This document shows, piece by piece, positions 1 to 58,528 of a stretch of DNA of 58,528 nt. Below the pieces are notes generated by a model. The model saw nothing but the letters and a program-made list of their open reading frames with translations. It ran no database searches and was not told the origin of the DNA. Within the stretch, counting starts at the first letter, position 1. Every line of letters begins with the position of its first letter. Origin of the DNA: an uncultured bacterium (GTDB lineage Bacteria; Cyanobacteriota; Vampirovibrionia; Gastranaerophilales; Gastranaerophilaceae); contig CADCNV010000002.1 of the NCBI GenBank assembly GCA_902802825.1, positions 1 to 58,528 on the forward strand, in the 5' to 3' direction. Position numbers and translations under genes: made by a program.

Positions 1-1
1 T

Positions 2-3000
2 CTTTCAAATGCAGGTGATGTAACCAATACTAAAACATTGACAGGAAATGTAACATCAAATAGCGGAACATTCAATAATCAGGGTGGAAAAGTTACCGGA
101 GATGTAACAACATCCGGCTCATTTGATAACTCAAATAATGGTATAGTTAGCGGTAATGTAGATATTACAGGCGGAACATTTAATAATGAAGTCGGTAAAA
201 TCGTCGGAACGGTTACAAACGCAGGAACTTTGGATACAAACTTGAATAACATTGGTGGTGCTATTGAAAATAACGGTACGATGAATGTCAGTGGCGGAAA
301 TGTTTTGAATGATATTACGGGTACAGGTACAACAAATGTAAATGGTAATATTGTAAATACTAAAGATATTATACAGGATTCAATCAATGTGGCGGCAGAT
401 AAGAGAATTGCCAATACTGGTGACATTACTGTAAATGATACTTTGGATAATAAAGGTGATATTGTTGGAACAGGTTCATTGAATCTTGGTGCAGGTGCGG
501 TTGCCGATAATACAAACGGTAATATTAATCAAAATTCAATCACTCTTGCAGATAGTACAAAAATTACTACAAATGCAGATAACTTTAATGCAACTAATGG
601 AATCAGCAATGATGGTGAAATTACTTATACCGGCGGTATGATAAGAAGTGATATCTCAGGAGCTTCAAGTGGGGTTATTAATCTTGGAGATGACCCGACA
701 TCATCAACCAACGTGGATACACCTTTGAATTCTGTAATTAGTGGGAATACTATTAATCTGAATAATGCTAATCTTACATTCGGACCGAATGCTGATATAT
801 CAAATGCTGCTGTATTAAATGTCAATGCAGGTGCAATAAATGTTATGGATGGTAAGATAACATCTACAAATCTTGGTAATGTAAATTTGAACGGCAAATC
901 GAATCTCGAATTAGACTTCAATTTAAGTGATATGACATCAGATACATTTATTGCCAATGTTACTAACAACGGCGGAATATTCAATGTATATAAATTGAAT
1001 GTTCAGGGTACGACACTGAAAGATAATATTAAGATTCATCTTGGAGATTCAACAAATCTAGGTGTGGATAATGTTACTTCAAATACATTTGATTTGCCGT
1101 CTATACTGACTCCGGTAAGAAAAATTGCAGGTCGTGTCGAAGACGGATATTTGATTTATGCTCCGACAGGAAATCGCTATGAAGATTTCAACCCTGCAGC
1201 ATTTGCAACTCCTGTTGCTGTTCAGTTTGGCGGATATTTAAGTCAGTTAAATTCTTATGATGAAGCATTCAGAAATCTTGATATGAAGATGCTGATGAAT
1301 CAGCAGGAAAGAAATGCCTGGAAGCTTCAGAATAAATATGCTTCTGCAAACGGGCCACAAGTATTCAGTCCGTTATACTTACCTGAAAAAGACAAAGCTC
1401 TATGGGCAAGACCTTATGCAGTATTTGAAAATGTTTCACTAAGTAACGGACCTAACGTAAATAATATTATGTATGGTACTTTCTTCGGTGGTGACAGCGA
1501 AATGAAAGAACTAAAACACGGCTGGGATTATCAATGGAGTGCATACATTGGTTATAACGGTTCACATCAATGGTATGACAGTGTTGATATTTATCAAAAT
1601 GGCGGTAATATCGGCGTAACAGGTGCATGGTTTAAAGGTAACTTCTTTACCGCTTTGACAGCAAACGTTGGTGCAAGTATCGCAAATGAATCTACGATGT
1701 TTGGTACGGATGATGTTCCTATGATTAGCGGTGGTGTTGCATCTAAGACAGGTTATAATATTGAACTTGCTAAAGGCAAATTCATTATTCAGCCAAATTA
1801 TCTGATGAGTTATACATTTGTTCAGTCAATGAATTATCAGTCTAAATCGGGTGCACATATTAATGGCAGATCATTAAATGGTATACAAATTGCTCCGGGC
1901 ATTAAATTCATTGGTAATTTAAAAGGCGGTTGGCAACCTTATGCAAGTATCAGAATGGTATGGAATACTATTGATAAAACAAGATACACTGCAGAAAATA
2001 TAGCATTACCTGAATTAACTATTGATCCTTATATTCAATACGGTTTAGGTGTACAAAAACGCTGGGGTGACAGATTTACAGGATTCTTCCAGGCAATGGC
2101 AAGAAGCGGCGGAAGAAACGGTGTTGCATTATCTGCCGGCTTCAGATGGGCAATCGGTAAAGATTACCATGATTATCCGCAGAATACTAAATACAATTCT
2201 TCTAAACAAACACAAAAACCTGCAACTGTTATCAAAACAACAGAACAAAAGCCGGTAACAATAAATAAAACAGAGCAAAAGCCGGTTGATAAAAAACAGG
2301 TAAAAGAAGTTAAGCCGGTAAAACAAACCGTTGACAAAGTTCAGCCAAAAGTTCAGCCGGTACAAATTCCTGCTGTTCAGAAAACAACTAAACCTGTTAA
2401 ATCTAACGAAGTTAAAGTAAAAGAAGTTAAATCGGCTAAGAAAGAAGTAAAAGAAATAACTCAAAAGACTAATCCACAACCTTCGGCTAAAAAGACTACA
2501 GGTTTCTTTGGTTCATTGTTTGCTCCAAAATCTTCTGCTGTAAAAACTCAAAAGCAGAGCGAAAAGAAAGTTATAAAAGAATTAACCGGTAATGAAAAGA
2601 AACATCTTGAACACACGACAAGAACCAAGATGAACGCGGTTATAACTCAAGATGGTGTTACTGCAGATAAAGAAATCAAGGTTAAGGAAGTAAAACCGTT
2701 GGCTGAAAAAGTTCAAAAACCTGTAAAGGTAAAAGAATTAAAACCGACAAAAGAATCAGTTAAAAAGCTTCCTAAGCAAGCAGTAGAAAAACCGACCAAA
2801 GAAGTTAAACCTGCAAAGGTTAAAGAAGCTAAAGTTAAAGAAGTAAAACCTGTGGCTGAAAAAGTTCAGAAACCTGTAAAAGCAAAAGAATTAAAACCGG
2901 CAAAAGAATCAGTTAAAAAACTTCCTAAGCAGGCAGTAGAAAAACCGACTAAAGAACTTAAACCGGTTAAGGTTAAAGAAAAGAATCAGTTAAAAAACTT

Positions 3001-3016
3001 CCTAAGCAGGCAGTAG
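2..3016 (+). CDS. Autotransporter-like outer-membrane protein, 5'-partial, 3' frameshifted
   Basis: The reading frame is open from base 2 and runs off the left edge, so the start and any signal peptide are missing. About 350 residues of Asn/Gly/Thr-rich passenger repeats (NNxGTF- and GNVT-like) suggest a beta-solenoid. Next comes a stretch of roughly 265 residues (nt ~1390-2150) with alternating aromatic/polar strands, starting near ALWARPYAVFENVS and ending near GFRWAIGK, which looks like an autotransporter beta-barrel. Unusually, some 280 residues follow the barrel, rich in Lys, Pro, Val and Glu, with VKEVKP-type repeats including an imperfect in-frame 153-bp (51-aa) repeat. The frame ends in an unrelated LKNFLSRQ tail because of a 77-bp duplication; the natural end is in the next frame to 3252. 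Family known to act: type V secretion at the outer membrane. The function of the passenger is unknown. Confidence 0.72.
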   Translation, partial: LSNAGDVTNTKTLTGNVTSNSGTFNNQGGKVTGDVTTSGSFDNSNNGIVSGNVDITGGTFNNEVGKIVGTVTNAGTLDTNLNNIGGAIENNGTMNVSGGNVLNDITGTGTTNVNGNIVNTKDIIQDSINVAADKRIANTGDITVNDTLDNKGDIVGTGSLNLGAGAVADNTNGNINQNSITLADSTKITTNADNFNATNGISNDGEITYTGGMIRSDISGASSGVINLGDDPTSSTNVDTPLNSVISGNTINLNNANLTFGPNADISNAAVLNVNAGAINVMDGKITSTNLGNVNLNGKSNLELDFNLSDMTSDTFIANVTNNGGIFNVYKLNVQGTTLKDNIKIHLGDSTNLGVDNVTSNTFDLPSILTPVRKIAGRVEDGYLIYAPTGNRYEDFNPAAFATPVAVQFGGYLSQLNSYDEAFRNLDMKMLMNQQERNAWKLQNKYASANGPQVFSPLYLPEKDKALWARPYAVFENVSLSNGPNVNNIMYGTFFGGDSEMKELKHGWDYQWSAYIGYNGSHQWYDSVDIYQNGGNIGVTGAWFKGNFFTALTANVGASIANESTMFGTDDVPMISGGVASKTGYNIELAKGKFIIQPNYLMSYTFVQSMNYQSKSGAHINGRSLNGIQIAPGIKFIGNLKGGWQPYASIRMVWNTIDKTRYTAENIALPELTIDPYIQYGLGVQKRWGDRFTGFFQAMARSGGRNGVALSAGFRWAIGKDYHDYPQNTKYNSSKQTQKPATVIKTTEQKPVTINKTEQKPVDKKQVKEVKPVKQTVDKVQPKVQPVQIPAVQKTTKPVKSNEVKVKEVKSAKKEVKEITQKTNPQPSAKKTTGFFGSLFAPKSSAVKTQKQSEKKVIKELTGNEKKHLEHTTRTKMNAVITQDGVTADKEIKVKEVKPLAEKVQKPVKVKELKPTKESVKKLPKQAVEKPTKEVKPAKVKEAKVKEVKPVAEKVQKPVKAKELKPAKESVKKLPKQAVEKPTKELKPVKVKEKNQLKNFLSRQ

Positions 3017-3057
3017 AAAAACCGACTAAAGAACTTAAACCGGTTAAGGTTAAAGAA
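2902..3057 (+). repeat. 77-bp tandem direct duplication that shifts the frame
   Basis: Bases 2902-2978 are repeated exactly at 2979-3055, and two more bases match beyond. Because 77 is not a multiple of three, the frame entering the second copy is shifted and reaches TAG at 3014-3016. Removing one copy joins the upstream frame to the open frame 3058-3252. The unit lies inside a low-complexity VKE/KPVK coding repeat, a setting prone to slippage or assembly error. Confidence 0.92.
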
Positions 3058-3252
3058 GTTAAAGTAAAAGAAGTCAAACCTGAAAAAGTAAAAAATATTC
3101 AGAATCAGGAAGAATATATCAGTACACCTGATCAAAACATTCAAGCTGCTCCCGGAGATAGAAAAATTATCAGACAGTTATCCGATGATGAAATGAAACA
3201 TCTTGAATATACGACAAGAACCAAAATGAACGGGTTAATAAATAAATATTAG
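3058..3252 (+). pseudogene. Detached C-terminal end of the autotransporter-like protein
   Basis: Open for 64 codons in the frame one step away from the upstream gene, ending TAG 3250-3252. It begins VKVKEVKPEKVKN, the direct continuation of the VKE repeats, and ends with IRQLSDDEMKHLEYTTRTKM followed by NGLINKY. The motif KHLExTTRTKMN also occurs inside the upstream frame (nt ~2600-2640, HLEHTTRTKMN), so this segment clearly belongs to the same protein. There is no start codon or ribosome-binding site of its own. Either a true frameshift (possibly reversible) or an assembly error separates it. Confidence 0.85.
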
Positions 3253-3310
3253 GAAACACAACAAAAAATAACAATAAAACAATAATAATTGTTTTAACAA
3301 AATAGATCTT

Positions 3311-3346
3311 AAAAAAGCGGGTTTAAAAAACCCGCTTCAAATTTTT
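3311..3346. terminator. Bidirectional intrinsic terminator
   Basis: Perfect 10-bp stem AAGCGGGTTT / AAACCCGCTT (3315-3324 and 3328-3337) with a 3-nt loop. It is flanked by an A-run on the left and ATTTTT on the right, so it can terminate the autotransporter gene (plus) and the 52-aa gene (minus). Confidence 0.85.
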
Positions 3347-3503
3347 ACATAAGACCTAAAACCTTTTTGTACCATGAGAATGATTCTAACTCAGTACCAT
3401 TGAAGGTTGTTTTTGCGCACTGATGTTTTAAATAATCTTCAAATTCATCAGCAAACGGTGATTTGATCTTTTTTACTTCCTTTTCCGATGTTACTGTTGC
3501 CAT
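3345..3503 (-). CDS. Small conserved-looking hypothetical protein, 52 aa
   Basis: Minus-strand gene of 52 codons starting ATG at 3503-3501 and ending TAA at 3347-3345. A strong Shine-Dalgarno AAAGGAGTG (complement of 3508-3516) sits just upstream, and a shared terminator lies just past the stop. The protein starts MATVTSEKEVKKIKSPFADE, is charged at the N-terminus, has a single Cys (KHQCAK) and ends in WYKKVLGLM. No signal peptide or membrane segment is visible and I do not recognise the family. The good RBS, the terminator and the hairpin leader argue that it is real. Confidence 0.75.
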   Translation of the reverse strand: MATVTSEKEVKKIKSPFADEFEDYLKHQCAKTTFNGTELESFSWYKKVLGLM

Positions 3504-3525
3504 AAAACACTCCTTTACACATTTT

Positions 3526-3541
3526 AGGTCTTTACAGACCT
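3526..3541 (-). promoter_or_regulatory. Hairpin in the 5' leader of the 52-aa gene
   Basis: Perfect inverted repeat AGGTCT-N4-AGACCT about 22 nt upstream of the minus-strand start. A TATAAT-like box (in GTTATAATTAA, minus strand) lies about 15 nt further upstream, so the hairpin would sit at the 5' end of the mRNA, where it could stabilise it or bind a regulator. A role is inferred. Confidence 0.45.
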
Positions 3542-3693
3542 CCCTATATGCAATTAATTATAACATATAGTTTCTACCTTTTAAAGCTATAAAACATGAC
3601 AATCTTTTTTTTTGCTATTATTAAAGGGTTTTGAATGTAAATTTTTGTAAAGATATTTTGTTTTTATAATTATTTACACACTAGATTAAAATT

Positions 3694-3724
3694 TTGGCAA
3701 AATTTTAAATTTTTATGATATAAT
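3694..3724 (+). promoter_or_regulatory. Promoter with extended -10, probably leaderless
   Basis: TGATATAAT (TATAAT at 3719-3724) is an extended -10 box. The next six bases, TTTTCT, lead straight into ATG at 3731. TTGGCA (3694-3699) is a weak -35 at a long 19-nt spacing. No Shine-Dalgarno is present between the box and ATG, so transcription probably starts at or next to the A of ATG. Confidence 0.6.
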
Positions 3725-3730
3725 TTTTCT

Positions 3731-4642
3731 ATGATATTAATTGGTGAAAACATACATATAATCTCAAAAAGCGCCCGCGCGGCATTAGAGAATAGGGACG
3801 ATAATTTTGTAAAAAATTTGATAAAAATTATGCAAAAATGTGATTGTATTGACCTGAATGTCGGTCCGGCAAAGGGGAAACTTGACAACATTTTTGAATG
3901 GCTTGTTCCGTTTGCAGCCGACAAAAGTATATCGTTTGATACCTCAAATATTGATGCGATAGAGGCCGGACTCAGCGTTGTTGATCATCCTGAAAGATGT
4001 TTTATAAACAGTACAAATGCTGACGGGGATAAACTTGAAAGAATTACGGATTTGGCTGTTCGTTTTGGTTGTAATGTCATTGCATTGTCAATGTCAAAAG
4101 ACGCAGGGATTCCGAAAACAGCTGATGAGCGTATGGAATTGATTTTTCAGATGTATGAAAAATTTATGGAGAAAGGGATTGAATCGGAAAAAATATTTTT
4201 TGATCCTTTAATTTTGCCAATAGGGGTTGATCAGTATCAGGCATGTGAGGTCGCAAATACAATAAAAGTTATTCGTGAAAGTTTTGAACCAAAAGTAAAT
4301 ACAATAGTGGGACTTTCAAATATTTCAAATGGGTTGCCGCAAGACATTCGCCGGCATATTAATCGTGTGTTTGGTGTTGTTCTTTTTGGAGCCGGGCTTG
4401 ATAGTGCTATTATTGATGCTAATGATGAAGAACTAATAAGAACTTTCAGAATGCTTGAATGTAACAATCCGCAAAATGAAATTGACAAATTGTACATAAA
4501 TATCTCAAATATGATACAATGTTTTGGTGATGTAGAAGATATTGTTTATAATAAAAATAACAATGAGCAGGTAAACATCATGAAAACCTTAAAAATTTTA
4601 TCGGGACAGGAAGTGTTTTCAAGCAGTTATATGCAGTTATAG
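3731..4642 (+). CDS. Pterin-binding (methyltetrahydrofolate) methyltransferase-like protein
   Basis: 303 aa. The N-terminal ~260 residues match the TIM-barrel pterin-binding family (DHPS/MetH-pterin/AcsE). GENIHI at the start, CIDLNVGPAKG, SFDTSNIDAIEAGL, CFINSTNADGD, FDPLILPIG and TIVGLSNISNGLP are at the expected strand ends, typical of AcsE-type 5-methyltetrahydrofolate:corrinoid methyltransferases, which are about 260 aa. The extra ~40 C-terminal residues are unassigned. No corrinoid protein or other Wood-Ljungdahl gene is nearby, so the methyl acceptor is unknown and folate scavenging or methionine synthesis in trans are alternatives. Translation probably starts on a leaderless transcript. 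Confidence 0.78.
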   Translation: MILIGENIHIISKSARAALENRDDNFVKNLIKIMQKCDCIDLNVGPAKGKLDNIFEWLVPFAADKSISFDTSNIDAIEAGLSVVDHPERCFINSTNADGDKLERITDLAVRFGCNVIALSMSKDAGIPKTADERMELIFQMYEKFMEKGIESEKIFFDPLILPIGVDQYQACEVANTIKVIRESFEPKVNTIVGLSNISNGLPQDIRRHINRVFGVVLFGAGLDSAIIDANDEELIRTFRMLECNNPQNEIDKLYINISNMIQCFGDVEDIVYNKNNNEQVNIMKTLKILSGQEVFSSSYMQL

Positions 4643-4651
4643 AGTGTAAAA

Positions 4652-6766
4652 ATGGACATAAGAAAAAATTTATTAACGGCTTTTTTAGTATCAGGTTTAA
4701 GTATAGCAGGTATTCCGGCGCATTCTTATATGTCGCCTGAAGCGAGTACATTATATCAGGAAGCATGCTCTGCCGAACATCAGCAGGATTTGAAGGGCGC
4801 AATTTCAAAGCTTGAACAGGCAATTGCTGTTTCAGGCGGAGATGCCATGCTTTATACAAAACTTGCGGGAATCTATTCCGAGATTGATGAGTTTGATAAA
4901 GCACTTGAGAATTATAATAAGGTTATAAAAATTAATCCGGATGATGCTTTTATTTACATAAGTATAGGAAGTATTTATGAAAGTCAGGCAAAATATAAAG
5001 AGGCATTAGAGGCATATAATAAAGCACTTGATTTATTCCCTGAATACAAATATAACTATTTTAATCTCGGGAATGTAAATTATCAGCTTAAGAATTATAA
5101 AGAAGCAATAAAAGATTATACTTCTTTTCTCGAAACATATTCAGGCCATTTTGAAGCTAGAGAAAATCTTGCCGCCTCATATCTTGCAATAAAAGATTAT
5201 GAAAATTCGGAGGTACAGTATAAACTTATATATGACAAAAATCCTGATAATTTCAAACATTTTTATGAATACGGGATTTCTTTGCTTAATACAAATGATT
5301 CTGAAAAAGCAGCTCAGTTTTTGGAGAAAGCCATTGAACTTGATGCTGAAAATTATTCTGCGCATCTTGGTTTGGCTCAGGCATATCAGGACTTGGGTAA
5401 AAATGATATGTCATACGAACAATATCAGCTTGTGTTGAAAAACGTTCCAAATCTTAATACTGTTCGGCTTGATTATGCAAATCTTCTTGCAGATATGGAT
5501 AAGAATACGGAAGCAGTTGAGCAGTACAATATGTATATTAAAGCGTACCCCAATGATGTTAAGGGTTATATAAACATTGCAAATGTGTATAAAAAGCTTC
5601 AAAATTATGATAAGGCAATTGAAAATTATTTAATAGCAATACCGAAAGATGAAAAAAATATAAATCTTAAAAAAGATATTGCAAATTGTTATCATAATAA
5701 AAAAGATTATAAAACTGCTTTAAAATATTATGATGAAGTTTTGGCGGATAATCCAAAAGATTTCAATATAAGATTCAATAAAGCACTTGCATTACATGCG
5801 CTAAATCAATATGAAGATGCAATAGTTTTATATAAAGAACTTTTATCTGAAAAGAATGAAAAAACCATTAAAAACAATTTGAATGATGCTATTGTATCCC
5901 GCGGGCATGAACTTGTGAAGGCAGGAGATACTAAAGATGCGATTTCATATTTCAAAGAGGCAATAAAAGGCGGTTATTCCGAAGGATATGTATATTATGG
6001 TCTGGCAAAGGCATACAGACATGACGGGGATAATACGAAAGCTGCTGAAAATTACGAAAAGGCAATTGCTATTGATCCTGAAAAGACTGCATATTCTGCG
6101 GAATATAGTGATTTTATATCGGCTCTTTACAGCACAAATGTTGATGTTACACATTCAGATAATTCATCTGATTTGCCGTCAATAAATTTGACAGTAAATG
6201 CTCCTGAAGTATCGAAAGAAAAAGAGCCCCCGAAAGAAAAAGAAAAGGAAAAACCGGTTCAAACTACTGCGGAAAAATCTGCCGTACCGGATGTAGCTGT
6301 TAAAAAAAGTGAAGAATTTATAGCTCAGGGTGATAAAAATTATAAAGAAAATAATTATGATGCGGCGGTAAAAAATTATCAGGATGCTCTTCAGCTTGTT
6401 CCAAACGATGCTGTTACACTGCTGAAAATCGGAAATATTTATAAGATGAAAGAAGATAATACCAAAGCGATAAATTTTTATCAAAAATCAATTATAGTCA
6501 ATCCTGAATATACTGACGGCTGGTTTAATCTTGGCTTGGCATATGCAAATGAAAATAATCTTATAGAATCTCAAAAAAGTTTTGAAAAAGTTATAGAATT
6601 AAATCCTGATTATAATTCCGGATATGCATATTATGCACTTGGAATGGCATTTGAGCATCAGGGCAAAAAAGCAGAAGCAGTAAAAAATTATAAAACATTT
6701 ATTAAGCACAATAATGATAAGGGCTTGAAAGATACTGTCGAAGAAATGATTAAAAAACTGCAATAG
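4652..6766 (+). CDS. Exported tetratricopeptide-repeat protein
   Basis: 704 aa. A Sec-type signal (charged MDIRKN, hydrophobic core to about residue 21, likely cleavage after AHS) is followed by about a dozen TPR units. These are recognisable by repeated AxxxYxKAIxxxP and GNxYxxxxxYxxAI patterns, from residue ~28 to ~490 and again from ~560 to the end. A charged linker rich in Pro, Lys and Glu (KEKEPPKEKEKEKP) separates the two blocks at ~525-555. TPR proteins of this type scaffold periplasmic or envelope complexes; no partner can be named. It lies 9 nt after the methyltransferase gene and 14 nt before a lipoprotein gene, suggesting co-transcription. Confidence 0.85.
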   Translation: MDIRKNLLTAFLVSGLSIAGIPAHSYMSPEASTLYQEACSAEHQQDLKGAISKLEQAIAVSGGDAMLYTKLAGIYSEIDEFDKALENYNKVIKINPDDAFIYISIGSIYESQAKYKEALEAYNKALDLFPEYKYNYFNLGNVNYQLKNYKEAIKDYTSFLETYSGHFEARENLAASYLAIKDYENSEVQYKLIYDKNPDNFKHFYEYGISLLNTNDSEKAAQFLEKAIELDAENYSAHLGLAQAYQDLGKNDMSYEQYQLVLKNVPNLNTVRLDYANLLADMDKNTEAVEQYNMYIKAYPNDVKGYINIANVYKKLQNYDKAIENYLIAIPKDEKNINLKKDIANCYHNKKDYKTALKYYDEVLADNPKDFNIRFNKALALHALNQYEDAIVLYKELLSEKNEKTIKNNLNDAIVSRGHELVKAGDTKDAISYFKEAIKGGYSEGYVYYGLAKAYRHDGDNTKAAENYEKAIAIDPEKTAYSAEYSDFISALYSTNVDVTHSDNSSDLPSINLTVNAPEVSKEKEPPKEKEKEKPVQTTAEKSAVPDVAVKKSEEFIAQGDKNYKENNYDAAVKNYQDALQLVPNDAVTLLKIGNIYKMKEDNTKAINFYQKSIIVNPEYTDGWFNLGLAYANENNLIESQKSFEKVIELNPDYNSGYAYYALGMAFEHQGKKAEAVKNYKTFIKHNNDKGLKDTVEEMIKKLQ

Positions 6767-6780
6767 TAAAAGGGCAATAA

Positions 6781-7206
6781 GTGAATAGAGCAATAAGACA
6801 GTTTTATAAGATTTTTTTGTTGTTTGTTGTATTATTTTTGGTGATATTTACAACAGCATGTAAAAAACAGGCGTACATTCTTTTCAATAAATATCCGTTC
6901 AGTGAAGAAACAATGAGTGCAACAACTAATGTTTTTAAGCCCGGGGAGAAGATATACTACCTTGTTACAACGCCAAAAACAGTAAAATCAAAGCGGTTAC
7001 TTTTGCAGGTAATGAAGATGGGCAAGCATGAACGCCTTGGTTATGAAACAGTGTGGGGCAAACAGGTAAAAGTTCGTGATGAACAGGTATTTTATTATAC
7101 GGATTATTTCGTATTTAATGAAACAGGCGGTTACGAAATGAGAGCATATTCAAAGGATGAACCGACAAAATTATTAACGGCAAATTATTTTTATATAAGG
7201 CAGTGA
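6781..7206 (+). CDS. Small putative lipoprotein
   Basis: 141 aa from a GTG start at 6781, preceded by AAAAGGG. The N-terminus has Arg/Lys, then a strong hydrophobic run (FLLFVVLFLVIF) ending in a lipobox-like TTAC at about residue 27, so a lipid-anchored extracytoplasmic protein is likely. The mature part has beta-rich segments (KPGEKIYYLVTTPK, DEQVFYYTDYFVFNETGGY) resembling an Ig-like or immunoglobulin-fold accessory domain. It is not a family I can name. It follows the TPR gene by 14 nt and may work with it in the envelope. Confidence 0.7.
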   Translation: MNRAIRQFYKIFLLFVVLFLVIFTTACKKQAYILFNKYPFSEETMSATTNVFKPGEKIYYLVTTPKTVKSKRLLLQVMKMGKHERLGYETVWGKQVKVRDEQVFYYTDYFVFNETGGYEMRAYSKDEPTKLLTANYFYIRQ

Positions 7207-7210
7207 TAAA

Positions 7211-7255
7211 GGCAGTAAGGCACTAAGATACTAAGTAAGATACTAAGGCACTAAG
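7211..7255 (+). repeat. Tandem octamer repeat array (GGCACTAA/GATACTAA), single arm
   Basis: About five units of an 8-bp motif, alternating GGCACTAA and GATACTAA, directly after the lipoprotein stop. The same units build the arms of the inverted-repeat elements at 50403-50545 and 55402-55557 and recur at 21337-21353. No complementary arm is visible here. Confidence 0.75.
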
Positions 7256-7291
7256 TATATTACAAATTTATTAAAATAAAAAGGGTAAATT

Positions 7292-7690
7292 ATGATAAAA
7301 GACAGAGCAATACAATATTTTATGAGCGGGTATTCATGCTCGGAGTGTATCGTGCAGGCATGTATTGATGAAGGTATATGTGATGAGTGTTTGTTGCCTT
7401 GTGCAACAACATTTTCAGGGGGAATGTCATCAGGATGTTCGTGCGGTTCTGTTACGGGCTCTCAAATGATTTTGGGATATCTGTTTGGCAGAGCTAATAA
7501 ATTTGGGAATAAAATATCTGCAAGAGAGAAAGCGGCTGAATTTGTTGAAGAATTTAAAAAACGTAATAAAGTAACCTGCTGCAGAATTTTATCTGCGGGA
7601 TTCAGCGGAAGTGAGCGTAAAAATCATTGTGTTAAGTTTGTATCTGATGCTTGTGAAATATTGGAAGAAATGATGAAGGTAAAAGTGTAA
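7292..7690 (+). CDS. C_GCAxxG_C_C family putative redox protein
   Basis: 132 aa with the cysteine pattern of the C_GCAxxG_C_C family: YSCSECIVQAC near residue 16-26, ATTFSGGMSSGCSCGSVTG near 45-62 (the GCAxxG-like core, with Ser variations), CC at ~93 and a late HC at ~109. The family is thought to be redox active or to bind a metal cluster; its biochemical role is not established. The ATG is preceded by AAAGGG. Its stop abuts the next ATG at 7691, so the two genes are probably translated together. Confidence 0.75.
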   Translation: MIKDRAIQYFMSGYSCSECIVQACIDEGICDECLLPCATTFSGGMSSGCSCGSVTGSQMILGYLFGRANKFGNKISAREKAAEFVEEFKKRNKVTCCRILSAGFSGSERKNHCVKFVSDACEILEEMMKVKV

Positions 7691-8530
7691 ATGATTAAAC
7701 CTGATAAATTGAATTTTTTAACGGCAGGAATGCCGCTTTCTACAGGAAAAGGCGGATATCCGAGGGCATTTGAAATATTAAAAGAAATGAAGCTTGACGG
7801 GCTTGAGGTTGAATTTGTGCATGGAGTCAGAATGTCAGATGAAACAAGAGCTCTGTTAAAACAAATTTCGTCTGAACAGGGCTTTATACTGACATCTCAC
7901 GGGCCTTTTTATATAAATCTGAATTCAAAGGAAGAAGAAAAAGTTGAAGCAAGTGTCCAAAGGATTATTGAAACTGTGCAAGCAGCTCACGATTTTGGCG
8001 GATACAGTATAACTTATCATGCCGCGTTTAATATGGGTGCGGATAAAGAAACTGTTTATAATCAGGTCAAAACACAAACACAAAAAATTATAGCCGAACT
8101 CGAAAGAGAAAAAATTGATGTCTGGGTCAGACCTGAAACGACGGGTAAGGCGACACAATGGGGTGATTATGAGGAGATTATCCGATTATCAAAAGAATTT
8201 GAACAAGTGCTGCCTTGTGTAGATTTTTCACATGTTCATGCCCGCACAGGGGGTGCATATAATACTTATGATGAATTTTGTCTGATTTTAGACAGAATAT
8301 CAAAAGAACTCGGTCAAAGGGCGATTGATAATTTTCATGCACATCTTGCGGGAATTGACTACACTGCTAAAGGCGAAAAACGGCATCTTATACTTGAAGA
8401 ATCCGACATGAACTATAAAGATTTGCTTAAAGCACTAAAATCATTTGGGGTAAAAGGGGCCTTGGTTTGTGAAAGTCCTAACATTGAAACAGATACAAAA
8501 ATTTTAAGGGATTATTATCATTCATTATAA
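7691..8530 (+). CDS. nfo: Endonuclease IV-like TIM-barrel (AP2Ec) protein
   Basis: 279 aa, close to the usual ~280 of deoxyribonuclease IV. Metal-ligand positions of the Nfo/AP2Ec barrel are recognisable: SHGPFYINL (residues 69-77), ITYHAAFN, RPETTGK, CVDFSHVHARTGG, FHAHLAG and a final CESP. The DRH motif that supplies two zinc ligands in Nfo appears here as EKRH, so one acidic ligand may be missing and activity on AP sites is uncertain. A sugar-phosphate isomerase-like role is the main alternative. It follows the redox-protein gene with no gap and ends before a strong hairpin terminator. Confidence 0.75.
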   Translation: MIKPDKLNFLTAGMPLSTGKGGYPRAFEILKEMKLDGLEVEFVHGVRMSDETRALLKQISSEQGFILTSHGPFYINLNSKEEEKVEASVQRIIETVQAAHDFGGYSITYHAAFNMGADKETVYNQVKTQTQKIIAELEREKIDVWVRPETTGKATQWGDYEEIIRLSKEFEQVLPCVDFSHVHARTGGAYNTYDEFCLILDRISKELGQRAIDNFHAHLAGIDYTAKGEKRHLILEESDMNYKDLLKALKSFGVKGALVCESPNIETDTKILRDYYHSL

Positions 8531-8568
8531 TCAACTCCCTCAAACAGTTGATTAATTAAAGAAATTTT

Positions 8569-8600
8569 AAAAAGTACCGATATTCATGTCGGTACTTTTT
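8569..8600 (+). terminator. Intrinsic terminator
   Basis: Perfect 12-bp stem AAAAAGTACCGA / TCGGTACTTTTT with an 8-nt loop and a built-in T-run. It ends the block 3731-8530 and also excludes the in-frame ATG at 8586 as a start for the next gene, since that ATG lies in the loop and right arm. Confidence 0.85.
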
Positions 8601-8618
8601 AAAATAAGGGCGAATATT

Positions 8619-8990
8619 ATGTTTAATTTCGTTAACGGAAATCCTTTTAATCAAAAAATAGAATCAGCTCTTTCAACCGGGCAGGAAAATAAGCGCCAGC
8701 AACAGCAGCAAAAGGAAGATGAAGAAAGAAAATATCTTGAAGATGATGATCAGGATGAAGTTTCTATCAGTCAAAGGCCGGAATTGAATGAAGATGATGT
8801 TTTATATCTTATGAATGAGTACATAAATAAGCGTAAAGCAGAACATGAAGATAATCCCAAAATTATTGAAAAGCTGGATAAGTATAAAAGTAAATTTGAC
8901 GTGAAAAAATTTATGAAACGAAATCCGCATCTTACTGTTTCAGATTTTAATATGATAATGTTTAATGAGATTTCAGGATTATTAAATTAG
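8619..8990 (+). CDS. Hypothetical charged protein
   Basis: 123 aa starting MFNFVNGNPFNQ; the start at 8619 is chosen because AAGGG precedes it and the upstream in-frame ATG lies in a terminator hairpin. The protein is highly charged: a Gln stretch (RQQQQQ) near residue 30, an acidic patch (YLEDDDQDEV) and a basic helical C-terminal half (NKRKAEHEDNPKIIEKLDKY). No signal peptide or membrane segment is seen. The family is not recognised; a soluble coiled or helical protein is likely. Confidence 0.65.
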   Translation: MFNFVNGNPFNQKIESALSTGQENKRQQQQQKEDEERKYLEDDDQDEVSISQRPELNEDDVLYLMNEYINKRKAEHEDNPKIIEKLDKYKSKFDVKKFMKRNPHLTVSDFNMIMFNEISGLLN

Positions 8991-9040
8991 TACCTGTGTG
9001 GTTAATTCAAATTATTGATAATTTTTGCAAATAATTTGTT

Positions 9041-9271
9041 ATGACAACAATTATAGGTATAAAACTTGATAATCGTGTTTCAGAAGCTATAAAATTGCAA
9101 GAAATACTTACTTCATACGGATGTGAAATTCAAACCCGTATAGGGCTTCATTCAATCGGGGAATATAAGTGCAATAATTACGGGGTTGTGCTAATTGAAG
9201 TTGTTGCAAAGGTTAATGAAATATATGATTCCCTTGCAAAAAATTGGGAAATTCAAATGATGAAATTTTAA
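9041..9271 (+). CDS. Small ACT/TM1266-like protein
   Basis: 76 aa, MTTIIGIKLDNRVSEAIKLQ, then ILTSYGCEIQTRIGLH and a closing EIQMMKF. The beta-alpha-beta-beta-alpha-beta rhythm, the conserved TRIGLH and the short length fit the ferredoxin-fold family that includes the TM1266-type putative regulators of iron-only hydrogenase maturation. No hydrogenase gene is in this window, so the ligand and target are unknown. No clear Shine-Dalgarno precedes the ATG. Confidence 0.6.
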   Translation: MTTIIGIKLDNRVSEAIKLQEILTSYGCEIQTRIGLHSIGEYKCNNYGVVLIEVVAKVNEIYDSLAKNWEIQMMKF

Positions 9272-9344
9272 AATATGTAAAAAATAATGTATATAATCAG
9301 GCAAAATTCTGTTTTATGTGATTTTATATATAAAAAGGAATTTT

Positions 9345-10835
9345 ATGATTACTCCGGTTTCATCAGGGAATATTAAAACAAGTATTTTTTATATAAACGA
9401 TTACCATGGAAAATCAATTAATATGGAACGTACAATGAGTGCTTCCAATACTTTTGATGCAAATAACAAAGATAAGAAAGATACTGATATTTTGAAATTG
9501 TCTTCAGGAGATATTATGGTGGGAGAAGATGTCACAATTAATAAAGCCGCCGTATTATTTCAAAATTTTATAGGGATAAGAGCAAGTGCTGTCGGGAATC
9601 ATGAACATGATATTCAGGGTAATGTTGATAAGGTTTTGCAATATGTCAGGTACAATCTGTTGTCAAATAATGTAAAAGTAAATCCGCGCAGTCCATGGAG
9701 TAAAGTTCTTAAATCATCGGTAATAGAAGAAGTAAATGGTCACAAATACGGTATAATCGGTTCCACTCCTGTTGATTTGTTTACAAGAACGAAACTCGGA
9801 CCGCTGCAAAGAGATATCAGCGTTGACGATGCGGTTCAGACAATAAAAGATATTCAGACTGAAATTGACGCCCTGAAAAAACAAGGGGTAAATAAAATTA
9901 TTCTTCTTTCACATCTTGGAAATACGTTTGAAAAAATCGTTGCCACCCAAACCTCCGGTATTGATGTAATTCTTGGCGGACATTCGCATGATTTAATCCA
10001 GAGTGTAAAAGAAGGCGAAAATTTGTTGTACGGGAAAGATGGCGATCCGGTTATTATTACTCAGGCAGGTAAGGATGGCAAAAGTTTTGGGATTCTGAAT
10101 CTTGAATTTGATAATAACGGCATCATAAAAAAAGTTCAGAATAATATTGGATATACAAAGGACTTTCACCGTAATATGCCGCTTGAATACATATTTAATA
10201 AATTATTTAAAAATAACAAAGTATACGGAGAAATAAAATCAGCACCGCCGGAGCCAAAAGATTTGCTTATTGATCCAAATCCACACGGATATTTTATAGC
10301 TGATTGTATGAGAAAAGATTCAGGGTGTGATATTGCGCTCATTCAATCGGCTAATATGCGGGGATATTTTGAAAAAGGGCAGGTTGATGACAGAATTTTA
10401 AATGATATTTTGCCGTTTAAAAATGAATTATATAAGATAAAATATAGTGAAAAAGATATTGTTGATGCTATAAAATTTGCCTGTGACAAGTCATTTAATT
10501 CTCATTCGCATAAACCGGGAATGTTTTATGTTTCCGGTTTGAAATATTCAGTTAATGACAGAGGAAAACTCCTTTCAATGAGTTTTGTGGATAAAAACGG
10601 TAACGAAACTCCGATAAATGTTGAAAATCCAAGGTATGATAAATTTTATACTACGGTAATAAATGATTATTGTGCACAGGGTAATGATAATTTTTCAATG
10701 CTAAACAGACCGGAACAGATTATCGAAAAAACAGGTATAGATTCGGCAATTAGTGTTGCAAATGTTCTTAAAACCATGAATGAATCTCCCCAAATTAAAG
10801 ATGATGGAAGAATTAAAATAGTTGCTTCCAAATAA
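9345..10835 (+). CDS. 5'-nucleotidase/UshA-like metallophosphoesterase without signal peptide
   Basis: 496 aa; start 9345 chosen for the AAAAAGGAA 8 nt upstream rather than the GTG 27 nt earlier. Metallophosphoesterase motifs are in order: FYINDYHGK (residues 15-23, DxH metal site), GNHEHD, LLSHLGN and GGHSHD. A C-terminal 5'-nucleotidase domain follows from about residue 300 (QSANMRGYFEKGQ, DILPFKNELYKI, SGLKYSV). UshA relatives are usually periplasmic or surface anchored and start with a signal peptide, but none is visible here, so it is either cytoplasmic or exported by another route. The substrate is probably a nucleotide or related phosphoester. Confidence 0.8.
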   Translation: MITPVSSGNIKTSIFYINDYHGKSINMERTMSASNTFDANNKDKKDTDILKLSSGDIMVGEDVTINKAAVLFQNFIGIRASAVGNHEHDIQGNVDKVLQYVRYNLLSNNVKVNPRSPWSKVLKSSVIEEVNGHKYGIIGSTPVDLFTRTKLGPLQRDISVDDAVQTIKDIQTEIDALKKQGVNKIILLSHLGNTFEKIVATQTSGIDVILGGHSHDLIQSVKEGENLLYGKDGDPVIITQAGKDGKSFGILNLEFDNNGIIKKVQNNIGYTKDFHRNMPLEYIFNKLFKNNKVYGEIKSAPPEPKDLLIDPNPHGYFIADCMRKDSGCDIALIQSANMRGYFEKGQVDDRILNDILPFKNELYKIKYSEKDIVDAIKFACDKSFNSHSHKPGMFYVSGLKYSVNDRGKLLSMSFVDKNGNETPINVENPRYDKFYTTVINDYCAQGNDNFSMLNRPEQIIEKTGIDSAISVANVLKTMNESPQIKDDGRIKIVASK

Positions 10836-10945
10836 TTATTCATGTACATTTGTAAACTTTTTAATAAATTCTTTAAAGTTTTACGGTATATAACCGATAA
10901 TAATACTGTTAGAAGATTAGAGAGCATAAAAATAAGAGGAGCGTT

Positions 10946-11608
10946 ATGGTTGAAGATTTAGCACAGGATTCATTTAATATCCCTGATGATTTGTTAGACA
11001 GTATTCAACACAATATTGAAAACATAATTAAAACGTTTGACGTTCCCGAAGAAAACAAAATGGAAGTGATTAAACAAATTAATTATATGTACTCCAGAAC
11101 AAAATATCTTTCATTGACGGATGAATTGACCGAACTTCCTAACAGACGTTGTTTTGATAATGATTTTAATAAAGAATTTTTACGTGCGCAAAGATATAAA
11201 AATAATTTAACTCTTGTAATGTTTGATATAGATCACTTTAAACAGGTAAATGATTCATACGGTCATCAGTGCGGAGATTATATTTTAAAACAGGTGTCAA
11301 AAGCTGCTTTACAGACCTTCCGTCAGACAGATACTGTTTACAGAGTCGGCGGGGAAGAATTTATGGTAATTTTGACTGAAACTGATATTAATCAATGCAT
11401 TATTCCTCTCGAAAGATTTCGTAAAACGATAGAAACTCTGTATTTAAATTTTAATAATCAAAATATAAATATTACTGTAAGTATCGGAGCATGCCAATAC
11501 AAATCCGAAATGACAGATAAAGACAAATTCGTTGAAGAAACGGACAAGGCACTTTATAAAGCAAAAAATACAGGAAGAAATAAAACAGTTCTTAGTACTG
11601 ACCTGTAA
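10946..11608 (+). CDS. GGDEF diguanylate cyclase
   Basis: 220 aa: ~55 N-terminal helical residues, then one GGDEF domain. FDIDHFKQVND (residues 93-103) holds the metal site and GGEEF (135-139) the active site. RQTD (126-129) stands five residues before GGEEF, the position of the RxxD inhibitory site, so feedback control by c-di-GMP is expected. No sensor or transmembrane region is present, so it is a soluble enzyme with an unknown input. AGAGGAG precedes the ATG. Its 3' end overlaps the convergent neighbour by 17 bp. Confidence 0.9.
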   Translation: MVEDLAQDSFNIPDDLLDSIQHNIENIIKTFDVPEENKMEVIKQINYMYSRTKYLSLTDELTELPNRRCFDNDFNKEFLRAQRYKNNLTLVMFDIDHFKQVNDSYGHQCGDYILKQVSKAALQTFRQTDTVYRVGGEEFMVILTETDINQCIIPLERFRKTIETLYLNFNNQNINITVSIGACQYKSEMTDKDKFVEETDKALYKAKNTGRNKTVLSTDL

Positions 11609-12806
11609 GATTTAATATTTTCTGATATCTTAGCCAACCAAGTACGACATGCTGAACATTATCTATTCTTATAATACTTGCATTTGGTGTAACTCCCGGT
11701 TTTACCCAATTCGCGGAATTCGGAAGTCCTCCTGCATTAACACCGGTTTTTACCTGTACTCGTGCGAGAAAATAATTTCCAATGGATAGTGCTTTTGAAA
11801 GTACCAATTTTAATTGTTCATTATCCGTACAAAAGTACACAGATGCTAAACCTTCCATAATTGTTCCTATGCTGCAAGGTCTTATATTATCAATAAAAGC
11901 CCCGTAGTAGCTGTTTTTGGGGTTTGTAATTTGATTTGTTAATACAGGAATGGCCATTTGTTCTACATATTCTTTTAATTTGATTACTTCTTCAGGGGTG
12001 GCAAGTCTTTTAAACAAAAGATTTTCTACAACCATCGCAGACCAGTGATCAAAAGGAATTTCCAAATTCATTGGTTTTCTTAATTCGATTATCCTGAATA
12101 TTATATCTTTTGCCGTATCAAGCCATTTTTGCTGAGGATCAATTTCATATAAATGTAATAAGCCCATAGCGGCTTCGGCAGGATAAAATATTGCTTCTGC
12201 CTTAGTATCAATTGTATTACTTTCGAGATTGTAATATGCCCAAACATTTCCTTCTTCATCGGTCATCGAACGGATAAATTCTCCCAACCCGCGTAAAACA
12301 GGTAATTCGAGTTCCTTCTCTTCGTATAAATTACACAAAGCACACAAAGCAACCCCTGCAGCTCCTGATTTTGCAATATGAAATTTTATATTTTCTTCTT
12401 CCGGAAATGATACTACAACATATTTATCATCATCTAATTTTGAAATATATCTGTCTATAAAATATTTTGAAGATGCAATTCGGTTATCCTTATATTTTGT
12501 TTCAAGTCCTAATTTTTCATACTGATACATTGCATATAAAGTTCCTGCATGGCGCAGAGAATTGTATACATCATTTTTGTATATTATATCAGGATCTACA
12601 TTTTGCATGTATTGAAAACGACCGTCGGGATGAATATTATTGTTAAGATAATTCATCGACAGTGCAATTTCGTCAAAATACGGAAGTTCCCATGTATTTT
12701 CTCGCGTGTTTTTTCTTGCATCTTTCCATAGTATAGCTATAAATACTGTTACTATTGTCAGAAATATTGTAGGAATATATGTCGTTGGTGATGATAAATC
12801 AAACAT
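11592..12806 (-). CDS. Membrane-anchored alpha/alpha-barrel (glycosidase-like) protein
   Basis: 404 aa from ATG 12806 (MFDLSSPTTY), chosen because an extended -10 box lies six bases upstream. A hydrophobic N-terminal helix (IFLTIVTVFIAILW) anchors the protein. The rest has repeated helical-hairpin features of (alpha/alpha)6 barrels: DVYNSLRHAGTLYAMYQ, KSGAAGVALCALCNLYE, AEAIFYPAEAAMGLLHLYE and FDHWSAMVVENLLF. Such folds occur in glycoside hydrolases, polysaccharide lyases and epimerases; the substrate cannot be told. It converges on the cyclase gene with a 17-bp overlap. Confidence 0.6.
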   Translation of the reverse strand: MFDLSSPTTYIPTIFLTIVTVFIAILWKDARKNTRENTWELPYFDEIALSMNYLNNNIHPDGRFQYMQNVDPDIIYKNDVYNSLRHAGTLYAMYQYEKLGLETKYKDNRIASSKYFIDRYISKLDDDKYVVVSFPEEENIKFHIAKSGAAGVALCALCNLYEEKELELPVLRGLGEFIRSMTDEEGNVWAYYNLESNTIDTKAEAIFYPAEAAMGLLHLYEIDPQQKWLDTAKDIIFRIIELRKPMNLEIPFDHWSAMVVENLLFKRLATPEEVIKLKEYVEQMAIPVLTNQITNPKNSYYGAFIDNIRPCSIGTIMEGLASVYFCTDNEQLKLVLSKALSIGNYFLARVQVKTGVNAGGLPNSANWVKPGVTPNASIIRIDNVQHVVLGWLRYQKILNLTGQY

Positions 12807-12812
12807 AGAATA

Positions 12813-12821
12813 ATTATACCA
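12813..12821 (-). promoter_or_regulatory. Extended -10 promoter, probably leaderless
   Basis: On the minus strand TGGTATAAT is followed by TATTCT and then ATG (12806). This closely matches the TATAAT-TTTTCT-ATG arrangement at 3719-3733. No Shine-Dalgarno precedes the ATG. Confidence 0.55.
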
Positions 12822-12966
12822 AAGTAATCTAAAATAATAATAAAGCATTTGTATGATTTTTTATAATTCATAAACAAATGTAACAAAATTATTAACACAG
12901 GCAAATCTGAAATAAAAAAATACTTTATATAAATGTAAGTAGTGTGAAAAAAGGTTTTGTGTATTA

Positions 12967-13593
12967 ATGATTGATTTTTCAACAGTCTTATTTTTTATGA
13001 GAAACGGAAAACGCGCACAGGAAGGTGAAGGCGGGCGTGGATTTGTTGCAATCGGTCAGGGCGCAAAAGTTGTAAAACAAATATGTGAGTACGATAATAT
13101 ATTTTCAAAAGGAGCAAAAAGTGCGGTAAATGCATTCAAAACCTTAGCCGAAAATGATAAAGTATTCAATGGAATTTCAAAGGGTGTAAAATTTGCAAGC
13201 GAAAATGTTAATCCGTTGATAGTAGTTTCAAGTGGTATAAATGTATTGACCTCTGAGGATAAGCAGTCAACAATTATTGCTGAAGCAGGAAATTTAGCGG
13301 GTATGTTTGCAATAGAAGGTTGGATGAAAAAACATCTTGATGATGTATTAAAAAATCTGCCTATTAATAAAAAATGGTTGCCTGTCGTAAGAGGAATAGC
13401 TTTTGTTATTGGTTCAATCGGGACTTCAACAATTTGTTATAATATTGGTAAAGTGCTTGCTGCAAAACTTAAGGTAGTGAATGAAAAATCTCAGCTTGAA
13501 CAGCAGCAACAGCATGAACAAATTGTAAAAATGTTTCAGGATAAAAAACAGTCAGGTGCTTTCGCCCCAAAAAGTCTTGCATATAGTGCATAA
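12967..13593 (+). CDS. Hypothetical protein with hydrophobic mid-region
   Basis: 208 aa. There is a glycine-rich start (EGEGGRGFVAIGQG), a central region with small residues and moderate hydrophobicity (NVNPLIVVSSGINVL; AGNLAGMFAIEGWMKKH), and a likely membrane-inserting segment LPVVRGIAFVIGSIGTSTI around residues 137-155. It ends in a Gln-rich tail (LEQQQQHEQ). No signal peptide or known family is recognised. AAAAAAGG precedes the start. It could be a membrane-associated protein specific to this lineage. Confidence 0.6.
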   Translation: MIDFSTVLFFMRNGKRAQEGEGGRGFVAIGQGAKVVKQICEYDNIFSKGAKSAVNAFKTLAENDKVFNGISKGVKFASENVNPLIVVSSGINVLTSEDKQSTIIAEAGNLAGMFAIEGWMKKHLDDVLKNLPINKKWLPVVRGIAFVIGSIGTSTICYNIGKVLAAKLKVVNEKSQLEQQQQHEQIVKMFQDKKQSGAFAPKSLAYSA

Positions 13594-13604
13594 AGATTAT
13601 TTTG

Positions 13605-13613
13605 TGTTATAAT
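13605..13613 (+). promoter_or_regulatory. Extended -10 promoter of dapF
   Basis: TGTTATAAT at 13605-13613, 23 nt before the dapF ATG, with GAGAGG as the Shine-Dalgarno between them. No good -35 is visible, as expected for extended -10 promoters. Confidence 0.6.
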
Positions 13614-13635
13614 TTACGCCATTGAGAGGTAAATT

Positions 13636-14460
13636 ATGGTTAATATTAAAATAACTAAAATGCATGGATGCGGAAATGATTTTGTTTTTATGGATTATGA
13701 GGAATTTGTAAAAACGGGAATGACACTTGAAAATTTGTCAAAAAAGCTCTGTGACAGGCATTTTGGTATAGGTGCAGACGGTTTGATTATCCCTGTTCCA
13801 TATGATGGAGAAGATGCTGATATTGAGTGGAGATATTATAATTCTGACGGTACGACGGCTCAAATGTGTGGAAACGGGATGAGATGTTTTGCAAGGTATG
13901 TTTATGATAAAGGAATTGTTAATAAAAAATCTTTTGGCGTAAAAACACTTGCCGGAATCAAAAGTCCTGAAATTCTTGATGATGGTCTGATTAAAGTTAA
14001 TATGGGCAAGCCAATTTTAGAAGATGAAAAAATTCCGTTTAAGGGTGAAAGAAAGATAGAAAATTTTAAAATAAATCCTGTGTCAATGGGAAATCCGCAT
14101 TGTGTAATTTTCACAGAAGAAAATCCGATGGATATGGCTGTAACGTACGGGCCTGAATTAGAAGAACATTCATTTTTCCCCGAAAAAACAAATGTAGAAT
14201 TTGTAAGAATTGTTTCAGAAAAAGAAATAGAGATGGCTGTGTATGAGCGGGGTTGCGGAATAACATTAGCATGTGGAACCGGTGCCTGTGCAAGTGTTGT
14301 TGCATCTGTTTTGAATAGTTTTACAGGGAATAATGTGAAAGTGAATTTGCCGGGCGGGGTGGTTAATGTTGAATGGAACGGCTCAAAAGATAATTCTGAA
14401 CTTGATATCTTTTTAATAGGCCCTGCTAAATATACATTCACTGCTGATTTTAATTTATAA
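13636..14460 (+). CDS. dapF: Diaminopimelate epimerase
   Basis: 274 aa, the usual length. It interconverts LL- and meso-diaminopimelate for lysine and peptidoglycan synthesis in the cytosol. Both catalytic cysteines are present: Cys78 in MCGNGMRC and Cys215 in LACGTGAC. N-terminal KMHGCGNDF and middle MGNPHCV are family signatures. Its 3' end overlaps convergent comEC by 11 bp. dapA lies 4.5 kb downstream, consistent with a DAP-type wall. Confidence 0.96.
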   Translation: MVNIKITKMHGCGNDFVFMDYEEFVKTGMTLENLSKKLCDRHFGIGADGLIIPVPYDGEDADIEWRYYNSDGTTAQMCGNGMRCFARYVYDKGIVNKKSFGVKTLAGIKSPEILDDGLIKVNMGKPILEDEKIPFKGERKIENFKINPVSMGNPHCVIFTEENPMDMAVTYGPELEEHSFFPEKTNVEFVRIVSEKEIEMAVYERGCGITLACGTGACASVVASVLNSFTGNNVKVNLPGGVVNVEWNGSKDNSELDIFLIGPAKYTFTADFNL

Positions 14461-16846
14461 TAAATATTTTTTTTAACTTATATTTTTTTGATTGGTTATC
14501 GTAAGAGTACATCATATATTTATTGCCGTCAGAGGAAATTTTTATGGAATTTAAAAAATCAGTTCTTGCAATATATGTGTTTCTCAGGATATCTAAAGTC
14601 CCTTTATTCGGATGACCGAAATAATTTAATCCTGTTGAAATCAATGAAATTTTATTGTTAAGATGCTCTGTCATTTGTTGATTTACGACATTCGGGCCTC
14701 CGTGGTGCCCCACTTTCAGAACTTCTACGTTATTCGGAATAAAATTTTTGATTTGTTCAAAAGATTCGGTGCCCGCATCACCCATAAAAAGCATATCAAA
14801 ATTTTTGTAAGACAAAAGTGTTATTATTGAATTCCCGTTACTTTCATCTTTTCCTTTAATTTCAGCTTTGAATGTATAAATTTTAAGATCAGGTTCCTGA
14901 TAAATTATTTTATTATTTTGTGCAATTTCCCATTTTTGGTGGTATTTTTCAGCATTTTTAAAAATATCTTTTGCAGTCTGAGTATGAGTTTGAGTTGTAT
15001 TGAGATACAATTTATTGACTTTTGTGTTTTGTATTATATCTGATGTTCCGCCTGCGTGGTCGTTATCAAAGTGCGTTATAATCAGTCCTTCAAGATTTTT
15101 AATTCCCAAATCTTTCATATATTTGAGCATGATAATTTTCGCCTGAGAATTCGAACTTTTGTATGGAGCTTTGCCGGTGTCAATCATAAAGTATTTATTC
15201 TCAGGAGTTTTAATCAGAAAGCTGTCTGCATTTTGAACATCAAATGCAATAATTTGAAGATTTTTGTCGGGTATATTTATTGTTGATACAAATATAATTA
15301 TTGAAACTGTAACCAGCGTAATAAAAGCTTGTTTATATTTGTCAAATTTAATCAAAAAAGTGACTGCCAGCAGCATTATGTAGTATGCAATTATTTGTAT
15401 AAGATAAGGGTGTGTTGTCTGAATCAAACTATGCGGCAAATTCCCAAAGAAATCAGATATCTGTATAAGGATATTAATAAGGTAATTATTTACAAAATCG
15501 GTTGCCCCGCACACAATATTGGCTATCGGTTTTATTATTGCAAGAATAGAACTTATAAAGCCGGTAAAACTTATTATAAATAATAATATAGATGAAGATA
15601 TATTAGCAAAAATTGCATAAAGACTAAAAGTATTGAAATAGAACATTTGTATGGGGGCGACCCATATTTGGGCAACTACAGGAATTAATACAGCTGATAA
15701 AATCTGATTGGGAATTTTGTCAGTTTTTTGTATTAAAATATTTGCCGTTGTTAAAAGTCCGAATGTTACAAGAAATGAAAGCTGAAAACCAACATCATTT
15801 ATGTATGCGGGGTTATATAAGAGCATTAGTACAGCAACAAAAGACAATAATGATACAGTATGAGCATCTCTGTCAAGCAATTTCCCCACAAGTACAAATA
15901 TCAGCATTAAAGCAGCCCTTACAACTGACGGTCCAAGACCTGTCATAAGAGTGTATCCTGCAACAAGAAACATTCCTGAAATAATGCTCGGTTTGTACGG
16001 GACTTTGAAAAACATCATTATAAAAAACCAAAATGAAAATATAAAACCGACATTCATTCCTGATGCTGCAAGGATATGCAATAAGCCGGAATTTATAAAA
16101 GAATTTTTAATATAATCGGGAGGAGCAACCGCATCATCTCCAAATACTATTCCTCCCAAAATTTCAAGATTTGGGCTTTTAAGATATTTAGAATGTGTTT
16201 TCAATATGGAATTTCTCAGATTGTTCAGATTATATAAAAATTTCCATTTTACATTCATTGCCTCATTTGAGATTTTTATTTCGTTATCGGTGGAATATAA
16301 AACCGTAAATACTCCAAAATTTTTTAAATAAGATGAATAATCAAATTGTGAAGGATTTGTGGAATGAAACGGTCTTCTAAGGTTGCCGTTGAGAGTAATT
16401 TTTTGTCCGATATTCAGTTTTCCAATATTATCAGGTTCTGCTGTTACGGTTACGAGAGTTTTGCCCGTGTATATTTTATTTCCTGCTTTTTCAACTTCAA
16501 AGAAAAACTTGGCTTTCCCTTTTTCGGTGCTGTTCGGGATACTTACTATTCTCCCGTAAAAGCTTGAATTTAAGGGCGCAATACTAATTAGTGCATCGGT
16601 ATTTTTTACTCTTAAAAAAGTAATCACAAATCCGATGTAGAATGCAAAGATTAATATTATTGTTCTTTTGATATCAAAAATTTTTGTAACAAATAAAATT
16701 ATCAGAATGGTGGTTATTGATATTGCGGATATAATTTCTTTTTGAGAAAAATAGGACAATATTCCCAGCATGAATGCTGCAGATGTTATGCACATCATAA
16801 AATTTTTATTTTGTAAATAATCCCTAATTTTTTCTATATCAAGCAT
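14450..16846 (-). CDS. comEC: ComEC/Rec2 DNA-uptake channel
   Basis: 798 aa. Two N-terminal membrane helices are followed by an OB-like extracytoplasmic domain (residues ~70-190, KFFFEVEKAG; NIGQKITLNG). The polytopic competence domain (~215-490) has HILAASGMNVGF and GLGPSVVRAALM. The C-terminal metallo-beta-lactamase-like domain (~520-798) has LIITHFDNDHAGG, FMGDAG and VGHHG. ComEC carries transforming DNA across the inner membrane and its C-terminal domain may degrade the non-transported strand. Together with the adjacent, divergent pilT it supports a DNA-uptake or twitching system. Confidence 0.95.
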   Translation of the reverse strand: MLDIEKIRDYLQNKNFMMCITSAAFMLGILSYFSQKEIISAISITTILIILFVTKIFDIKRTIILIFAFYIGFVITFLRVKNTDALISIAPLNSSFYGRIVSIPNSTEKGKAKFFFEVEKAGNKIYTGKTLVTVTAEPDNIGKLNIGQKITLNGNLRRPFHSTNPSQFDYSSYLKNFGVFTVLYSTDNEIKISNEAMNVKWKFLYNLNNLRNSILKTHSKYLKSPNLEILGGIVFGDDAVAPPDYIKNSFINSGLLHILAASGMNVGFIFSFWFFIMMFFKVPYKPSIISGMFLVAGYTLMTGLGPSVVRAALMLIFVLVGKLLDRDAHTVSLLSFVAVLMLLYNPAYINDVGFQLSFLVTFGLLTTANILIQKTDKIPNQILSAVLIPVVAQIWVAPIQMFYFNTFSLYAIFANISSSILLFIISFTGFISSILAIIKPIANIVCGATDFVNNYLINILIQISDFFGNLPHSLIQTTHPYLIQIIAYYIMLLAVTFLIKFDKYKQAFITLVTVSIIIFVSTINIPDKNLQIIAFDVQNADSFLIKTPENKYFMIDTGKAPYKSSNSQAKIIMLKYMKDLGIKNLEGLIITHFDNDHAGGTSDIIQNTKVNKLYLNTTQTHTQTAKDIFKNAEKYHQKWEIAQNNKIIYQEPDLKIYTFKAEIKGKDESNGNSIITLLSYKNFDMLFMGDAGTESFEQIKNFIPNNVEVLKVGHHGGPNVVNQQMTEHLNNKISLISTGLNYFGHPNKGTLDILRNTYIARTDFLNSIKISSDGNKYMMYSYDNQSKKYKLKKIFIIN

Positions 16847-16967
16847 AATTCCAATAAGGAGATTTTATCATGAAATAATCTTGTACAAAATAGAAAAAAA
16901 TGATATAAATATATTATCTTTCGTTTTTAACTTTAAGACGAATGTGATTATTTAAGGAAAATATAAC

Positions 16968-18071
16968 ATGGCGGATAAAACTTTTTTTATTGATGATTTT
17001 TTAAGACAAGCAGTGAGTGTCGGGGCTTCCGATATTCATTTGAGCGTAGGTGAACGTCCTGCAATAAGAGTTGCAGGTCAAATTATGAGAATAAATCTTC
17101 CGCCTTTGACGGATGAAGATTTGAATTCAACAGTAGACAAAATTGCACCCGAACATTTAAAAGACAGAATTACCCGTTTCTTTGATATCGATTTTTCTTA
17201 TGAAATCCCACAGTTTTCAAGATTCAGAGTTAATATGAGCCACCAGCTGGCTAAAAATGCTATTGTATTCAGAGTTATTCCATACAATATAAAATCTTTT
17301 GAGGAATTGGCTTTACCGAAAACAATAGAAAACTTTGCAGACTTTAATAACGGGCTTGTATTGGTCACAGGTCCTACCGGATCAGGTAAATCAACAACGA
17401 TTGCTGCCTTAATCGATTATATTAATGAAAAATACGCAAAGCATATTGTCACAATTGAGGATCCTGTTGAATTTATTTATACAAACAAAAAGTCAATAGT
17501 TTCTCAAAGGCAATTATTGATTGATACTCCATCATTCACTGACGGGATTAAATATGCCCTGAGACAGGATCCTGATGTAATATTTATCGGGGAAATCCGT
17601 GACAGAGAAACTGTTGAAGCCGCACTAAATGCAGCAGAAACAGGACACATGGTTGTATCTACTATTCACACGAATGATGCTGTTCAAACAGTAAACAGAA
17701 TAATCAATTTCTTTGATCCGAATGAAAGAAATTTTGTCAGACAGCAGCTTGCTGCTACTTTGCGCGGAACAATTGCGCAGAAGCTTGTTCCGACTGTTGA
17801 AGGCGATTCAAGATTGCCTGCTCCGGAGATTCTTGTTGTAACTCCGCCGGTTATTGATTTTATTGAAAAAGATGAATTAGAACAGGTTTATGACCTCGTA
17901 AAACAGGGCTCTTATAACAATATGGTTACTATGAATATGTCCTTATACAGATTGTATGAAGAGGGTAAAATTTCAAAAGAAACTGCCCTTTATTATTCTG
18001 ATGCCAAACAGGAACTTGAACAGATGATAAGAGGGGTATATCACGGAACCGGAGTAAACAGTAAAATATAA
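16968..18071 (+). CDS. pilT: Type IV pilus retraction ATPase PilT
   Basis: 367 aa. An N-terminal PAS-like N1 domain (ASDIHLSVGERP) is followed by Walker A GPTGSGKS (residues 135-142), the Asp box VTIEDPVEF, Walker B FIGEIRDRET and the His box STIHTND. It is a hexameric ATPase at the inner-membrane base of the pilus that depolymerises pili. The C-terminal AIRNLIRE motif of classical PilT is not obvious; the end reads ELEQMIRGVYHGTG, which is a degenerate form. AAGGAAAA precedes the ATG. recO follows after 19 nt. Confidence 0.93.
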   Translation: MADKTFFIDDFLRQAVSVGASDIHLSVGERPAIRVAGQIMRINLPPLTDEDLNSTVDKIAPEHLKDRITRFFDIDFSYEIPQFSRFRVNMSHQLAKNAIVFRVIPYNIKSFEELALPKTIENFADFNNGLVLVTGPTGSGKSTTIAALIDYINEKYAKHIVTIEDPVEFIYTNKKSIVSQRQLLIDTPSFTDGIKYALRQDPDVIFIGEIRDRETVEAALNAAETGHMVVSTIHTNDAVQTVNRIINFFDPNERNFVRQQLAATLRGTIAQKLVPTVEGDSRLPAPEILVVTPPVIDFIEKDELEQVYDLVKQGSYNNMVTMNMSLYRLYEEGKISKETALYYSDAKQELEQMIRGVYHGTGVNSKI

Positions 18072-18090
18072 AAATCCACTTGGGAAGGAA

Positions 18091-18861
18091 ATGCAAAATA
18101 ATTACATAACCGATGCTATAAATTTAAAAGCATATAATCTTAGTGAATCGGACAAGATAATTGTTATGTATTCAAAAGAAAAAGGGCTTATAAAAGGAAT
18201 AGCAAAAGGTGTTAAAAAACCGAAAAGTAAATTGGGCGCAAGAATGGATTTGCTTGTTGCGAATACTGTTATGCTCAGAAAAGGTCGTAATTTTAGTACA
18301 ATCTGTCAGGCAGAAAGTCTTGATACGTTTAAAAAAACAAGAACAGATTTGGATAAAATATTTTATTCAATGTATGTTGCGGAAGTAGTAAATAACTTCG
18401 GACTTGAAGAAGATCCTTCATCCATGTCTGTCTATGATTTGTTATATAAAACACTGGAGGCAGTGTCTAACGCAGAAAATAAAGTTGAATTATTAATTGC
18501 TGTTATTAAGTTTCAGCTAAAAATGATGACTGTTTCCGGCTTTTCTCTGGAGTTGGATAATTGTTTAAATTGCAGGCATGAAACAACGGGGGAAGAAGTT
18601 TATTTTGTACCTGACCTTGGGGGAATAGTTTGCAGCGATTGTCTTGACAGGGTAGCTTATTCAAAGAAGAAGATGCCTGCAAAATTGTGTGAATTTTTTA
18701 AACAAATGTCTGTAAATGATTTTGCTTTTTGCGGTGAGTTTGAGAAGAAAGCAAATGAAAAAGTTTGCGAAGTTACTTTTGAAGTGTTGAAAGATTATAT
18801 AGAAAAGAAAAGTCCCAAAAAAATCAAATCAACAGAAGTTTTGTCAGAAATGTCATCTTAA
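18091..18861 (+). CDS. recO: DNA repair protein RecO
   Basis: 256 aa. The N-terminal OB fold has the family start ITDAINLKAYNLSESDKIIVMYSK cut across two strands and GVKKPKSKLG. The central helical domain carries a zinc site with CLNCRHE and CSDCLDR. RecO loads RecA onto SSB-coated gaps with RecR and RecF. GGGAAGGAA is 1 nt before the ATG. It is probably co-transcribed with pilT. Confidence 0.92.
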   Translation: MQNNYITDAINLKAYNLSESDKIIVMYSKEKGLIKGIAKGVKKPKSKLGARMDLLVANTVMLRKGRNFSTICQAESLDTFKKTRTDLDKIFYSMYVAEVVNNFGLEEDPSSMSVYDLLYKTLEAVSNAENKVELLIAVIKFQLKMMTVSGFSLELDNCLNCRHETTGEEVYFVPDLGGIVCSDCLDRVAYSKKKMPAKLCEFFKQMSVNDFAFCGEFEKKANEKVCEVTFEVLKDYIEKKSPKKIKSTEVLSEMSS

Positions 18862-18882
18862 TTATTAAAATTATCTTAATAA

Positions 18883-18912
18883 TTGCTTAATTGTCTATAT
18901 TTGTAATATAAT
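18883..18912 (+). promoter_or_regulatory. Promoter of dapA
   Basis: TTGCTT (18883-18888), an 18-nt spacer and TATAAT (18907-18912). A second TATAAT occurs at about 18921. The leader ends in GAGGGA before the ATG. Confidence 0.6.
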
Positions 18913-18945
18913 TAACTCGTATAATTATAAAGACGAGGGATATAT

Positions 18946-19851
18946 ATGACAAGATTTGATTGCGGCGAAGTTATAACGGCTATGGTTACTCCTATGAATG
19001 AAAATGGCAGTATAGATTATGACGGAGCCGAAAAACTTGCAAAATACTTAGTGGAAAACGGCAGTGATGCAATATTGGTTGCCGGAACAACCGGAGAATC
19101 TCCGACATTAACTAATGAGGAAGAAAGAGAGTTGGTAAGTACCGTAAAACATGCGGTTGCAAATAAGGCAAGAATTATTTTAAGTGCCGGTTCAAATTGT
19201 ACAAAAACTGCTGTCGAGTTTTCAAAAAATGCTCAAAAAGAAGAAGCAGATGCAATTTTATCTGTTGTTCCTTATTACAATAAACCAAATCAGCTGGGGT
19301 TGATTGAGCATTATGAAGCGATAGCAAAATCAACTGATTTGCCGATTATTTTGTATAATATTCCATCAAGAACGGGTATATCAATTGAACCGTCAACAGT
19401 GGCTTATTTGGCATCAACTTATGAAAATATTGTTGGTATTAAACAAAGTTTCGGTGATATGGACAAAGTTACCGAAATCAGAAGCTATTGTCCTGATAAT
19501 TTTGCAATATATTCAGGGGATGATTCCCTTACATTGCCGATGCTTTCTCTTGGCGCAAGAGGGGTAATTTCCGTTGCATCGCATTTGTTCGGCAAAGAAA
19601 TTAAGTCAATGATAAGAAACTTCAAGTCAGGAGATGTTTTGGCTGCAAGAAATATGCATAAAAAACTGTATCCTGTGTTTAGACAAATGTTTATGGCTCC
19701 AAATCCGATTCCTGTGAAGGCAGCTTTAAAATATAAAGGTCTGATTGAAGAATATGTCAGAAAGCCGTTGACAGTGCTTAATGAAGATGAAAAAATCGTT
19801 CTTTTCAGGGTGATTGATCAGGTAAAAATAGAACTTGAAAACGGGGAATAA
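18946..19851 (+). CDS. dapA: 4-hydroxy-tetrahydrodipicolinate synthase
   Basis: 301 aa TIM barrel condensing pyruvate with aspartate semialdehyde, the first committed step of lysine/DAP synthesis. It shows AGTTGESPTL (residues 46-55), YYNKP (110-114), the catalytic Tyr in LYNIPSRTG (Tyr137) and the Schiff-base lysine in GIKQSFGD (Lys166). It has its own promoter. The C-terminal ~10 residues extend slightly past the family end. Confidence 0.96.
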   Translation: MTRFDCGEVITAMVTPMNENGSIDYDGAEKLAKYLVENGSDAILVAGTTGESPTLTNEEERELVSTVKHAVANKARIILSAGSNCTKTAVEFSKNAQKEEADAILSVVPYYNKPNQLGLIEHYEAIAKSTDLPIILYNIPSRTGISIEPSTVAYLASTYENIVGIKQSFGDMDKVTEIRSYCPDNFAIYSGDDSLTLPMLSLGARGVISVASHLFGKEIKSMIRNFKSGDVLAARNMHKKLYPVFRQMFMAPNPIPVKAALKYKGLIEEYVRKPLTVLNEDEKIVLFRVIDQVKIELENGE

Positions 19852-19862
19852 AATAACTCTTT

Positions 19863-19930
19863 ACCCTCTACCTATGGGAGAGGGTAGAATTTCTTAACGA
19901 ACTTGGGAGTTTAGAAATTCGGGTGAGGGT
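19863..19930. repeat. CCCTC/GAGGG palindromic repeat between dapA and secD
   Basis: Starts ACCCTCTACCTATGGGAGAG (left hairpin), then has GAATTTCT/AGAAATTC as a second stem and ends GGGTGAGGGT, which complements the ACCCTC start. Relatives are at 40100-40138, 48671-48735 and 54951-55000. It is followed by a small hairpin TTCTGAA-N5-TTCAGAA. Confidence 0.75.
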
Positions 19931-20000
19931 GAAGTTCTGAAACAAGTTCAGAATGATTGTATTAAAATATATAATAGTACACATATAAGAGGGTAGAAAA

Positions 20001-21335
20001 TTGAAAAACAAATTAATTATGTTCTGGGTAATTGTTGCAATTGTAATTGCGTCTATAATTACTGTTTGCAAAATACCTACAAAACTCGGACTTGATTTGG
20101 TCGGCGGTTCAAGAATTGTTCTTGAAGCTCAGACAACAAATTCAATAAGAAAAATTACTCCTGATACAATGAATCGTTTACAAACAGCGATTGAAAAACG
20201 TGTTAATAAATTAGGGGTATCAGAAACGAGTGTTGCACAGGTTGGAGATAAAAGATTATTAATCGAAATCCCCGGTGTTATGAATTCAAAAGAAGCTGAA
20301 AGAATTCTTGGTAAAACAGCTCAGTTAGAGTTTAAACAACCTGTTATGGATGGAAATCTTCAGGCAAGAGATCCAAAGACAAAAGCCCCTGTGTGGGAAA
20401 GCGCAGGTTTGACAGGTGAAGATTTAAAAGATGCTAATATCGGTACAAATCAGGCAGGTCAATGGACTGTATCTTTGGAATTTAATGCTAAAGGCGCTCA
20501 AAAATTCGGAGAATTAACCGAAAAATGGGTTGGAAAGCCAATGGCAATATATTTTGACGGAGAAGAAATTTCTGCTCCGGTTATTAACGAACCGATTTAT
20601 GGCGGCAGAGCCGAAATTTCAGGCGGCGGAGAATCAGGTTTTTCTCCTGAAGAAGCAAAATCGATGGTTGATTTGTTAAAAGCAGGTGCTTTACCTGTTC
20701 CGTCAAAGATTATTCAGGAAAACACGGTTGGTCCTACTTTGGGGGCAGTCAGTATTGAAAAATCCAAAACAGCAAGTGTAATCGGTATTGGGCTTGTAAT
20801 GTTATTTATGCTTTTAATGTACAGATTGCCAGGGGCTATTGCTGATACGGCATTAATTATTTACGGTTTAATTTTGTTTGCTTTGTTTAAGGCATTTGGA
20901 GTCGTAATCACTCTTGCAGGTATTGCAGGTTTTGTATTAAGTATAGGTATGGCAGTTGATGCCAACATTTTGATATTTGAGCGAACAAAAGAAGAATTAA
21001 GGGCAGGAAGGAATTTGTTTACTGCTATAAATTCAGGTTTTGACAGAGCATGGACAAGTATTATCGATTCAAACATGACAACAATGCTTACCTGTGTTAT
21101 TCTTTATTTCTTAGGTACAAGTGTTGTTAAAGGATTTGCACTGACACTGTTTATCGGTATTATTGTTTCATTGTTTACGGCAATTACCGTTACAAGAAAC
21201 TTTATGCACCTGATATTCGGTACGGGCGAACTTAAATATCCGGCATTGTTTGGTCTGAGAAAAGAAGAAATCGGACAGGCAGCCGTATTTGAAGAAACAA
21301 AACGTGAAAAAGCTCGTTTCGGAATATTAGACTAG
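20001..21335 (+). CDS. secD: Protein translocase subunit SecD
   Basis: 444 aa from TTG 20001 (AGAGGG 9 nt upstream). Short form without the long E. coli periplasmic insertions. TM1 is followed by GLDLVGGSRIVLEAQT, the P1 base region GVSETSVAQVG and GAGALPVPSKI-type residues (KAGALPVPSK), then the RND-type membrane domain with GMAVDANILIFERTKEE and the DSNMTTMLTC segment. With SecF it uses the proton gradient to pull proteins out of SecYEG. secF follows after a 62-nt repeat-containing gap. Confidence 0.96.
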   Translation: MKNKLIMFWVIVAIVIASIITVCKIPTKLGLDLVGGSRIVLEAQTTNSIRKITPDTMNRLQTAIEKRVNKLGVSETSVAQVGDKRLLIEIPGVMNSKEAERILGKTAQLEFKQPVMDGNLQARDPKTKAPVWESAGLTGEDLKDANIGTNQAGQWTVSLEFNAKGAQKFGELTEKWVGKPMAIYFDGEEISAPVINEPIYGGRAEISGGGESGFSPEEAKSMVDLLKAGALPVPSKIIQENTVGPTLGAVSIEKSKTASVIGIGLVMLFMLLMYRLPGAIADTALIIYGLILFALFKAFGVVITLAGIAGFVLSIGMAVDANILIFERTKEELRAGRNLFTAINSGFDRAWTSIIDSNMTTMLTCVILYFLGTSVVKGFALTLFIGIIVSLFTAITVTRNFMHLIFGTGELKYPALFGLRKEEIGQAAVFEETKREKARFGILD

Positions 21336-21336
21336 A

Positions 21337-21376
21337 GGCACTAAGATACTAAGTAGGTCGGCGTTGCCACGCTGAC
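21337..21376. repeat. Octamer repeat abutting a GTAGG hairpin, inside the secDF gap
   Basis: Two octamer units GGCACTAA and GATACTAA (21337-21352), then at once GTAGGTCGGCGTTGCCACGC with GCTGAC (21353-21376), a near-perfect hairpin. Both elements belong to families seen elsewhere in the window (7211, 50403 and 55402 for the first; 39921 and 40067 for the second). Confidence 0.75.
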
Positions 21377-21397
21377 AAAGTAAAAGAGGAAATAAAA

Positions 21398-22378
21398 ATG
21401 TTTAATTTTAATAAGAGCGGAATACATGTTGTCAAGTACAGAGTTCTATGGATGTGTTTATCAGCCGTATTACTCATACCTGGCATCATTGCTATGATAT
21501 ATTCTATGATGAATTATCCTACACATTCACCTGTGAGAGTTGGTATTGATTATACAGGCGGTTCAATTTTGCAATATGAAACAAGTGCAGACGTTGATCA
21601 TAAAGAAGTCGGTAAAATTCAGACTGATTTGAGTAAAGCAGGAATCCCAAGTGCTTATGTTCAGGTGTTAAAGGATACTTCTAAAGATGAGAATGCAAAA
21701 TCTACATCAATGATTTCTGTAAGAACAAAATTTATTGATGAGGGTTCTGACACTGCTGATAAAATTGCGGAAGTTATTAAAAAAGATTATAAAGATGCTG
21801 AAATGGTTCAGTTTACATCTGTCGGACCGACATTGAGTTCTGAATTGTTCAGAATGTCATTTATTGCATTACTTGCCGCAATAATTGGTATTATTGCATA
21901 TATTTCATTCAGATTTGAGTTTAAATATGCGGTATCGGCAATTTTGGGCTTAATACATGACGTAACATTTGTAATGGGTGTATTTTCAATTTTAGGTTTA
22001 TTCTTTAATGTAGAAGTCGACGGGTTGTTCTTAACGGCTATGCTTACGGTTATCGGCTATTCCGTCAATGATACAATCGTTGTATATGACAGAATCAGAG
22101 AAAATCTCAGATATCACGGCAAGAAAATGTCTTTTGGCGAAATAGTTGATGCTTCTGTTCAACAGACAGTTACAAGAAGTATCAATACTTCAATGACAAC
22201 AGTTCTTGCTTTAGCGGCATTGTATTTCTTTGGCGGAGTCACAACAAAAGATTTCGTTCTGGCCATGATGCTAGGTGTATTGATAGGTACATATTCAAGT
22301 ATCTTCTTCTGTTCAATGCTGGTTGATTTTTGGACAGAGAGAGCAAATGCACCTAAGAAACCTGCAATAGCTGAATAA
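21398..22378 (+). CDS. secF: Protein translocase subunit SecF
   Basis: 326 aa, six membrane helices. N-terminal GIDYTGGSILQYE is the SecD/F signature, SVGPTLSSELF opens the membrane domain, and VIGYSVNDTIVVYDRIREN and RSINTSMTTVLA are the conserved helix motifs. AAAAGAGG precedes the ATG. A perfect 28-nt palindromic terminator follows 26 nt after the stop, closing the dapA-secDF stretch. Confidence 0.96.
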   Translation: MFNFNKSGIHVVKYRVLWMCLSAVLLIPGIIAMIYSMMNYPTHSPVRVGIDYTGGSILQYETSADVDHKEVGKIQTDLSKAGIPSAYVQVLKDTSKDENAKSTSMISVRTKFIDEGSDTADKIAEVIKKDYKDAEMVQFTSVGPTLSSELFRMSFIALLAAIIGIIAYISFRFEFKYAVSAILGLIHDVTFVMGVFSILGLFFNVEVDGLFLTAMLTVIGYSVNDTIVVYDRIRENLRYHGKKMSFGEIVDASVQQTVTRSINTSMTTVLALAALYFFGGVTTKDFVLAMMLGVLIGTYSSIFFCSMLVDFWTERANAPKKPAIAE

Positions 22379-22404
22379 ATAAAAATCAATAATTAGTATA
22401 TAAG

Positions 22405-22439
22405 AGAGATTTCAAAAATTTTTGAAATCTCTTTTACTT
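22405..22439 (+). terminator. Intrinsic terminator after secF
   Basis: Perfect 14-bp inverted repeat AGAGATTTCAAAAA / TTTTTGAAATCTCT at 22405-22432 with no loop other than the central A/T, followed by TTTACTTT. Confidence 0.8.
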
Positions 22440-22621
22440 TGTTCCAAATACAATGATGCTGAAAACACTTATTATGATGGGTTTATTGGGATTTATCAAT
22501 ACTAAATAGTAGTATCGGAAAAGAGGAATTTTATTTTTTGAATAAATAATTATACTGTATATGTAATCTTGAAAAACGAAATTTTAATATTAACCCTAAC
22601 ATTCCAATACTCTAATTAGTC

Positions 22622-22664
22622 AAAAGGGGATTCTCCCTCCTATGATGTCCCCTTTTATTTTTTT
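22622..22664 (+). terminator. Intrinsic terminator before the phage block
   Basis: AAAAGGGGA (22622-22630) pairs with TCCCCTTTT (22648-22656) around a 17-nt loop, followed by ATTTTTTT. It ends whatever is transcribed from 22440-22620 (no gene is recognised there) and insulates the phage block from secF. Confidence 0.75.
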
Positions 22665-22737
22665 AGAGCGGAAATATTATTAAGCGATACTAAAAATGCT
22701 TAATGTAATATTAAAAGGTAGTTCAAAAAGGAAGTTT

Positions 22738-22959
22738 ATGAGTTTATCACAGCGTGAACACGATGTGCTGTTGTGCATCGCAAATGGTTTAGTCGAAAAA
22801 GAAATAGCAAAAAAACTTGGCATAGGTCAAGGTACGGTTCATTCTTACATTACATCAATGATGAACAAAATGAATGCTTACACTCGGGCGCATGCCGTTG
22901 CAATTTACTACAAAGAATATCCGAAATGGGAAAAGGAAAAAAGACTGAAATGCAAATAA
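22738..22959 (+). CDS. Small LuxR/GerE-type HTH regulator
   Basis: 73 aa from ATG 22738, preferred over an upstream in-frame ATG (22696) because AAAAAGGAAG lies just before it. SQREHDVLLCIANGLVEKEI then AKKLGIGQGTVHSYITSMM is a classic GerE four-helix DNA-binding domain (helix-turn-helix at ~20-45). There is no receiver or ligand domain. It may control the phage block or act as a small terminase-like DNA binder. Its 3' end overlaps the amidase start by 10 nt. Confidence 0.8.
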   Translation: MSLSQREHDVLLCIANGLVEKEIAKKLGIGQGTVHSYITSMMNKMNAYTRAHAVAIYYKEYPKWEKEKRLKCK

Positions 22960-23453
22960 AGAGAATAATAATTCACTGGAGTGCGGGAACATATTATCCG
23001 ACTCAACATGAAAAGCAGTGTTATCACTATTTGGTTGATAAAAACGGGGCTATATATTCAGGAGTATACAAGCCGGAAGATAATATCAATTGTAAGGACG
23101 GAGTATATGCCGCGCATACAGGTGGTGGAAACACAGGCGCAATCGGAGTTGCCATGTGTGCAATGGCCGGATTTAAAAACAATTTAAATTGCGGGGATTA
23201 TCCTATTACAACTGTTCAGTTTGAGGCCTGTATGAAACTTTGTGCGCGGCTTTGTCAAAAATATTCAATAGAAATTAACCCGTCAAATGTAATGACGCAT
23301 TATGAATTTGGACAAAAGAATCCGAGAACTTCAAGCTTTGGGAAAATAGATATAATTTTTATCCCGCCTTATTCCTGGATTCCAAAAGATGATATAGGAA
23401 GTTTTATCCGTTCAAAGATTCGCTGGTACAAACAAAAATATTTTGGAGGTTAA
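22950..23453 (+). CDS. N-acetylmuramoyl-L-alanine amidase (endolysin)
   Basis: 167 aa; start 22950 (MQIKRIIIHWSAG) chosen because AAAAGGA lies upstream and the amidase fold begins exactly here. The zinc ligands of T7-lysozyme/Amidase_2 proteins are visible: His in IIIHWSAG, His in AAHTGGGNTGAIG and His in MTHYEFGQ. It cleaves the lactyl-amide bond between muramic acid and the stem peptide. No signal peptide is seen, so export would need a holin or lysis. The stop is followed 2 nt later by the hub gene. Confidence 0.85.
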   Translation: MQIKRIIIHWSAGTYYPTQHEKQCYHYLVDKNGAIYSGVYKPEDNINCKDGVYAAHTGGGNTGAIGVAMCAMAGFKNNLNCGDYPITTVQFEACMKLCARLCQKYSIEINPSNVMTHYEFGQKNPRTSSFGKIDIIFIPPYSWIPKDDIGSFIRSKIRWYKQKYFGG

Positions 23454-23455
23454 AT

Positions 23456-24973
23456 ATGGACATTAATTATTTTGACTTATCAGGAGGTATAAATCTTAAT
23501 TCAACTAAGACCGAACTTGGAACTCACAAAGGTCAAATGCCGTGGTCTGATTCTAAAAATATAGAAATATATACAAATAAAGGAATAATTAAACAAAAGG
23601 GCAATACTCTGTTATTTGAGCTTCCGGAACCAGAAAGTATAACGGGTATGCATGAAATGGAATCTGATGACGTTTATAAACTCGTTATCACAACTCAAAG
23701 CGGAAAAATTTATATTTATGATGAAGGTCATAATGAACTTACCTTATTAAACAAAACTTTATCAGGTACAAATGTAAAATTTGCATGCTTTTTGTATGGA
23801 ATACTTGTTGCGACTGAATCTGATGCAATGTTTTATATAAAAAATGATGCAGAATATACAATAGAGGACTGTAATTTAAAAGATTTTGATGATGAATACG
23901 TTTATCCTGATTGTATTGCGGTTTATCAGGGCAGAGTTTGGGCTGCTGATGATTCTACAATATATTATTCGGCACTGGGGACTTATGATAATTTTACCGA
24001 ACCTGATGATGCAGGTTATATAAATGATTTTTATACGGATACTTCAAAAATTACAGGGATGCATAATTATAAAGACTGTCTTTCAATTTATAAACAAGAC
24101 AAAGTATATTTATTACAGGGAACAAGTCCTGCGGATTTCAGAATTATACCTTTTGCCGATAAAGGTACAATAAGCCAAAATTCTATTTTAAATGTTGATA
24201 ATAAACAGTATTTTCTCAGTAACGGTATCTATGCTCTTGAACAGGTAGGTGAGTTAAATCAAATTCGTTTGGGTTCATCAATTTCCGAAAATATTTATCC
24301 TGAATTTGAAAAATTCGATGATACAAGATTGAAAAATACACTTGGGGTGCATTATCAAAATAAACATCAAATGTGGTTTTTATTCCCTTATAAAAATCAA
24401 CAGTATTATAAAACGATTTGGATAAATGATTATGTCAACAGAGTTTGGTATAAAAGAATTTTACCTCAAAATATTACATGTATATGTAATTTCCATTATA
24501 ATATTCTATCTTCAGACTCCTCGGGGAAAGTATATATAGAAGATTTAGGTACGACTTTTGACGGTCAGAATATTGATTTTATGTGGAAATCCCCTTTTCT
24601 TTCTTTAAGTAATGTTCACCACAGAAAGATGATTGATGAATTTTATTTTGTGCTTGATGATGCTCAGGACAATAAATTCAATTTTTATGTGTATAAGGAT
24701 TATGACGGAAATTGCCCTGATGACAGGGAGCTTATATATTCAAGAAATTTGACTCAATTAATTTGGGCAAAAGATGATGAGGATATTGACATTTCCAAAT
24801 GGGCTCTTGATGAAAATAATTCTCCTATATGGACAATAAATGCCGATATTATAGAAAAAGCCGAAATATGCGGAAGCTGTTTCAGTATACAATTATGTGT
24901 CGAGGGTAATGAAATTGACGATAATTGCGCAATAATCGGTTTGCAGTTTAGAGAGATTTATAACGACGATTAA
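23456..24973 (+). CDS. Phage tail hub/nozzle or head-completion beta-propeller protein
   Basis: 505 aa. It starts MDINYFDLSGGINLNSTKTE and continues with DSKNIEIYTNKGIIKQKGN, a pattern common in podovirus tail-nozzle and DNA-stabilisation proteins. Repeated strand motifs (GKIYIYDEG, GILVATESDAMFYI, GRVWAADDSTIYYSALGTYD, DKVYLLQGTSPADF, GIYALEQVGE) suggest a six- or seven-bladed propeller. A C-terminal beta domain (FYFVLDDAQD, FNFYVYKDYD) follows. In the virion such a protein would close the portal-adaptor channel. The call rests on architecture and context. Confidence 0.6.
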   Translation: MDINYFDLSGGINLNSTKTELGTHKGQMPWSDSKNIEIYTNKGIIKQKGNTLLFELPEPESITGMHEMESDDVYKLVITTQSGKIYIYDEGHNELTLLNKTLSGTNVKFACFLYGILVATESDAMFYIKNDAEYTIEDCNLKDFDDEYVYPDCIAVYQGRVWAADDSTIYYSALGTYDNFTEPDDAGYINDFYTDTSKITGMHNYKDCLSIYKQDKVYLLQGTSPADFRIIPFADKGTISQNSILNVDNKQYFLSNGIYALEQVGELNQIRLGSSISENIYPEFEKFDDTRLKNTLGVHYQNKHQMWFLFPYKNQQYYKTIWINDYVNRVWYKRILPQNITCICNFHYNILSSDSSGKVYIEDLGTTFDGQNIDFMWKSPFLSLSNVHHRKMIDEFYFVLDDAQDNKFNFYVYKDYDGNCPDDRELIYSRNLTQLIWAKDDEDIDISKWALDENNSPIWTINADIIEKAEICGSCFSIQLCVEGNEIDDNCAIIGLQFREIYNDD

Positions 24974-25036
24974 AACACCACTCATTTATCAATATACAGT
25001 TACACAACAATTTGAAAACGAAAGGACAAAGGAAAA

Positions 25037-25933
25037 ATGACAGATTTTTCAACAACTTATTCTGCTTTCATTCCGGAAGTATGGAGCCAAAAATTAAACA
25101 CAATGCTTGAAAAAAACTGCGTAATGATGCAGTGTGTTAACAAAAATTGGGAAGGAGAAATTTCAAAACAGGGTGATAAAGTAAAAATTATAACTCCTGC
25201 AGATGTTTCTGTTTCAACTCTGACAACAGACAGTATTACTTATTCGGCTTTGACCCCGACCTCAAAAGAATTAGAAATTGATCAGAAGAAATTTTTTGCT
25301 TTCAAAATAGATGATGTTGCCAAAGCACAGGCAAACGGAGATATTATGGAAGCGCATTTGAATAATGCAAGAAAAGCTATTGAGGTTGTTCAGGATTCAT
25401 ATTTATTATCCTTGCACACGGATGTTCCGTCTGCTAATATTGTGGGCTCTGCTGATTCCCCTGTTGAGTTAAATAAATCAACAATATACGAAAAATTTGT
25501 AGAACTTGCATTGGCATTAAAAAATTCGGATGCAGTTTACGGCGGAGTTCGTCCATGGGTTGTTATTAATCCGAATATCGAAGCATATCTATTGCAAAGT
25601 CCGGAATTTATTTCCGCTCACAATGTTGCGGATACAACATTGAGAGAGGGCTCAATCGGAAGAATTGCAGGCATGGATGTATTAGTCAGTACAAATTTAA
25701 CTGAAGTGGATGACAAATATTACGTTTTGGCAGGTACAAACGATGCTATTACGTTTGCTTCTCAGCTTGCAAAAATTGAAAGCTTAAGAGATAAAGATTC
25801 ATTCTCTGATTTGGTAAGGGGCTTATATTTATACGGCGCAAAAACAGTTCAGCCAAAAGCATTGGCAAAAATGATTGTCAGTGCGGGTACAAGTGATCCG
25901 GAGCCGACAGAAGCACCATCAGAAACCCCTTAG
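25037..25933 (+). CDS. Phage major capsid protein (P22/HK97-like fold)
   Basis: 298 aa. The order of features fits short coat proteins: N-terminal FIPEVWSQKLNTMLEKNCVM, then KNWEGEISKQGDKVKIITPA, a helix region with DVAKAQANGDIMEAHLNNA, RPWVVINPNIEAYLLQSPEF in the A domain and a final beta segment GRIAGMDVLVSTNL. The last ~15 residues are Pro/Glu-rich (DPEPTEAPSETP), perhaps surface exposed. AAAGGA lies upstream. A strong hairpin follows the stop and may limit read-through or protect the message, as expected for the most abundant product. Confidence 0.78.
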   Translation: MTDFSTTYSAFIPEVWSQKLNTMLEKNCVMMQCVNKNWEGEISKQGDKVKIITPADVSVSTLTTDSITYSALTPTSKELEIDQKKFFAFKIDDVAKAQANGDIMEAHLNNARKAIEVVQDSYLLSLHTDVPSANIVGSADSPVELNKSTIYEKFVELALALKNSDAVYGGVRPWVVINPNIEAYLLQSPEFISAHNVADTTLREGSIGRIAGMDVLVSTNLTEVDDKYYVLAGTNDAITFASQLAKIESLRDKDSFSDLVRGLYLYGAKTVQPKALAKMIVSAGTSDPEPTEAPSETP

Positions 25934-25942
25934 AACTGTTAA

Positions 25943-25993
25943 ATCGGTATAGTACTCTTTTTCTTTGATAGGAAAAGAGTACCAGTACCGGAT
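25943..25993 (+). promoter_or_regulatory. Long stem-loop after the capsid gene
   Basis: GTACTCTTTTTC (25952-25963) pairs with GGAAAAGAGTAC (25971-25982), allowing one G-T pair. An outer stem forms from ATCGGTAT (25943-25950) and GTACCGGAT (25985-25993) with one bulge. There is no T-run after it, so it looks more like an mRNA-processing or stability element than a simple terminator. Confidence 0.6.
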
Positions 25994-26007
25994 AAAGGAG
26001 AAAATTT

Positions 26008-26256
26008 ATGCTCAAAAAAATCAAGGCAATAATCAAAAATTTGGCTAAAAATGCTGTAATGATTGCAGAGGAAGAACTCGGTTCAGGCAACGGTCAGGCA
26101 AAAAAACAAATTGCAATAGAGTACATAATTAATAATTTGCCTTTTTCAGAACCAATTAAGCGAATTATATCGTTTTTGCTTTCAAAAATGATTGATGAGC
26201 TTGTCGAATCTGCTGTCGAATGGCTGCATAGCCAAAAATTAAACCAAGGAGAATGA
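26008..26256 (+). CDS. Small helical phage protein, holin-like
   Basis: 82 aa. Amphipathic start LKKIKAIIKNLAKNAVMIAE, then the GSGNGQAKKQIAIEYIINNLP segment typical in spacing of LL-H-type holin relatives, and a hydrophobic stretch RIISFLLSKMIDELV near residues 55-68. The hydrophobicity is modest for a classical holin, so a head-decoration or minor structural protein is possible. AAAGGAG precedes the ATG. The stop lies 2 nt before the next start. Confidence 0.4.
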   Translation: MLKKIKAIIKNLAKNAVMIAEEELGSGNGQAKKQIAIEYIINNLPFSEPIKRIISFLLSKMIDELVESAVEWLHSQKLNQGE

Positions 26257-26258
26257 TA

Positions 26259-26861
26259 ATGCAAAATCAACAATTTAATGGTATTTCATCATCTGCCGTG
26301 ACTCCGCAGATAAATTACCAAAATATACTTCAACAACTATTACTTTCACTTGCGGCAAATGCGCAAAAGGAGCAGCTTGTACAACAACCAGGTAATAACA
26401 AGCAAATTCAGCAACTTATAAGTGCCATTAACGAAACTAACAAAGTAAATCAAACAAATAATGCTGTTCCGCAAGCTCAGGTGCCGGCTCAAAATCCTAT
26501 TGAGATTTTTAATCAGGAAAATCCCGGATTCTTTGATAAAAGCGCAAGGGTAGATGTTTTGAATTATATCAGGAATTTTGATATGGACAAAGATGAAATT
26601 TCCAAAATAGCCAAGATGATTGAAACTCTCGAGAATTCAGCCATTGACGGTTATTTAAAACAAACAGCACACGATAAGACATTAAATGACGAAAACACTG
26701 CCGCAAAGAGCAAATTGACTGCTTATGCACAAAATTCAGCTATTGACGGTAATAATAACAAGGTCTTTACTCGTGAGGAAATCGGCAAAATGAGTGGTGA
26801 CGAATTTGTCAAAAATGAAAAGCTTATTATGGAGCAGGTAAGACAGGGTCTTATTAAATAG
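26259..26861 (+). CDS. Probable phage scaffold or internal head protein
   Basis: 200 aa from ATG 26259, with AAGGAG 7 nt upstream; the ATG 6 nt earlier overlaps the previous stop and sits too close to the RBS. It is Gln/Asn-rich at the N-terminus, with a Pro/Gln linker (NNAVPQAQVPAQNP) and a helical acidic/basic C-terminal half (SKIAKMIETLENSAIDGYLK; FTREEIGKMSGDEFVKNEK). It has no hydrophobic segment. Composition, size and position next to the capsid gene fit a scaffold, though scaffolds usually precede the coat gene. Confidence 0.45.
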   Translation: MQNQQFNGISSSAVTPQINYQNILQQLLLSLAANAQKEQLVQQPGNNKQIQQLISAINETNKVNQTNNAVPQAQVPAQNPIEIFNQENPGFFDKSARVDVLNYIRNFDMDKDEISKIAKMIETLENSAIDGYLKQTAHDKTLNDENTAAKSKLTAYAQNSAIDGNNNKVFTREEIGKMSGDEFVKNEKLIMEQVRQGLIK

Positions 26862-26939
26862 TTTTTGACAATACATCAGGAGAAGTTTGGGGCAGGGACT
26901 GCCTTGCCTCGGGCTTTTCCAAAATTAAAGGAGAAATAA

Positions 26940-27578
26940 ATGAATTTTCTGGACATAATTAATAAATGTCTGTTAGAGCTTAATTACAGACAGGTAAATG
27001 CTTTTTCGGAACTTGTAAAAAATGATCATAAAAGAATTAAAACTATTATAAATATTGTAAATCAGGAAATTTGCAGTGCAAATAATTGGAATTTTCTGCT
27101 CAGAAAGGCGGATATTTTTATTCCTGCAAATACGACTGAAATTGATAATACTGTAAATGGCAGAATATTGTACATGCTTGTCGACGGTAGAAAATATCAC
27201 TATGTCGATGATGCAGAATTATTTTTGTCGGGGAATGCAAAAGATAACATATATTCTTCCTGCGCTGATAAATTACTATTCCCAAAATTGCCTAAACAAA
27301 GAAATGCACAGGTAGTTTATTATACAAAAAATTGTGTCAAGGATGCACAAGGGAATGAAAAAACCGAAATGACGGAACCAACCGATTCTTCAATTATACC
27401 GGTTCCTTTTGCGGAGCAGCTTTTAACTTACGGTACCTGCTTAAGACTAAAAGCAAATCCTTCATATATCAGGTTCAGCTATTGGATGAGCATGTATAAA
27501 GAAGCCCTTGCGAATCTGAAATCCACATCTTCGATTGATTCAAAAGATGCTCCGGTAGTGCGTTTATTACGGCAATAA
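26940..27578 (+). CDS. Phage head-tail adaptor (gp4/tubular-tail-A-like)
   Basis: 212 aa. It begins with a helical bundle (FLDIINKCLLELNYRQVNAF, then HKRIKTIINIVNQEICSANNWNFL), followed by a beta segment with ADIFIPANTTEID and YYTKN, and a C-terminal helix region FAEQLLTYGTCLRLKANPS. The NWNFL-then-strand pattern is common in podovirus adaptors that dock under the portal. AAAGGAG precedes the ATG. About 125 nt follow before the next gene, with a weak AACAGG/CCTGTT hairpin. Confidence 0.55.
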   Translation: MNFLDIINKCLLELNYRQVNAFSELVKNDHKRIKTIINIVNQEICSANNWNFLLRKADIFIPANTTEIDNTVNGRILYMLVDGRKYHYVDDAELFLSGNAKDNIYSSCADKLLFPKLPKQRNAQVVYYTKNCVKDAQGNEKTEMTEPTDSSIIPVPFAEQLLTYGTCLRLKANPSYIRFSYWMSMYKEALANLKSTSSIDSKDAPVVRLLRQ

Positions 27579-27703
27579 AGGCAAAAAAAACAGGAAGTCG
27601 TTTTCATTCCCCCCTGTTAAGATTTACACTAGCCGAAATATAAATAGCATGATTATTATACAATTTTTCAGCGAAAAATACAAATTTTAATAAGAAATGT
27701 AAC

Positions 27704-28144
27704 ATGATGAAACAATTAACAATTCAACAAAAACTTTTTGTCTCAGAGTATATAAAGTCTTTGGATTCGGAGAAAGCTTTAAAAGTTGCCGGTTATGAGT
27801 TGAAAAATAAAGATAAAGCCCTTCCCCGTTTACTTTCTAATCCGAAAATTATTACGGAGATTAAAGAGCAATTAAAGCATCAGATAGATGTTCTGAATGT
27901 ATCAAAAGGTTATGTAGTACAAAAACTTCTTCAGATTGCGGAATTTTCGCTTGAAGAAGAAGAAATTTCAGACAAGGACGGTAATTATACAGGTAAGAAA
28001 AAACTACGTGATGCTTCGGCAGGTTTAAAAGCTTTGGAAAGTCTTTGTAAATATTTGGGCTTCACAGGGACTAAAGAAGAAAATTCAGAATACAAAGAGG
28101 CAAAAATTATAACTATATCAAATTTAGATGATAAAAAAATATAA
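27704..28144 (+). CDS. Terminase small subunit
   Basis: 146 aa. LTIQQKLFVSEYIKSLDSEK, then ALKVAGYE and LLSNPKIITEIKEQL follow the N-terminal DNA-binding pattern of the terminase_2 family (TxxQxxFVxEYxxxxxxxxAxxxAGY...NPKVxxxI). It binds packaging sites and forms a ring that regulates the large subunit. Its usual partner, the large ATPase/nuclease, is not encoded next to it or anywhere in this window. Start 27704 or 27707 (two adjacent ATGs); no strong RBS. Confidence 0.72.
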   Translation: MMKQLTIQQKLFVSEYIKSLDSEKALKVAGYELKNKDKALPRLLSNPKIITEIKEQLKHQIDVLNVSKGYVVQKLLQIAEFSLEEEEISDKDGNYTGKKKLRDASAGLKALESLCKYLGFTGTKEENSEYKEAKIITISNLDDKKI

Positions 28145-28169
28145 ATTTTTATTTGTGAAAGGACAAACT

Positions 28170-28517
28170 ATGAAGCAAGATAATGAAATTGAGCAAATTT
28201 TGCTCAATGATGAAAAGTATGAAAAATTTATAAAGAATAAAGCAGAGCAGGATTTCAATAAAGTTGTTGAAAATGCCTGCACCAAAAACGATTCTGTAAT
28301 AACTGATTTTAAACAAATGCCAAAGGATAAATTATTTTCTAAAAAGGCAACTTACTATGTCATTAATAAAATGAGTAAAACAACGTCTTATATCAATGGT
28401 ATGCAGGCGGAATCTTTTTTGGTATCTCCTTATGAAAGAGAGAAATTTTTATCCGGTCAGACTGATGCTTTTATTTATCAGGACTGTTATATCAAATTTT
28501 ACAAATTTAAAGGATGA
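28170..28517 (+). CDS. Hypothetical phage protein
   Basis: 115 aa from ATG 28170 with GAAAGGA 7 nt upstream; the longer frame from 28128 would overlap terS and has no RBS. Helical charged N-terminus (EIEQILLNDEKYEKFIKNKA) and a compact C-terminal part with conserved-looking aromatic residues (FLVSPYEREKFLSG; FIYQDCYIKFYKF). Family not recognised. It sits where many phages encode small packaging or head-assembly accessory proteins. Confidence 0.6.
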   Translation: MKQDNEIEQILLNDEKYEKFIKNKAEQDFNKVVENACTKNDSVITDFKQMPKDKLFSKKATYYVINKMSKTTSYINGMQAESFLVSPYEREKFLSGQTDAFIYQDCYIKFYKFKG

Positions 28518-28524
28518 TATATAT

Positions 28525-29037
28525 ATGTGCAAATTTAAACGGATGAGTTCCCTTTCTTTTTACGATTTGCACTATATCCCTCAAGTCATAAATTGTTACG
28601 GCAAGTATGCTAAGTATTTACATGATGATTATGCTGAGAATTTTGGGATCTTTTCAGCGTGTCCGAATTTTTGGGTGGTTACGGATTATTCGGATGAATT
28701 TATGGGATTTGTTTTTCTTGATAATTTTACGGGCAGCAGAAGGACAAATTTCAGTGCAGAAATTACCGTATGTTTTGACAAAAAAGCATGGGGCAGTTTT
28801 GTCCGGTATAGTGCAAAATTTTTTTTGAAAAAATGCTTTGATGATTTTGGATTTTATAAAATTAAGGCCTTAATTTTTCCCGATAACTTCAGAGTAAAAA
28901 AGCTTCTCACTCAGGTTGGATTTGAATATGAAACTACATTGCCTGATGAAACTTTAAGAAATGGTAAACCGCAAAATATTGATGTTTATTCTATAAAAAG
29001 AACTTATTACTACAAAGACGAGGTGAATTATGATTAA
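28525..29037 (+). CDS. GNAT-fold acetyltransferase-like protein in phage block
   Basis: 170 aa from ATG 28525, with AAAGGA upstream. It shows FWVVTDYSDEFMGFVFLDNF, AEITVCFDKKAWGSFVRY and KIKALIFPDNFRVKKLLTQV followed by GFEYE, the strand-helix pattern of Acetyltransf_3-type GNATs (the last segment is the usual N-x-x-S/A-x-x-L-x-x-x-GF motif, here DNFRVKKLLTQVGF). A classical Q/RxxGxG/A acetyl-CoA loop is not clear. Such genes occur in some phage packaging clusters, with unknown targets. It overlaps the portal start by 8 nt. Confidence 0.6.
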   Translation: MCKFKRMSSLSFYDLHYIPQVINCYGKYAKYLHDDYAENFGIFSACPNFWVVTDYSDEFMGFVFLDNFTGSRRTNFSAEITVCFDKKAWGSFVRYSAKFFLKKCFDDFGFYKIKALIFPDNFRVKKLLTQVGFEYETTLPDETLRNGKPQNIDVYSIKRTYYYKDEVNYD

Positions 29038-30703
29038 TACAAATGATATTACGTTACTTACTGCTCAGGATTATTACAATGAGCAAAATATTTTAAATAA
29101 TATTATTTCTAAATACGATTACTATAATGATGCAAGAAATTCTCAACGTGCTGATAACAGACTTATTTCTTATGCAATTTATAATGCTGATATTCCTCAG
29201 ATAAATGACTGGAATTGCCGTATTCAGCTGCCTGAGATTTATGAACTTGCACAAACATTAAAATCACATATTGTGCAAAATTTATATTCGCATCCCGATG
29301 GTATGTTTGATGTTTCAGGAGTGGATTTAAAATCCCAAAAATATGCAAACCGTCAAAAGGCAATGCTTGTGAATACTTTTGAAGAAATGAAACTGTCTGA
29401 TGAAATGGAAAAGATAGTGGATTCTGTTGTTGAAACAGGAGAAGTAACACTGTTTGTCGGCTGGGAAACAAAAACAAGAAAAGTCCGCAGAGCGCTGTCA
29501 TTGCAGGAGCAAACAGAATTCAATACCGACAAATCTTTTGTGGTTGAGGATAAGGTTATTTATGACAACGTAAAAATTAAATTTGTTCATTATGAAGATT
29601 TTGTGTTCGACAGAACAAATGTGAATAACTGGGATTCATGCCCGAAGATTTACCGTACATATCAGACTTTAGATGAAATCAGAACAAATAAATCAAATAA
29701 TTTGTTAAATTTTGAGAAGCTGGAAATACTGAAAGGGGTGGTGGCAAACAAAAAAGGTCAAAAGGATTCTAAATATTCAATTCCAAAAATAGAAGTATTG
29801 GAATATTGGGGCGATATTGAACTGCCTTCAGGGGAAATTCTTAAAAATCAGCTGATTTCGGTTGCAGGCAGAAGCGTGATTACACGCTTTGAGGATAATC
29901 CTTTTGTAATTAATCCGTTTATACATGCCAATATCATAGAAAATCCGTCAACAGGGAGAGGAATTTCACCTTTGCGTGTGGCTTTGATATTGAACAACAT
30001 ATCTTCAACAATTCTGAATAAACAGCTTGATGCGCTTGCACTGATGATGAACCCTCCATATCTTGCGCCGAAAGGTTGTTTTATGGGTAAACAAGACGTT
30101 AAACCCGGGAAAATAATTGAATATGATTCAACATTAATGACTTCTGCTCCTGTTCCGCTTTCTTTTGATAAGGCAATGACCGGGTGGGATTTTCTCAATT
30201 ATTTTAAGACAACTATTGAAAGTGCAACGGGAATTTTCAAAAATATGGCGGGTAATCTTTCAGGAGTTGAGCGCAGCGCAACTGAGATAAATTATTCTGC
30301 AAACGGGCAGGAAGCGCGGCTTAACATGATTTTGGATTCTATCAACAGAAAAGTTATTGTTCCTATGGTTGAAAAAACAGCTCAATTAATATCATATTTC
30401 AAAATTGGTTCAGAAAGCATAATGATAAATGATCGTGGCAGAACTGATTTTGTAGATATTGATGATGAAATCAGAAATTCAAATTATGTATACAGATACG
30501 GTGACAGAAAAGCAACATTTGAACGGAAATCGAAGTTTAAAGAAATGTTTGATGTGCTGACTAATTTTGTCAAAGTAGAAGAAGTAGCACAGCGTATAAA
30601 CTGGCTTGAATGTTTCAAATTTGCACTTGAACAATACGGAGTGGAAAACTCCAACAACTTTTTAAAAGATGAAGGATTAGAACAAATTCCTCCACGGCTA
30701 TAG
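29030..30703 (+). CDS. Phage portal protein
   Basis: 557 aa. It has the N-terminal helix and wing region, the clip-stem region PFIHANIIENPSTGRGISPL, a crown-proximal segment NKQLDALALMMNPPYLAP and the tunnel-loop region TGIFKNMAGNLSGVERSATE, then a long helical C-terminus. The length fits podovirus portals of the 500-700 aa class. It forms the dodecameric DNA channel of the capsid. It overlaps the GNAT gene and is followed 70 nt later by the toxin gene. Confidence 0.82.
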   Translation: MINTNDITLLTAQDYYNEQNILNNIISKYDYYNDARNSQRADNRLISYAIYNADIPQINDWNCRIQLPEIYELAQTLKSHIVQNLYSHPDGMFDVSGVDLKSQKYANRQKAMLVNTFEEMKLSDEMEKIVDSVVETGEVTLFVGWETKTRKVRRALSLQEQTEFNTDKSFVVEDKVIYDNVKIKFVHYEDFVFDRTNVNNWDSCPKIYRTYQTLDEIRTNKSNNLLNFEKLEILKGVVANKKGQKDSKYSIPKIEVLEYWGDIELPSGEILKNQLISVAGRSVITRFEDNPFVINPFIHANIIENPSTGRGISPLRVALILNNISSTILNKQLDALALMMNPPYLAPKGCFMGKQDVKPGKIIEYDSTLMTSAPVPLSFDKAMTGWDFLNYFKTTIESATGIFKNMAGNLSGVERSATEINYSANGQEARLNMILDSINRKVIVPMVEKTAQLISYFKIGSESIMINDRGRTDFVDIDDEIRNSNYVYRYGDRKATFERKSKFKEMFDVLTNFVKVEEVAQRINWLECFKFALEQYGVENSNNFLKDEGLEQIPPRL

Positions 30704-30773
30704 AGTGGTTTTTATACATATGAAGGGCGGGCGGGTTGGTTTTTATTGCAAATTACAAAATGAAAGGATATAT

Positions 30774-32156
30774 ATGGAAAAACAAATTCATGTAAACTCT
30801 TATGTAAAACAAGATGGCACTCAGGTAAAAGAACATTTTAGAAATATTGATACGGATAATTATGGAACTGTGCCTATTGTTCCGGAATATCCGGATAATC
30901 CGGTAGTTGATGAACAAAATCATAATCCGTTAGAAGATTTATTCCCAAATATTTTTAATCCGACTATGAATGTAGAATCTGCGCCTGTATTACAGGGCGG
31001 AGTGTCTGTTGATGTCGGATTCCCAACAGGTGGCGGCATAGGAGATGTTCTTGGAGGTATTGGCGGTGTTTTTGGAACTGTTGTTTCTGCAGGTTTAGCA
31101 CTTGCACCAATAGCATTGCAAATATATGAAGCTTTGAATAGCGGAAACGTGCAAGCGACAGAATATTTAAAACCTCAATTTAATACGAAAATTAAACAAC
31201 TTGATACACAAGTTGCACAGATGAAAACTAATATAGATAACAATGTAACAAAACTTGTGAATGCAAAAAATCAGGCAGAATATTTAAAAATCTATGAACC
31301 GTTGCAAAAAGATTGGCAAGAATACCAAAGAGCAAAAAATATTGTAAATCGAATCAAAGTTCACGCAAATAATGGCGATTTCAAATCCGTTGCCAGTGAT
31401 TTAGGGAATTTTGCAAGCAACAATCAAAGACAAATCATATCTGATTTATTACAACCAAATGTAAAATTACAAAATAATATTAATAACGTAAAAGAAATCA
31501 TTAATAAATACCATTTAGATGATGAATTCAAATATGCCTTAAGCAGCAATACAAGTGGCATAAGTAGCAGTGCGGATTTTACTGATTATGGTAATGGAAA
31601 TATAAAAATAAATAATTTCTTAAATAAAAATAGACCAAATGCAAAAGAAATGGCAAATATATTTTTAGCAAAACCCCAAAATATACCGTTAAGTAAAGAA
31701 TATAGTTACATTCCTAAGGGTAATGCTAATATATTAAATTACAAATATAAATTATTTGGAACGAATAAGGAAATCCCTCAGGACTGGGAAGGTATTGTTT
31801 ATAATCAATATAGTTCATTATTCAAAAATGTTTCAAATTCTATCGAAATGCAAAATAAAATTCGAGAACAATATAACATTATGCGAGCTGATAGACTTAA
31901 TGACAAATTCGAAGTTGATTTTTCAAAGGATTCTAACTTACATTTATCAATAGGACATGCAACAGTTCTTGAGCCTTACATTGATTCGCAGGGATATTTT
32001 CACGGGATTCTTTTTGATAAATATGATTTTGATAATGAGTATTTAAAATATTACTCTAATTTAAAAACAACTATTGTTAATAATTATTTTTGGGTAATTC
32101 AACATGAAGCTGGGCATAATTATTATATCCTTGCTCCAATTTTATTTAAATGGTAG
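30774..32156 (+). CDS. Phage-linked polymorphic toxin-like protein
   Basis: 460 aa from ATG 30774 (GAAAGGA upstream). Regions: MEKQIHVNSYVKQDGTQVKE with HFRN (a V-x-S-Y-x-R/K-x-DGT-x-V-x-x-H-x-R motif common at phage protein N-termini); a Pro/Asn linker; a glycine-rich hydrophobic stretch (GGGIGDVLGGIGGVFG, then VVSAGLALAPIALQIYEAL, residues ~83-122); a coiled-coil block with KDWQEYQRAKNIVNRIKVHA (~167-215); a variable region; and a C-terminal domain with LHLSIGHATV, GYFHGILFDKYDFD and APILFKW. The block at ~167-215 and the C-terminal domain both recur in the cassette at 32671-33609. A toxin tail is inferred from layout; activity unknown. It could also be an ejected internal virion protein. 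Confidence 0.6.
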   Translation: MEKQIHVNSYVKQDGTQVKEHFRNIDTDNYGTVPIVPEYPDNPVVDEQNHNPLEDLFPNIFNPTMNVESAPVLQGGVSVDVGFPTGGGIGDVLGGIGGVFGTVVSAGLALAPIALQIYEALNSGNVQATEYLKPQFNTKIKQLDTQVAQMKTNIDNNVTKLVNAKNQAEYLKIYEPLQKDWQEYQRAKNIVNRIKVHANNGDFKSVASDLGNFASNNQRQIISDLLQPNVKLQNNINNVKEIINKYHLDDEFKYALSSNTSGISSSADFTDYGNGNIKINNFLNKNRPNAKEMANIFLAKPQNIPLSKEYSYIPKGNANILNYKYKLFGTNKEIPQDWEGIVYNQYSSLFKNVSNSIEMQNKIREQYNIMRADRLNDKFEVDFSKDSNLHLSIGHATVLEPYIDSQGYFHGILFDKYDFDNEYLKYYSNLKTTIVNNYFWVIQHEAGHNYYILAPILFKW

Positions 32157-32165
32157 TATTACCCT

Positions 32166-32693
32166 ATGGTAAATTTTTACAAAACTAATAAAGATATAAT
32201 ATACACAATAGGCATACATATTCTTATGCCTATTGTGTATTGTTTTATTTTTATATCTACACTAATAGTACCCCTTTTATTATTCTTAAATGAATTCTCG
32301 CAAGATATAGAAAATCCTTTGGGATTAAATATTAAAACTTTTGTATTTATATTTTTTTGTATATTTATTATGTTTCTTTTTATATTACGACTATGCATAC
32401 TACCTTGTGTTTATGGGTACTTTGAAAAAAAATCTAATAACATTAGACTGAAAAATTTTATACATAATTTAAAACATAATTATCTGTATAGATTGCTTAT
32501 ACTGATTATTATTGAAATTCCATTTTTGATATTAGTATTAAATGCAAATACTGTTCATAATCCGCCTTATTGGGAGCGTATTGAGCTGCATGCATTATTA
32601 ACTTGTACATGTGATTTATTAGGTTGCTATCTTGTATTATTTCTATGGTGGGATATACAAAAGTTTATAAAAAAAATTAAAAACAAAACATAA
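32166..32693 (+). CDS. Four-helix membrane protein, candidate immunity protein
   Basis: 175 aa with four predicted membrane helices (about residues 11-41, 56-83, 105-124 and 140-163), separated by short basic loops (FEKKSNNIRLKNF). No enzyme motif is seen. It starts 9 nt after the toxin stop, with no Shine-Dalgarno, so translation may be coupled to the toxin gene or initiated by other means. Position right after a toxin tail and membrane topology make it the candidate immunity factor, implying the toxin acts on or in the inner membrane. Function is inferred. Confidence 0.6.
   Translation: MVNFYKTNKDIIYTIGIHILMPIVYCFIFISTLIVPLLLFLNEFSQDIENPLGLNIKTFVFIFFCIFIMFLFILRLCILPCVYGYFEKKSNNIRLKNFIHNLKHNYLYRLLILIIIEIPFLILVLNANTVHNPPYWERIELHALLTCTCDLLGCYLVLFLWWDIQKFIKKIKNKT
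32201..32240 (+). promoter_or_regulatory. Perfect 16-bp stem-loop inside the candidate immunity gene
   Basis: ATACACAATAGGCATA (32201-32216) and TATGCCTATTGTGTAT (32225-32240) are perfectly complementary around an 8-nt loop. The hairpin lies at codons ~12-25 of the membrane protein and would form in its mRNA close to the start codon. Confidence 0.8.
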
Positions 32694-33609
32694 AACGCAA
32701 AAAAACAGAACAGAGTATTCAAAAATATACGAATCATTACAAAAAGATTGGCAAGAATACCAACACGCAAAAAATATCGTTAATCGTATAAAAGTTCACG
32801 CCAACAATGGAGATTTCAAATCCGTTGCTAATGAGTTGGGAAATTTTGTAAGTGAGAATCCCTCAGGCAGAGCAGTAATAAATAATCCTATTATGCAAAA
32901 TGTTATAGCAAACTTAAGACAAAATTCGAGTCAAATACTTAATGCGGGAAATATCGATGATTTTTTGAAAAATAGCGCGCAATCACTGATACCAAAATAT
33001 AATAATATTCCTATTTTACCAAAATATTTTTCAGATTTAGCTATAAAAAATTTAGCTCAACTTACAAATAATACTCTAAATGCTTCACGTCCCGAAGCCC
33101 ACCAATTAATGGATTTATCTTTAAATTTGCCGGAAGATACGTATAGTAATTCAGAATATTCAATGATACAACCGATATTTAATGAGCAATTAAATAATTA
33201 TCTACAATCAAACGGTATGAAACCATTTATACCAAAAGATATGAAAGGTATTGTTTTTGACAAATCAAGTCCACTAAGTCAAAAGTTATCAAATTTGGAG
33301 CAGTTGCAGAATAATGTTCGTAAAGAATTAACCAAAAATCCTGATGCAAAATGTATTACCGGATTGGGAATTGATACGGATAAAAATCTTCAATATTCAA
33401 TTGGTAATTATACAATAATTAACCCACACATAGAAAACGGCGTTTTTAAGGGTACATTGATTGATATTTATGATTTCGATTGGGAAAAACTCGAAGACAA
33501 CTTTAAAAATTTAGAATTATATGGTATTAATAATCCCGCTTATTTTTTACAAGAAATTCATATTTTGCAAAAATATTATTCTCTTATTCCAATTGAATTT
33601 AAATTATAA
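32671..33609 (+). CDS. Start-less second toxin tail (orphan cassette)
   Basis: Open from 32671, just after an in-frame TAA, to 33609, with no ATG or GTG; the first usable codon is TTG 32836, without an RBS. Homology to the upstream toxin begins well before that, at about 32707. EYSKIYESLQKDWQEYQHAK, NIVNRIKVHANNGDFKSVA and LGNF match toxin residues ~167-220, with 24 identical bases at 32740-32763 versus 31305-31328. The middle then diverges, but the end matches again (NLQYSIGNYTI, GTLIDIYDFDWEKL, IPIEFKL). This is the structure expected of a silent tail cassette that replaces the active tail by recombination. It could instead be a decayed duplicate, although no frameshift is present. Confidence 0.65.
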   Translation, partial: KKLKTKHKTQKNRTEYSKIYESLQKDWQEYQHAKNIVNRIKVHANNGDFKSVANELGNFVSENPSGRAVINNPIMQNVIANLRQNSSQILNAGNIDDFLKNSAQSLIPKYNNIPILPKYFSDLAIKNLAQLTNNTLNASRPEAHQLMDLSLNLPEDTYSNSEYSMIQPIFNEQLNNYLQSNGMKPFIPKDMKGIVFDKSSPLSQKLSNLEQLQNNVRKELTKNPDAKCITGLGIDTDKNLQYSIGNYTIINPHIENGVFKGTLIDIYDFDWEKLEDNFKNLELYGINNPAYFLQEIHILQKYYSLIPIEFKL

Positions 33610-33623
33610 TTTATAAATTGTTT

Positions 33624-33666
33624 GTACCAATGGGTATTGACCCATTGGTACAATTTTGTGTACAAT
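33624..33666 (+). promoter_or_regulatory. Hairpin with overlapping promoter for the second membrane gene
   Basis: GTACCAATGGG (33624-33634) and CCCATTGGTAC (33641-33651) form a perfect 11-bp stem. TTGACC (33637-33642) lies in the loop and edge of this hairpin and, with an 18-nt spacer, is a good -35 for TACAAT (33661-33666). ATG follows 7 nt later. So one site may end the cassette transcript and start a separate, leaderless immunity transcript. Confidence 0.55.
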
Positions 33667-33673
33667 TAAGCTT

Positions 33674-34393
33674 ATGAAATTAATACTAAAAATACTTGAT
33701 TATTGTTTCTTAATTAGTGCGGTTTTAATTTCAACATTGTTTGGAATAATCACTCTACTATGGTTTCCGGCATTATTAACTCAATCATTTATTTTGAATA
33801 TTTTAGTTATAAATTTATTTATAGTGTTGTTTTTTACCCCTGCCATATTGATTACCGTTATATTTTTAGTAGCAAAAAAATATAACGGTAAAAATTCAAA
33901 ATTATTGAAAATTTTATCATATTTTTTAATTTGTGCCTTAATATTTTTTCATCCGGCAATATCAAGATGTTACGTTATTTATGAAGATTACATGGACAAA
34001 AATAAACCCTATAACCCAATAAGACCAATATCTGAATACAATAAATTTGTAGAAAATAAAACTTCAGAAACATCTCATTTTCCTGATGTAATTCCCCCAA
34101 ATGCTACTAATGTTGAATTATATCGGAATTATTTGTTTCATGGCGACGTTGAAGAATATTTGAAATTTAAAATTGATGATGAGTATATAAATAATGAATT
34201 AAAAAATTATCAATATACTACAATAATTACTGGTGACAAATACACCGGTCATCCTCCGCGTGGCAGGGAACGAGATAAAGATGATATTTATTATATATTG
34301 GGGGACTCATTGGAAGTCCATAGAGGTTATAGCTATGGGATAGTTGTAAATAGAAAAACGCACGAAATTATTTATTATTATTCATATTATTAA
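33674..34393 (+). CDS. Membrane protein with extracytoplasmic domain, candidate immunity protein
   Basis: 239 aa from ATG 33674. Three membrane helices (about residues 10-32, 40-66 and 78-100) are followed by a ~140-residue domain that would face outward. The domain has HFPDVIPPNATNVELYRNYL, a hydrophilic YTGHPPRGRERDKDD stretch and a Tyr-rich end (THEIIYYYSYY). The HFPxxIPxNA pattern is reminiscent of extracytoplasmic domains of some small enterobacterial membrane proteins, but the family is not identified. It differs in sequence and topology from the first membrane protein, as expected for cognate immunity to a different toxin tail. It has its own promoter. Confidence 0.58.
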   Translation: MKLILKILDYCFLISAVLISTLFGIITLLWFPALLTQSFILNILVINLFIVLFFTPAILITVIFLVAKKYNGKNSKLLKILSYFLICALIFFHPAISRCYVIYEDYMDKNKPYNPIRPISEYNKFVENKTSETSHFPDVIPPNATNVELYRNYLFHGDVEEYLKFKIDDEYINNELKNYQYTTIITGDKYTGHPPRGRERDKDDIYYILGDSLEVHRGYSYGIVVNRKTHEIIYYYSYY

Positions 34394-34419
34394 TTATATG
34401 CAATTTTGACAATGAGTCA

Positions 34420-34594
34420 GTAGGGTGCAATTATTTGCACCGCACATGTCCTGACAAATAAAAAATGAGTTGGTGCATTTTAATGCACCCTACAAGCTGC
34501 CGAGAAAAACGATTAAGTAAGTTGTTGGGCAGGTATGCCCAACCTACATTTCTCGACACATTTTTCATTTATTTTTGTCGGGTTGAAACCCGAT
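34420..34594. repeat. Cluster of palindromic repeats beyond the toxin locus
   Basis: Within the 357-nt gene-free stretch 34394-34750: GTAGGGTGCAATTATTTGCA with CC (34420-34441, plus); its variant on minus at 34472-34493; TTGGGC-type hairpin with CCTAC (34524-34547, minus); TCGGGTT/AACCCGA hairpin (34577-34594). Outer pairs also exist (CGAGAAA/TTTCTCG; GACAAATAAA/ATTTTTGTC). The remaining part 34595-34688 shows no clear feature. Confidence 0.75.
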
Positions 34595-34686
34595 CTATTA
34601 GCTGTACCCTACAAGTTTCAGTCTGTTGCGGATGAACTCCGAGATTTTACAAATTTTAGTGCGGGCAAGATTGAGTGTGAGCGCAT

Positions 34687-34720
34687 GTAAAAAAATGGGC
34701 AAGCTTATCGCTTTGCCCAT
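34687..34720 (-). terminator. Intrinsic terminator of the acyl-CoA ligase gene
   Basis: Minus strand: ATGGGCAA...TTGCCCAT stem (34695-34702 and 34713-34720) followed by a T-run (complement of 34688-34694). It lies 31 nt past the ligase stop. Confidence 0.8.
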
Positions 34721-34750
34721 CTTATAATTCTTATAATATTTTAGTCTTTA

Positions 34751-36427
34751 TTAAATACAAAGTAATTCCCGAACTTCTTTACGCTTAACTTTAAGTGTAG
34801 TTGTTTTAGGCAACGGCTCTTTTGATATTACAACAGATGTCGGGCGTTTGTACGATGCAAGCTGCTGTGATAATGTCTTAACATCAAGTTTAATCATTCT
34901 GTCAATATCGTCTTCCGAGTATGTATTATACATTTCCTGTTTTGGTACAATTACTGCCGTAACTTCTTCTGCGCCGTCTTTTGCCCCAAAGCTTCTTGAT
35001 ACTCCGAGAACACAAACTTCACCTATGTAGTGACTATTTTCAAGTACCGCTTCAACTTCTTCAGGAAATACTTTTTTACCGCCCTGAAGGACTATCATAT
35101 TTTTAATACGCCCCGTAATGTATATATGGCCATCTTTGTCAATTTTTGCGATATCTCCTGTATGCAGCCAACCGTTTTCATCAATAACTTCTGCTGTCAT
35201 TTCAGGTTGATTGTGATAACCCTTCATTACAGAAGGGCCTCTCAACCACAATTCACCTGTTGCTTCATCAATTTTTGCTTCAAAATGTCTCAAAGGATGA
35301 CCAACAGAAGCCAATTCTCCGCGTTTGTCATGGTTAACCGATACAACAGGACTTGTTTCTGATAATCCGTATCCCTGATAAACTCTGATACCGATTCTTT
35401 CAAAGAAAGTTCCGACTTCAACATCTAACGGCGCTCCGCCGGATATGCATCCGAAGAATTTCCCGCCCCAGCTTTGATGTATTTTTTTGAATAATTTTCT
35501 TCTCATTTTGTATGACGGAATAAATTGCGCAATAAAATACATTATTTTAAACGCAATTTGTACGGCTTTTGGAGTTGTTGAAAGTTCTTTTTCTATACCT
35601 GCTTTTAATAATTTCAAAAATGCAGGTACGGCAATCATAAACTCAATACCTTTTTCTTTCATTACTCCCGTTATATCTTTTGGTTTGAAACTGCTTGTAT
35701 AATAAACTGAAAAACCGGCATTTAAAAATGTTGAAAAGCCGACAGTCATTTCAAATAAGTGATTCATAGGCAAAATTGATAACATATGAATTGCTTGCCC
35801 TTTTGGCAAAATAATATCAACAACTTCCATCAAATCAACAAGCTGCGCATTTACATTCTGGAATGAAATTTCAACACCTTTTGGTGCTCCTGTTGTTCCT
35901 GATGTATAAATGATAAATGCTGTTGATTTAGAACTTCTCTGACGCCATTTCCCGTCATAATTATCTGGGAAATCATAGATATTCTGAACATCTGCACTGT
36001 TTGTATGTTCATCAATTACATATATGTATTTAATTTCAGGAATCATTTTTTGCAGTTCCAATGCGGTGTCTAAGTAATGTTCGGATGCAAAAAGTACAGT
36101 CGGTAAACAATCCGAAAGGATTGATTTTAATTCATATTTTGAAAGTTTTATATCTAAAGGAACAGTAGTGGTTCCTGTTAATACTGATGCAAAGACGCAA
36201 GCTCCGTATTCAGGTTTTGATTCGGATAAAATTGCAAGACATTCACCCTTTTTTATACCAACATCTTCAATAAGATATCTGGCAATTTTTCTTGATAATA
36301 AACCAAGTCCTTTATATGTGAATTCTTCCCAACCGTATTGACCTTTAATTCCAAGTGCAACACGTTCTTCATAATCTTTTGTCTTGTTCTGAATATGAGA
36401 TAAAATGTGACTATTCCGTAATTCCAT
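34751..36427 (-). CDS. AMP-dependent acyl-CoA synthetase (long-chain fatty-acid-CoA ligase-like)
   Basis: 558 aa. ANL-superfamily motifs: YTSGTTGAPKG (P-loop), GYGLSETSP (A5), GWLHTGDIAKIDKDGHIYI (A7) with GRIKNMIVLQGGKKVFP, and a C-terminal catalytic lysine region (LPKTTTLKVKRKEV). It activates a carboxylic acid as acyl-AMP and transfers it to CoA or an acyl carrier protein; the LAILSESKPEYG N-terminus fits long-chain FadD-like enzymes. GGGG lies before the ATG. It converges with the phage/toxin block and has its own terminator. Confidence 0.88.
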   Translation of the reverse strand: MELRNSHILSHIQNKTKDYEERVALGIKGQYGWEEFTYKGLGLLSRKIARYLIEDVGIKKGECLAILSESKPEYGACVFASVLTGTTTVPLDIKLSKYELKSILSDCLPTVLFASEHYLDTALELQKMIPEIKYIYVIDEHTNSADVQNIYDFPDNYDGKWRQRSSKSTAFIIYTSGTTGAPKGVEISFQNVNAQLVDLMEVVDIILPKGQAIHMLSILPMNHLFEMTVGFSTFLNAGFSVYYTSSFKPKDITGVMKEKGIEFMIAVPAFLKLLKAGIEKELSTTPKAVQIAFKIMYFIAQFIPSYKMRRKLFKKIHQSWGGKFFGCISGGAPLDVEVGTFFERIGIRVYQGYGLSETSPVVSVNHDKRGELASVGHPLRHFEAKIDEATGELWLRGPSVMKGYHNQPEMTAEVIDENGWLHTGDIAKIDKDGHIYITGRIKNMIVLQGGKKVFPEEVEAVLENSHYIGEVCVLGVSRSFGAKDGAEEVTAVIVPKQEMYNTYSEDDIDRMIKLDVKTLSQQLASYKRPTSVVISKEPLPKTTTLKVKRKEVRELLCI

Positions 36428-36653
36428 AATATAAACCCCAAATCTTTATACAATAATTTTATTTTAATATTTTATAGTTGATTTATGTAAATGTCAATTA
36501 TTGAAAAAGTATATACAATTAAATTAATTTTTTTAAGTTGTATCCCCGATTTTGTCGTATCAGTTATTTATATTATTAATGGTGAAAGTTATATTTAAAA
36601 CTTGCCCGAAATAACAACTGTGATAATATAAAAACAAAAGGATTCGGCAAATA

Positions 36654-39005
36654 ATGAAAAAAGAGTGGTTTTTAAAAAATAATGACGGATTCAGTGGTTC
36701 TTTAATTGAAAAACTTTTAATGAGCCGAGGAATTTCTTCTTCAGAAGATATTGAAAATTTTTTAAATCCTTTAAATATGGAGCTGACTTCTCCTAATGTA
36801 TTTACTGATATGGGGAAAGCTGTCAGCAGATTATCACAGGCGATTGATAATAATGAAGGTATTTTAATATATGGGGATTTTGATGCTGACGGAGTTACAT
36901 CAACTTCGATCTTGTATAAAACAATAAGTCATTTGGGCGGGAAAGTAAGTTATTACATTCCTGACAGAGAAACTCAGGGACACGGGTTAAATACAAATGC
37001 TTTGACTTCTATAATGATTAAAATTAAACCAAAGGTTATAATCACAGTTGATAACGGAATTTCAAATGTTGAAGAAGTGAAATTTATAAACAGCTTTAAA
37101 ACAATAGATGTTATAATAACGGATCACCACGAGCCACCTGAAATTTTACCTGAGGCATACGCAATTATTAATCCGAAGGCACCGAATGCTTTGGATGAAA
37201 AATTGAGTGCCAAACAAATTGAACATTTAACTTATCTTGCCGGTTGCGGTGTTGCATTAAAAGTTTCTCAGGCACTTTTGACTCATTATAATAAAACGGC
37301 ATTCATTAATGAGATTTTACCTTTTGTTGCAGTTGGCACGGTTGCAGATTTAGTTCCGCTTTTGGGCGAAAACAGATATTTTGTCACAAAAGGTTTGGAT
37401 TTGATTTCAAAGGGTAAGCATGATGGCTTGAAATTACTTTTGGAAAGTGCAAATTATGACATAACAAAAGGAATAACATCTGAAAATATCGCCTTTGGTG
37501 TTGCTCCAAGGATAAACGCTTCAGGGCGTCTTGACAGTGTTGATAATGCCATTAAGGTTTTGATTTCGGATAATATTCAGGAAGTGAAAGTCGCAATTGA
37601 AAATCTGAATGAATTGAATTCTGTGCGCCAGCGGCTTTGTGACGATACTTTTAAACAAGCTGAGGAAATGTATTTAAAAGAGGGAACAAAAAATCCTGCA
37701 ATAATTTTATGTTGTGAGGACTGGCATGTCGGGATTATCGGTATTGTTGCATCAAAATTTGTTGAAAAATATTATAAACCAACATTTTTAATGACCAAAA
37801 AAGATGGAATATACAGATGTTCTGCAAGAAGCATAGAAGGAGTTCCGTTATATGATGTTATAAGTGAAAATTCCGAGCTTTTAGACGGTTTTGGAGGGCA
37901 TAAACTTGCAGCGGGGCTATCATTCAGTGAAGACAAATCTTCTTTTGAAGTTGTAAAAAAAGCGCTTAATGAAACAGTTTCGCATTATGTGGCGGGTCAG
38001 GATTTAAAACCATTCATAAATATTGATATGAAGCTTGAGTCAGCTGATATTACGCTTGATTTTGTAGAACATTTATCTCAGCTTGAACCGTTTGGGGCAA
38101 ATAATCCGAGTCCGATTTTTGAATCAGATGATTTTGTTGTGTCGGATAAAATGCTTATGGGCAGTGACAAAAAACATTTGAAATTGATGATATCAAAAGA
38201 TGGTTATACGTTTCCTGCAATATGGTGGAGCAGGGGTGATGTAGCTTTGGATAAAGGGGATAAGCTTGATATAGCTTTTCATCCTCAAGTTAATGAATTT
38301 AACGGAAATACTTCAATTCAATTAATTGTTGATGATATTCATTCCGAAAAACTTGAAGAGGATGAGCAAACGGGAGAAAAGCTGAAAATATACGACTATC
38401 GTCAAAAGACTGATTTTTTGAATAATGTGAATGATTATCTGAAAAATACAACTTCAAAGATAGGTGTTTTTGCAGAATGTAAGGCGGTTTTGGATAATAT
38501 TAAGCCGTATCCTGCAATAAGTTCAAGAGTTTTTACAAGGGAAAATGTTCCTGAGTGTGATTTTGTGATGTTTTTCGATTACCCGCCTGACAGAGAAACA
38601 TTTGATAATATTTTAAGTGTTGCGGCACCAAAAGGACTGCATTTTATGAACTTTGAGCCAAAAATTTATGATGAGGTTTCGTTATTAAATACTTTTGTCG
38701 GAATGATAAAATTTGCTGCACACAATAATGACGGGAAGATTGAATTGGTTCGCTTTGGTAGTTTTTTGGGGAAATCAGATGAAGTAATTTTGTCGTTATT
38801 AAAATTACTTGAGGATAAAGGGCATATAAAGGTAACTGAAATTACAGAGTCATATTGCAAAATAAATCTTTTGGGGACGGAAAATATATCGGCTGTTTTA
38901 AATACGGAAGAGTATGAGCAAATATTTGAACTTTCGCAGGAATGTGATATGTTTCGTCAATCGCTCTTGGAAGATGATTTGGAACAGATTGTATATAACC
39001 GATAA
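36654..39005 (+). CDS. recJ: Single-stranded-DNA-specific exonuclease RecJ
   Basis: 783 aa, within the long RecJ range. The DHH-phosphoesterase motifs are DFDADGVTST, TVDNGISN and DHHEPP (the DHH signature), with GTVADLVPL. The DHHA1 domain has FGGHKLAAGLSF, and an OB-fold follows with FGANNPSPIFES. The C-terminal ~230 residues (after ~560) are additional, as in Firmicutes and cyanobacterial-type RecJ. The enzyme digests 5' ends of single strands in repair and recombination. A promoter TTGCCC-16-TAATAT at 36602-36629 and AAAGGA precede the gene. Confidence 0.95.
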   Translation: MKKEWFLKNNDGFSGSLIEKLLMSRGISSSEDIENFLNPLNMELTSPNVFTDMGKAVSRLSQAIDNNEGILIYGDFDADGVTSTSILYKTISHLGGKVSYYIPDRETQGHGLNTNALTSIMIKIKPKVIITVDNGISNVEEVKFINSFKTIDVIITDHHEPPEILPEAYAIINPKAPNALDEKLSAKQIEHLTYLAGCGVALKVSQALLTHYNKTAFINEILPFVAVGTVADLVPLLGENRYFVTKGLDLISKGKHDGLKLLLESANYDITKGITSENIAFGVAPRINASGRLDSVDNAIKVLISDNIQEVKVAIENLNELNSVRQRLCDDTFKQAEEMYLKEGTKNPAIILCCEDWHVGIIGIVASKFVEKYYKPTFLMTKKDGIYRCSARSIEGVPLYDVISENSELLDGFGGHKLAAGLSFSEDKSSFEVVKKALNETVSHYVAGQDLKPFINIDMKLESADITLDFVEHLSQLEPFGANNPSPIFESDDFVVSDKMLMGSDKKHLKLMISKDGYTFPAIWWSRGDVALDKGDKLDIAFHPQVNEFNGNTSIQLIVDDIHSEKLEEDEQTGEKLKIYDYRQKTDFLNNVNDYLKNTTSKIGVFAECKAVLDNIKPYPAISSRVFTRENVPECDFVMFFDYPPDRETFDNILSVAAPKGLHFMNFEPKIYDEVSLLNTFVGMIKFAAHNNDGKIELVRFGSFLGKSDEVILSLLKLLEDKGHIKVTEITESYCKINLLGTENISAVLNTEEYEQIFELSQECDMFRQSLLEDDLEQIVYNR

Positions 39006-39100
39006 ATTTAAAAACTATACATTAGTATGAATTCTGAGTGCATACTGTTACGAATTGTAAATTTGAATTTAAAATGGCGCAAACTCAGTTATAATCTGCT

Positions 39101-39123
39101 ATATGATATGATATGATATGATG
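39101..39123 (+). repeat. ATATG pentanucleotide microsatellite
   Basis: Four perfect ATATG units plus ATG, starting about six bases after a TATAAT box (39090-39095), so the tract would be the very beginning of the leader of the gene at 39211. Unit-number change would alter leader length, not the reading frame. Confidence 0.8.
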
Positions 39124-39210
39124 TGGTGGGGCGGGGCAATAATTTTACTCGTAATTTTTTTATAAATGTACAGGGGAATTATTTTTAGAAAATACGAAAG
39201 GGGTAAAATT

Positions 39211-39915
39211 ATGAGTTTAGGGAAATTAGCAATAAGAGCCATGTCAGAAGTTTTTGCATCATCAATTTCGGCTGACAAAAAAGTTGTTGCAAGTGTAGCA
39301 AAGCAGTTTAAAACGTCTGCATCATTTGGGAAAATTACAAAAGTATTAAATTCTGCAACTGTTTCTAAAGGAAATGTCAAAATTACAGGAGAGGAACTAA
39401 AATCATTGCCTGAGTGTTTTAAACCATTATTAGAGGGTACAAAAAATCCTGTTGCCAACATTTCATATAAAACAGGTTCAAAATACAATGTTGCTGCTAT
39501 CAAATTGATAGATGGGGACCAAGTACTTGCAACAGGTGCAATGTCAGTTGTAAAACCGGGAAGTGCTGATGGTATTGTAAAGGCGAGATTGAATATTTCT
39601 GATTCAATTCAGGCAAATGGCTATCTTGATGGTCATGTTTCTACATGGGACGGGAGATTTTCACGTTATTCTTTTGGTTCTGACGGGTATGGTGCAAAAT
39701 TTGAATTTCTCAGACCTAATATTGGGGCTCAAATGAAAATTAAATGGGGTGAAACTTGGGATAAATTTTATAAAAATTTTTATAATGATGATTATAAATC
39801 AGTAATGAATAAAATCCATAAAAATAGTTATTTACTTGAGCAAGAAGGTGATTCTCTGGTGCAAAACGTGAAAAAATTTTTAAGGAGCAGTAGGTTGGGT
39901 GAAACCCAACAATAA
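39211..39915 (+). CDS. Hypothetical protein; last residues encoded by a repeat
   Basis: 234 aa from ATG 39211 (AAAGGGG upstream; the earlier in-frame start has no RBS). A short helical start (LGKLAIRAMSEVFASSISA) is followed by beta-rich segments (NVAAIKLIDGDQVLATGAM; QANGYLDGHVSTWDGRFSRY) and a helical basic end (WDKFYKNFYNDDYKSVMNKI). The last ~8 codons (SRLGETQQ) are supplied by a GTAGGTTGGG hairpin repeat, so the original stop was probably lost or moved when the repeat inserted. No family recognised; no signal peptide clear. Confidence 0.6.
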   Translation: MSLGKLAIRAMSEVFASSISADKKVVASVAKQFKTSASFGKITKVLNSATVSKGNVKITGEELKSLPECFKPLLEGTKNPVANISYKTGSKYNVAAIKLIDGDQVLATGAMSVVKPGSADGIVKARLNISDSIQANGYLDGHVSTWDGRFSRYSFGSDGYGAKFEFLRPNIGAQMKIKWGETWDKFYKNFYNDDYKSVMNKIHKNSYLLEQEGDSLVQNVKKFLRSSRLGETQQ

Positions 39916-40138
39916 TAAATGTAGGTCGGCGTTGCCACGCCGACTTTTTATTGTCATTGCGAGAAAATCTTTGATTTTCGTGGCAATCTCATTGGTTCAA
40001 TGTTGTACGGAATTGAATAATGAGATTATTACGTCGCTTCCGCTCCTCATAATGACATGTTATGGGGTCGGCGTGGCAACGCCGACTTATAATATTCAAC
40101 CCTCACCCAACCCCTCTCCTGATTTCAGGAGAGGGAGT
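39890..40138. repeat. Composite repeat island between genes
   Basis: In order: GTAGGTTGGGTGAAACCCAA with C (39890-39910); GTAGGTCGGCGTTGCCACGC with CGAC (39921-39944); GTCATTGCGAG-type repeat (39952-39995); its inverted, diverged partner ending TCATAATGACAT (40018-40058); GTCGGCGTGGCAACGCCGAC (40067-40086); ACCCTCACCC...CAGGAGAGGGAGT (40100-40138). The two GTCGGCG hairpins bound the CATTGCGAG pair as inverted repeats. Confidence 0.8.
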
Positions 40139-40212
40139 ATAAATAATCCGAATATGCTGTTTATTATTTACTTCCTACTGTTCACATTTTTTTTTTATAC
40201 TAAAATAATCTT

Positions 40213-41305
40213 ATGGAAACGGAATTGAAACAGGAATTGAATATATTAAAACCTCGATTTGAAAAAATCAAGGAGTGTCTTTGACCCGAAGAATTTAGAA
40301 AAAGAATTAAACGAATTGAATTCCCAAATGCAAAATCCCGATATCTGGAACGATAACGAAAAGGTCTCAAAAATAGGGCAGGAAGTCAAAGAAAAAAAAG
40401 AGATTCTTGATAAGTTAAAAACTTGGGGACAAACAATTGAAGATGCTTTTACGGCAATAGAACTCGGGGATAAAGAGCTTATTGAACTGAGTTTTGAAAG
40501 TGTAAAAGGATTGTCAAAAGAGATTGAAAAATTTGAATTACAGCAAATGTTATCGGGCGAATACGATAATGCAGATGCGATTTTGACAATAAATTCAGGT
40601 GCAGGCGGGACTGATGCGCAGGACTGGGCAAGTATGCTGCTGCGAATGTATATGCGCTGGGTTGAAAATCGCGGCTGGAAGTGTGAACTTTTGGATAAAC
40701 TTGACGGTGAAGAAGCCGGAATAAAATCTGCAACGGTAAAAATAACAGGCAAATATGCTTTTGGTTATTCAAAAGCCGAAAAAGGAGTTCATCGTTTGGT
40801 AAGAATTTCTCCGTTCAACGCTAACGGCAAGCGGCAGACAAGTTTTGCATCTGTTGATGTTTCGCCGATTGTTGAAGATTTTGAAAAAGAAATTGTTATT
40901 CCGCCTGAGGATTTGGAAATTACTACTATGCGTTCCGGTGGTGCGGGCGGGCAAAATGTTAATAAAGTCGAGACAGCCGTACGCATTTTACACAAACCGT
41001 CAGGAATTGTTGTGAAGTGTCAGCAGGAGCGTTCCCAATTGCAAAACAAAGAATATGCCATGCAAATTCTTGTATCAAAACTTCTTGCAATAAAAGAAGA
41101 AGAACAGGAACAAAAAATGGCGCAGTTGCGGGGCGAAACCGCTAATATTGATTTTGGTTCACAAATTCGTTCTTATGTTTTTCATCCTTATAAAATGGTT
41201 AAAGACCACAGAACCGGCTTTGAAGTCGGGAATGTTGACAGTGTTATGGACGGAGATTTGGACGGATTTGTTGAAAGTTGGCTCAGAAGTAAAGTTGGGG
41301 AATAA
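40213..41305 (+). CDS. prfB: Peptide chain release factor 2, programmed +1 frameshift
   Basis: Two frames: 23 codons from ATG 40213 (METELKQEL...KIKECL) reach in-frame UGA at 40282-40284. A +1 shift at CTT joins the frame that begins GAC at 40283 (DPKNLEKEL) and runs to 41305, giving a ~363-aa RF2 of normal length. RF2 features are clear: SPF anticodon tripeptide ([10 protein letters not shown]) and [13 protein letters not shown] with the GGQ peptidyl-hydrolysis loop. It recognises UAA and UGA. There is no Shine-Dalgarno before ATG, and TAAAAT lies six bases upstream, so the mRNA may be leaderless. Confidence 0.96.
40270..40285 (+). promoter_or_regulatory. RF2 autoregulatory frameshift site
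   Basis: AAGGAG (Shine-Dalgarno-like, 40270-40275), TGT, the slippery CTT, then TGA and C. This is the conserved layout of bacterial prfB frameshift sites: low RF2 lets the ribosome pause at UGA and slip +1, raising RF2 synthesis. Confidence 0.95.
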
Positions 41306-41308
41306 ATT

Positions 41309-42397
41309 ATGGAAGTTACAAATAAAGATATTTTAAAACATTATTTATCATCGGTTTTGATTTACGGATTAATATTGTTAATTCTTTTTGTCAGTCCGTT
41401 ATTTAATCAAAATATTGAAAATCCGTGGTTCAGTTATTTCTCGGTTTTGTGTGTGTATTATATTTTATATGTAATTTTTGCTTATCCGATATTTAAAAAA
41501 TTAAGACCGGCTTCAATTTTAGATTCAAGAAATGTAATAATTTTTGAATTTTTTAAACGTCAGTTTGTAAGAGGGCGTAGTTTAGAACAAAAATTATCTG
41601 ATATGAATTTAAAAGAAAATGAAAAACAATCTTTTATGATTCTTTTTATAAAAACATTCTTTGGAGTTTATTCTCTCAGTTTGTTGTGTAATAAATTTTT
41701 GCCTCAAATGGGTTACAATATTGATTTTTTGAGTGAAATGTTTAATCAAAGTGTTCAGTATATTCAGTCAAACGGTATTTTGGGCGGAATTATGCAATAT
41801 ATTGATGATACCGCTGATATGTGGCTGAATCTTATGTTTACCCTTACGACTTTGATTTTTGCGGTTAGTTATCTGACGGAAGCGGATTTTTTAAAAAACA
41901 GAATAAAATATGCGGATACTACTCCGTTAGGAATTTTTAGCTGTCTAATATGCTTTTATCCGTTTATTCTGCTGACCGAAAAACTTTTCCCGATTCAGAT
42001 GCAGGAGCTTATACCGATTGATAATTTATATTTGAGAATAAGTATTTATATATTGGTAATTTTTGTAAATCTGATTTCAACAATGGCGATTTTGCGTCTC
42101 GGTACAAGAGTTGGGAACCTTACAAACAGAGGGATTGTGACGGGTTTCCCGTATAATGTTGTAAGACATCCTGATTATGCTATGCAGATTTGTTATGTTG
42201 TTTTGACAATGGTGCCATTGTATGCGGCGGGGGATTTAAATATTTTGGGGGATGTGGTTCTGACAATAGGAATGTTATTGTGGATTGCAGTTTATGTGCT
42301 GCGAGCAGTAACCGAAGAACGTAATTTGATAAAAGACGACGATTATAAAAAATATTGCGAAAAAGTACAATACAGATTTATACCAAGAGTATATTAG
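41309..42397 (+). CDS. Polytopic membrane protein with ICMT/phospholipid-methyltransferase-like end
   Basis: 362 aa with about eight hydrophobic segments. The last ~90 residues carry the isoprenylcysteine/phospholipid methyltransferase pattern: FPYNVVRHPDYAMQICYVV, then RAVTEERNLIKDDDYKKYCE and RFIPRVY. The family uses S-adenosylmethionine to methylate lipids or prenyl-cysteines at the membrane. The N-terminal ~250 residues are an additional membrane region I do not recognise. It starts 3 nt after prfB, so it is probably co-transcribed. Confidence 0.72.
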   Translation: MEVTNKDILKHYLSSVLIYGLILLILFVSPLFNQNIENPWFSYFSVLCVYYILYVIFAYPIFKKLRPASILDSRNVIIFEFFKRQFVRGRSLEQKLSDMNLKENEKQSFMILFIKTFFGVYSLSLLCNKFLPQMGYNIDFLSEMFNQSVQYIQSNGILGGIMQYIDDTADMWLNLMFTLTTLIFAVSYLTEADFLKNRIKYADTTPLGIFSCLICFYPFILLTEKLFPIQMQELIPIDNLYLRISIYILVIFVNLISTMAILRLGTRVGNLTNRGIVTGFPYNVVRHPDYAMQICYVVLTMVPLYAAGDLNILGDVVLTIGMLLWIAVYVLRAVTEERNLIKDDDYKKYCEKVQYRFIPRVY

Positions 42398-42456
42398 TTG
42401 GTTATTGAAAAAGATTAAAAAAACTGCTAAACTTGAGCATAATTGAGAGGCAAATT

Positions 42457-43509
42457 ATGGAAAAATTTAGATTTTTGACATCGGGTGAAAGTCACGGGAA
42501 ATGTCTTACTGCAATAATTGAGGGTGTTCCTGCAGGCGTAGGAATTGATATTGATTTTATAAATTCGGAGCTTCATCGCCGTCAGCAGGGGTACGGGCGA
42601 GGCGACAGAATGAAAATAGAAAGTGATACAGTAGAAATCACTTCCGGTGTTCGTTTTGGTAAAGCTTTAGGTTCTCCGATTACACTTGTTGTAAAAAATC
42701 GAGATTTTGAAAATTGGCAAAAAATCATGAGTGTTTCCCCTAACAACCGTACAGATGATAAGGCATTTTCTGTATATCGTCCGGGGCATGCGGATTATGC
42801 AGGTTCAGTAAAATATAATCAGCAGGATTTGCGCAATATATTGGAGCGCTCAAGTGCAAGAAAAACCGCAATTGAAGTTGCTGTCGGCGCAGTTGCAAAA
42901 CTTATACTTAAAGAAATAGGAATATCAGGGTCAAGTGAGATAACTCAGATAGGTTCGGCTTGTTGTCCCGACAAATTTCATAAAGAAATAGATTTAGCCA
43001 AAGAAAACGGTGACAGTGTAGGCGGTAAATTTGTTGTTGTTTATAAAAATCTTCCTGTAGGTTTGGGCTCGCATGTTCATTGGGACAGAGGTATAGACGG
43101 AAGATTGGCTCAGGTTGTAATGAGTATTCCTGCAATCAAAGCTGTTGAAATAGGTGACAATCCGCTTGGATTATGCGGCAGCGAATATCATGATGAATTT
43201 AAAATTAAAGACGGAGAAATATGCCGAACATCAAATCATGCAGGCGGGGTTGAAGGCGGTATGACAAACGGACAGGATTTGGTTGTTTCTGCCGTGATGA
43301 AACCGATTCCGACCATGATGAAGCCGCTGGAATCTGTTGATTCAAAAACAAATGAAAAAGCCAAAGCGCATTACGAAAGATCTGATGTTTGTGCTGTTGA
43401 ATCTTGTGCGGTCGTTGCAGAAGCAAGAATAGCTTGGGTTATTGTAAATGAAATTTTGCTTAAATATGGTTCTGATAGTATAGAGGAATTAAAAAGCAGA
43501 CTAATTTAA
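42457..43509 (+). CDS. aroC: Chorismate synthase
   Basis: 350 aa from ATG 42457 (GAGAGG upstream; the earlier in-frame TTG would include this RBS in coding sequence). FLTSGESHGK at the start, RRQQGYGRGDRM, GSPITLVVKNRD, RSSARKTAIEVAVGAVAK and the AGGVEGGMTNG region are family signatures. It is an FMN-dependent enzyme making chorismate, the branch point to aromatic amino acids. Together with pheA 3 kb away it indicates aromatic amino acid synthesis. Confidence 0.96.
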   Translation: MEKFRFLTSGESHGKCLTAIIEGVPAGVGIDIDFINSELHRRQQGYGRGDRMKIESDTVEITSGVRFGKALGSPITLVVKNRDFENWQKIMSVSPNNRTDDKAFSVYRPGHADYAGSVKYNQQDLRNILERSSARKTAIEVAVGAVAKLILKEIGISGSSEITQIGSACCPDKFHKEIDLAKENGDSVGGKFVVVYKNLPVGLGSHVHWDRGIDGRLAQVVMSIPAIKAVEIGDNPLGLCGSEYHDEFKIKDGEICRTSNHAGGVEGGMTNGQDLVVSAVMKPIPTMMKPLESVDSKTNEKAKAHYERSDVCAVESCAVVAEARIAWVIVNEILLKYGSDSIEELKSRLI

Positions 43510-43553
43510 TGCAAAATATTATAAAAACTCCAGTTAATTTTTCTTAACATTTC

Positions 43554-43604
43554 TTCATGAATTCATGAAAATAATTTGCCTCCATCATGAAAATGTAATA
43601 GTAT
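43554..43604 (+). promoter_or_regulatory. Promoter with palindromic operator candidate
   Basis: TTGCCT (43576-43581), a 17-nt spacer and TAGTAT (43599-43604) form a promoter for the MerR-like gene. The perfect 16-bp palindrome TTCATGAATTCATGAA (43554-43569) lies just upstream of the -35, and a third TCATGAA half-site lies in the spacer (~43585-43591). Confidence 0.6.
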
Positions 43605-43640
43605 GGTATTGGTAAGTGTTGTTTTATAGGGATAGGTAAA

Positions 43641-44156
43641 ATGATAAAAGAAAAAGCTGAAGAAAAAACTTTAACTCCTCAGGAAGTTAGGACGATTTTG
43701 AAAACTGACAATAAAGAAATTGTCGAATTATGCAAAAAAGCTTCAATCAGACCAAGAAAAAATGAAAAAGGTTTCACATATTTTTCTTATGACGAAGTAA
43801 AAAATTTACGAAAAGTACAGGCACAGATGAATGGTGCTACTGATCCAATTGCTTCAAAATCAACTGCTGTTGCTGTTGCTGGCTCATCAAATCCTGCAGT
43901 GAGAAGTATTTTGAATTCATTACAGGATTTAGAAAACAAATTAAGCGAAAAAATTTCCAAAGTTATTGATCAAAAACTTGAAGGAATGGATGATGTGGTT
44001 GTTGAGCTTATCAGATGCAAAACTGATAATGAATCTTTAAAACAAAAAATTGTTGATTTAAATAAAGAAATCTATCAGTTGAAAAATGAAGTAAACAGCT
44101 ACAAATCAGTTGGTTTCGGATTCTATAAGAAAAAAGAAATTTATATTTGGGAATAA
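43641..44156 (+). CDS. MerR-like HTH protein with C-terminal coiled coil
   Basis: 171 aa. TLTPQEVRTILKTDNKEIVE, then LCKKASIRPRKNEKGFTYFS and YDEVKNLRKVQ form a MerR-type winged-helix domain (HTH_17-like). After an Ala/Ser linker (ASKSTAVAVAGSS) there is a long amphipathic coiled coil (SILNSLQDLENKLSEKISKV to IYQLKNEVNSYK) and an aromatic C-terminus (VGFGFYKKKEIYIWE). The build suggests a dimeric DNA-binding or cell-organisation protein. TCATGAA repeats in its promoter may be its own binding site. Confidence 0.65.
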   Translation: MIKEKAEEKTLTPQEVRTILKTDNKEIVELCKKASIRPRKNEKGFTYFSYDEVKNLRKVQAQMNGATDPIASKSTAVAVAGSSNPAVRSILNSLQDLENKLSEKISKVIDQKLEGMDDVVVELIRCKTDNESLKQKIVDLNKEIYQLKNEVNSYKSVGFGFYKKKEIYIWE

Positions 44157-44178
44157 TATTAAAATTATTCGTCCGTAT

Positions 44179-44208
44179 TTGACATAGTATGATGTTATAT
44201 TATGTCAA
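44179..44208 (+). promoter_or_regulatory. Inverted repeat in the recA upstream region
   Basis: TTGACATA (44179-44186) and TATGTCAA (44201-44208) are perfect inverted half-sites 14 nt apart. The left arm contains TTGACA and the gap contains TATGAT/TATATT boxes, so the promoter of recA is enclosed by the palindrome. It may be a LexA-like operator; the group's SOS box is not known to me. Confidence 0.5.
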
Positions 44209-44253
44209 TGATGTAGTTTGAGGGTATAACTCAATATTTGTGAGGATAAAATA

Positions 44254-45270
44254 ATGGCAACAAAAGAGGCACCGGAAGTAAATATTAGTGAAGAAAGAAA
44301 TAAAGCTCTAAAGCTTGCAATAGAAAAAATTGAAAAAGATTTTGGCAAGGGCTCTATCATGAAACTTGGGGATAAGGCAACTGTCAGTGTTGATTCTATT
44401 CCGACGGGTGCGCTGTCGTTAGATGTTGCTCTTGGTATCGGAGGGATTCCGAGAGGTCGTATTATTGAGGTGTATGGTCCTGAATCCTCAGGTAAAACAA
44501 CTCTTGCTCAGCACATCGTTGCAGAATGTCAAAAAAAAGGCGGAATAGCTGCCTATGTTGATGCAGAGCATGCTCTTGATCCTGAATATGCAAGAAATCT
44601 CGGTGTTGATGTTGATAATTTGTTAATTTCACAGCCGGATACAGGAGAACAGGCACTTGATATTACAGAAGAACTTGTTCGCTCCGGCGCTGTTGATATT
44701 GTTGTTGTCGATTCGGTTGCCGCTCTCGTTCCAAAAGCCGAAATTGAAGGTTCTATGGAAGATCAGCAAATGGGGCTTCAGGCACGTTTGATGTCAAAAG
44801 CACTCAGAAAATTGACAGGTGTAATAGGTAAAACAAATACAACAGTTATTTTTATTAACCAATTGAGAATGAAAATTGGTGTAATGTATGGTAATCCTGA
44901 AACAACAACAGGCGGTAATGCTCTTAAGTATTATTCGTCTGTTCGTATGGAAATCAGAAAAACGGAAACTCTTAAAGGAGATGACGGAGAAGTAGGTATT
45001 CATGTTCGTGTAAGAGTACTGAAAAATAAAGTTGCCCCACCTTTCAGATCTGCTGAATTTGATATTATTTTCGGTAAAGGGATTTCAAAAATCGGGAATA
45101 TTCTTGATGTTGCAGTAAACTTAAATATTGTAAACAAAGCAGGTGCATGGTTTAGTTTCAATGATGAAAAACTTGGTCAGGGCAGAGAAAAAGCAAAAGA
45201 GTATTTGGAACAAAACCCCGATATCTTGGCTCAGGTTGAAACATTGGTACGTGAAAAATTAGCTCAATAG
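44254..45270 (+). CDS. recA: Recombinase RecA
   Basis: 338 aa, normal length. Walker [10 protein letters not shown], the ALKFYSSVRME-type segment ([14 protein letters not shown]), [35 protein letters not shown] and the C-terminal [10 protein letters not shown] are all conserved. It forms the strand-exchange filament and triggers the SOS response. It has its own promoter region with an inverted repeat, and GTGAGGAT precedes the ATG. Confidence 0.98.
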
Positions 45271-45427
45271 ACAGTTTGTTAAGAAATATTAACTTGTATT
45301 TTATGGCTGAAACTTGTGCATAGCTTGTTTTTTGCATGTTTGTCTTTTTTTTTTATTTTTCATGGTAGCAAGTAAAAAAATGTTTTGATTTAAAAAGAAT
45401 AAAAGCAAATAATAGGAGGCAAAAAAT

Positions 45428-46588
45428 ATGCTAGTTAATTCAGTTACTAATTTTAATTATGGTCATTCAAGATTGGCTCATAAGGCAGTTGAAAATCCTC
45501 AACCGGAACAAAAACCTGTTGAAGATCAGGGTTTGACTGCTTCATTATATTTTACGGGGGATAAAAATGGCAAAGGCAATGCAATGCGTAATGCAACAAT
45601 GGCAGGTTTAGGTTCAATATTATTATTAACCGCTGCTCCTTCCGTACTATCGAGTTGTAGTGATAAGGGTGAAGCATACGCATATGCTTATGCTGAAGGT
45701 CATGACAGTGCATCTGCAACAGCAACCACAAATGATACGGCATACTATATAAGTAAGCATGGTAAAGGATGCGGTTGTGATTCTTGCTGTAATCACAGAG
45801 ATACAATTTATAAGTATATTGTAGATCATGATACAATCCATGACACAATAGTTGTTGATACAGGAAGTTATCACGTTACACATGACACAATTGTTAAATG
45901 GATGTGTGATTGGAATAAACCTATTCCGTTGGATACATTAGACAAATGGAATAAAAAATTCGATATTGACGATGATGATCCGTCAAGAAGAAATATAGTT
46001 CATTATGAAGGTACACGTGATTGGGAATACGGTGAAAACTTCAAAGCGGATGCAAACTTATTAGAATCTTCTAAAAATATATTGGTATATGACAGAGAAG
46101 ATTTTGACTGGAGAGGTAAACACACCGGTTGGGGTAAAGATGTATACAGAATTCCTACATCAAGATTTACTATCGAAACATACGGTGGTAAGAAGTTAGT
46201 TTCTCCAAAAGGTTTATTTATTGAAACATATAAAAATCCTGCTGATGAAAAATCAACAATCTATGATAACGATTTAGTTCAAAGATATTTTGTACAAACT
46301 CGCGGTGATTCGGTAGATGTATATTCTTATGATCCTGAAACAGGTTTATACAGAGAAGATGGCAGATTCAGCAAGGGTTATTTACAGAAGAATTCAATTC
46401 TTCTTACAGATTTAATTGCAAGTGATCCTAAGATTAAATGGAGCAGAGATCCTCAATATTCAACTGAAGATCATATTACAAAAGCAAAAACTGTTAAATT
46501 GAATGATGAAGAATTAAAACTTTTATATATCAGACAACGTGATGATGAATTTGCAGAACAACATTACGGTGTATGCAACAATAAATAA
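45428..46588 (+). CDS. Large unrecognised protein with internal lipoprotein-like signal
   Basis: 386 aa. Residues 1-55 are hydrophilic (PQPEQKPVEDQ), followed by a hydrophobic run MAGLGSILLLTAAPSVLSSC whose end resembles a lipobox (LSSC, Cys at ~77). After that come an Ala/Tyr repeat (AYAYAYAEGHDSASATATT), a Cys cluster (GKGCGCDSCCNH), a stretch with repeated HDTI/DTI units (IVDHDTIHDTIVVDTG), and a charged beta/alpha region to the end. The 55 residues before the signal are far longer than a normal leader, so either a later start is used (none with an RBS is seen) or the protein is membrane-tethered with a cytoplasmic tail. AGGAGG precedes ATG 45428. Family unknown. Confidence 0.6.
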   Translation: MLVNSVTNFNYGHSRLAHKAVENPQPEQKPVEDQGLTASLYFTGDKNGKGNAMRNATMAGLGSILLLTAAPSVLSSCSDKGEAYAYAYAEGHDSASATATTNDTAYYISKHGKGCGCDSCCNHRDTIYKYIVDHDTIHDTIVVDTGSYHVTHDTIVKWMCDWNKPIPLDTLDKWNKKFDIDDDDPSRRNIVHYEGTRDWEYGENFKADANLLESSKNILVYDREDFDWRGKHTGWGKDVYRIPTSRFTIETYGGKKLVSPKGLFIETYKNPADEKSTIYDNDLVQRYFVQTRGDSVDVYSYDPETGLYREDGRFSKGYLQKNSILLTDLIASDPKIKWSRDPQYSTEDHITKAKTVKLNDEELKLLYIRQRDDEFAEQHYGVCNNK

Positions 46589-46615
46589 TCAGGCAATAAA
46601 ATAAGCACAAGTGAA

Positions 46616-46641
46616 AAAAGACCCCTGCAAAGGGGTCTTTT
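46616..46641. terminator. Bidirectional terminator between the lipoprotein-like gene and pheA
   Basis: Perfect stem AAAAGACCCC (46616-46625) and GGGGTCTTTT (46632-46641) with loop TGCAAA. Its right edge touches the pheA stop codon, and it ends both converging genes. Confidence 0.88.
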
Positions 46642-47510
46642 CATTGTAATTTTACTTCTGTTCCTGCTTTATATGAGCCCAAATATCTAAAGAATGATGT
46701 TTTTGGCTTTATTTCGTCAATTGCTTTTAGCATGTTGGAGCCCTGAACATGTCCGTCAAAATTTACTATGAAAATATATTCATCAGGGTTTGAACGTGAC
46801 GGTTGTGATGAAATATATGAAAGATTAATGTTATGCTCAAGAAATACGTTCAAAATTTTCAATAATGCTCCCGGAGTATGATTTGTACGGAATGCAACCG
46901 TAGTTTTGTCTTTTCCTGTCGGGGTAGTTTCCATGTCACCTATTAATATGTATCTTGTTTTGTTATTTTTATCATCGTGAATATTTTCTTTTAAAATGTT
47001 TAGCATATTTTCCTGTGCAATTTTTCTGTTGCCGATGGAAGCATAAGTCAGGTTGTAATTTCTTAATTCATTCGCAGCTTCAAACATAGATGCCGCTTCA
47101 ATAATTGTATGATGCATCGGCATCTCATTTTTTATAAAATCCTGACATTTTGAAATCATTCTTGGGGAAGCAATTAAATTTGTAATACTGTATAATTCGG
47201 TTGTTTTTGAAAGCAGGCAATATTCAATAGGCATAATTATTTCCGACAAAATCCTGATATTTGGATTTTTTGTTGACATAATGTAGTCAAAAGTTTCTCT
47301 GATTGTTCCGTCTAAAGTGTTTTCTACCGGTAAAACGCCCAAAGTGTCAGGATTTTGTTCGACATATTCAACAACCTGCTTAATATTATTAAGCGGAGTT
47401 GTAAAGCAATTCATATTGTACATGTTACAAAATTCATCTACCGCCATTGCACTGAAACTTGTTTCCGGCTCTAAGTATGCGATATTTCTCACGGATTCAA
47501 AATTAAACAT
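46641..47510 (-). CDS. pheA: Prephenate dehydratase
   Basis: 289 aa, monofunctional. The PDT catalytic part runs from about residue 7 to 180 (IAYLEPETSFSAMAVDEF; VLPVENTLDGTIRETFDYI; YASIGNRKIAQE with the TRF-type motif as TRYILIG). An ACT regulatory domain occupies ~195-285 (KTTVAFRTNHTPGALLKILN, then FLEHNINLSYISSQPSRS). It makes phenylpyruvate from prephenate; the ACT domain normally binds phenylalanine for feedback. An extended -10 TGATATAAT (complement of 47538-47546) and AGAGGGG precede the ATG. Confidence 0.93.
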   Translation of the reverse strand: MFNFESVRNIAYLEPETSFSAMAVDEFCNMYNMNCFTTPLNNIKQVVEYVEQNPDTLGVLPVENTLDGTIRETFDYIMSTKNPNIRILSEIIMPIEYCLLSKTTELYSITNLIASPRMISKCQDFIKNEMPMHHTIIEAASMFEAANELRNYNLTYASIGNRKIAQENMLNILKENIHDDKNNKTRYILIGDMETTPTGKDKTTVAFRTNHTPGALLKILNVFLEHNINLSYISSQPSRSNPDEYIFIVNFDGHVQGSNMLKAIDEIKPKTSFFRYLGSYKAGTEVKLQ

Positions 47511-47566
47511 TTGCCCCTCTTTCTTATTTCAATTACAATTATATCAAAAATAAAAGGAAAAATCAG

Positions 47567-49018
47567 ATGAGTGAGATTAAATTTGGGACAGACGGCTGGA
47601 GAGCAATAGTTGGAGAAAATTTTACAAAGGAAAATGTAGAACTTGTAGCTAAGGCAATAGGTAAGTATGTTTTTGATAATTACGGAATTTATAAGCCAAT
47701 AATTATTGGTTATGACCCGCGTAATATGGCTGACGAATTTTCAAAATATTGTGCAGAAATTCTTTCCGAGATTGGTTTTAAAGTCTTGTATAGTGATAAA
47801 GTTGTCCCGACACCTGTTTTGGCATTTAATGCAAAATATCTTGATGCGTGCGCAATTATGTTTACGGCATCACATAATCCGCCGGAATATCTTGGGATAA
47901 AATTTATTCCTGATTATGCAGGGCCTGCAACAAAAGAAATTACTGATGAAATTGTTTCAAACCTCGGATGTGATTTTTCAACCGATGTTAACGGTAAGCT
48001 TATTTATACTGATTTCTCAAATAATTACTTCAAAAAAATAAATGAAATAATAGATTTTGAAAAAATAAAAACAAATTTAAAAAATACTCATATTCTGTTT
48101 GATGGTTTGTATAGTTCAAGTATTGGTTATTTCGATAAATTATTATCTTACCATGATATAAAGTTTGACTCAGTACACATGTTTCACGATACTAATTTTG
48201 GCGGCGGAATGCCTGAGCCAAAACCGCAATATATGCAGGAAGCTATTGATTATGTAAAATTCCATAATAATCCTTTGCCTTTAGGCGGAGTGACAGAAGG
48301 CGGCTATATTGCTTTTGCAAATGACGGTGATGCTGACCGATTCGGGGTGATAAACGAGAATGGGGAATATGTTACCCCAAACGAAATTATGGCAATTTTA
48401 TTATTGCATTTAAAACAGAACAAAGGTTATAACGGATGTTTTGTAAAAACGGTTGCAGGGAGTTTAATGCTTGATATTGCCGCTGAAAAATCGGGAGTTG
48501 AAGTTATTGAAACTCCTGTCGGATTCAAGCATGTCGGCGAGGCGATGAGAAAATATAATCCGATTATCGCAGGTGAAGAATCCGGTGGCTTAAGTATTCA
48601 TGGACATATTCCGGAAAAAGACGGAATCCTTGCTAATCTTTTGATACTTGAAGCAATGGCATATGGTGTGGCTCCCCTCGCCCCATCGGGGAGAGGGAGT
48701 GAGAGTGAGGGGCAAACTCTCACTTCGCTGCAGCAAGGTCTTAAAGATTTTGTCGGCTGCGAATTTATTAATACAAGAGTTGATAAGAAATTGGATAATT
48801 TTGATGAAGTTGCACCAACAATTGAAAAGTTTTCGCAAATGACAGATATTGCCGGCATGGGAATTTATAAAAAAGACAGTAAAGATGGTATAAAATTATA
48901 TTTTGACGATAAAAAAACTTGGATTCTCGTTCGTCCGTCAGGAACCGAACCGCTTTTAAGAATTTATATTGAAAGTGACAGTCAGTATAAAATTGATAAT
49001 ATAAAAATAAATTTGTGA
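47567..49018 (+). CDS. Phosphoglucomutase/phosphomannomutase family protein
   Basis: 483 aa, cytosolic enzyme moving phosphate between C1 and C6 of hexoses. FGTDGWRAIVGENFT at the start, the active serine in FTASHNPPEYLG (Ser102), the metal loop NDGDADRFG (~251-259), the sugar-binding GEESGGLS and the C-terminal phosphate loop RPSGTEPLLRIY are present. Between EAMAYG and LKDFVGCEF there is an additional piece, VAPLAPSGRGSESEGQTLTS plus LQQG, encoded by a repeat inserted in frame at 48671-48735, which explains part of its length. The substrate (glucose, mannose or glucosamine phosphate) cannot be fixed from motifs. Confidence 0.9.
   Translation: MSEIKFGTDGWRAIVGENFTKENVELVAKAIGKYVFDNYGIYKPIIIGYDPRNMADEFSKYCAEILSEIGFKVLYSDKVVPTPVLAFNAKYLDACAIMFTASHNPPEYLGIKFIPDYAGPATKEITDEIVSNLGCDFSTDVNGKLIYTDFSNNYFKKINEIIDFEKIKTNLKNTHILFDGLYSSSIGYFDKLLSYHDIKFDSVHMFHDTNFGGGMPEPKPQYMQEAIDYVKFHNNPLPLGGVTEGGYIAFANDGDADRFGVINENGEYVTPNEIMAILLLHLKQNKGYNGCFVKTVAGSLMLDIAAEKSGVEVIETPVGFKHVGEAMRKYNPIIAGEESGGLSIHGHIPEKDGILANLLILEAMAYGVAPLAPSGRGSESEGQTLTSLQQGLKDFVGCEFINTRVDKKLDNFDEVAPTIEKFSQMTDIAGMGIYKKDSKDGIKLYFDDKKTWILVRPSGTEPLLRIYIESDSQYKIDNIKINL
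48671..48735. repeat. CCCTC/GAGGG-type repeat inside the phosphohexomutase gene
   Basis: CTCCCCTCGCCCCATCGGGG, then GAGAGGGAGTGAGAGTGAGG and ACTCTCACTTCGCTGCAGCA. Nested palindromes (CCCC/GGGG, GAGAGT/ACTCTC) match the intergenic family seen at 19863, 40100 and 54951. Here the element keeps the reading frame open and is much more G+C-rich than its surroundings. Confidence 0.8.
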
Positions 49019-49087
49019 TTATTAAGCTTGCTTTCACAGTAATATGTTTTATTTTTAATAATTCTTTACAATCATGTAAAATGCTTG

Positions 49088-49116
49088 TTGACAGTGAATT
49101 TTGTTTGTCATAGTAT
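49088..49116 (+). promoter_or_regulatory. Promoter of the S10-spc operon
   Basis: TTGACA (49088-49093), 17-nt spacer and TAGTAT (49111-49116), with TATAGT three bases further on. The ~110-nt leader then ends in AAAGGA before rpsJ. Confidence 0.65.
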
Positions 49117-49233
49117 AGTTATACTCAAAAATAATGTCCGAAGTATGTAAAATAGCAGTTTTGAGTATGAAGCAATGGCTTTTCGGGGCTTTTGTTTCGC
49201 GTAGTACATAGAAAACATAAAGGAATGCTAAAG

Positions 49234-49554
49234 ATGGCAAACAGCACAAAAAAATCAAGAATCAGAGTTTGTTTAAAGGCATATGACCACAAACTTATTG
49301 ATGTATCAGCTGAAAAAATTGTAGAAACAGCTAAAAGAACAGACGCTAAAGTAGCCGGACCTATTCCTTTACCTACAAAAAGACGTATATATTGCGTATT
49401 GAGAAGTCCGCACGTTGATAAAAAATCACGTGAACATTTTGAAATGAGAACTCACAAACGTATCATTGATATATACGACCCGACTCAACAGACAACTGAA
49501 GAGTTAAGTAGATTAGATTTGCCGGCAGGCGTTGATATTGAAGTTAAACTTTAA
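49234..49554 (+). CDS. rpsJ: 30S ribosomal protein S10
   Basis: 106 aa from ATG 49234 (AAAGGA 9 nt upstream; two earlier in-frame starts lack a spaced RBS). [40 protein letters not shown] and [18 protein letters not shown] are the S10/NusE signatures. It is part of the 30S head and, as NusE, of antitermination. It is the first gene of the S10-spc operon here, without rpsL, rpsG, fusA or tuf before it. A 209-nt leader-like gap with small hairpins separates it from rplC. Confidence 0.97.
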
Positions 49555-49763
49555 TCGTCGGCCAAGTTTGAAAATTTAATAGCATTATGCAACATAATGT
49601 GAACTACAACCACTCAAAGCGGTGGCGAGGGTAACCTCAAAAGGTAAAGTAATAGTAGCGCTCACAAGCGAAAATGTGCAATTCTGAAAATGGGTTTTCA
49701 ATTATACCCCGGAGGCAGATAGATTCTGCATCAAGTAGGATGAGCATGGAAAGGAAAAAAAAT

Positions 49764-50399
49764 ATGACACTAGGTGTAATAGGAAAAAAAGTCGGAATGA
49801 CTCAAATCTTTGACGAAAATGGTTTGGCAATTCCTGTAACTGTTATCAAAGTTGACGAAACTGTTGTAACTCAGGTTAAAACAGTTGATACTGATGGCTA
49901 TAACGCTATTCAGGTTGGTACTGTTGCAGTAAAAGAAAAACATTTGACAAAGGCACAATTAGGTCATTTCAAGAAAAACAGTTTATCTAATTACAAACAC
50001 TTACAGGAATTCAGAGTTGATAATCCGCAGGATTTCAAAGTAGGTGATAAGGTTGAACTTTCTGTATTAGATAACGTTGAAAAAGTTGATGTCACAGGTA
50101 AATCAATAGGTAAAGGTTTCCAGGGTACAGTAAAAAGATGGAACTTTGGAAGAGGACCTATGGCTCACGGTTCCAAAAACCACAGAGAACCGGGTTCAAT
50201 CGGTGCAGGTACAACTCCAAGCCGTGTTATCAAAGGTAAAAGAATGGCAGGTAACATGGGCAATGAAAGAGTTACAATTACTAAACTTAAACTCGTTAAA
50301 GTTGATGCAAACAACGGTTTAGTTTTGGTAAAAGGTTCCGTACCGGGATGCGAAGGAAGATTGGTAACAATTGTTCCTACAAGAACTAAATGGAATTAA
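49764..50399 (+). CDS. rplC: 50S ribosomal protein L3
   Basis: 211 aa from ATG 49764, chosen because GGAAAGGAAAA precedes it and L3 proteins start MxxGVIGKKVGMTQIF at this residue; the longer frame from 49674 lies in the leader. KWNFGRGPMAHGS-like (RWNFGRGPMAHGSKNHREPG) and GTTPSRVIKGKRMAGNMG are the peptidyl-transferase-facing loop signatures. The gap before it (49555-49763) holds CATTATG/CATAATG and other small stems, but no gene. Confidence 0.97.
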   Translation: MTLGVIGKKVGMTQIFDENGLAIPVTVIKVDETVVTQVKTVDTDGYNAIQVGTVAVKEKHLTKAQLGHFKKNSLSNYKHLQEFRVDNPQDFKVGDKVELSVLDNVEKVDVTGKSIGKGFQGTVKRWNFGRGPMAHGSKNHREPGSIGAGTTPSRVIKGKRMAGNMGNERVTITKLKLVKVDANNGLVLVKGSVPGCEGRLVTIVPTRTKWN

Positions 50400-50402
50400 T
50401 TA

Positions 50403-50545
50403 AAAGGCACTAGGGCTCTATGATACTAAGCCACTAGGAAGTTAAATCAGTATCGCATTTTAAAATTTTATATAAGGTAGATGACACGATGTCATAAGGC
50501 ATGCTTAAACTAAAATATTCTTAGTGCCTTAGTGCCGGATACCTT
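50403..50545. repeat. Octamer-built inverted-repeat element between rplC and rplD
   Basis: Left arm 50403-50440 is made of octamers GGCACTAG, GGCTCTAT, GATACTAA, GCCACTAG. The right arm 50518-50545 is the approximate reverse complement (octamers GGCACTAA, GGCACTAA on minus). Between them is AT-rich sequence with a small hairpin ATGACA-CGA-TGTCAT. Total about 143 bp with no coding potential. A similar element is at 55402-55557. Confidence 0.75.
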
Positions 50546-50628
50546 AACAACTTTACAGATAACCCGCTTCTGCCATATAAAACTCGCAACGAGAAAGGGG
50601 TAGACGGAAAGCAAAAGGAAAAAAGAAA

Positions 50629-51255
50629 ATGTCAAAAGAAATTTTAAGTACAAATGGTGAAAAGTTAGGTGAAATTACCTTAAATAAAGAAGTATTTGGT
50701 GTAGAACCTAACATACATGTAATGCACTTAGCATTGAGAAGACAATTAAACAATGCACGCTCAGGTAATGCTTGCACAAAAACAAGATCAGAAGTATCAG
50801 GCGGCGGAAGAAAACCATGGAAACAAAAAGGTACAGGCCGTGCAAGAGCAGGTTCTTTGAGATCTCCGTTATTTGCAGGCGGTGGTGTAATCTTCGGGCC
50901 AAAACCAAGAAGCTATGCGTTCAATATGCCGCAAAAAGCAAGAAAATTGGCTTTGAAATCCGCATTGAGTGCAAGAGAATCTCAGATTGTTGTTGTTAAA
51001 GATTTTTCAACAATTTCTGAACCAAAAACAAAATTAATGGTAAGCGCATTAAAATCATTAAACGTAAACGGAAAAGTTTTAATTGTTGCTAATTTCGCTG
51101 CTGATGAAAACAAAAATCTTGAATTGTCAGCAAGAAATATTCCAAGTGTAAGACTTTTATTACCTTCAAATTTGAACGTAAAAGACTTACTTGAAGCCGA
51201 TTTTGTTGTTATGACTGAATCTGCTGTTAATGAAATTACAGAAAGACTTTCATAG
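50629..51255 (+). CDS. rplD: 50S ribosomal protein L4
   Basis: 208 aa. The extended internal loop reaching the exit tunnel is recognisable: RSEVSGGGRKPWKQKGTGRA followed by RAGSLRSPLFAGGGVIFGPK. LKSALSARESQIVVVKDF follows, and a Rossmann-like end (KVLIVANFAADENKNLELSA). AAAAGGAAAA precedes the ATG. In many bacteria L4 represses the S10 operon by binding its leader; here the rpsJ leader is short, so that control cannot be assumed. Confidence 0.97.
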   Translation: MSKEILSTNGEKLGEITLNKEVFGVEPNIHVMHLALRRQLNNARSGNACTKTRSEVSGGGRKPWKQKGTGRARAGSLRSPLFAGGGVIFGPKPRSYAFNMPQKARKLALKSALSARESQIVVVKDFSTISEPKTKLMVSALKSLNVNGKVLIVANFAADENKNLELSARNIPSVRLLLPSNLNVKDLLEADFVVMTESAVNEITERLS

Positions 51256-51279
51256 TCGGGAATATAAAGGAAAATAAAA

Positions 51280-51570
51280 ATGAGTAAAGAAAAATTATAT
51301 GACGTAATTAAAAAACCTTTAATAACAGAAAAGTCTGTAACTGCAACTGAAAACGGAAAATATACGTTTGAAGTAAGAAAAAATGCAACAAAAATTGAAA
51401 TTGCTCAAGCAGTTGAGTTGGCTTTTCCTGGCAGAAAGGTAACAAGTGTAAACACAGTTTACATGCCATCTCATTCAAAAAGAATGGGTTATAAATTCGG
51501 AAGAACAGATTCTTCCAAAAAAGCCATCGTAACAATCGAAGGCGAACCATTAGAATTTATGCAAGTATAA
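51280..51570 (+). CDS. rplW: 50S ribosomal protein L23
   Basis: 96 aa. YDVIKKPLITEKSVTATENG, KYTFEVRKNATKIEIAQAVE, the loop PGRKVTSVNTVYMPS and the C-terminal KAIVTIEGEPLEF are diagnostic. It sits at the tunnel exit and contacts trigger factor and SRP. AAAGGAAAA precedes ATG. The 96-nt gap to rplB contains GTGAG-N9-CTCAC, a fragment resembling the GAGGG repeat family. Confidence 0.97.
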   Translation: MSKEKLYDVIKKPLITEKSVTATENGKYTFEVRKNATKIEIAQAVELAFPGRKVTSVNTVYMPSHSKRMGYKFGRTDSSKKAIVTIEGEPLEFMQV

Positions 51571-51666
51571 TGAATTCTGTTTAGGTGAGGGTTATGCTCT
51601 CACGAATAAGGGCGCAGACGGCATAAGTCCTTAAATGTAGTAGAAAGCCGTAAGGAGAAATTTAAA

Positions 51667-52497
51667 ATGGCAATCAGAAAAATCAATCCGACGTCTCCGG
51701 GACAAAGAGGCATGACAAAGAGTGATTATACAGAAATCACTACTTCAACTCCTGAAAAATCATTGTTAAAACCATTGAATAAAAAATCAGGCAGAAATAA
51801 TACAGGTAGAATCACTTGTCGTCACAAAGGCGGCGGTGTAAAAAGAGCATACCGTATTATTGACTTTAAAAGAGAAAAATTTGGTATCCCTGCAACAGTT
51901 AAGACTGTTGAATATGATCCAAACAGAAACGTAAGAATTTCACTTTGCTTCTATGCAGATGGTGAAAAGAGATATATCTTAACACCGGATGGCTTGAATG
52001 TAGGTGATAAAATTGTAAGCGGTCCTGAAGCCCCTGTTCAGACAGGTAATGCAATTCCGCTTGAATTAATTCCGTTAGGTACATTTGTTCACAATATCGA
52101 AATGACCCCAGGTCGTGGCGGAATTCTTGTAAGAGCTGCAGGTAACAGCGCTCAGGTAATGGCTAAAGAAGGTAATTATGTTACAGTAAAACTTCCTTCA
52201 GGCGAAATGAGAATGATAAGAAAAGAATGCTTGGCAACAATCGGTGTATTGGGTAATGCTGAATTTAAAAACTTATCAATCGGTAAAGCCGGCAGAAAAC
52301 GTTATATGGGTATCAGACCTACAGTTCGTGGTGTAACAATGAACCCTTGCGATCACCCACACGGTGGTGGTGAAGGTAAAACAGGTCCCGGCGGTAATCC
52401 TAAGACTCCTTGGGGTAAACCGGCACTTGGTTACAAAACTCGTAAAAAAGGTAAAGCTTCTGATAAGTTAATTGTTAGAAGAAGAAATAAGAGATAA
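51667..52497 (+). CDS. rplB: 50S ribosomal protein L2
   Basis: 276 aa, normal length. [52 protein letters not shown] and the C-terminal [20 protein letters not shown] are the L2 signatures; the histidine in the HPHGGGEG loop lies near the peptidyl-transferase centre. AAGGAG precedes ATG. It binds domain IV of 23S rRNA. Confidence 0.98.
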
Positions 52498-52537
52498 TAA
52501 TCTCAAATAAAAGTAATAACAAAAAAAGGAGAAATCA

Positions 52538-52819
52538 ATGGCACGTTCATTAAAAAAAGGTGCATATGTAGAAGAATCTCTACAAAAGAAAATAGAAAAA
52601 ATGAATGCTAACTCTGAAAAGAAAGTTATCAAAACTTGGTCAAGAGCATCAATGGTAGTACCTGATATGTTAAATCATACAATTGCAGTACACAACGGTA
52701 AAACTCACGTACCCGTTTATATTACTGAAGAAATGGTTGGACACAAATTGGGTGAATTTGCTCCGACAAGACTTTTCAAAGGTCACGCTGGTTCTGATAA
52801 AACTGCAAAAAGAGGTTAG
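52538..52819 (+). CDS. rpsS: 30S ribosomal protein S19
   Basis: 93 aa. [67 protein letters not shown] and the end [14 protein letters not shown] are typical. It binds the 30S head next to S13. AAAGGAG precedes ATG. Confidence 0.97.
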
Positions 52820-52863
52820 TACAAAATCCAAGTAATATTTATTAAATAAAAAGGATAAAAACA

Positions 52864-53205
52864 ATGGAAGCAAAAGCAAAACAAACAGACATAAAAATGA
52901 CAGCACGAAAACTACGCAGAGTAATCAACGAAGTTCGCGGAAAATCTGTTATTGAAGCTCAGGATATGTTGCGTTTTATGCCATACTTTGCAGCAAGAGT
53001 TGTAGAAAAAAACTTAAAAGCAGCTGTTGCAAATGCAAGAGAACAGTATGGTGTTGCTCCTGAATCATTGAAAATTTCTCAAATTTTCGCTGATGAAAGT
53101 ACAACATACAAACGTGCAAGAACAAGAGCGCAAGGTCGTATGTACTCAAGAATGAAACGTACATCACACCTGACATTAGTAGTAAGTGACGTAATTAAAA
53201 AATAG
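52864..53205 (+). CDS. rplV: 50S ribosomal protein L22
   Basis: 113 aa. [40 protein letters not shown] and [20 protein letters not shown]-type beta-hairpin (residues [20 protein letters not shown]) are the family features; the hairpin lines the exit tunnel. AAAAGGATAAAAACA precedes ATG. Confidence 0.96.
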
Positions 53206-53216
53206 GAAATAATGAT

Positions 53217-53957
53217 ATGGGACAAAAAACACATCCAACCGGATTCAGAGTAGGTATCATTCAAAAATGGGCTAGCACTTGGTTTGCAAAAGCCAAAGAC
53301 TACAGAGAATTCGTAGCGGAAGACGCTAAAATCAGAAAATTCGTTAAGAAAAAACTTTATGCAGCCGGCATTTCAAAAATCTGGATTGCAAGAAAAGGTG
53401 ACAAAATAACAATTACTGTTGTTACCGCAAAACCGGGTATTGTAGTTGGCAGAGGCGGACAAGGTATTGATGACCTTCGCAAAGAAGTTTCAAAATACAT
53501 TGGCAAAGAAGTTATCATTAATGTTGTAGAAGTTGCAAGAATTGATGCAGATGCTCAATTAGTTGCAGAAAATATCGCTCAACAACTTGAAAAACGTATT
53601 GCATTCCGTCGTGCTATGAAACAAGCAATGCAAAGAACAATGCGTTCAGGCGTTCAGGGTATCAAAGTTATGGTATCAGGTCGTTTGGGCGGTGCTGAAA
53701 TTGCACGTTCAGAATGGGCAAAAGAAGGAAGAATTCCTCTTCAAACATTAAGAGCCGATGTAGATTTTGGTTTTGCAGAAGCAGATACAATCATGGGTAA
53801 GATTGGTGTTAAGGTTTGGATTTTCAAAGGCAATTTGATGCCGGGAGAACTTGCTGATCAAAACATCAAATCAAGCAAAGGCAACAGAGAAAACAATTCC
53901 GAAAGAGCACCAAGACGTCCGAGACGTGCAAAAGCAGCTTCAACGGAAGAAAATTAG
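53217..53957 (+). CDS. rpsC: 30S ribosomal protein S3
   Basis: 246 aa. [20 protein letters not shown] at the start, the KH domain with [20 protein letters not shown] (GxxG loop), and the S3_C domain with [20 protein letters not shown]. It has an extended C-terminal tail rich in Arg, Pro and Ala ([17 protein letters not shown]), longer than the minimal protein. It shapes the mRNA entry channel. rplP follows after 36 nt. Confidence 0.97.
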
Positions 53958-53993
53958 TAATAAGGTATAAAAATATAATAGGAGCAATATAAA

Positions 53994-54407
53994 ATGTTAC
54001 AGCCTAAAAAAACAAAATACCGCAAAATGATGAAAGGCAGAATGAAAGGTACCGAAACAAGAGGTACAAAACTTGAATTCGGTCACTACGGTTTGCAGGC
54101 AGTAGAACCGGGTTGGATTACCAGCCGTCAGATAGAAGCTGCTCGTCGTGCAATGACCCGTGAAATCAAACGTGGCGGTAATGTATGGATTAAAATATTC
54201 CCTGATAAACCGATTACTGCGAAGCCGGCTGAAACTCGTATGGGTTCAGGTAAAGGAAACGTAGAATATTGGGTATCAGTTGTAAAACCAAACAGAATAA
54301 TGTTTGAACTCGAATACTTTGACAGAGCAGTTGCAGTTCACGCTTTGGAATTAGCGGCTCAGAAATTGCCTATCAAAACTAAGATTGTCGAAAAGACAGA
54401 AGCGTAA
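53994..54407 (+). CDS. rplP: 50S ribosomal protein L16
   Basis: 137 aa. [60 protein letters not shown] and [20 protein letters not shown] are diagnostic. It lies near the A-site tRNA elbow. GGAGCAA precedes the ATG. rpmC follows after 20 nt. Confidence 0.97.
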
Positions 54408-54427
54408 TAAAAAAGGAAAATAAAAAA

Positions 54428-54625
54428 ATGAAATTAAGTGAAATGCGTGAAAAAACAGTCGATGAGTTGCAAAATGCAATTGTTGATTGGAAAAAACAAT
54501 TATTAGAATCAAGAGTTGCTCTTGCTACTAATAAATTGGAAAATACAGCAACAATTTCAAAAACAAAAAGACTTATCGCACAAGCAAAAACAATTATAAC
54601 TGAAAAGGGGGCACAGAATGCCTAA
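54428..54625 (+). CDS. rpmC: 50S ribosomal protein L29
   Basis: 65 aa, two helices: KLSEMREKTVDELQNAIVDW, then KKQLLESRVALATNKLENTA and KTKRLIAQAKTIITEKG. It contacts L23 at the tunnel exit. AAAAGGAAAATAAAAA precedes ATG. The end overlaps the rpsQ start by 8 nt. Confidence 0.95.
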   Translation: MKLSEMREKTVDELQNAIVDWKKQLLESRVALATNKLENTATISKTKRLIAQAKTIITEKGAQNA

Positions 54626-54863
54626 AAAAGAAAAACAAGGAATGGTAATCAGCAATAAAATGGACAAAACTGTTGTCGTAAAAGTTGCAGATTATGAACC
54701 ACATCCAAGATACAAAAAAATCATGGAATCAAACAAACATTATAAAGCACATGATGCTGAAAATGTTTGCAACGAAGGCGATATCGTAAGAATCGTTGAA
54801 TCCAAGCCAATGTCAAAAGACAAAAGATGGACAGTGGCAGAAGTTGTTGAAAAAGCAAGATAA
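54618..54863 (+). CDS. rpsQ: 30S ribosomal protein S17
   Basis: 81 aa OB-fold: KQGMVISNKMDKTVVVKVAD, YEPHPRYKKIMESNKHYKAH, the basic PRYKK-KHYKAHD core, and CNEGDIVRIVESKPMSKDKR with WTVAEVVEKAR. AAAAGGGGG lies at the RBS position inside rpmC. It is followed by a 165-nt gap filled with repeat fragments. Confidence 0.95.
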   Translation: MPKKEKQGMVISNKMDKTVVVKVADYEPHPRYKKIMESNKHYKAHDAENVCNEGDIVRIVESKPMSKDKRWTVAEVVEKAR

Positions 54864-54919
54864 TTGATTTTTCAACCGAAATTTAGCAACATTACCAAAG
54901 AGTAATGAGAGGCGTATAT

Positions 54920-55000
54920 GTAGGTTGGGTTTAGATTCCAAAAGAAACCATCCCTCTACCTAAGGCAGAGGGGGCCCGCAGGGCGGGTGAGGGGTCAAGG
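54920..55000. repeat. Two repeat fragments between rpsQ and rplN
   Basis: GTAGGTTGGGTTTAGATTCC (54920-54939), a degenerate GTAGG-family hairpin whose right arm reads AGAAACCATCC. Then CCCTCTACCTAAGGCAGAGG (54952-54971) and GGGCGGGTGAGGGG, a CCCTC/GAGGG family member. Both lie inside a ribosomal operon gap and have no coding role. Confidence 0.7.
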
Positions 55001-55028
55001 CCTAACAAATTAAAAAAAGGAAAGAAAA

Positions 55029-55397
55029 ATGATACAACAAGAAACCAGATTAGTAGTTGCTGATAACACAGGTGCAAAACAGTTATTGTGTATTCGTGTT
55101 ATGGGCAGTTCAAATAAAAAATTTGCGGCTGTAGGTGACGAAATTGTTGCTTCAGTAAAAGATGCAACTCCTAATATGACCGTAAAAAAAGGTGAAGTTG
55201 TTCGTGCAGTAATCGTAAGAACAAAAGCAGATATTAAACGTCAGGATGGTTCGGTAATCAGATTTGATGAAAATGCTGCGGTTATTATTGCAAAAGACGG
55301 CAACCCAAGAGGAACTCGTGTATTCGGACCTGTCGCTCGTGAATTGAGAGACAAAGGATATATGAAGATTGTTTCTCTTGCACCGGAAGTAATATAA
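55029..55397 (+). CDS. rplN: 50S ribosomal protein L14
   Basis: 122 aa. [60 protein letters not shown] and [20 protein letters not shown] are diagnostic. It forms part of the subunit interface. AAAAAAAGGAAAG precedes ATG. The downstream gap contains the second octamer element. Confidence 0.98.
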
Positions 55398-55401
55398 TCA
55401 A

Positions 55402-55557
55402 AAGATACTAGGGCACTATGATACTAAGGCACTAGGAAGAATAAATAATAGTATCAACAACATTGACAGTAAAATAATAAGAGGCTAAGACAAAAAGTCA
55501 ATAAGGTAAAACTAAGTGATTTCTTAATACCTTAGTTGCTTAGTGCCTTAGTATCTT
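55402..55557. repeat. Octamer-built inverted-repeat element (MITE-like) between rplN and rplX
   Basis: 37-bp terminal arms at 55402-55438 and 55521-55557 are reverse complements at 30 of 37 positions. Each arm is four octamers plus flanks: GATACTAG, GGCACTAT, GATACTAA, GGCACTAG on the left; GATACTAA, GGCACTAA, GCAACTAA, GGTATTAA on the right (minus). The interior (~82 bp) is AT-rich without an ORF. Total 156 bp. Confidence 0.82.
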
Positions 55558-55580
55558 CACCGAAATTGGAGAAATTAAAA

Positions 55581-55919
55581 ATGACAGATACCACAAAAAA
55601 AGATTTACATGTAAAAAATGGTGACAGAGTTATCATTATTGCAGGTAAAGACAAAGGAAAAATCGGTAACATTAAAAAAGTTGACCGTAAAACAGGCAGA
55701 GTCACTGTTGAAGGTGCAAACATGGTTACTAAAGCTCAGAAACCTCAGCCGGCTGCAGGTATTCAGGGCGGATTAATCAAATTGGAAGCTCCAATTGATT
55801 CATCAAATGTAATGATTGTTTGTCCTGCTTGTGACAAAGCAACAAGACCGGCAATGAAGGTTATTGACGGCAAAAAAGTGCGCGTTTGTAAAAAATGCGG
55901 TGAACAACTAGATGCTTAA
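55581..55919 (+). CDS. rplX: 50S ribosomal protein L24
   Basis: 112 aa from ATG 55581 (TTGGAG upstream; the longer frame starts inside the repeat element). The KOW motif is NGDRVIIIAGKDKGKIGNIK, followed by VEGANMVTKAQKPQP. The end, VCPACDKATRPAMKVIDGKK with VRVCKKCGEQ, carries four Cys that could bind zinc, seen in many bacterial L24. It starts 50S assembly. Confidence 0.96.
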   Translation: MTDTTKKDLHVKNGDRVIIIAGKDKGKIGNIKKVDRKTGRVTVEGANMVTKAQKPQPAAGIQGGLIKLEAPIDSSNVMIVCPACDKATRPAMKVIDGKKVRVCKKCGEQLDA

Positions 55920-55968
55920 TGTGTGCATAGTTGTACGACATTAATACCAATAGTAAAGGAAAGAAAAA

Positions 55969-56526
55969 ATGACAGTAACAAAAAATTTAAGAGAACGCTA
56001 CAAGGAAGAAGCAGTTCCTGCGTTAAAAGAAAAATTCGGATACAAAAATATCCACCAAGTACCAAAATTAGTTAAAATCGTTTTGAATATGGGTGTTGGT
56101 GAAGCTTCTCACAACTCAAAAATTGCAGAAGCAATCGAACATCAATTGACAAAAATTGCCGGTCAAAAGGCAGTTGTAACAAAGGCAAAAAAATCCATCG
56201 CATCTTATAAATTAAGAGAAGGTATGCCTGTTGGTGCAATGGCTACATTGAGAGGCGAAAGAATGTATGATTTCTTGCAGAAATTAATTTGCGTTGTATT
56301 ACCAAGAATCCGTGACTTCCGCGGTGTAAGTGCAAAAAGTTTCGATGGCAGAGGAAACTATACTTTAGGTTTGAAAGAACAAGCTTTGTTCCCTGAAATT
56401 TCTTACGAAGAAGTAGATTTAGTAAAGGGTATGAATGTTTCAGTTATTACGACTGCTGAAACTGATGACGAAGCAAGAGAATTGTTAAGACTTTTGGGTA
56501 TGCCATTCAAAGGTTTGAACAAGTAA
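55969..56526 (+). CDS. rplE: 50S ribosomal protein L5
   Basis: 185 aa. [60 protein letters not shown], the [20 protein letters not shown] loop and [20 protein letters not shown] are the L5 signatures. It binds 5S rRNA in the central protuberance. AAAGGAAAG precedes ATG. Confidence 0.98.
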
Positions 56527-56570
56527 TAAATTAGGTAATAATAGTAAAATAAAGATAAAAGGAGAAATTC

Positions 56571-56777
56571 ATGGCTAAAAAAGCGATGATGGACAAAGAA
56601 GCAAAACGCGAAAGACTTGTTGCAGCAGGAAAATACCCTGCAGTAAGATTACATAACAGATGCAGCATTTGTGGCAGACCACACGGATACCACAGAGATT
56701 TCGGTCTTTGCAGAATTTGTTTAAGAAAAATGGCACATCAGGGTTTATTACCGGGTGTTACAAAAGCAAGCTGGTAG
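56571..56777 (+). CDS. rpsN: 30S ribosomal protein S14, zinc-binding type
   Basis: 68 aa, slightly longer than the usual 61 because of an N-terminal basic extension. Two CxxC pairs ([11 protein letters not shown] and [11 protein letters not shown]) make it the zinc (C+) form, common in Gram-positive and related lineages. [20 protein letters not shown] is the family end. AAAAGGAG precedes ATG. It is the last ribosomal gene here; the rest of the usual spc operon (rpsH, rplF, ...) is absent and a terminator follows. Confidence 0.97.
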
Positions 56778-56802
56778 TTTGCAGCCATAATTAGTAATTG
56801 AT

Positions 56803-56835
56803 AAAAACAGGTATAGATTGTCTATACCTGTTTTT
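56803..56835. terminator. Bidirectional terminator between rpsN and purB
   Basis: Perfect 15-bp stem AAAAACAGGTATAGA (56803-56817) and TCTATACCTGTTTTT (56821-56835) with a TTG loop. It ends the ribosomal operon after rpsN on plus and the purB transcript on minus. Confidence 0.92.
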
Positions 56836-56860
56836 GTGCATTTTATTATGATAAATATTT

Positions 56861-58153
56861 TTATGATAAAACTCTTTTATATATTTCATCTATGTTTTTC
56901 AGAAATTCTTTTGGATTAAAAATTTGTTCAATTTCTTTTGTATTTAGATATTTTGAAACTTCATTGTCGCAAAGGATGTTTTGTTTAAAATTGCCATGAT
57001 TTTCAAATGCATCAAGAGCATTTTTTTGAACAATTTTGTATGCATCTTCCCTCGAAAGTCCTTTAGCAACCAGTGAAAGAAGCATTTTTTGAGAATAAAC
57101 AATGCCGCCAAATTCTTCACTGTGGGAGAGCATGTTGTCTTTATGAATAACAATATTTTCCATAATATTGTTAAATCTGTTGAGCATGAAGTCAACAAGT
57201 GTTAAGCTGTCGGGAAAAATAATTCTTTCTGCTGAGCTGTGAGAAATATCTCTTTCATGCCACAGAACAACATTTTCCATTGCAGCAAGCGAATTAGAGC
57301 GAACGACTCTTGAAAGGCCGCACAGATTTTCGCTTAAAACAGGATTTTTCTTATGCGGCATGGCTGAAGACCCCTTCTGCCCCTTGCTGAATCCTTCTTC
57401 AAGTTCCAAAACTTCCGTTCTCTGCAAATGGCGAATTTCTGTCGCAAACTGTTCAATTACAGTTGCAATAAGCGCCAATGTTTGCATGAAATGTGCGTGA
57501 TAATCACGAGCAATAATTTGAGTAGAAATTTTTGCCGGTTTCAAGCCAAGATTTTCGCATGTAATTTTTTCAATTTCAGGTGAAATATTGCTATAAGTTC
57601 CGACAGGGCCTGAAATTTGTCCTACACGAATCTGTTCTGTCGCTTGTTCAAAATTTTCTTTTTGGCGTGATAGAATATCTATCCAGTTGCAAAGTTTGAC
57701 TCCAAAAGTCATAACTTCTGCGTGAATCCCATGGCTGCGCCCAATACAAATTGTGTTACGATGCTCATTTGCAAGTTTTTTCAATGTGTTAATAACTGCA
57801 TCAAGATCGCTAATAATAATTTTTGCACTGTCCTGAATTTGAAGAGCAAAAGCCGTGTCAATAACATCACTGCTTGTCATTCCGACATGAACATAACGCC
57901 CCAGATCGCCCAGACTTTCATTTATGCAGGTTAAAAATGCTATTACGTCATGCTTAACTTCGCGTTCAATTTCATCAATTCTTTCAATATTGAAGCATGC
58001 CTTTTGGCGAATTCCCTGAGCTATTTCTTTTGAGATTGTACCAACTTGAGCATATGCATCACAAACTGCAAGTTCAACATTTAAATAATATTGAAACTTT
58101 GATTCCAAAGCCCAAATATCAGCCATTTCTTTTCTTGAATATCTTTCTATCAT
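56861..58153 (-). CDS. purB: Adenylosuccinate lyase
   Basis: 430 aa. GRSHGIHAEVMTFGVKLCNW and the fumarase/aspartase-superfamily signature GSSAMPHKKNPVLSENLCGL are clear, as are HVGMTSSDVIDT, GPVGTYSNISPE and HERDISHSSAERIIFPD. It catalyses two steps of purine synthesis (AMP and AICAR formation). An extended -10 TGTTAAAAT lies nine bases before the ATG without a Shine-Dalgarno, suggesting a very short or absent leader. Confidence 0.96.
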   Translation of the reverse strand: MIERYSRKEMADIWALESKFQYYLNVELAVCDAYAQVGTISKEIAQGIRQKACFNIERIDEIEREVKHDVIAFLTCINESLGDLGRYVHVGMTSSDVIDTAFALQIQDSAKIIISDLDAVINTLKKLANEHRNTICIGRSHGIHAEVMTFGVKLCNWIDILSRQKENFEQATEQIRVGQISGPVGTYSNISPEIEKITCENLGLKPAKISTQIIARDYHAHFMQTLALIATVIEQFATEIRHLQRTEVLELEEGFSKGQKGSSAMPHKKNPVLSENLCGLSRVVRSNSLAAMENVVLWHERDISHSSAERIIFPDSLTLVDFMLNRFNNIMENIVIHKDNMLSHSEEFGGIVYSQKMLLSLVAKGLSREDAYKIVQKNALDAFENHGNFKQNILCDNEVSKYLNTKEIEQIFNPKEFLKNIDEIYKRVLS

Positions 58154-58310
58154 AACGAAAATATTTTAACATAAATATGTATATAATAAATTAATAAAAA
58201 GTACTTGATTTTTATTTTTATTAGGATTATAATGGAAAATGTGCATTGGCATGGAATAAATTTTGAAAATATAAATAGCAAAATTTTTTAAAATTTATTT
58301 TCAAAACTAC

Positions 58311-58338
58311 TTGACAATAAAAATTCTTGTAGTACGAT
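58311..58338 (+). promoter_or_regulatory. Strong promoter at the right edge
   Basis: Perfect -35 TTGACA (58311-58316), 16-nt spacer and TACGAT (58333-58338). It reads off the window edge into a structured leader. 58154-58310 before it contains purB upstream sequence only. Confidence 0.65.
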
Positions 58339-58344
58339 AAGAAA

Positions 58345-58528
58345 ACCGAGATATAAAAGCTTGGTTTTGTTTGCCCCAAACACCGACAGGCAGAAATAGA
58401 GTGCCTGATGTGTTGGGACCTGAAAATCAGAACATTGAAAACAGAATAGCTGAAAACGAACGCCCGAGCAGAGGCATGAGCGTAAGCTAAAGGCGAGCAA
58501 TTATAGCCGTAATGAATATTCGGTTTAA
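58345..58528 (+). promoter_or_regulatory. Structured RNA leader, downstream gene outside the window
   Basis: After the promoter: a weak hairpin AAAACCGAG/GCTTGGTTTT (~58342-58367), then a long stem-loop, CCCAAACACCGACAGGCA (58375-58392) against TGCCTGATGTGTTGGG (58402-58417), and further short stems (CGCCC.../GGCG). No ORF with an RBS begins before 58512. Such a long structured leader after a strong promoter suggests a ribosomal-protein or other attenuated operon; the ACAGGCA...TGCCTGA element is loosely like L10-type leaders, but I could not verify that. Confidence 0.45.

Follow-up and report, generated by a model that had tools for sequence, protein, structure and literature searches.

Closest described systems

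The closest described counterpart of the insert treated here is the Rickettsia palindromic element (RPE), a set of palindromic repeat families found between genes and also in frame within conserved genes (Ogata et al. 2000, 2002; PMC10969869, PMC2229807). For one enzyme interrupted by an RPE, guanylate kinase, translation and activity have been demonstrated (PMC10969869, PMC2229807). Conserved genes with palindromes in frame were long deemed a peculiarity of Rickettsia, and REPs were later added for a few other bacteria. The GTAG/CGTC-tagged REPs are palindromes of 20-40 bp that are mostly intergenic, some being located in ORFs, often those of replication or repair genes (PMC3733652). In the var1 gene of yeast mitochondria, recombination carries the filled allele of an in-frame G+C-rich palindrome, the GC cluster (PMC8811140), and the ERIC, Correia and YPAL MITEs, which are non-autonomous, form in-frame fusions with ORFs (PMC2229807). 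A 2024 review considered such protein evolution in other prokaryotes merely conceivable (PMC10969869).

The element in the phosphohexomutase gene of a Gastranaerophilales bacterium behaves like an RPE: it is dispersed, several palindrome families are present with intergenic copies and in-frame copies in conserved genes, and empty orthologues exist. It is not classed as an RPE, from which length and host set it apart; the unit is 36-42 nt in an unrelated rumen lineage, while repeats of the RPE-1 type measure ~105-150 bp and are rickettsial. Unlike an RPE, the insert also appears to have passed between species by homologous recombination. With genic REPs it has in common that the palindromes are short and lie in genes for replication and repair, mfd and priA in this case; however, the repeat carries no terminal GTAG/CGTC tag, its flanks being TGTGGCT and CAAACT, and the RAYT loci that were inspected carry a different, GTAG-tagged repeat. 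The var1 GC clusters are likewise short, G+C-rich, in-frame palindromes of an AT-rich genome that are borne by recombination, but they belong to an organelle, to one ribosomal-protein gene and to within-species crosses, whereas the present case is bacterial, involves many genes and extends between species. As in MITEs, the element is non-autonomous and fuses in frame with ORFs; MITEs are larger and have terminal inverted repeats and target-site duplications, and no duplication is recognisable here, within the limits set by the divergence of the alleles.

The phosphohexomutase gene and its in-frame insert

The window, that is, the whole stretch of 58,528 nt that was analysed, belongs to a metagenome-assembled genome of 1.62 Mb (G000), of which it forms contig C2, and every genome compared with it is likewise a metagenome assembly. 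The ORF at 47567-49018 (+ strand) encodes a phosphohexomutase of 483 amino acids. It was assigned to the PGM/PMM (alpha-D-phosphohexomutase) superfamily by profile matches and predicted fold: all four PGM/PMM Pfam domains score above their cut-offs, and the phosphoserine, metal, sugar and phosphate loops are present. Its score is under every curated equivalog cut-off for GlmM, PGM or PMM; the closest NCBIfam profile, the archaeal-type GlmM TIGR03990, gives 230.7 bits where its cut-off is 439. The catalytic motifs TASHNP, DGDADR, GEESGG and RPSGTEP are intact, as the initial annotation had said, and most of them are invariant alignment columns. An AlphaFold2 model (mean pLDDT 88.7, pTM 0.91) matches the crystal structures of PGM/PMM enzymes, the best being 1tuo. 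The named relatives of the gene belong to Candidatus Gastranaerophilales/Melainabacteria, many of them rumen-derived. One sequence titled Muribaculaceae bacterium (L092, JAMPCZ010000001.1) clusters with Gastranaerophilales, and that record is probably mislabelled.

Within this ORF, which is open throughout, the insert VAPLAPSGRGSESEGQTLTS reads in frame. Orthologues were sought across 59 genomes and those of the same genus were aligned, giving 30 sequences (29 orthologues and the window). Relative to the uninterrupted congeneric orthologues, the net in-frame insertion at this point (site B) is 42 nt or 14 residues, GVAPLAPSGRGSES, at 48665-48706 (+ strand) as aligned. The gain of 20-24 residues estimated in the initial annotation includes flanks that are homologous but substituted. 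Most congeners have the uninterrupted allele EAMAY-EGKSLVQLQ, and the window has EAMAY-GVAPLAPSGRGSES-EGQTLTSLQ. The G+C content of the insert is 0.69, against 0.36 for the gene.

The uninterrupted form, which was expected to emerge from an alignment of homologues, is the allele of most congeners, among them G016, which is the nearest relative (95% amino acid identity). The same insert occurs in diverged form in two further close congeners, G015 and G030. Its presence beyond the lineage would have spoken against an insertion; the loop peptide is confined to G000, G015 and G030 among the 59 genomes searched. In G002 and G004, a different repeat-like insert occupies the identical point. Placement in a loop agrees with the predicted fold, in which pLDDT falls below 50 at residues 375-379 (site B) and at 240-243 (a second site, site A, described below); one further stretch of low confidence, 205-213, has no relation to either insert. 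In the model, site B sits in a predicted disordered loop between two helices, apparently off the active site. Between G000 and G030, 5 of the 14 insert residues differ; upstream of the insert the count is 1 of 42, and downstream it is 4 of 26. Judged from these substitutions, the insert is under weak constraint and evolves faster than its flanks.

The repeat element and its copies

Site B contains a G+C-rich palindromic repeat of 39 nt at 48674-48712 (+ strand), CCCCTCGCCCCATCGGGGAGAGGGAGTGAGAGTGAGGGG, with the structure CCCCTCGCCCC-ATC-GGGGAGAGGG...GTGAGGGG and an RNA hairpin of z = -3.0. The initial view that a repeat of an intergenic family had entered the gene in frame is borne out by a copy in G000 (G000:C15:8205-8228, E 5e-5), located between genes upstream of prmA, a gene named by eye from its sequence. 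A second copy lies in frame in the mfd gene of G015 (23/23 nt, E 8e-7). An ordinary variable loop that is G+C-rich and palindromic by accident might be envisaged, since loop lengths of this enzyme do vary among related species. That reading has practically no probability left: near-identical copies exist within and between genomes, and of 300 random coding 39-mers a single one gave a non-orthologous match at E<=1e-4. Hence, the repeat status of the element is beyond chance.

No Rfam family reached its gathering score with the element, the single match being at chance level. A 37-nt consensus run through nhmmer recovered 5 matches, and fuzzy patterns replaced it for want of sensitivity. The loosest of these was dropped as proof, as it gave 14+66 matches against 5+21 on reversed sequence, and a two-gap pattern recovered one copy only. 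The family pattern is present in 21 of 36 genomes, patchily between congeners, with up to ~38 copies per genome and almost none for the reversed pattern. Outside the genus, G043, of the same order and another family, has ~38 copies of a CCCCTC...GAGGG palindrome, and a Y1 transposase was not found in that genome.

The window itself contains a further G+C-rich palindrome of this type at 40100-40135, and related intergenic palindromes at 19864-19884 (CCCTCTACC-GGGAGAGGG) and 54952-54972 (CCCTCTACC...GCAGAGGG). In a census that covered 1.15 of the 1.62 Mb of G000 and 1.18 of the ~1.9 Mb of G015, elements of this general palindromic kind numbered 16 in the former (9 inside ORFs) and 51 in the latter (13 inside ORFs). 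ORFs cover 87-89% of the sequence fetched, and genic insertions are depleted yet not rare in both genomes. The spacers of a ribosomal protein operon in G015 (G015:C1:208743-211196) are packed with G+C-rich palindromes.

A second insert in the same gene

The initial annotation recognised the insert at site B and overlooked another, apparently older one, at 48260-48304 (+ strand). Ortholog alignment shows at this site A an eroded, repeat-derived insert, FHNNPLPLGGVTEGG, where uninterrupted sequences have SHKN; the net gain is ~10-11 residues. Site A directly precedes the strand that leads to the metal loop DGDADR, the uninterrupted type being SHKN-YVAFANDGD. A nearly intact element is found at site A in G008, with 97.6% identity over 41 nt to a repeat within the mfd gene of G000, and in several species large ORFs encode peptides of its family. 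The site-A insert belongs to a different repeat family from the site-B element. The G+C content of the window copies is 49% at site A and 69% at site B, a drift consistent with site A being the older insertion, whose loop would have become richer in AT as it decayed. How many separate insertions took place at site A is uncertain, the inserts of the species being alike in part only. A third kind of insert at this site, apparently of yet another repeat family, was observed in L071, L072 and also L082 (AGAGGTCAAGAGGTCAAGAGG...CCTTCCCGCCTTCTTGCCC).

Exchange of the filled allele between species

The gene of the window is ~94% identical to that of G016 and 81% to that of G015. In the 78 nt 3' of the insert, identity is 71% to G016 and 96% to G015. 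Informative sites flip sharply across 48709-48778 (permutation p < 1e-4), and the window and G015 have in common a block at 48665-48778 (+ strand) made up of the insert and ~70 nt of flank. In the gene tree, G015 groups with the two carriers of the other insert, G002 and G004; the window groups with G016 and, less firmly, with G030. On the alignment evidence, the identity switch after the insert is best read as short-tract recombination between species. In the simplest history, the insertion would have taken place in the ancestor of the window, G016 and G030 group. The filled tract of ~110 nt, insert plus flank, would then have been transferred to the G015 lineage by homologous recombination, and G016 most likely lost the insert in the same manner, its tract being replaced by an empty allele. 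In G032 (L010), alignment codons 420-450 form another mosaic stretch, 92% identical to the window gene against ~77% elsewhere, and recombination at this gene seems to be frequent.

A mosaic of this kind might also be a repeat-mediated chimera of different species, produced in assembly or binning, as the genomes are metagenome assemblies throughout, repeats favour misassembly and the mosaic block is short. This is very improbable, however: three species, each assembled separately, have the diverged insert with its non-repeat flanks, the ORF is nowhere interrupted and the same pattern is found in many other genes.

In-frame repeats in other genes

It had been assumed that intergenic repeats turned into coding sequence in frame are uncommon; in this lineage they are not, and many housekeeping genes carry them. 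The fetched sequences of G000 and G015 gave 580 reciprocal-best pairs, and in these 42 in-frame indels of 7-45 amino acids lie internally between conserved flanks. Approximately 16 of the 42 are multi-copy repeats, many with strong hairpins, under a loose copy criterion that 15 of 120 random coding segments also reach. According to curated profiles, the interrupted genes include leuS, purB, folC, tsaD, proC, thiL, rsmE, nrdG2, priA and mfd, the mfd of G015 being identified through its reciprocal match to the G000 gene; a tRNA nucleotidyltransferase gene is likewise interrupted. The leuS gene of G015 (L131:10286-12952) is interrupted twice, by 24 and by 41 residues; the first of these inserts is a multi-copy palindrome of the GTCATTGCGAG... 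type. In nrdG2, the same activase loop holds different palindrome families in G000 (L123:10026-10718) and G015 (L166:10533-11333). In mfd, elements at apparently the same loop are differently oriented in G001 and G009 as compared with G015. Some inserts, those in thiL and tsaD, are common to two species.

No out-of-frame repeat insertions were found among shared genes, by means of a detector that recovered 49 of 60 simulated 40-nt frameshifting insertions. At this sensitivity, their absence indicates that the frame is kept by selection, which favours translation of the inserts. It also disfavours an alternative in which the insert is bypassed or excised from the mRNA, as in the GC-cluster regions of Magnusiomyces mitochondria; G+C-rich hairpins in an AT-rich genome do resemble mitochondrial GC clusters (PMC8811140), but bypass would permit any length, and such an explanation is exceedingly unlikely. 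The window element is free of stops in 5 of its 6 frames, so that an insertion with a length divisible by three can survive in a tolerant loop.

An adaptive insert was also considered, with a loop peptide or mRNA hairpin that tunes stability, partner binding or translation rate and is therefore selected. Its persistence in three species, the thiL and tsaD inserts held in common, the stable hairpin and the reuse of the site would fit this proposal. Yet the insert is missing from the closely similar sister species G016, other species fill the same site with different sequences, and peptides of the same kind occur in unrelated enzymes. Its rapid change relative to the flanks and the low confidence of the modelled loop likewise weigh against selection for a function, which we regard as unlikely.

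Mobilisation

Mobilisation by RAYT (Y1 transposase) was rejected as an explanation in view of a weak association and of the loci inspected. RAYT-like genes are present in 8 of the 12 congeners that are rich in repeats and in 2 of the 11 that are poor in them (Fisher p 0.026), and the loci that were read, in G000 (C30), G015, G020, G029 and G035, carry other repeats, of the GTAG type. Two RAYT genes, L232 (G020:C1:3580-3948) and L231 (G035:C10:70785-71156), apparently contain their own GTAG-type REP within the ORF (TTGGGCAAGTATGCCCAAC). No recognisable transposase gene lies beside the palindrome clusters of G015, and no autonomous parent element came to light. A target-site duplication is not recognisable in alignments of filled and empty alleles, whose divergence limits the reading.

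Origin of the inserts and significance

The explanation that we hold to be very probable is that selfish or neutral palindromes are kept only where frame and fold survive, and that the filled allele is exchanged between species. A small non-autonomous repeat of ~36-42 nt, poor in stops in most frames, would have entered the phosphohexomutase gene, by a transposition-like event, in an ancestor common to some of the species of this Gastranaerophilales genus. It would have been retained because its net length is a multiple of three and the loop apparently lies off the active site, and it would be translated as an effectively neutral loop. The same process would account for the in-frame palindromes that many other housekeeping genes carry in these species.

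Here such repeats occur in an uncultured gut and rumen lineage and in at least 10 core genes; empty alleles can be seen alongside decayed copies and exchange between species, all within one genus. The lineage offers a natural experiment on the tolerance of proteins and on their absorption of selfish DNA, and it cautions that repeats can be the source of loop insertions in metagenome proteins. More speculatively, and with considerable doubt on our part, the tolerant loops of essential proteins in rumen Gastranaerophilales may be long-lived harbours that are refilled by several unrelated palindrome families, which would spread mainly via short-tract recombination, like the GC clusters of yeast mitochondria, and not via transposition. 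If so, the core enzymes of rumen Gastranaerophilales would have a steady supply of new loop peptides.
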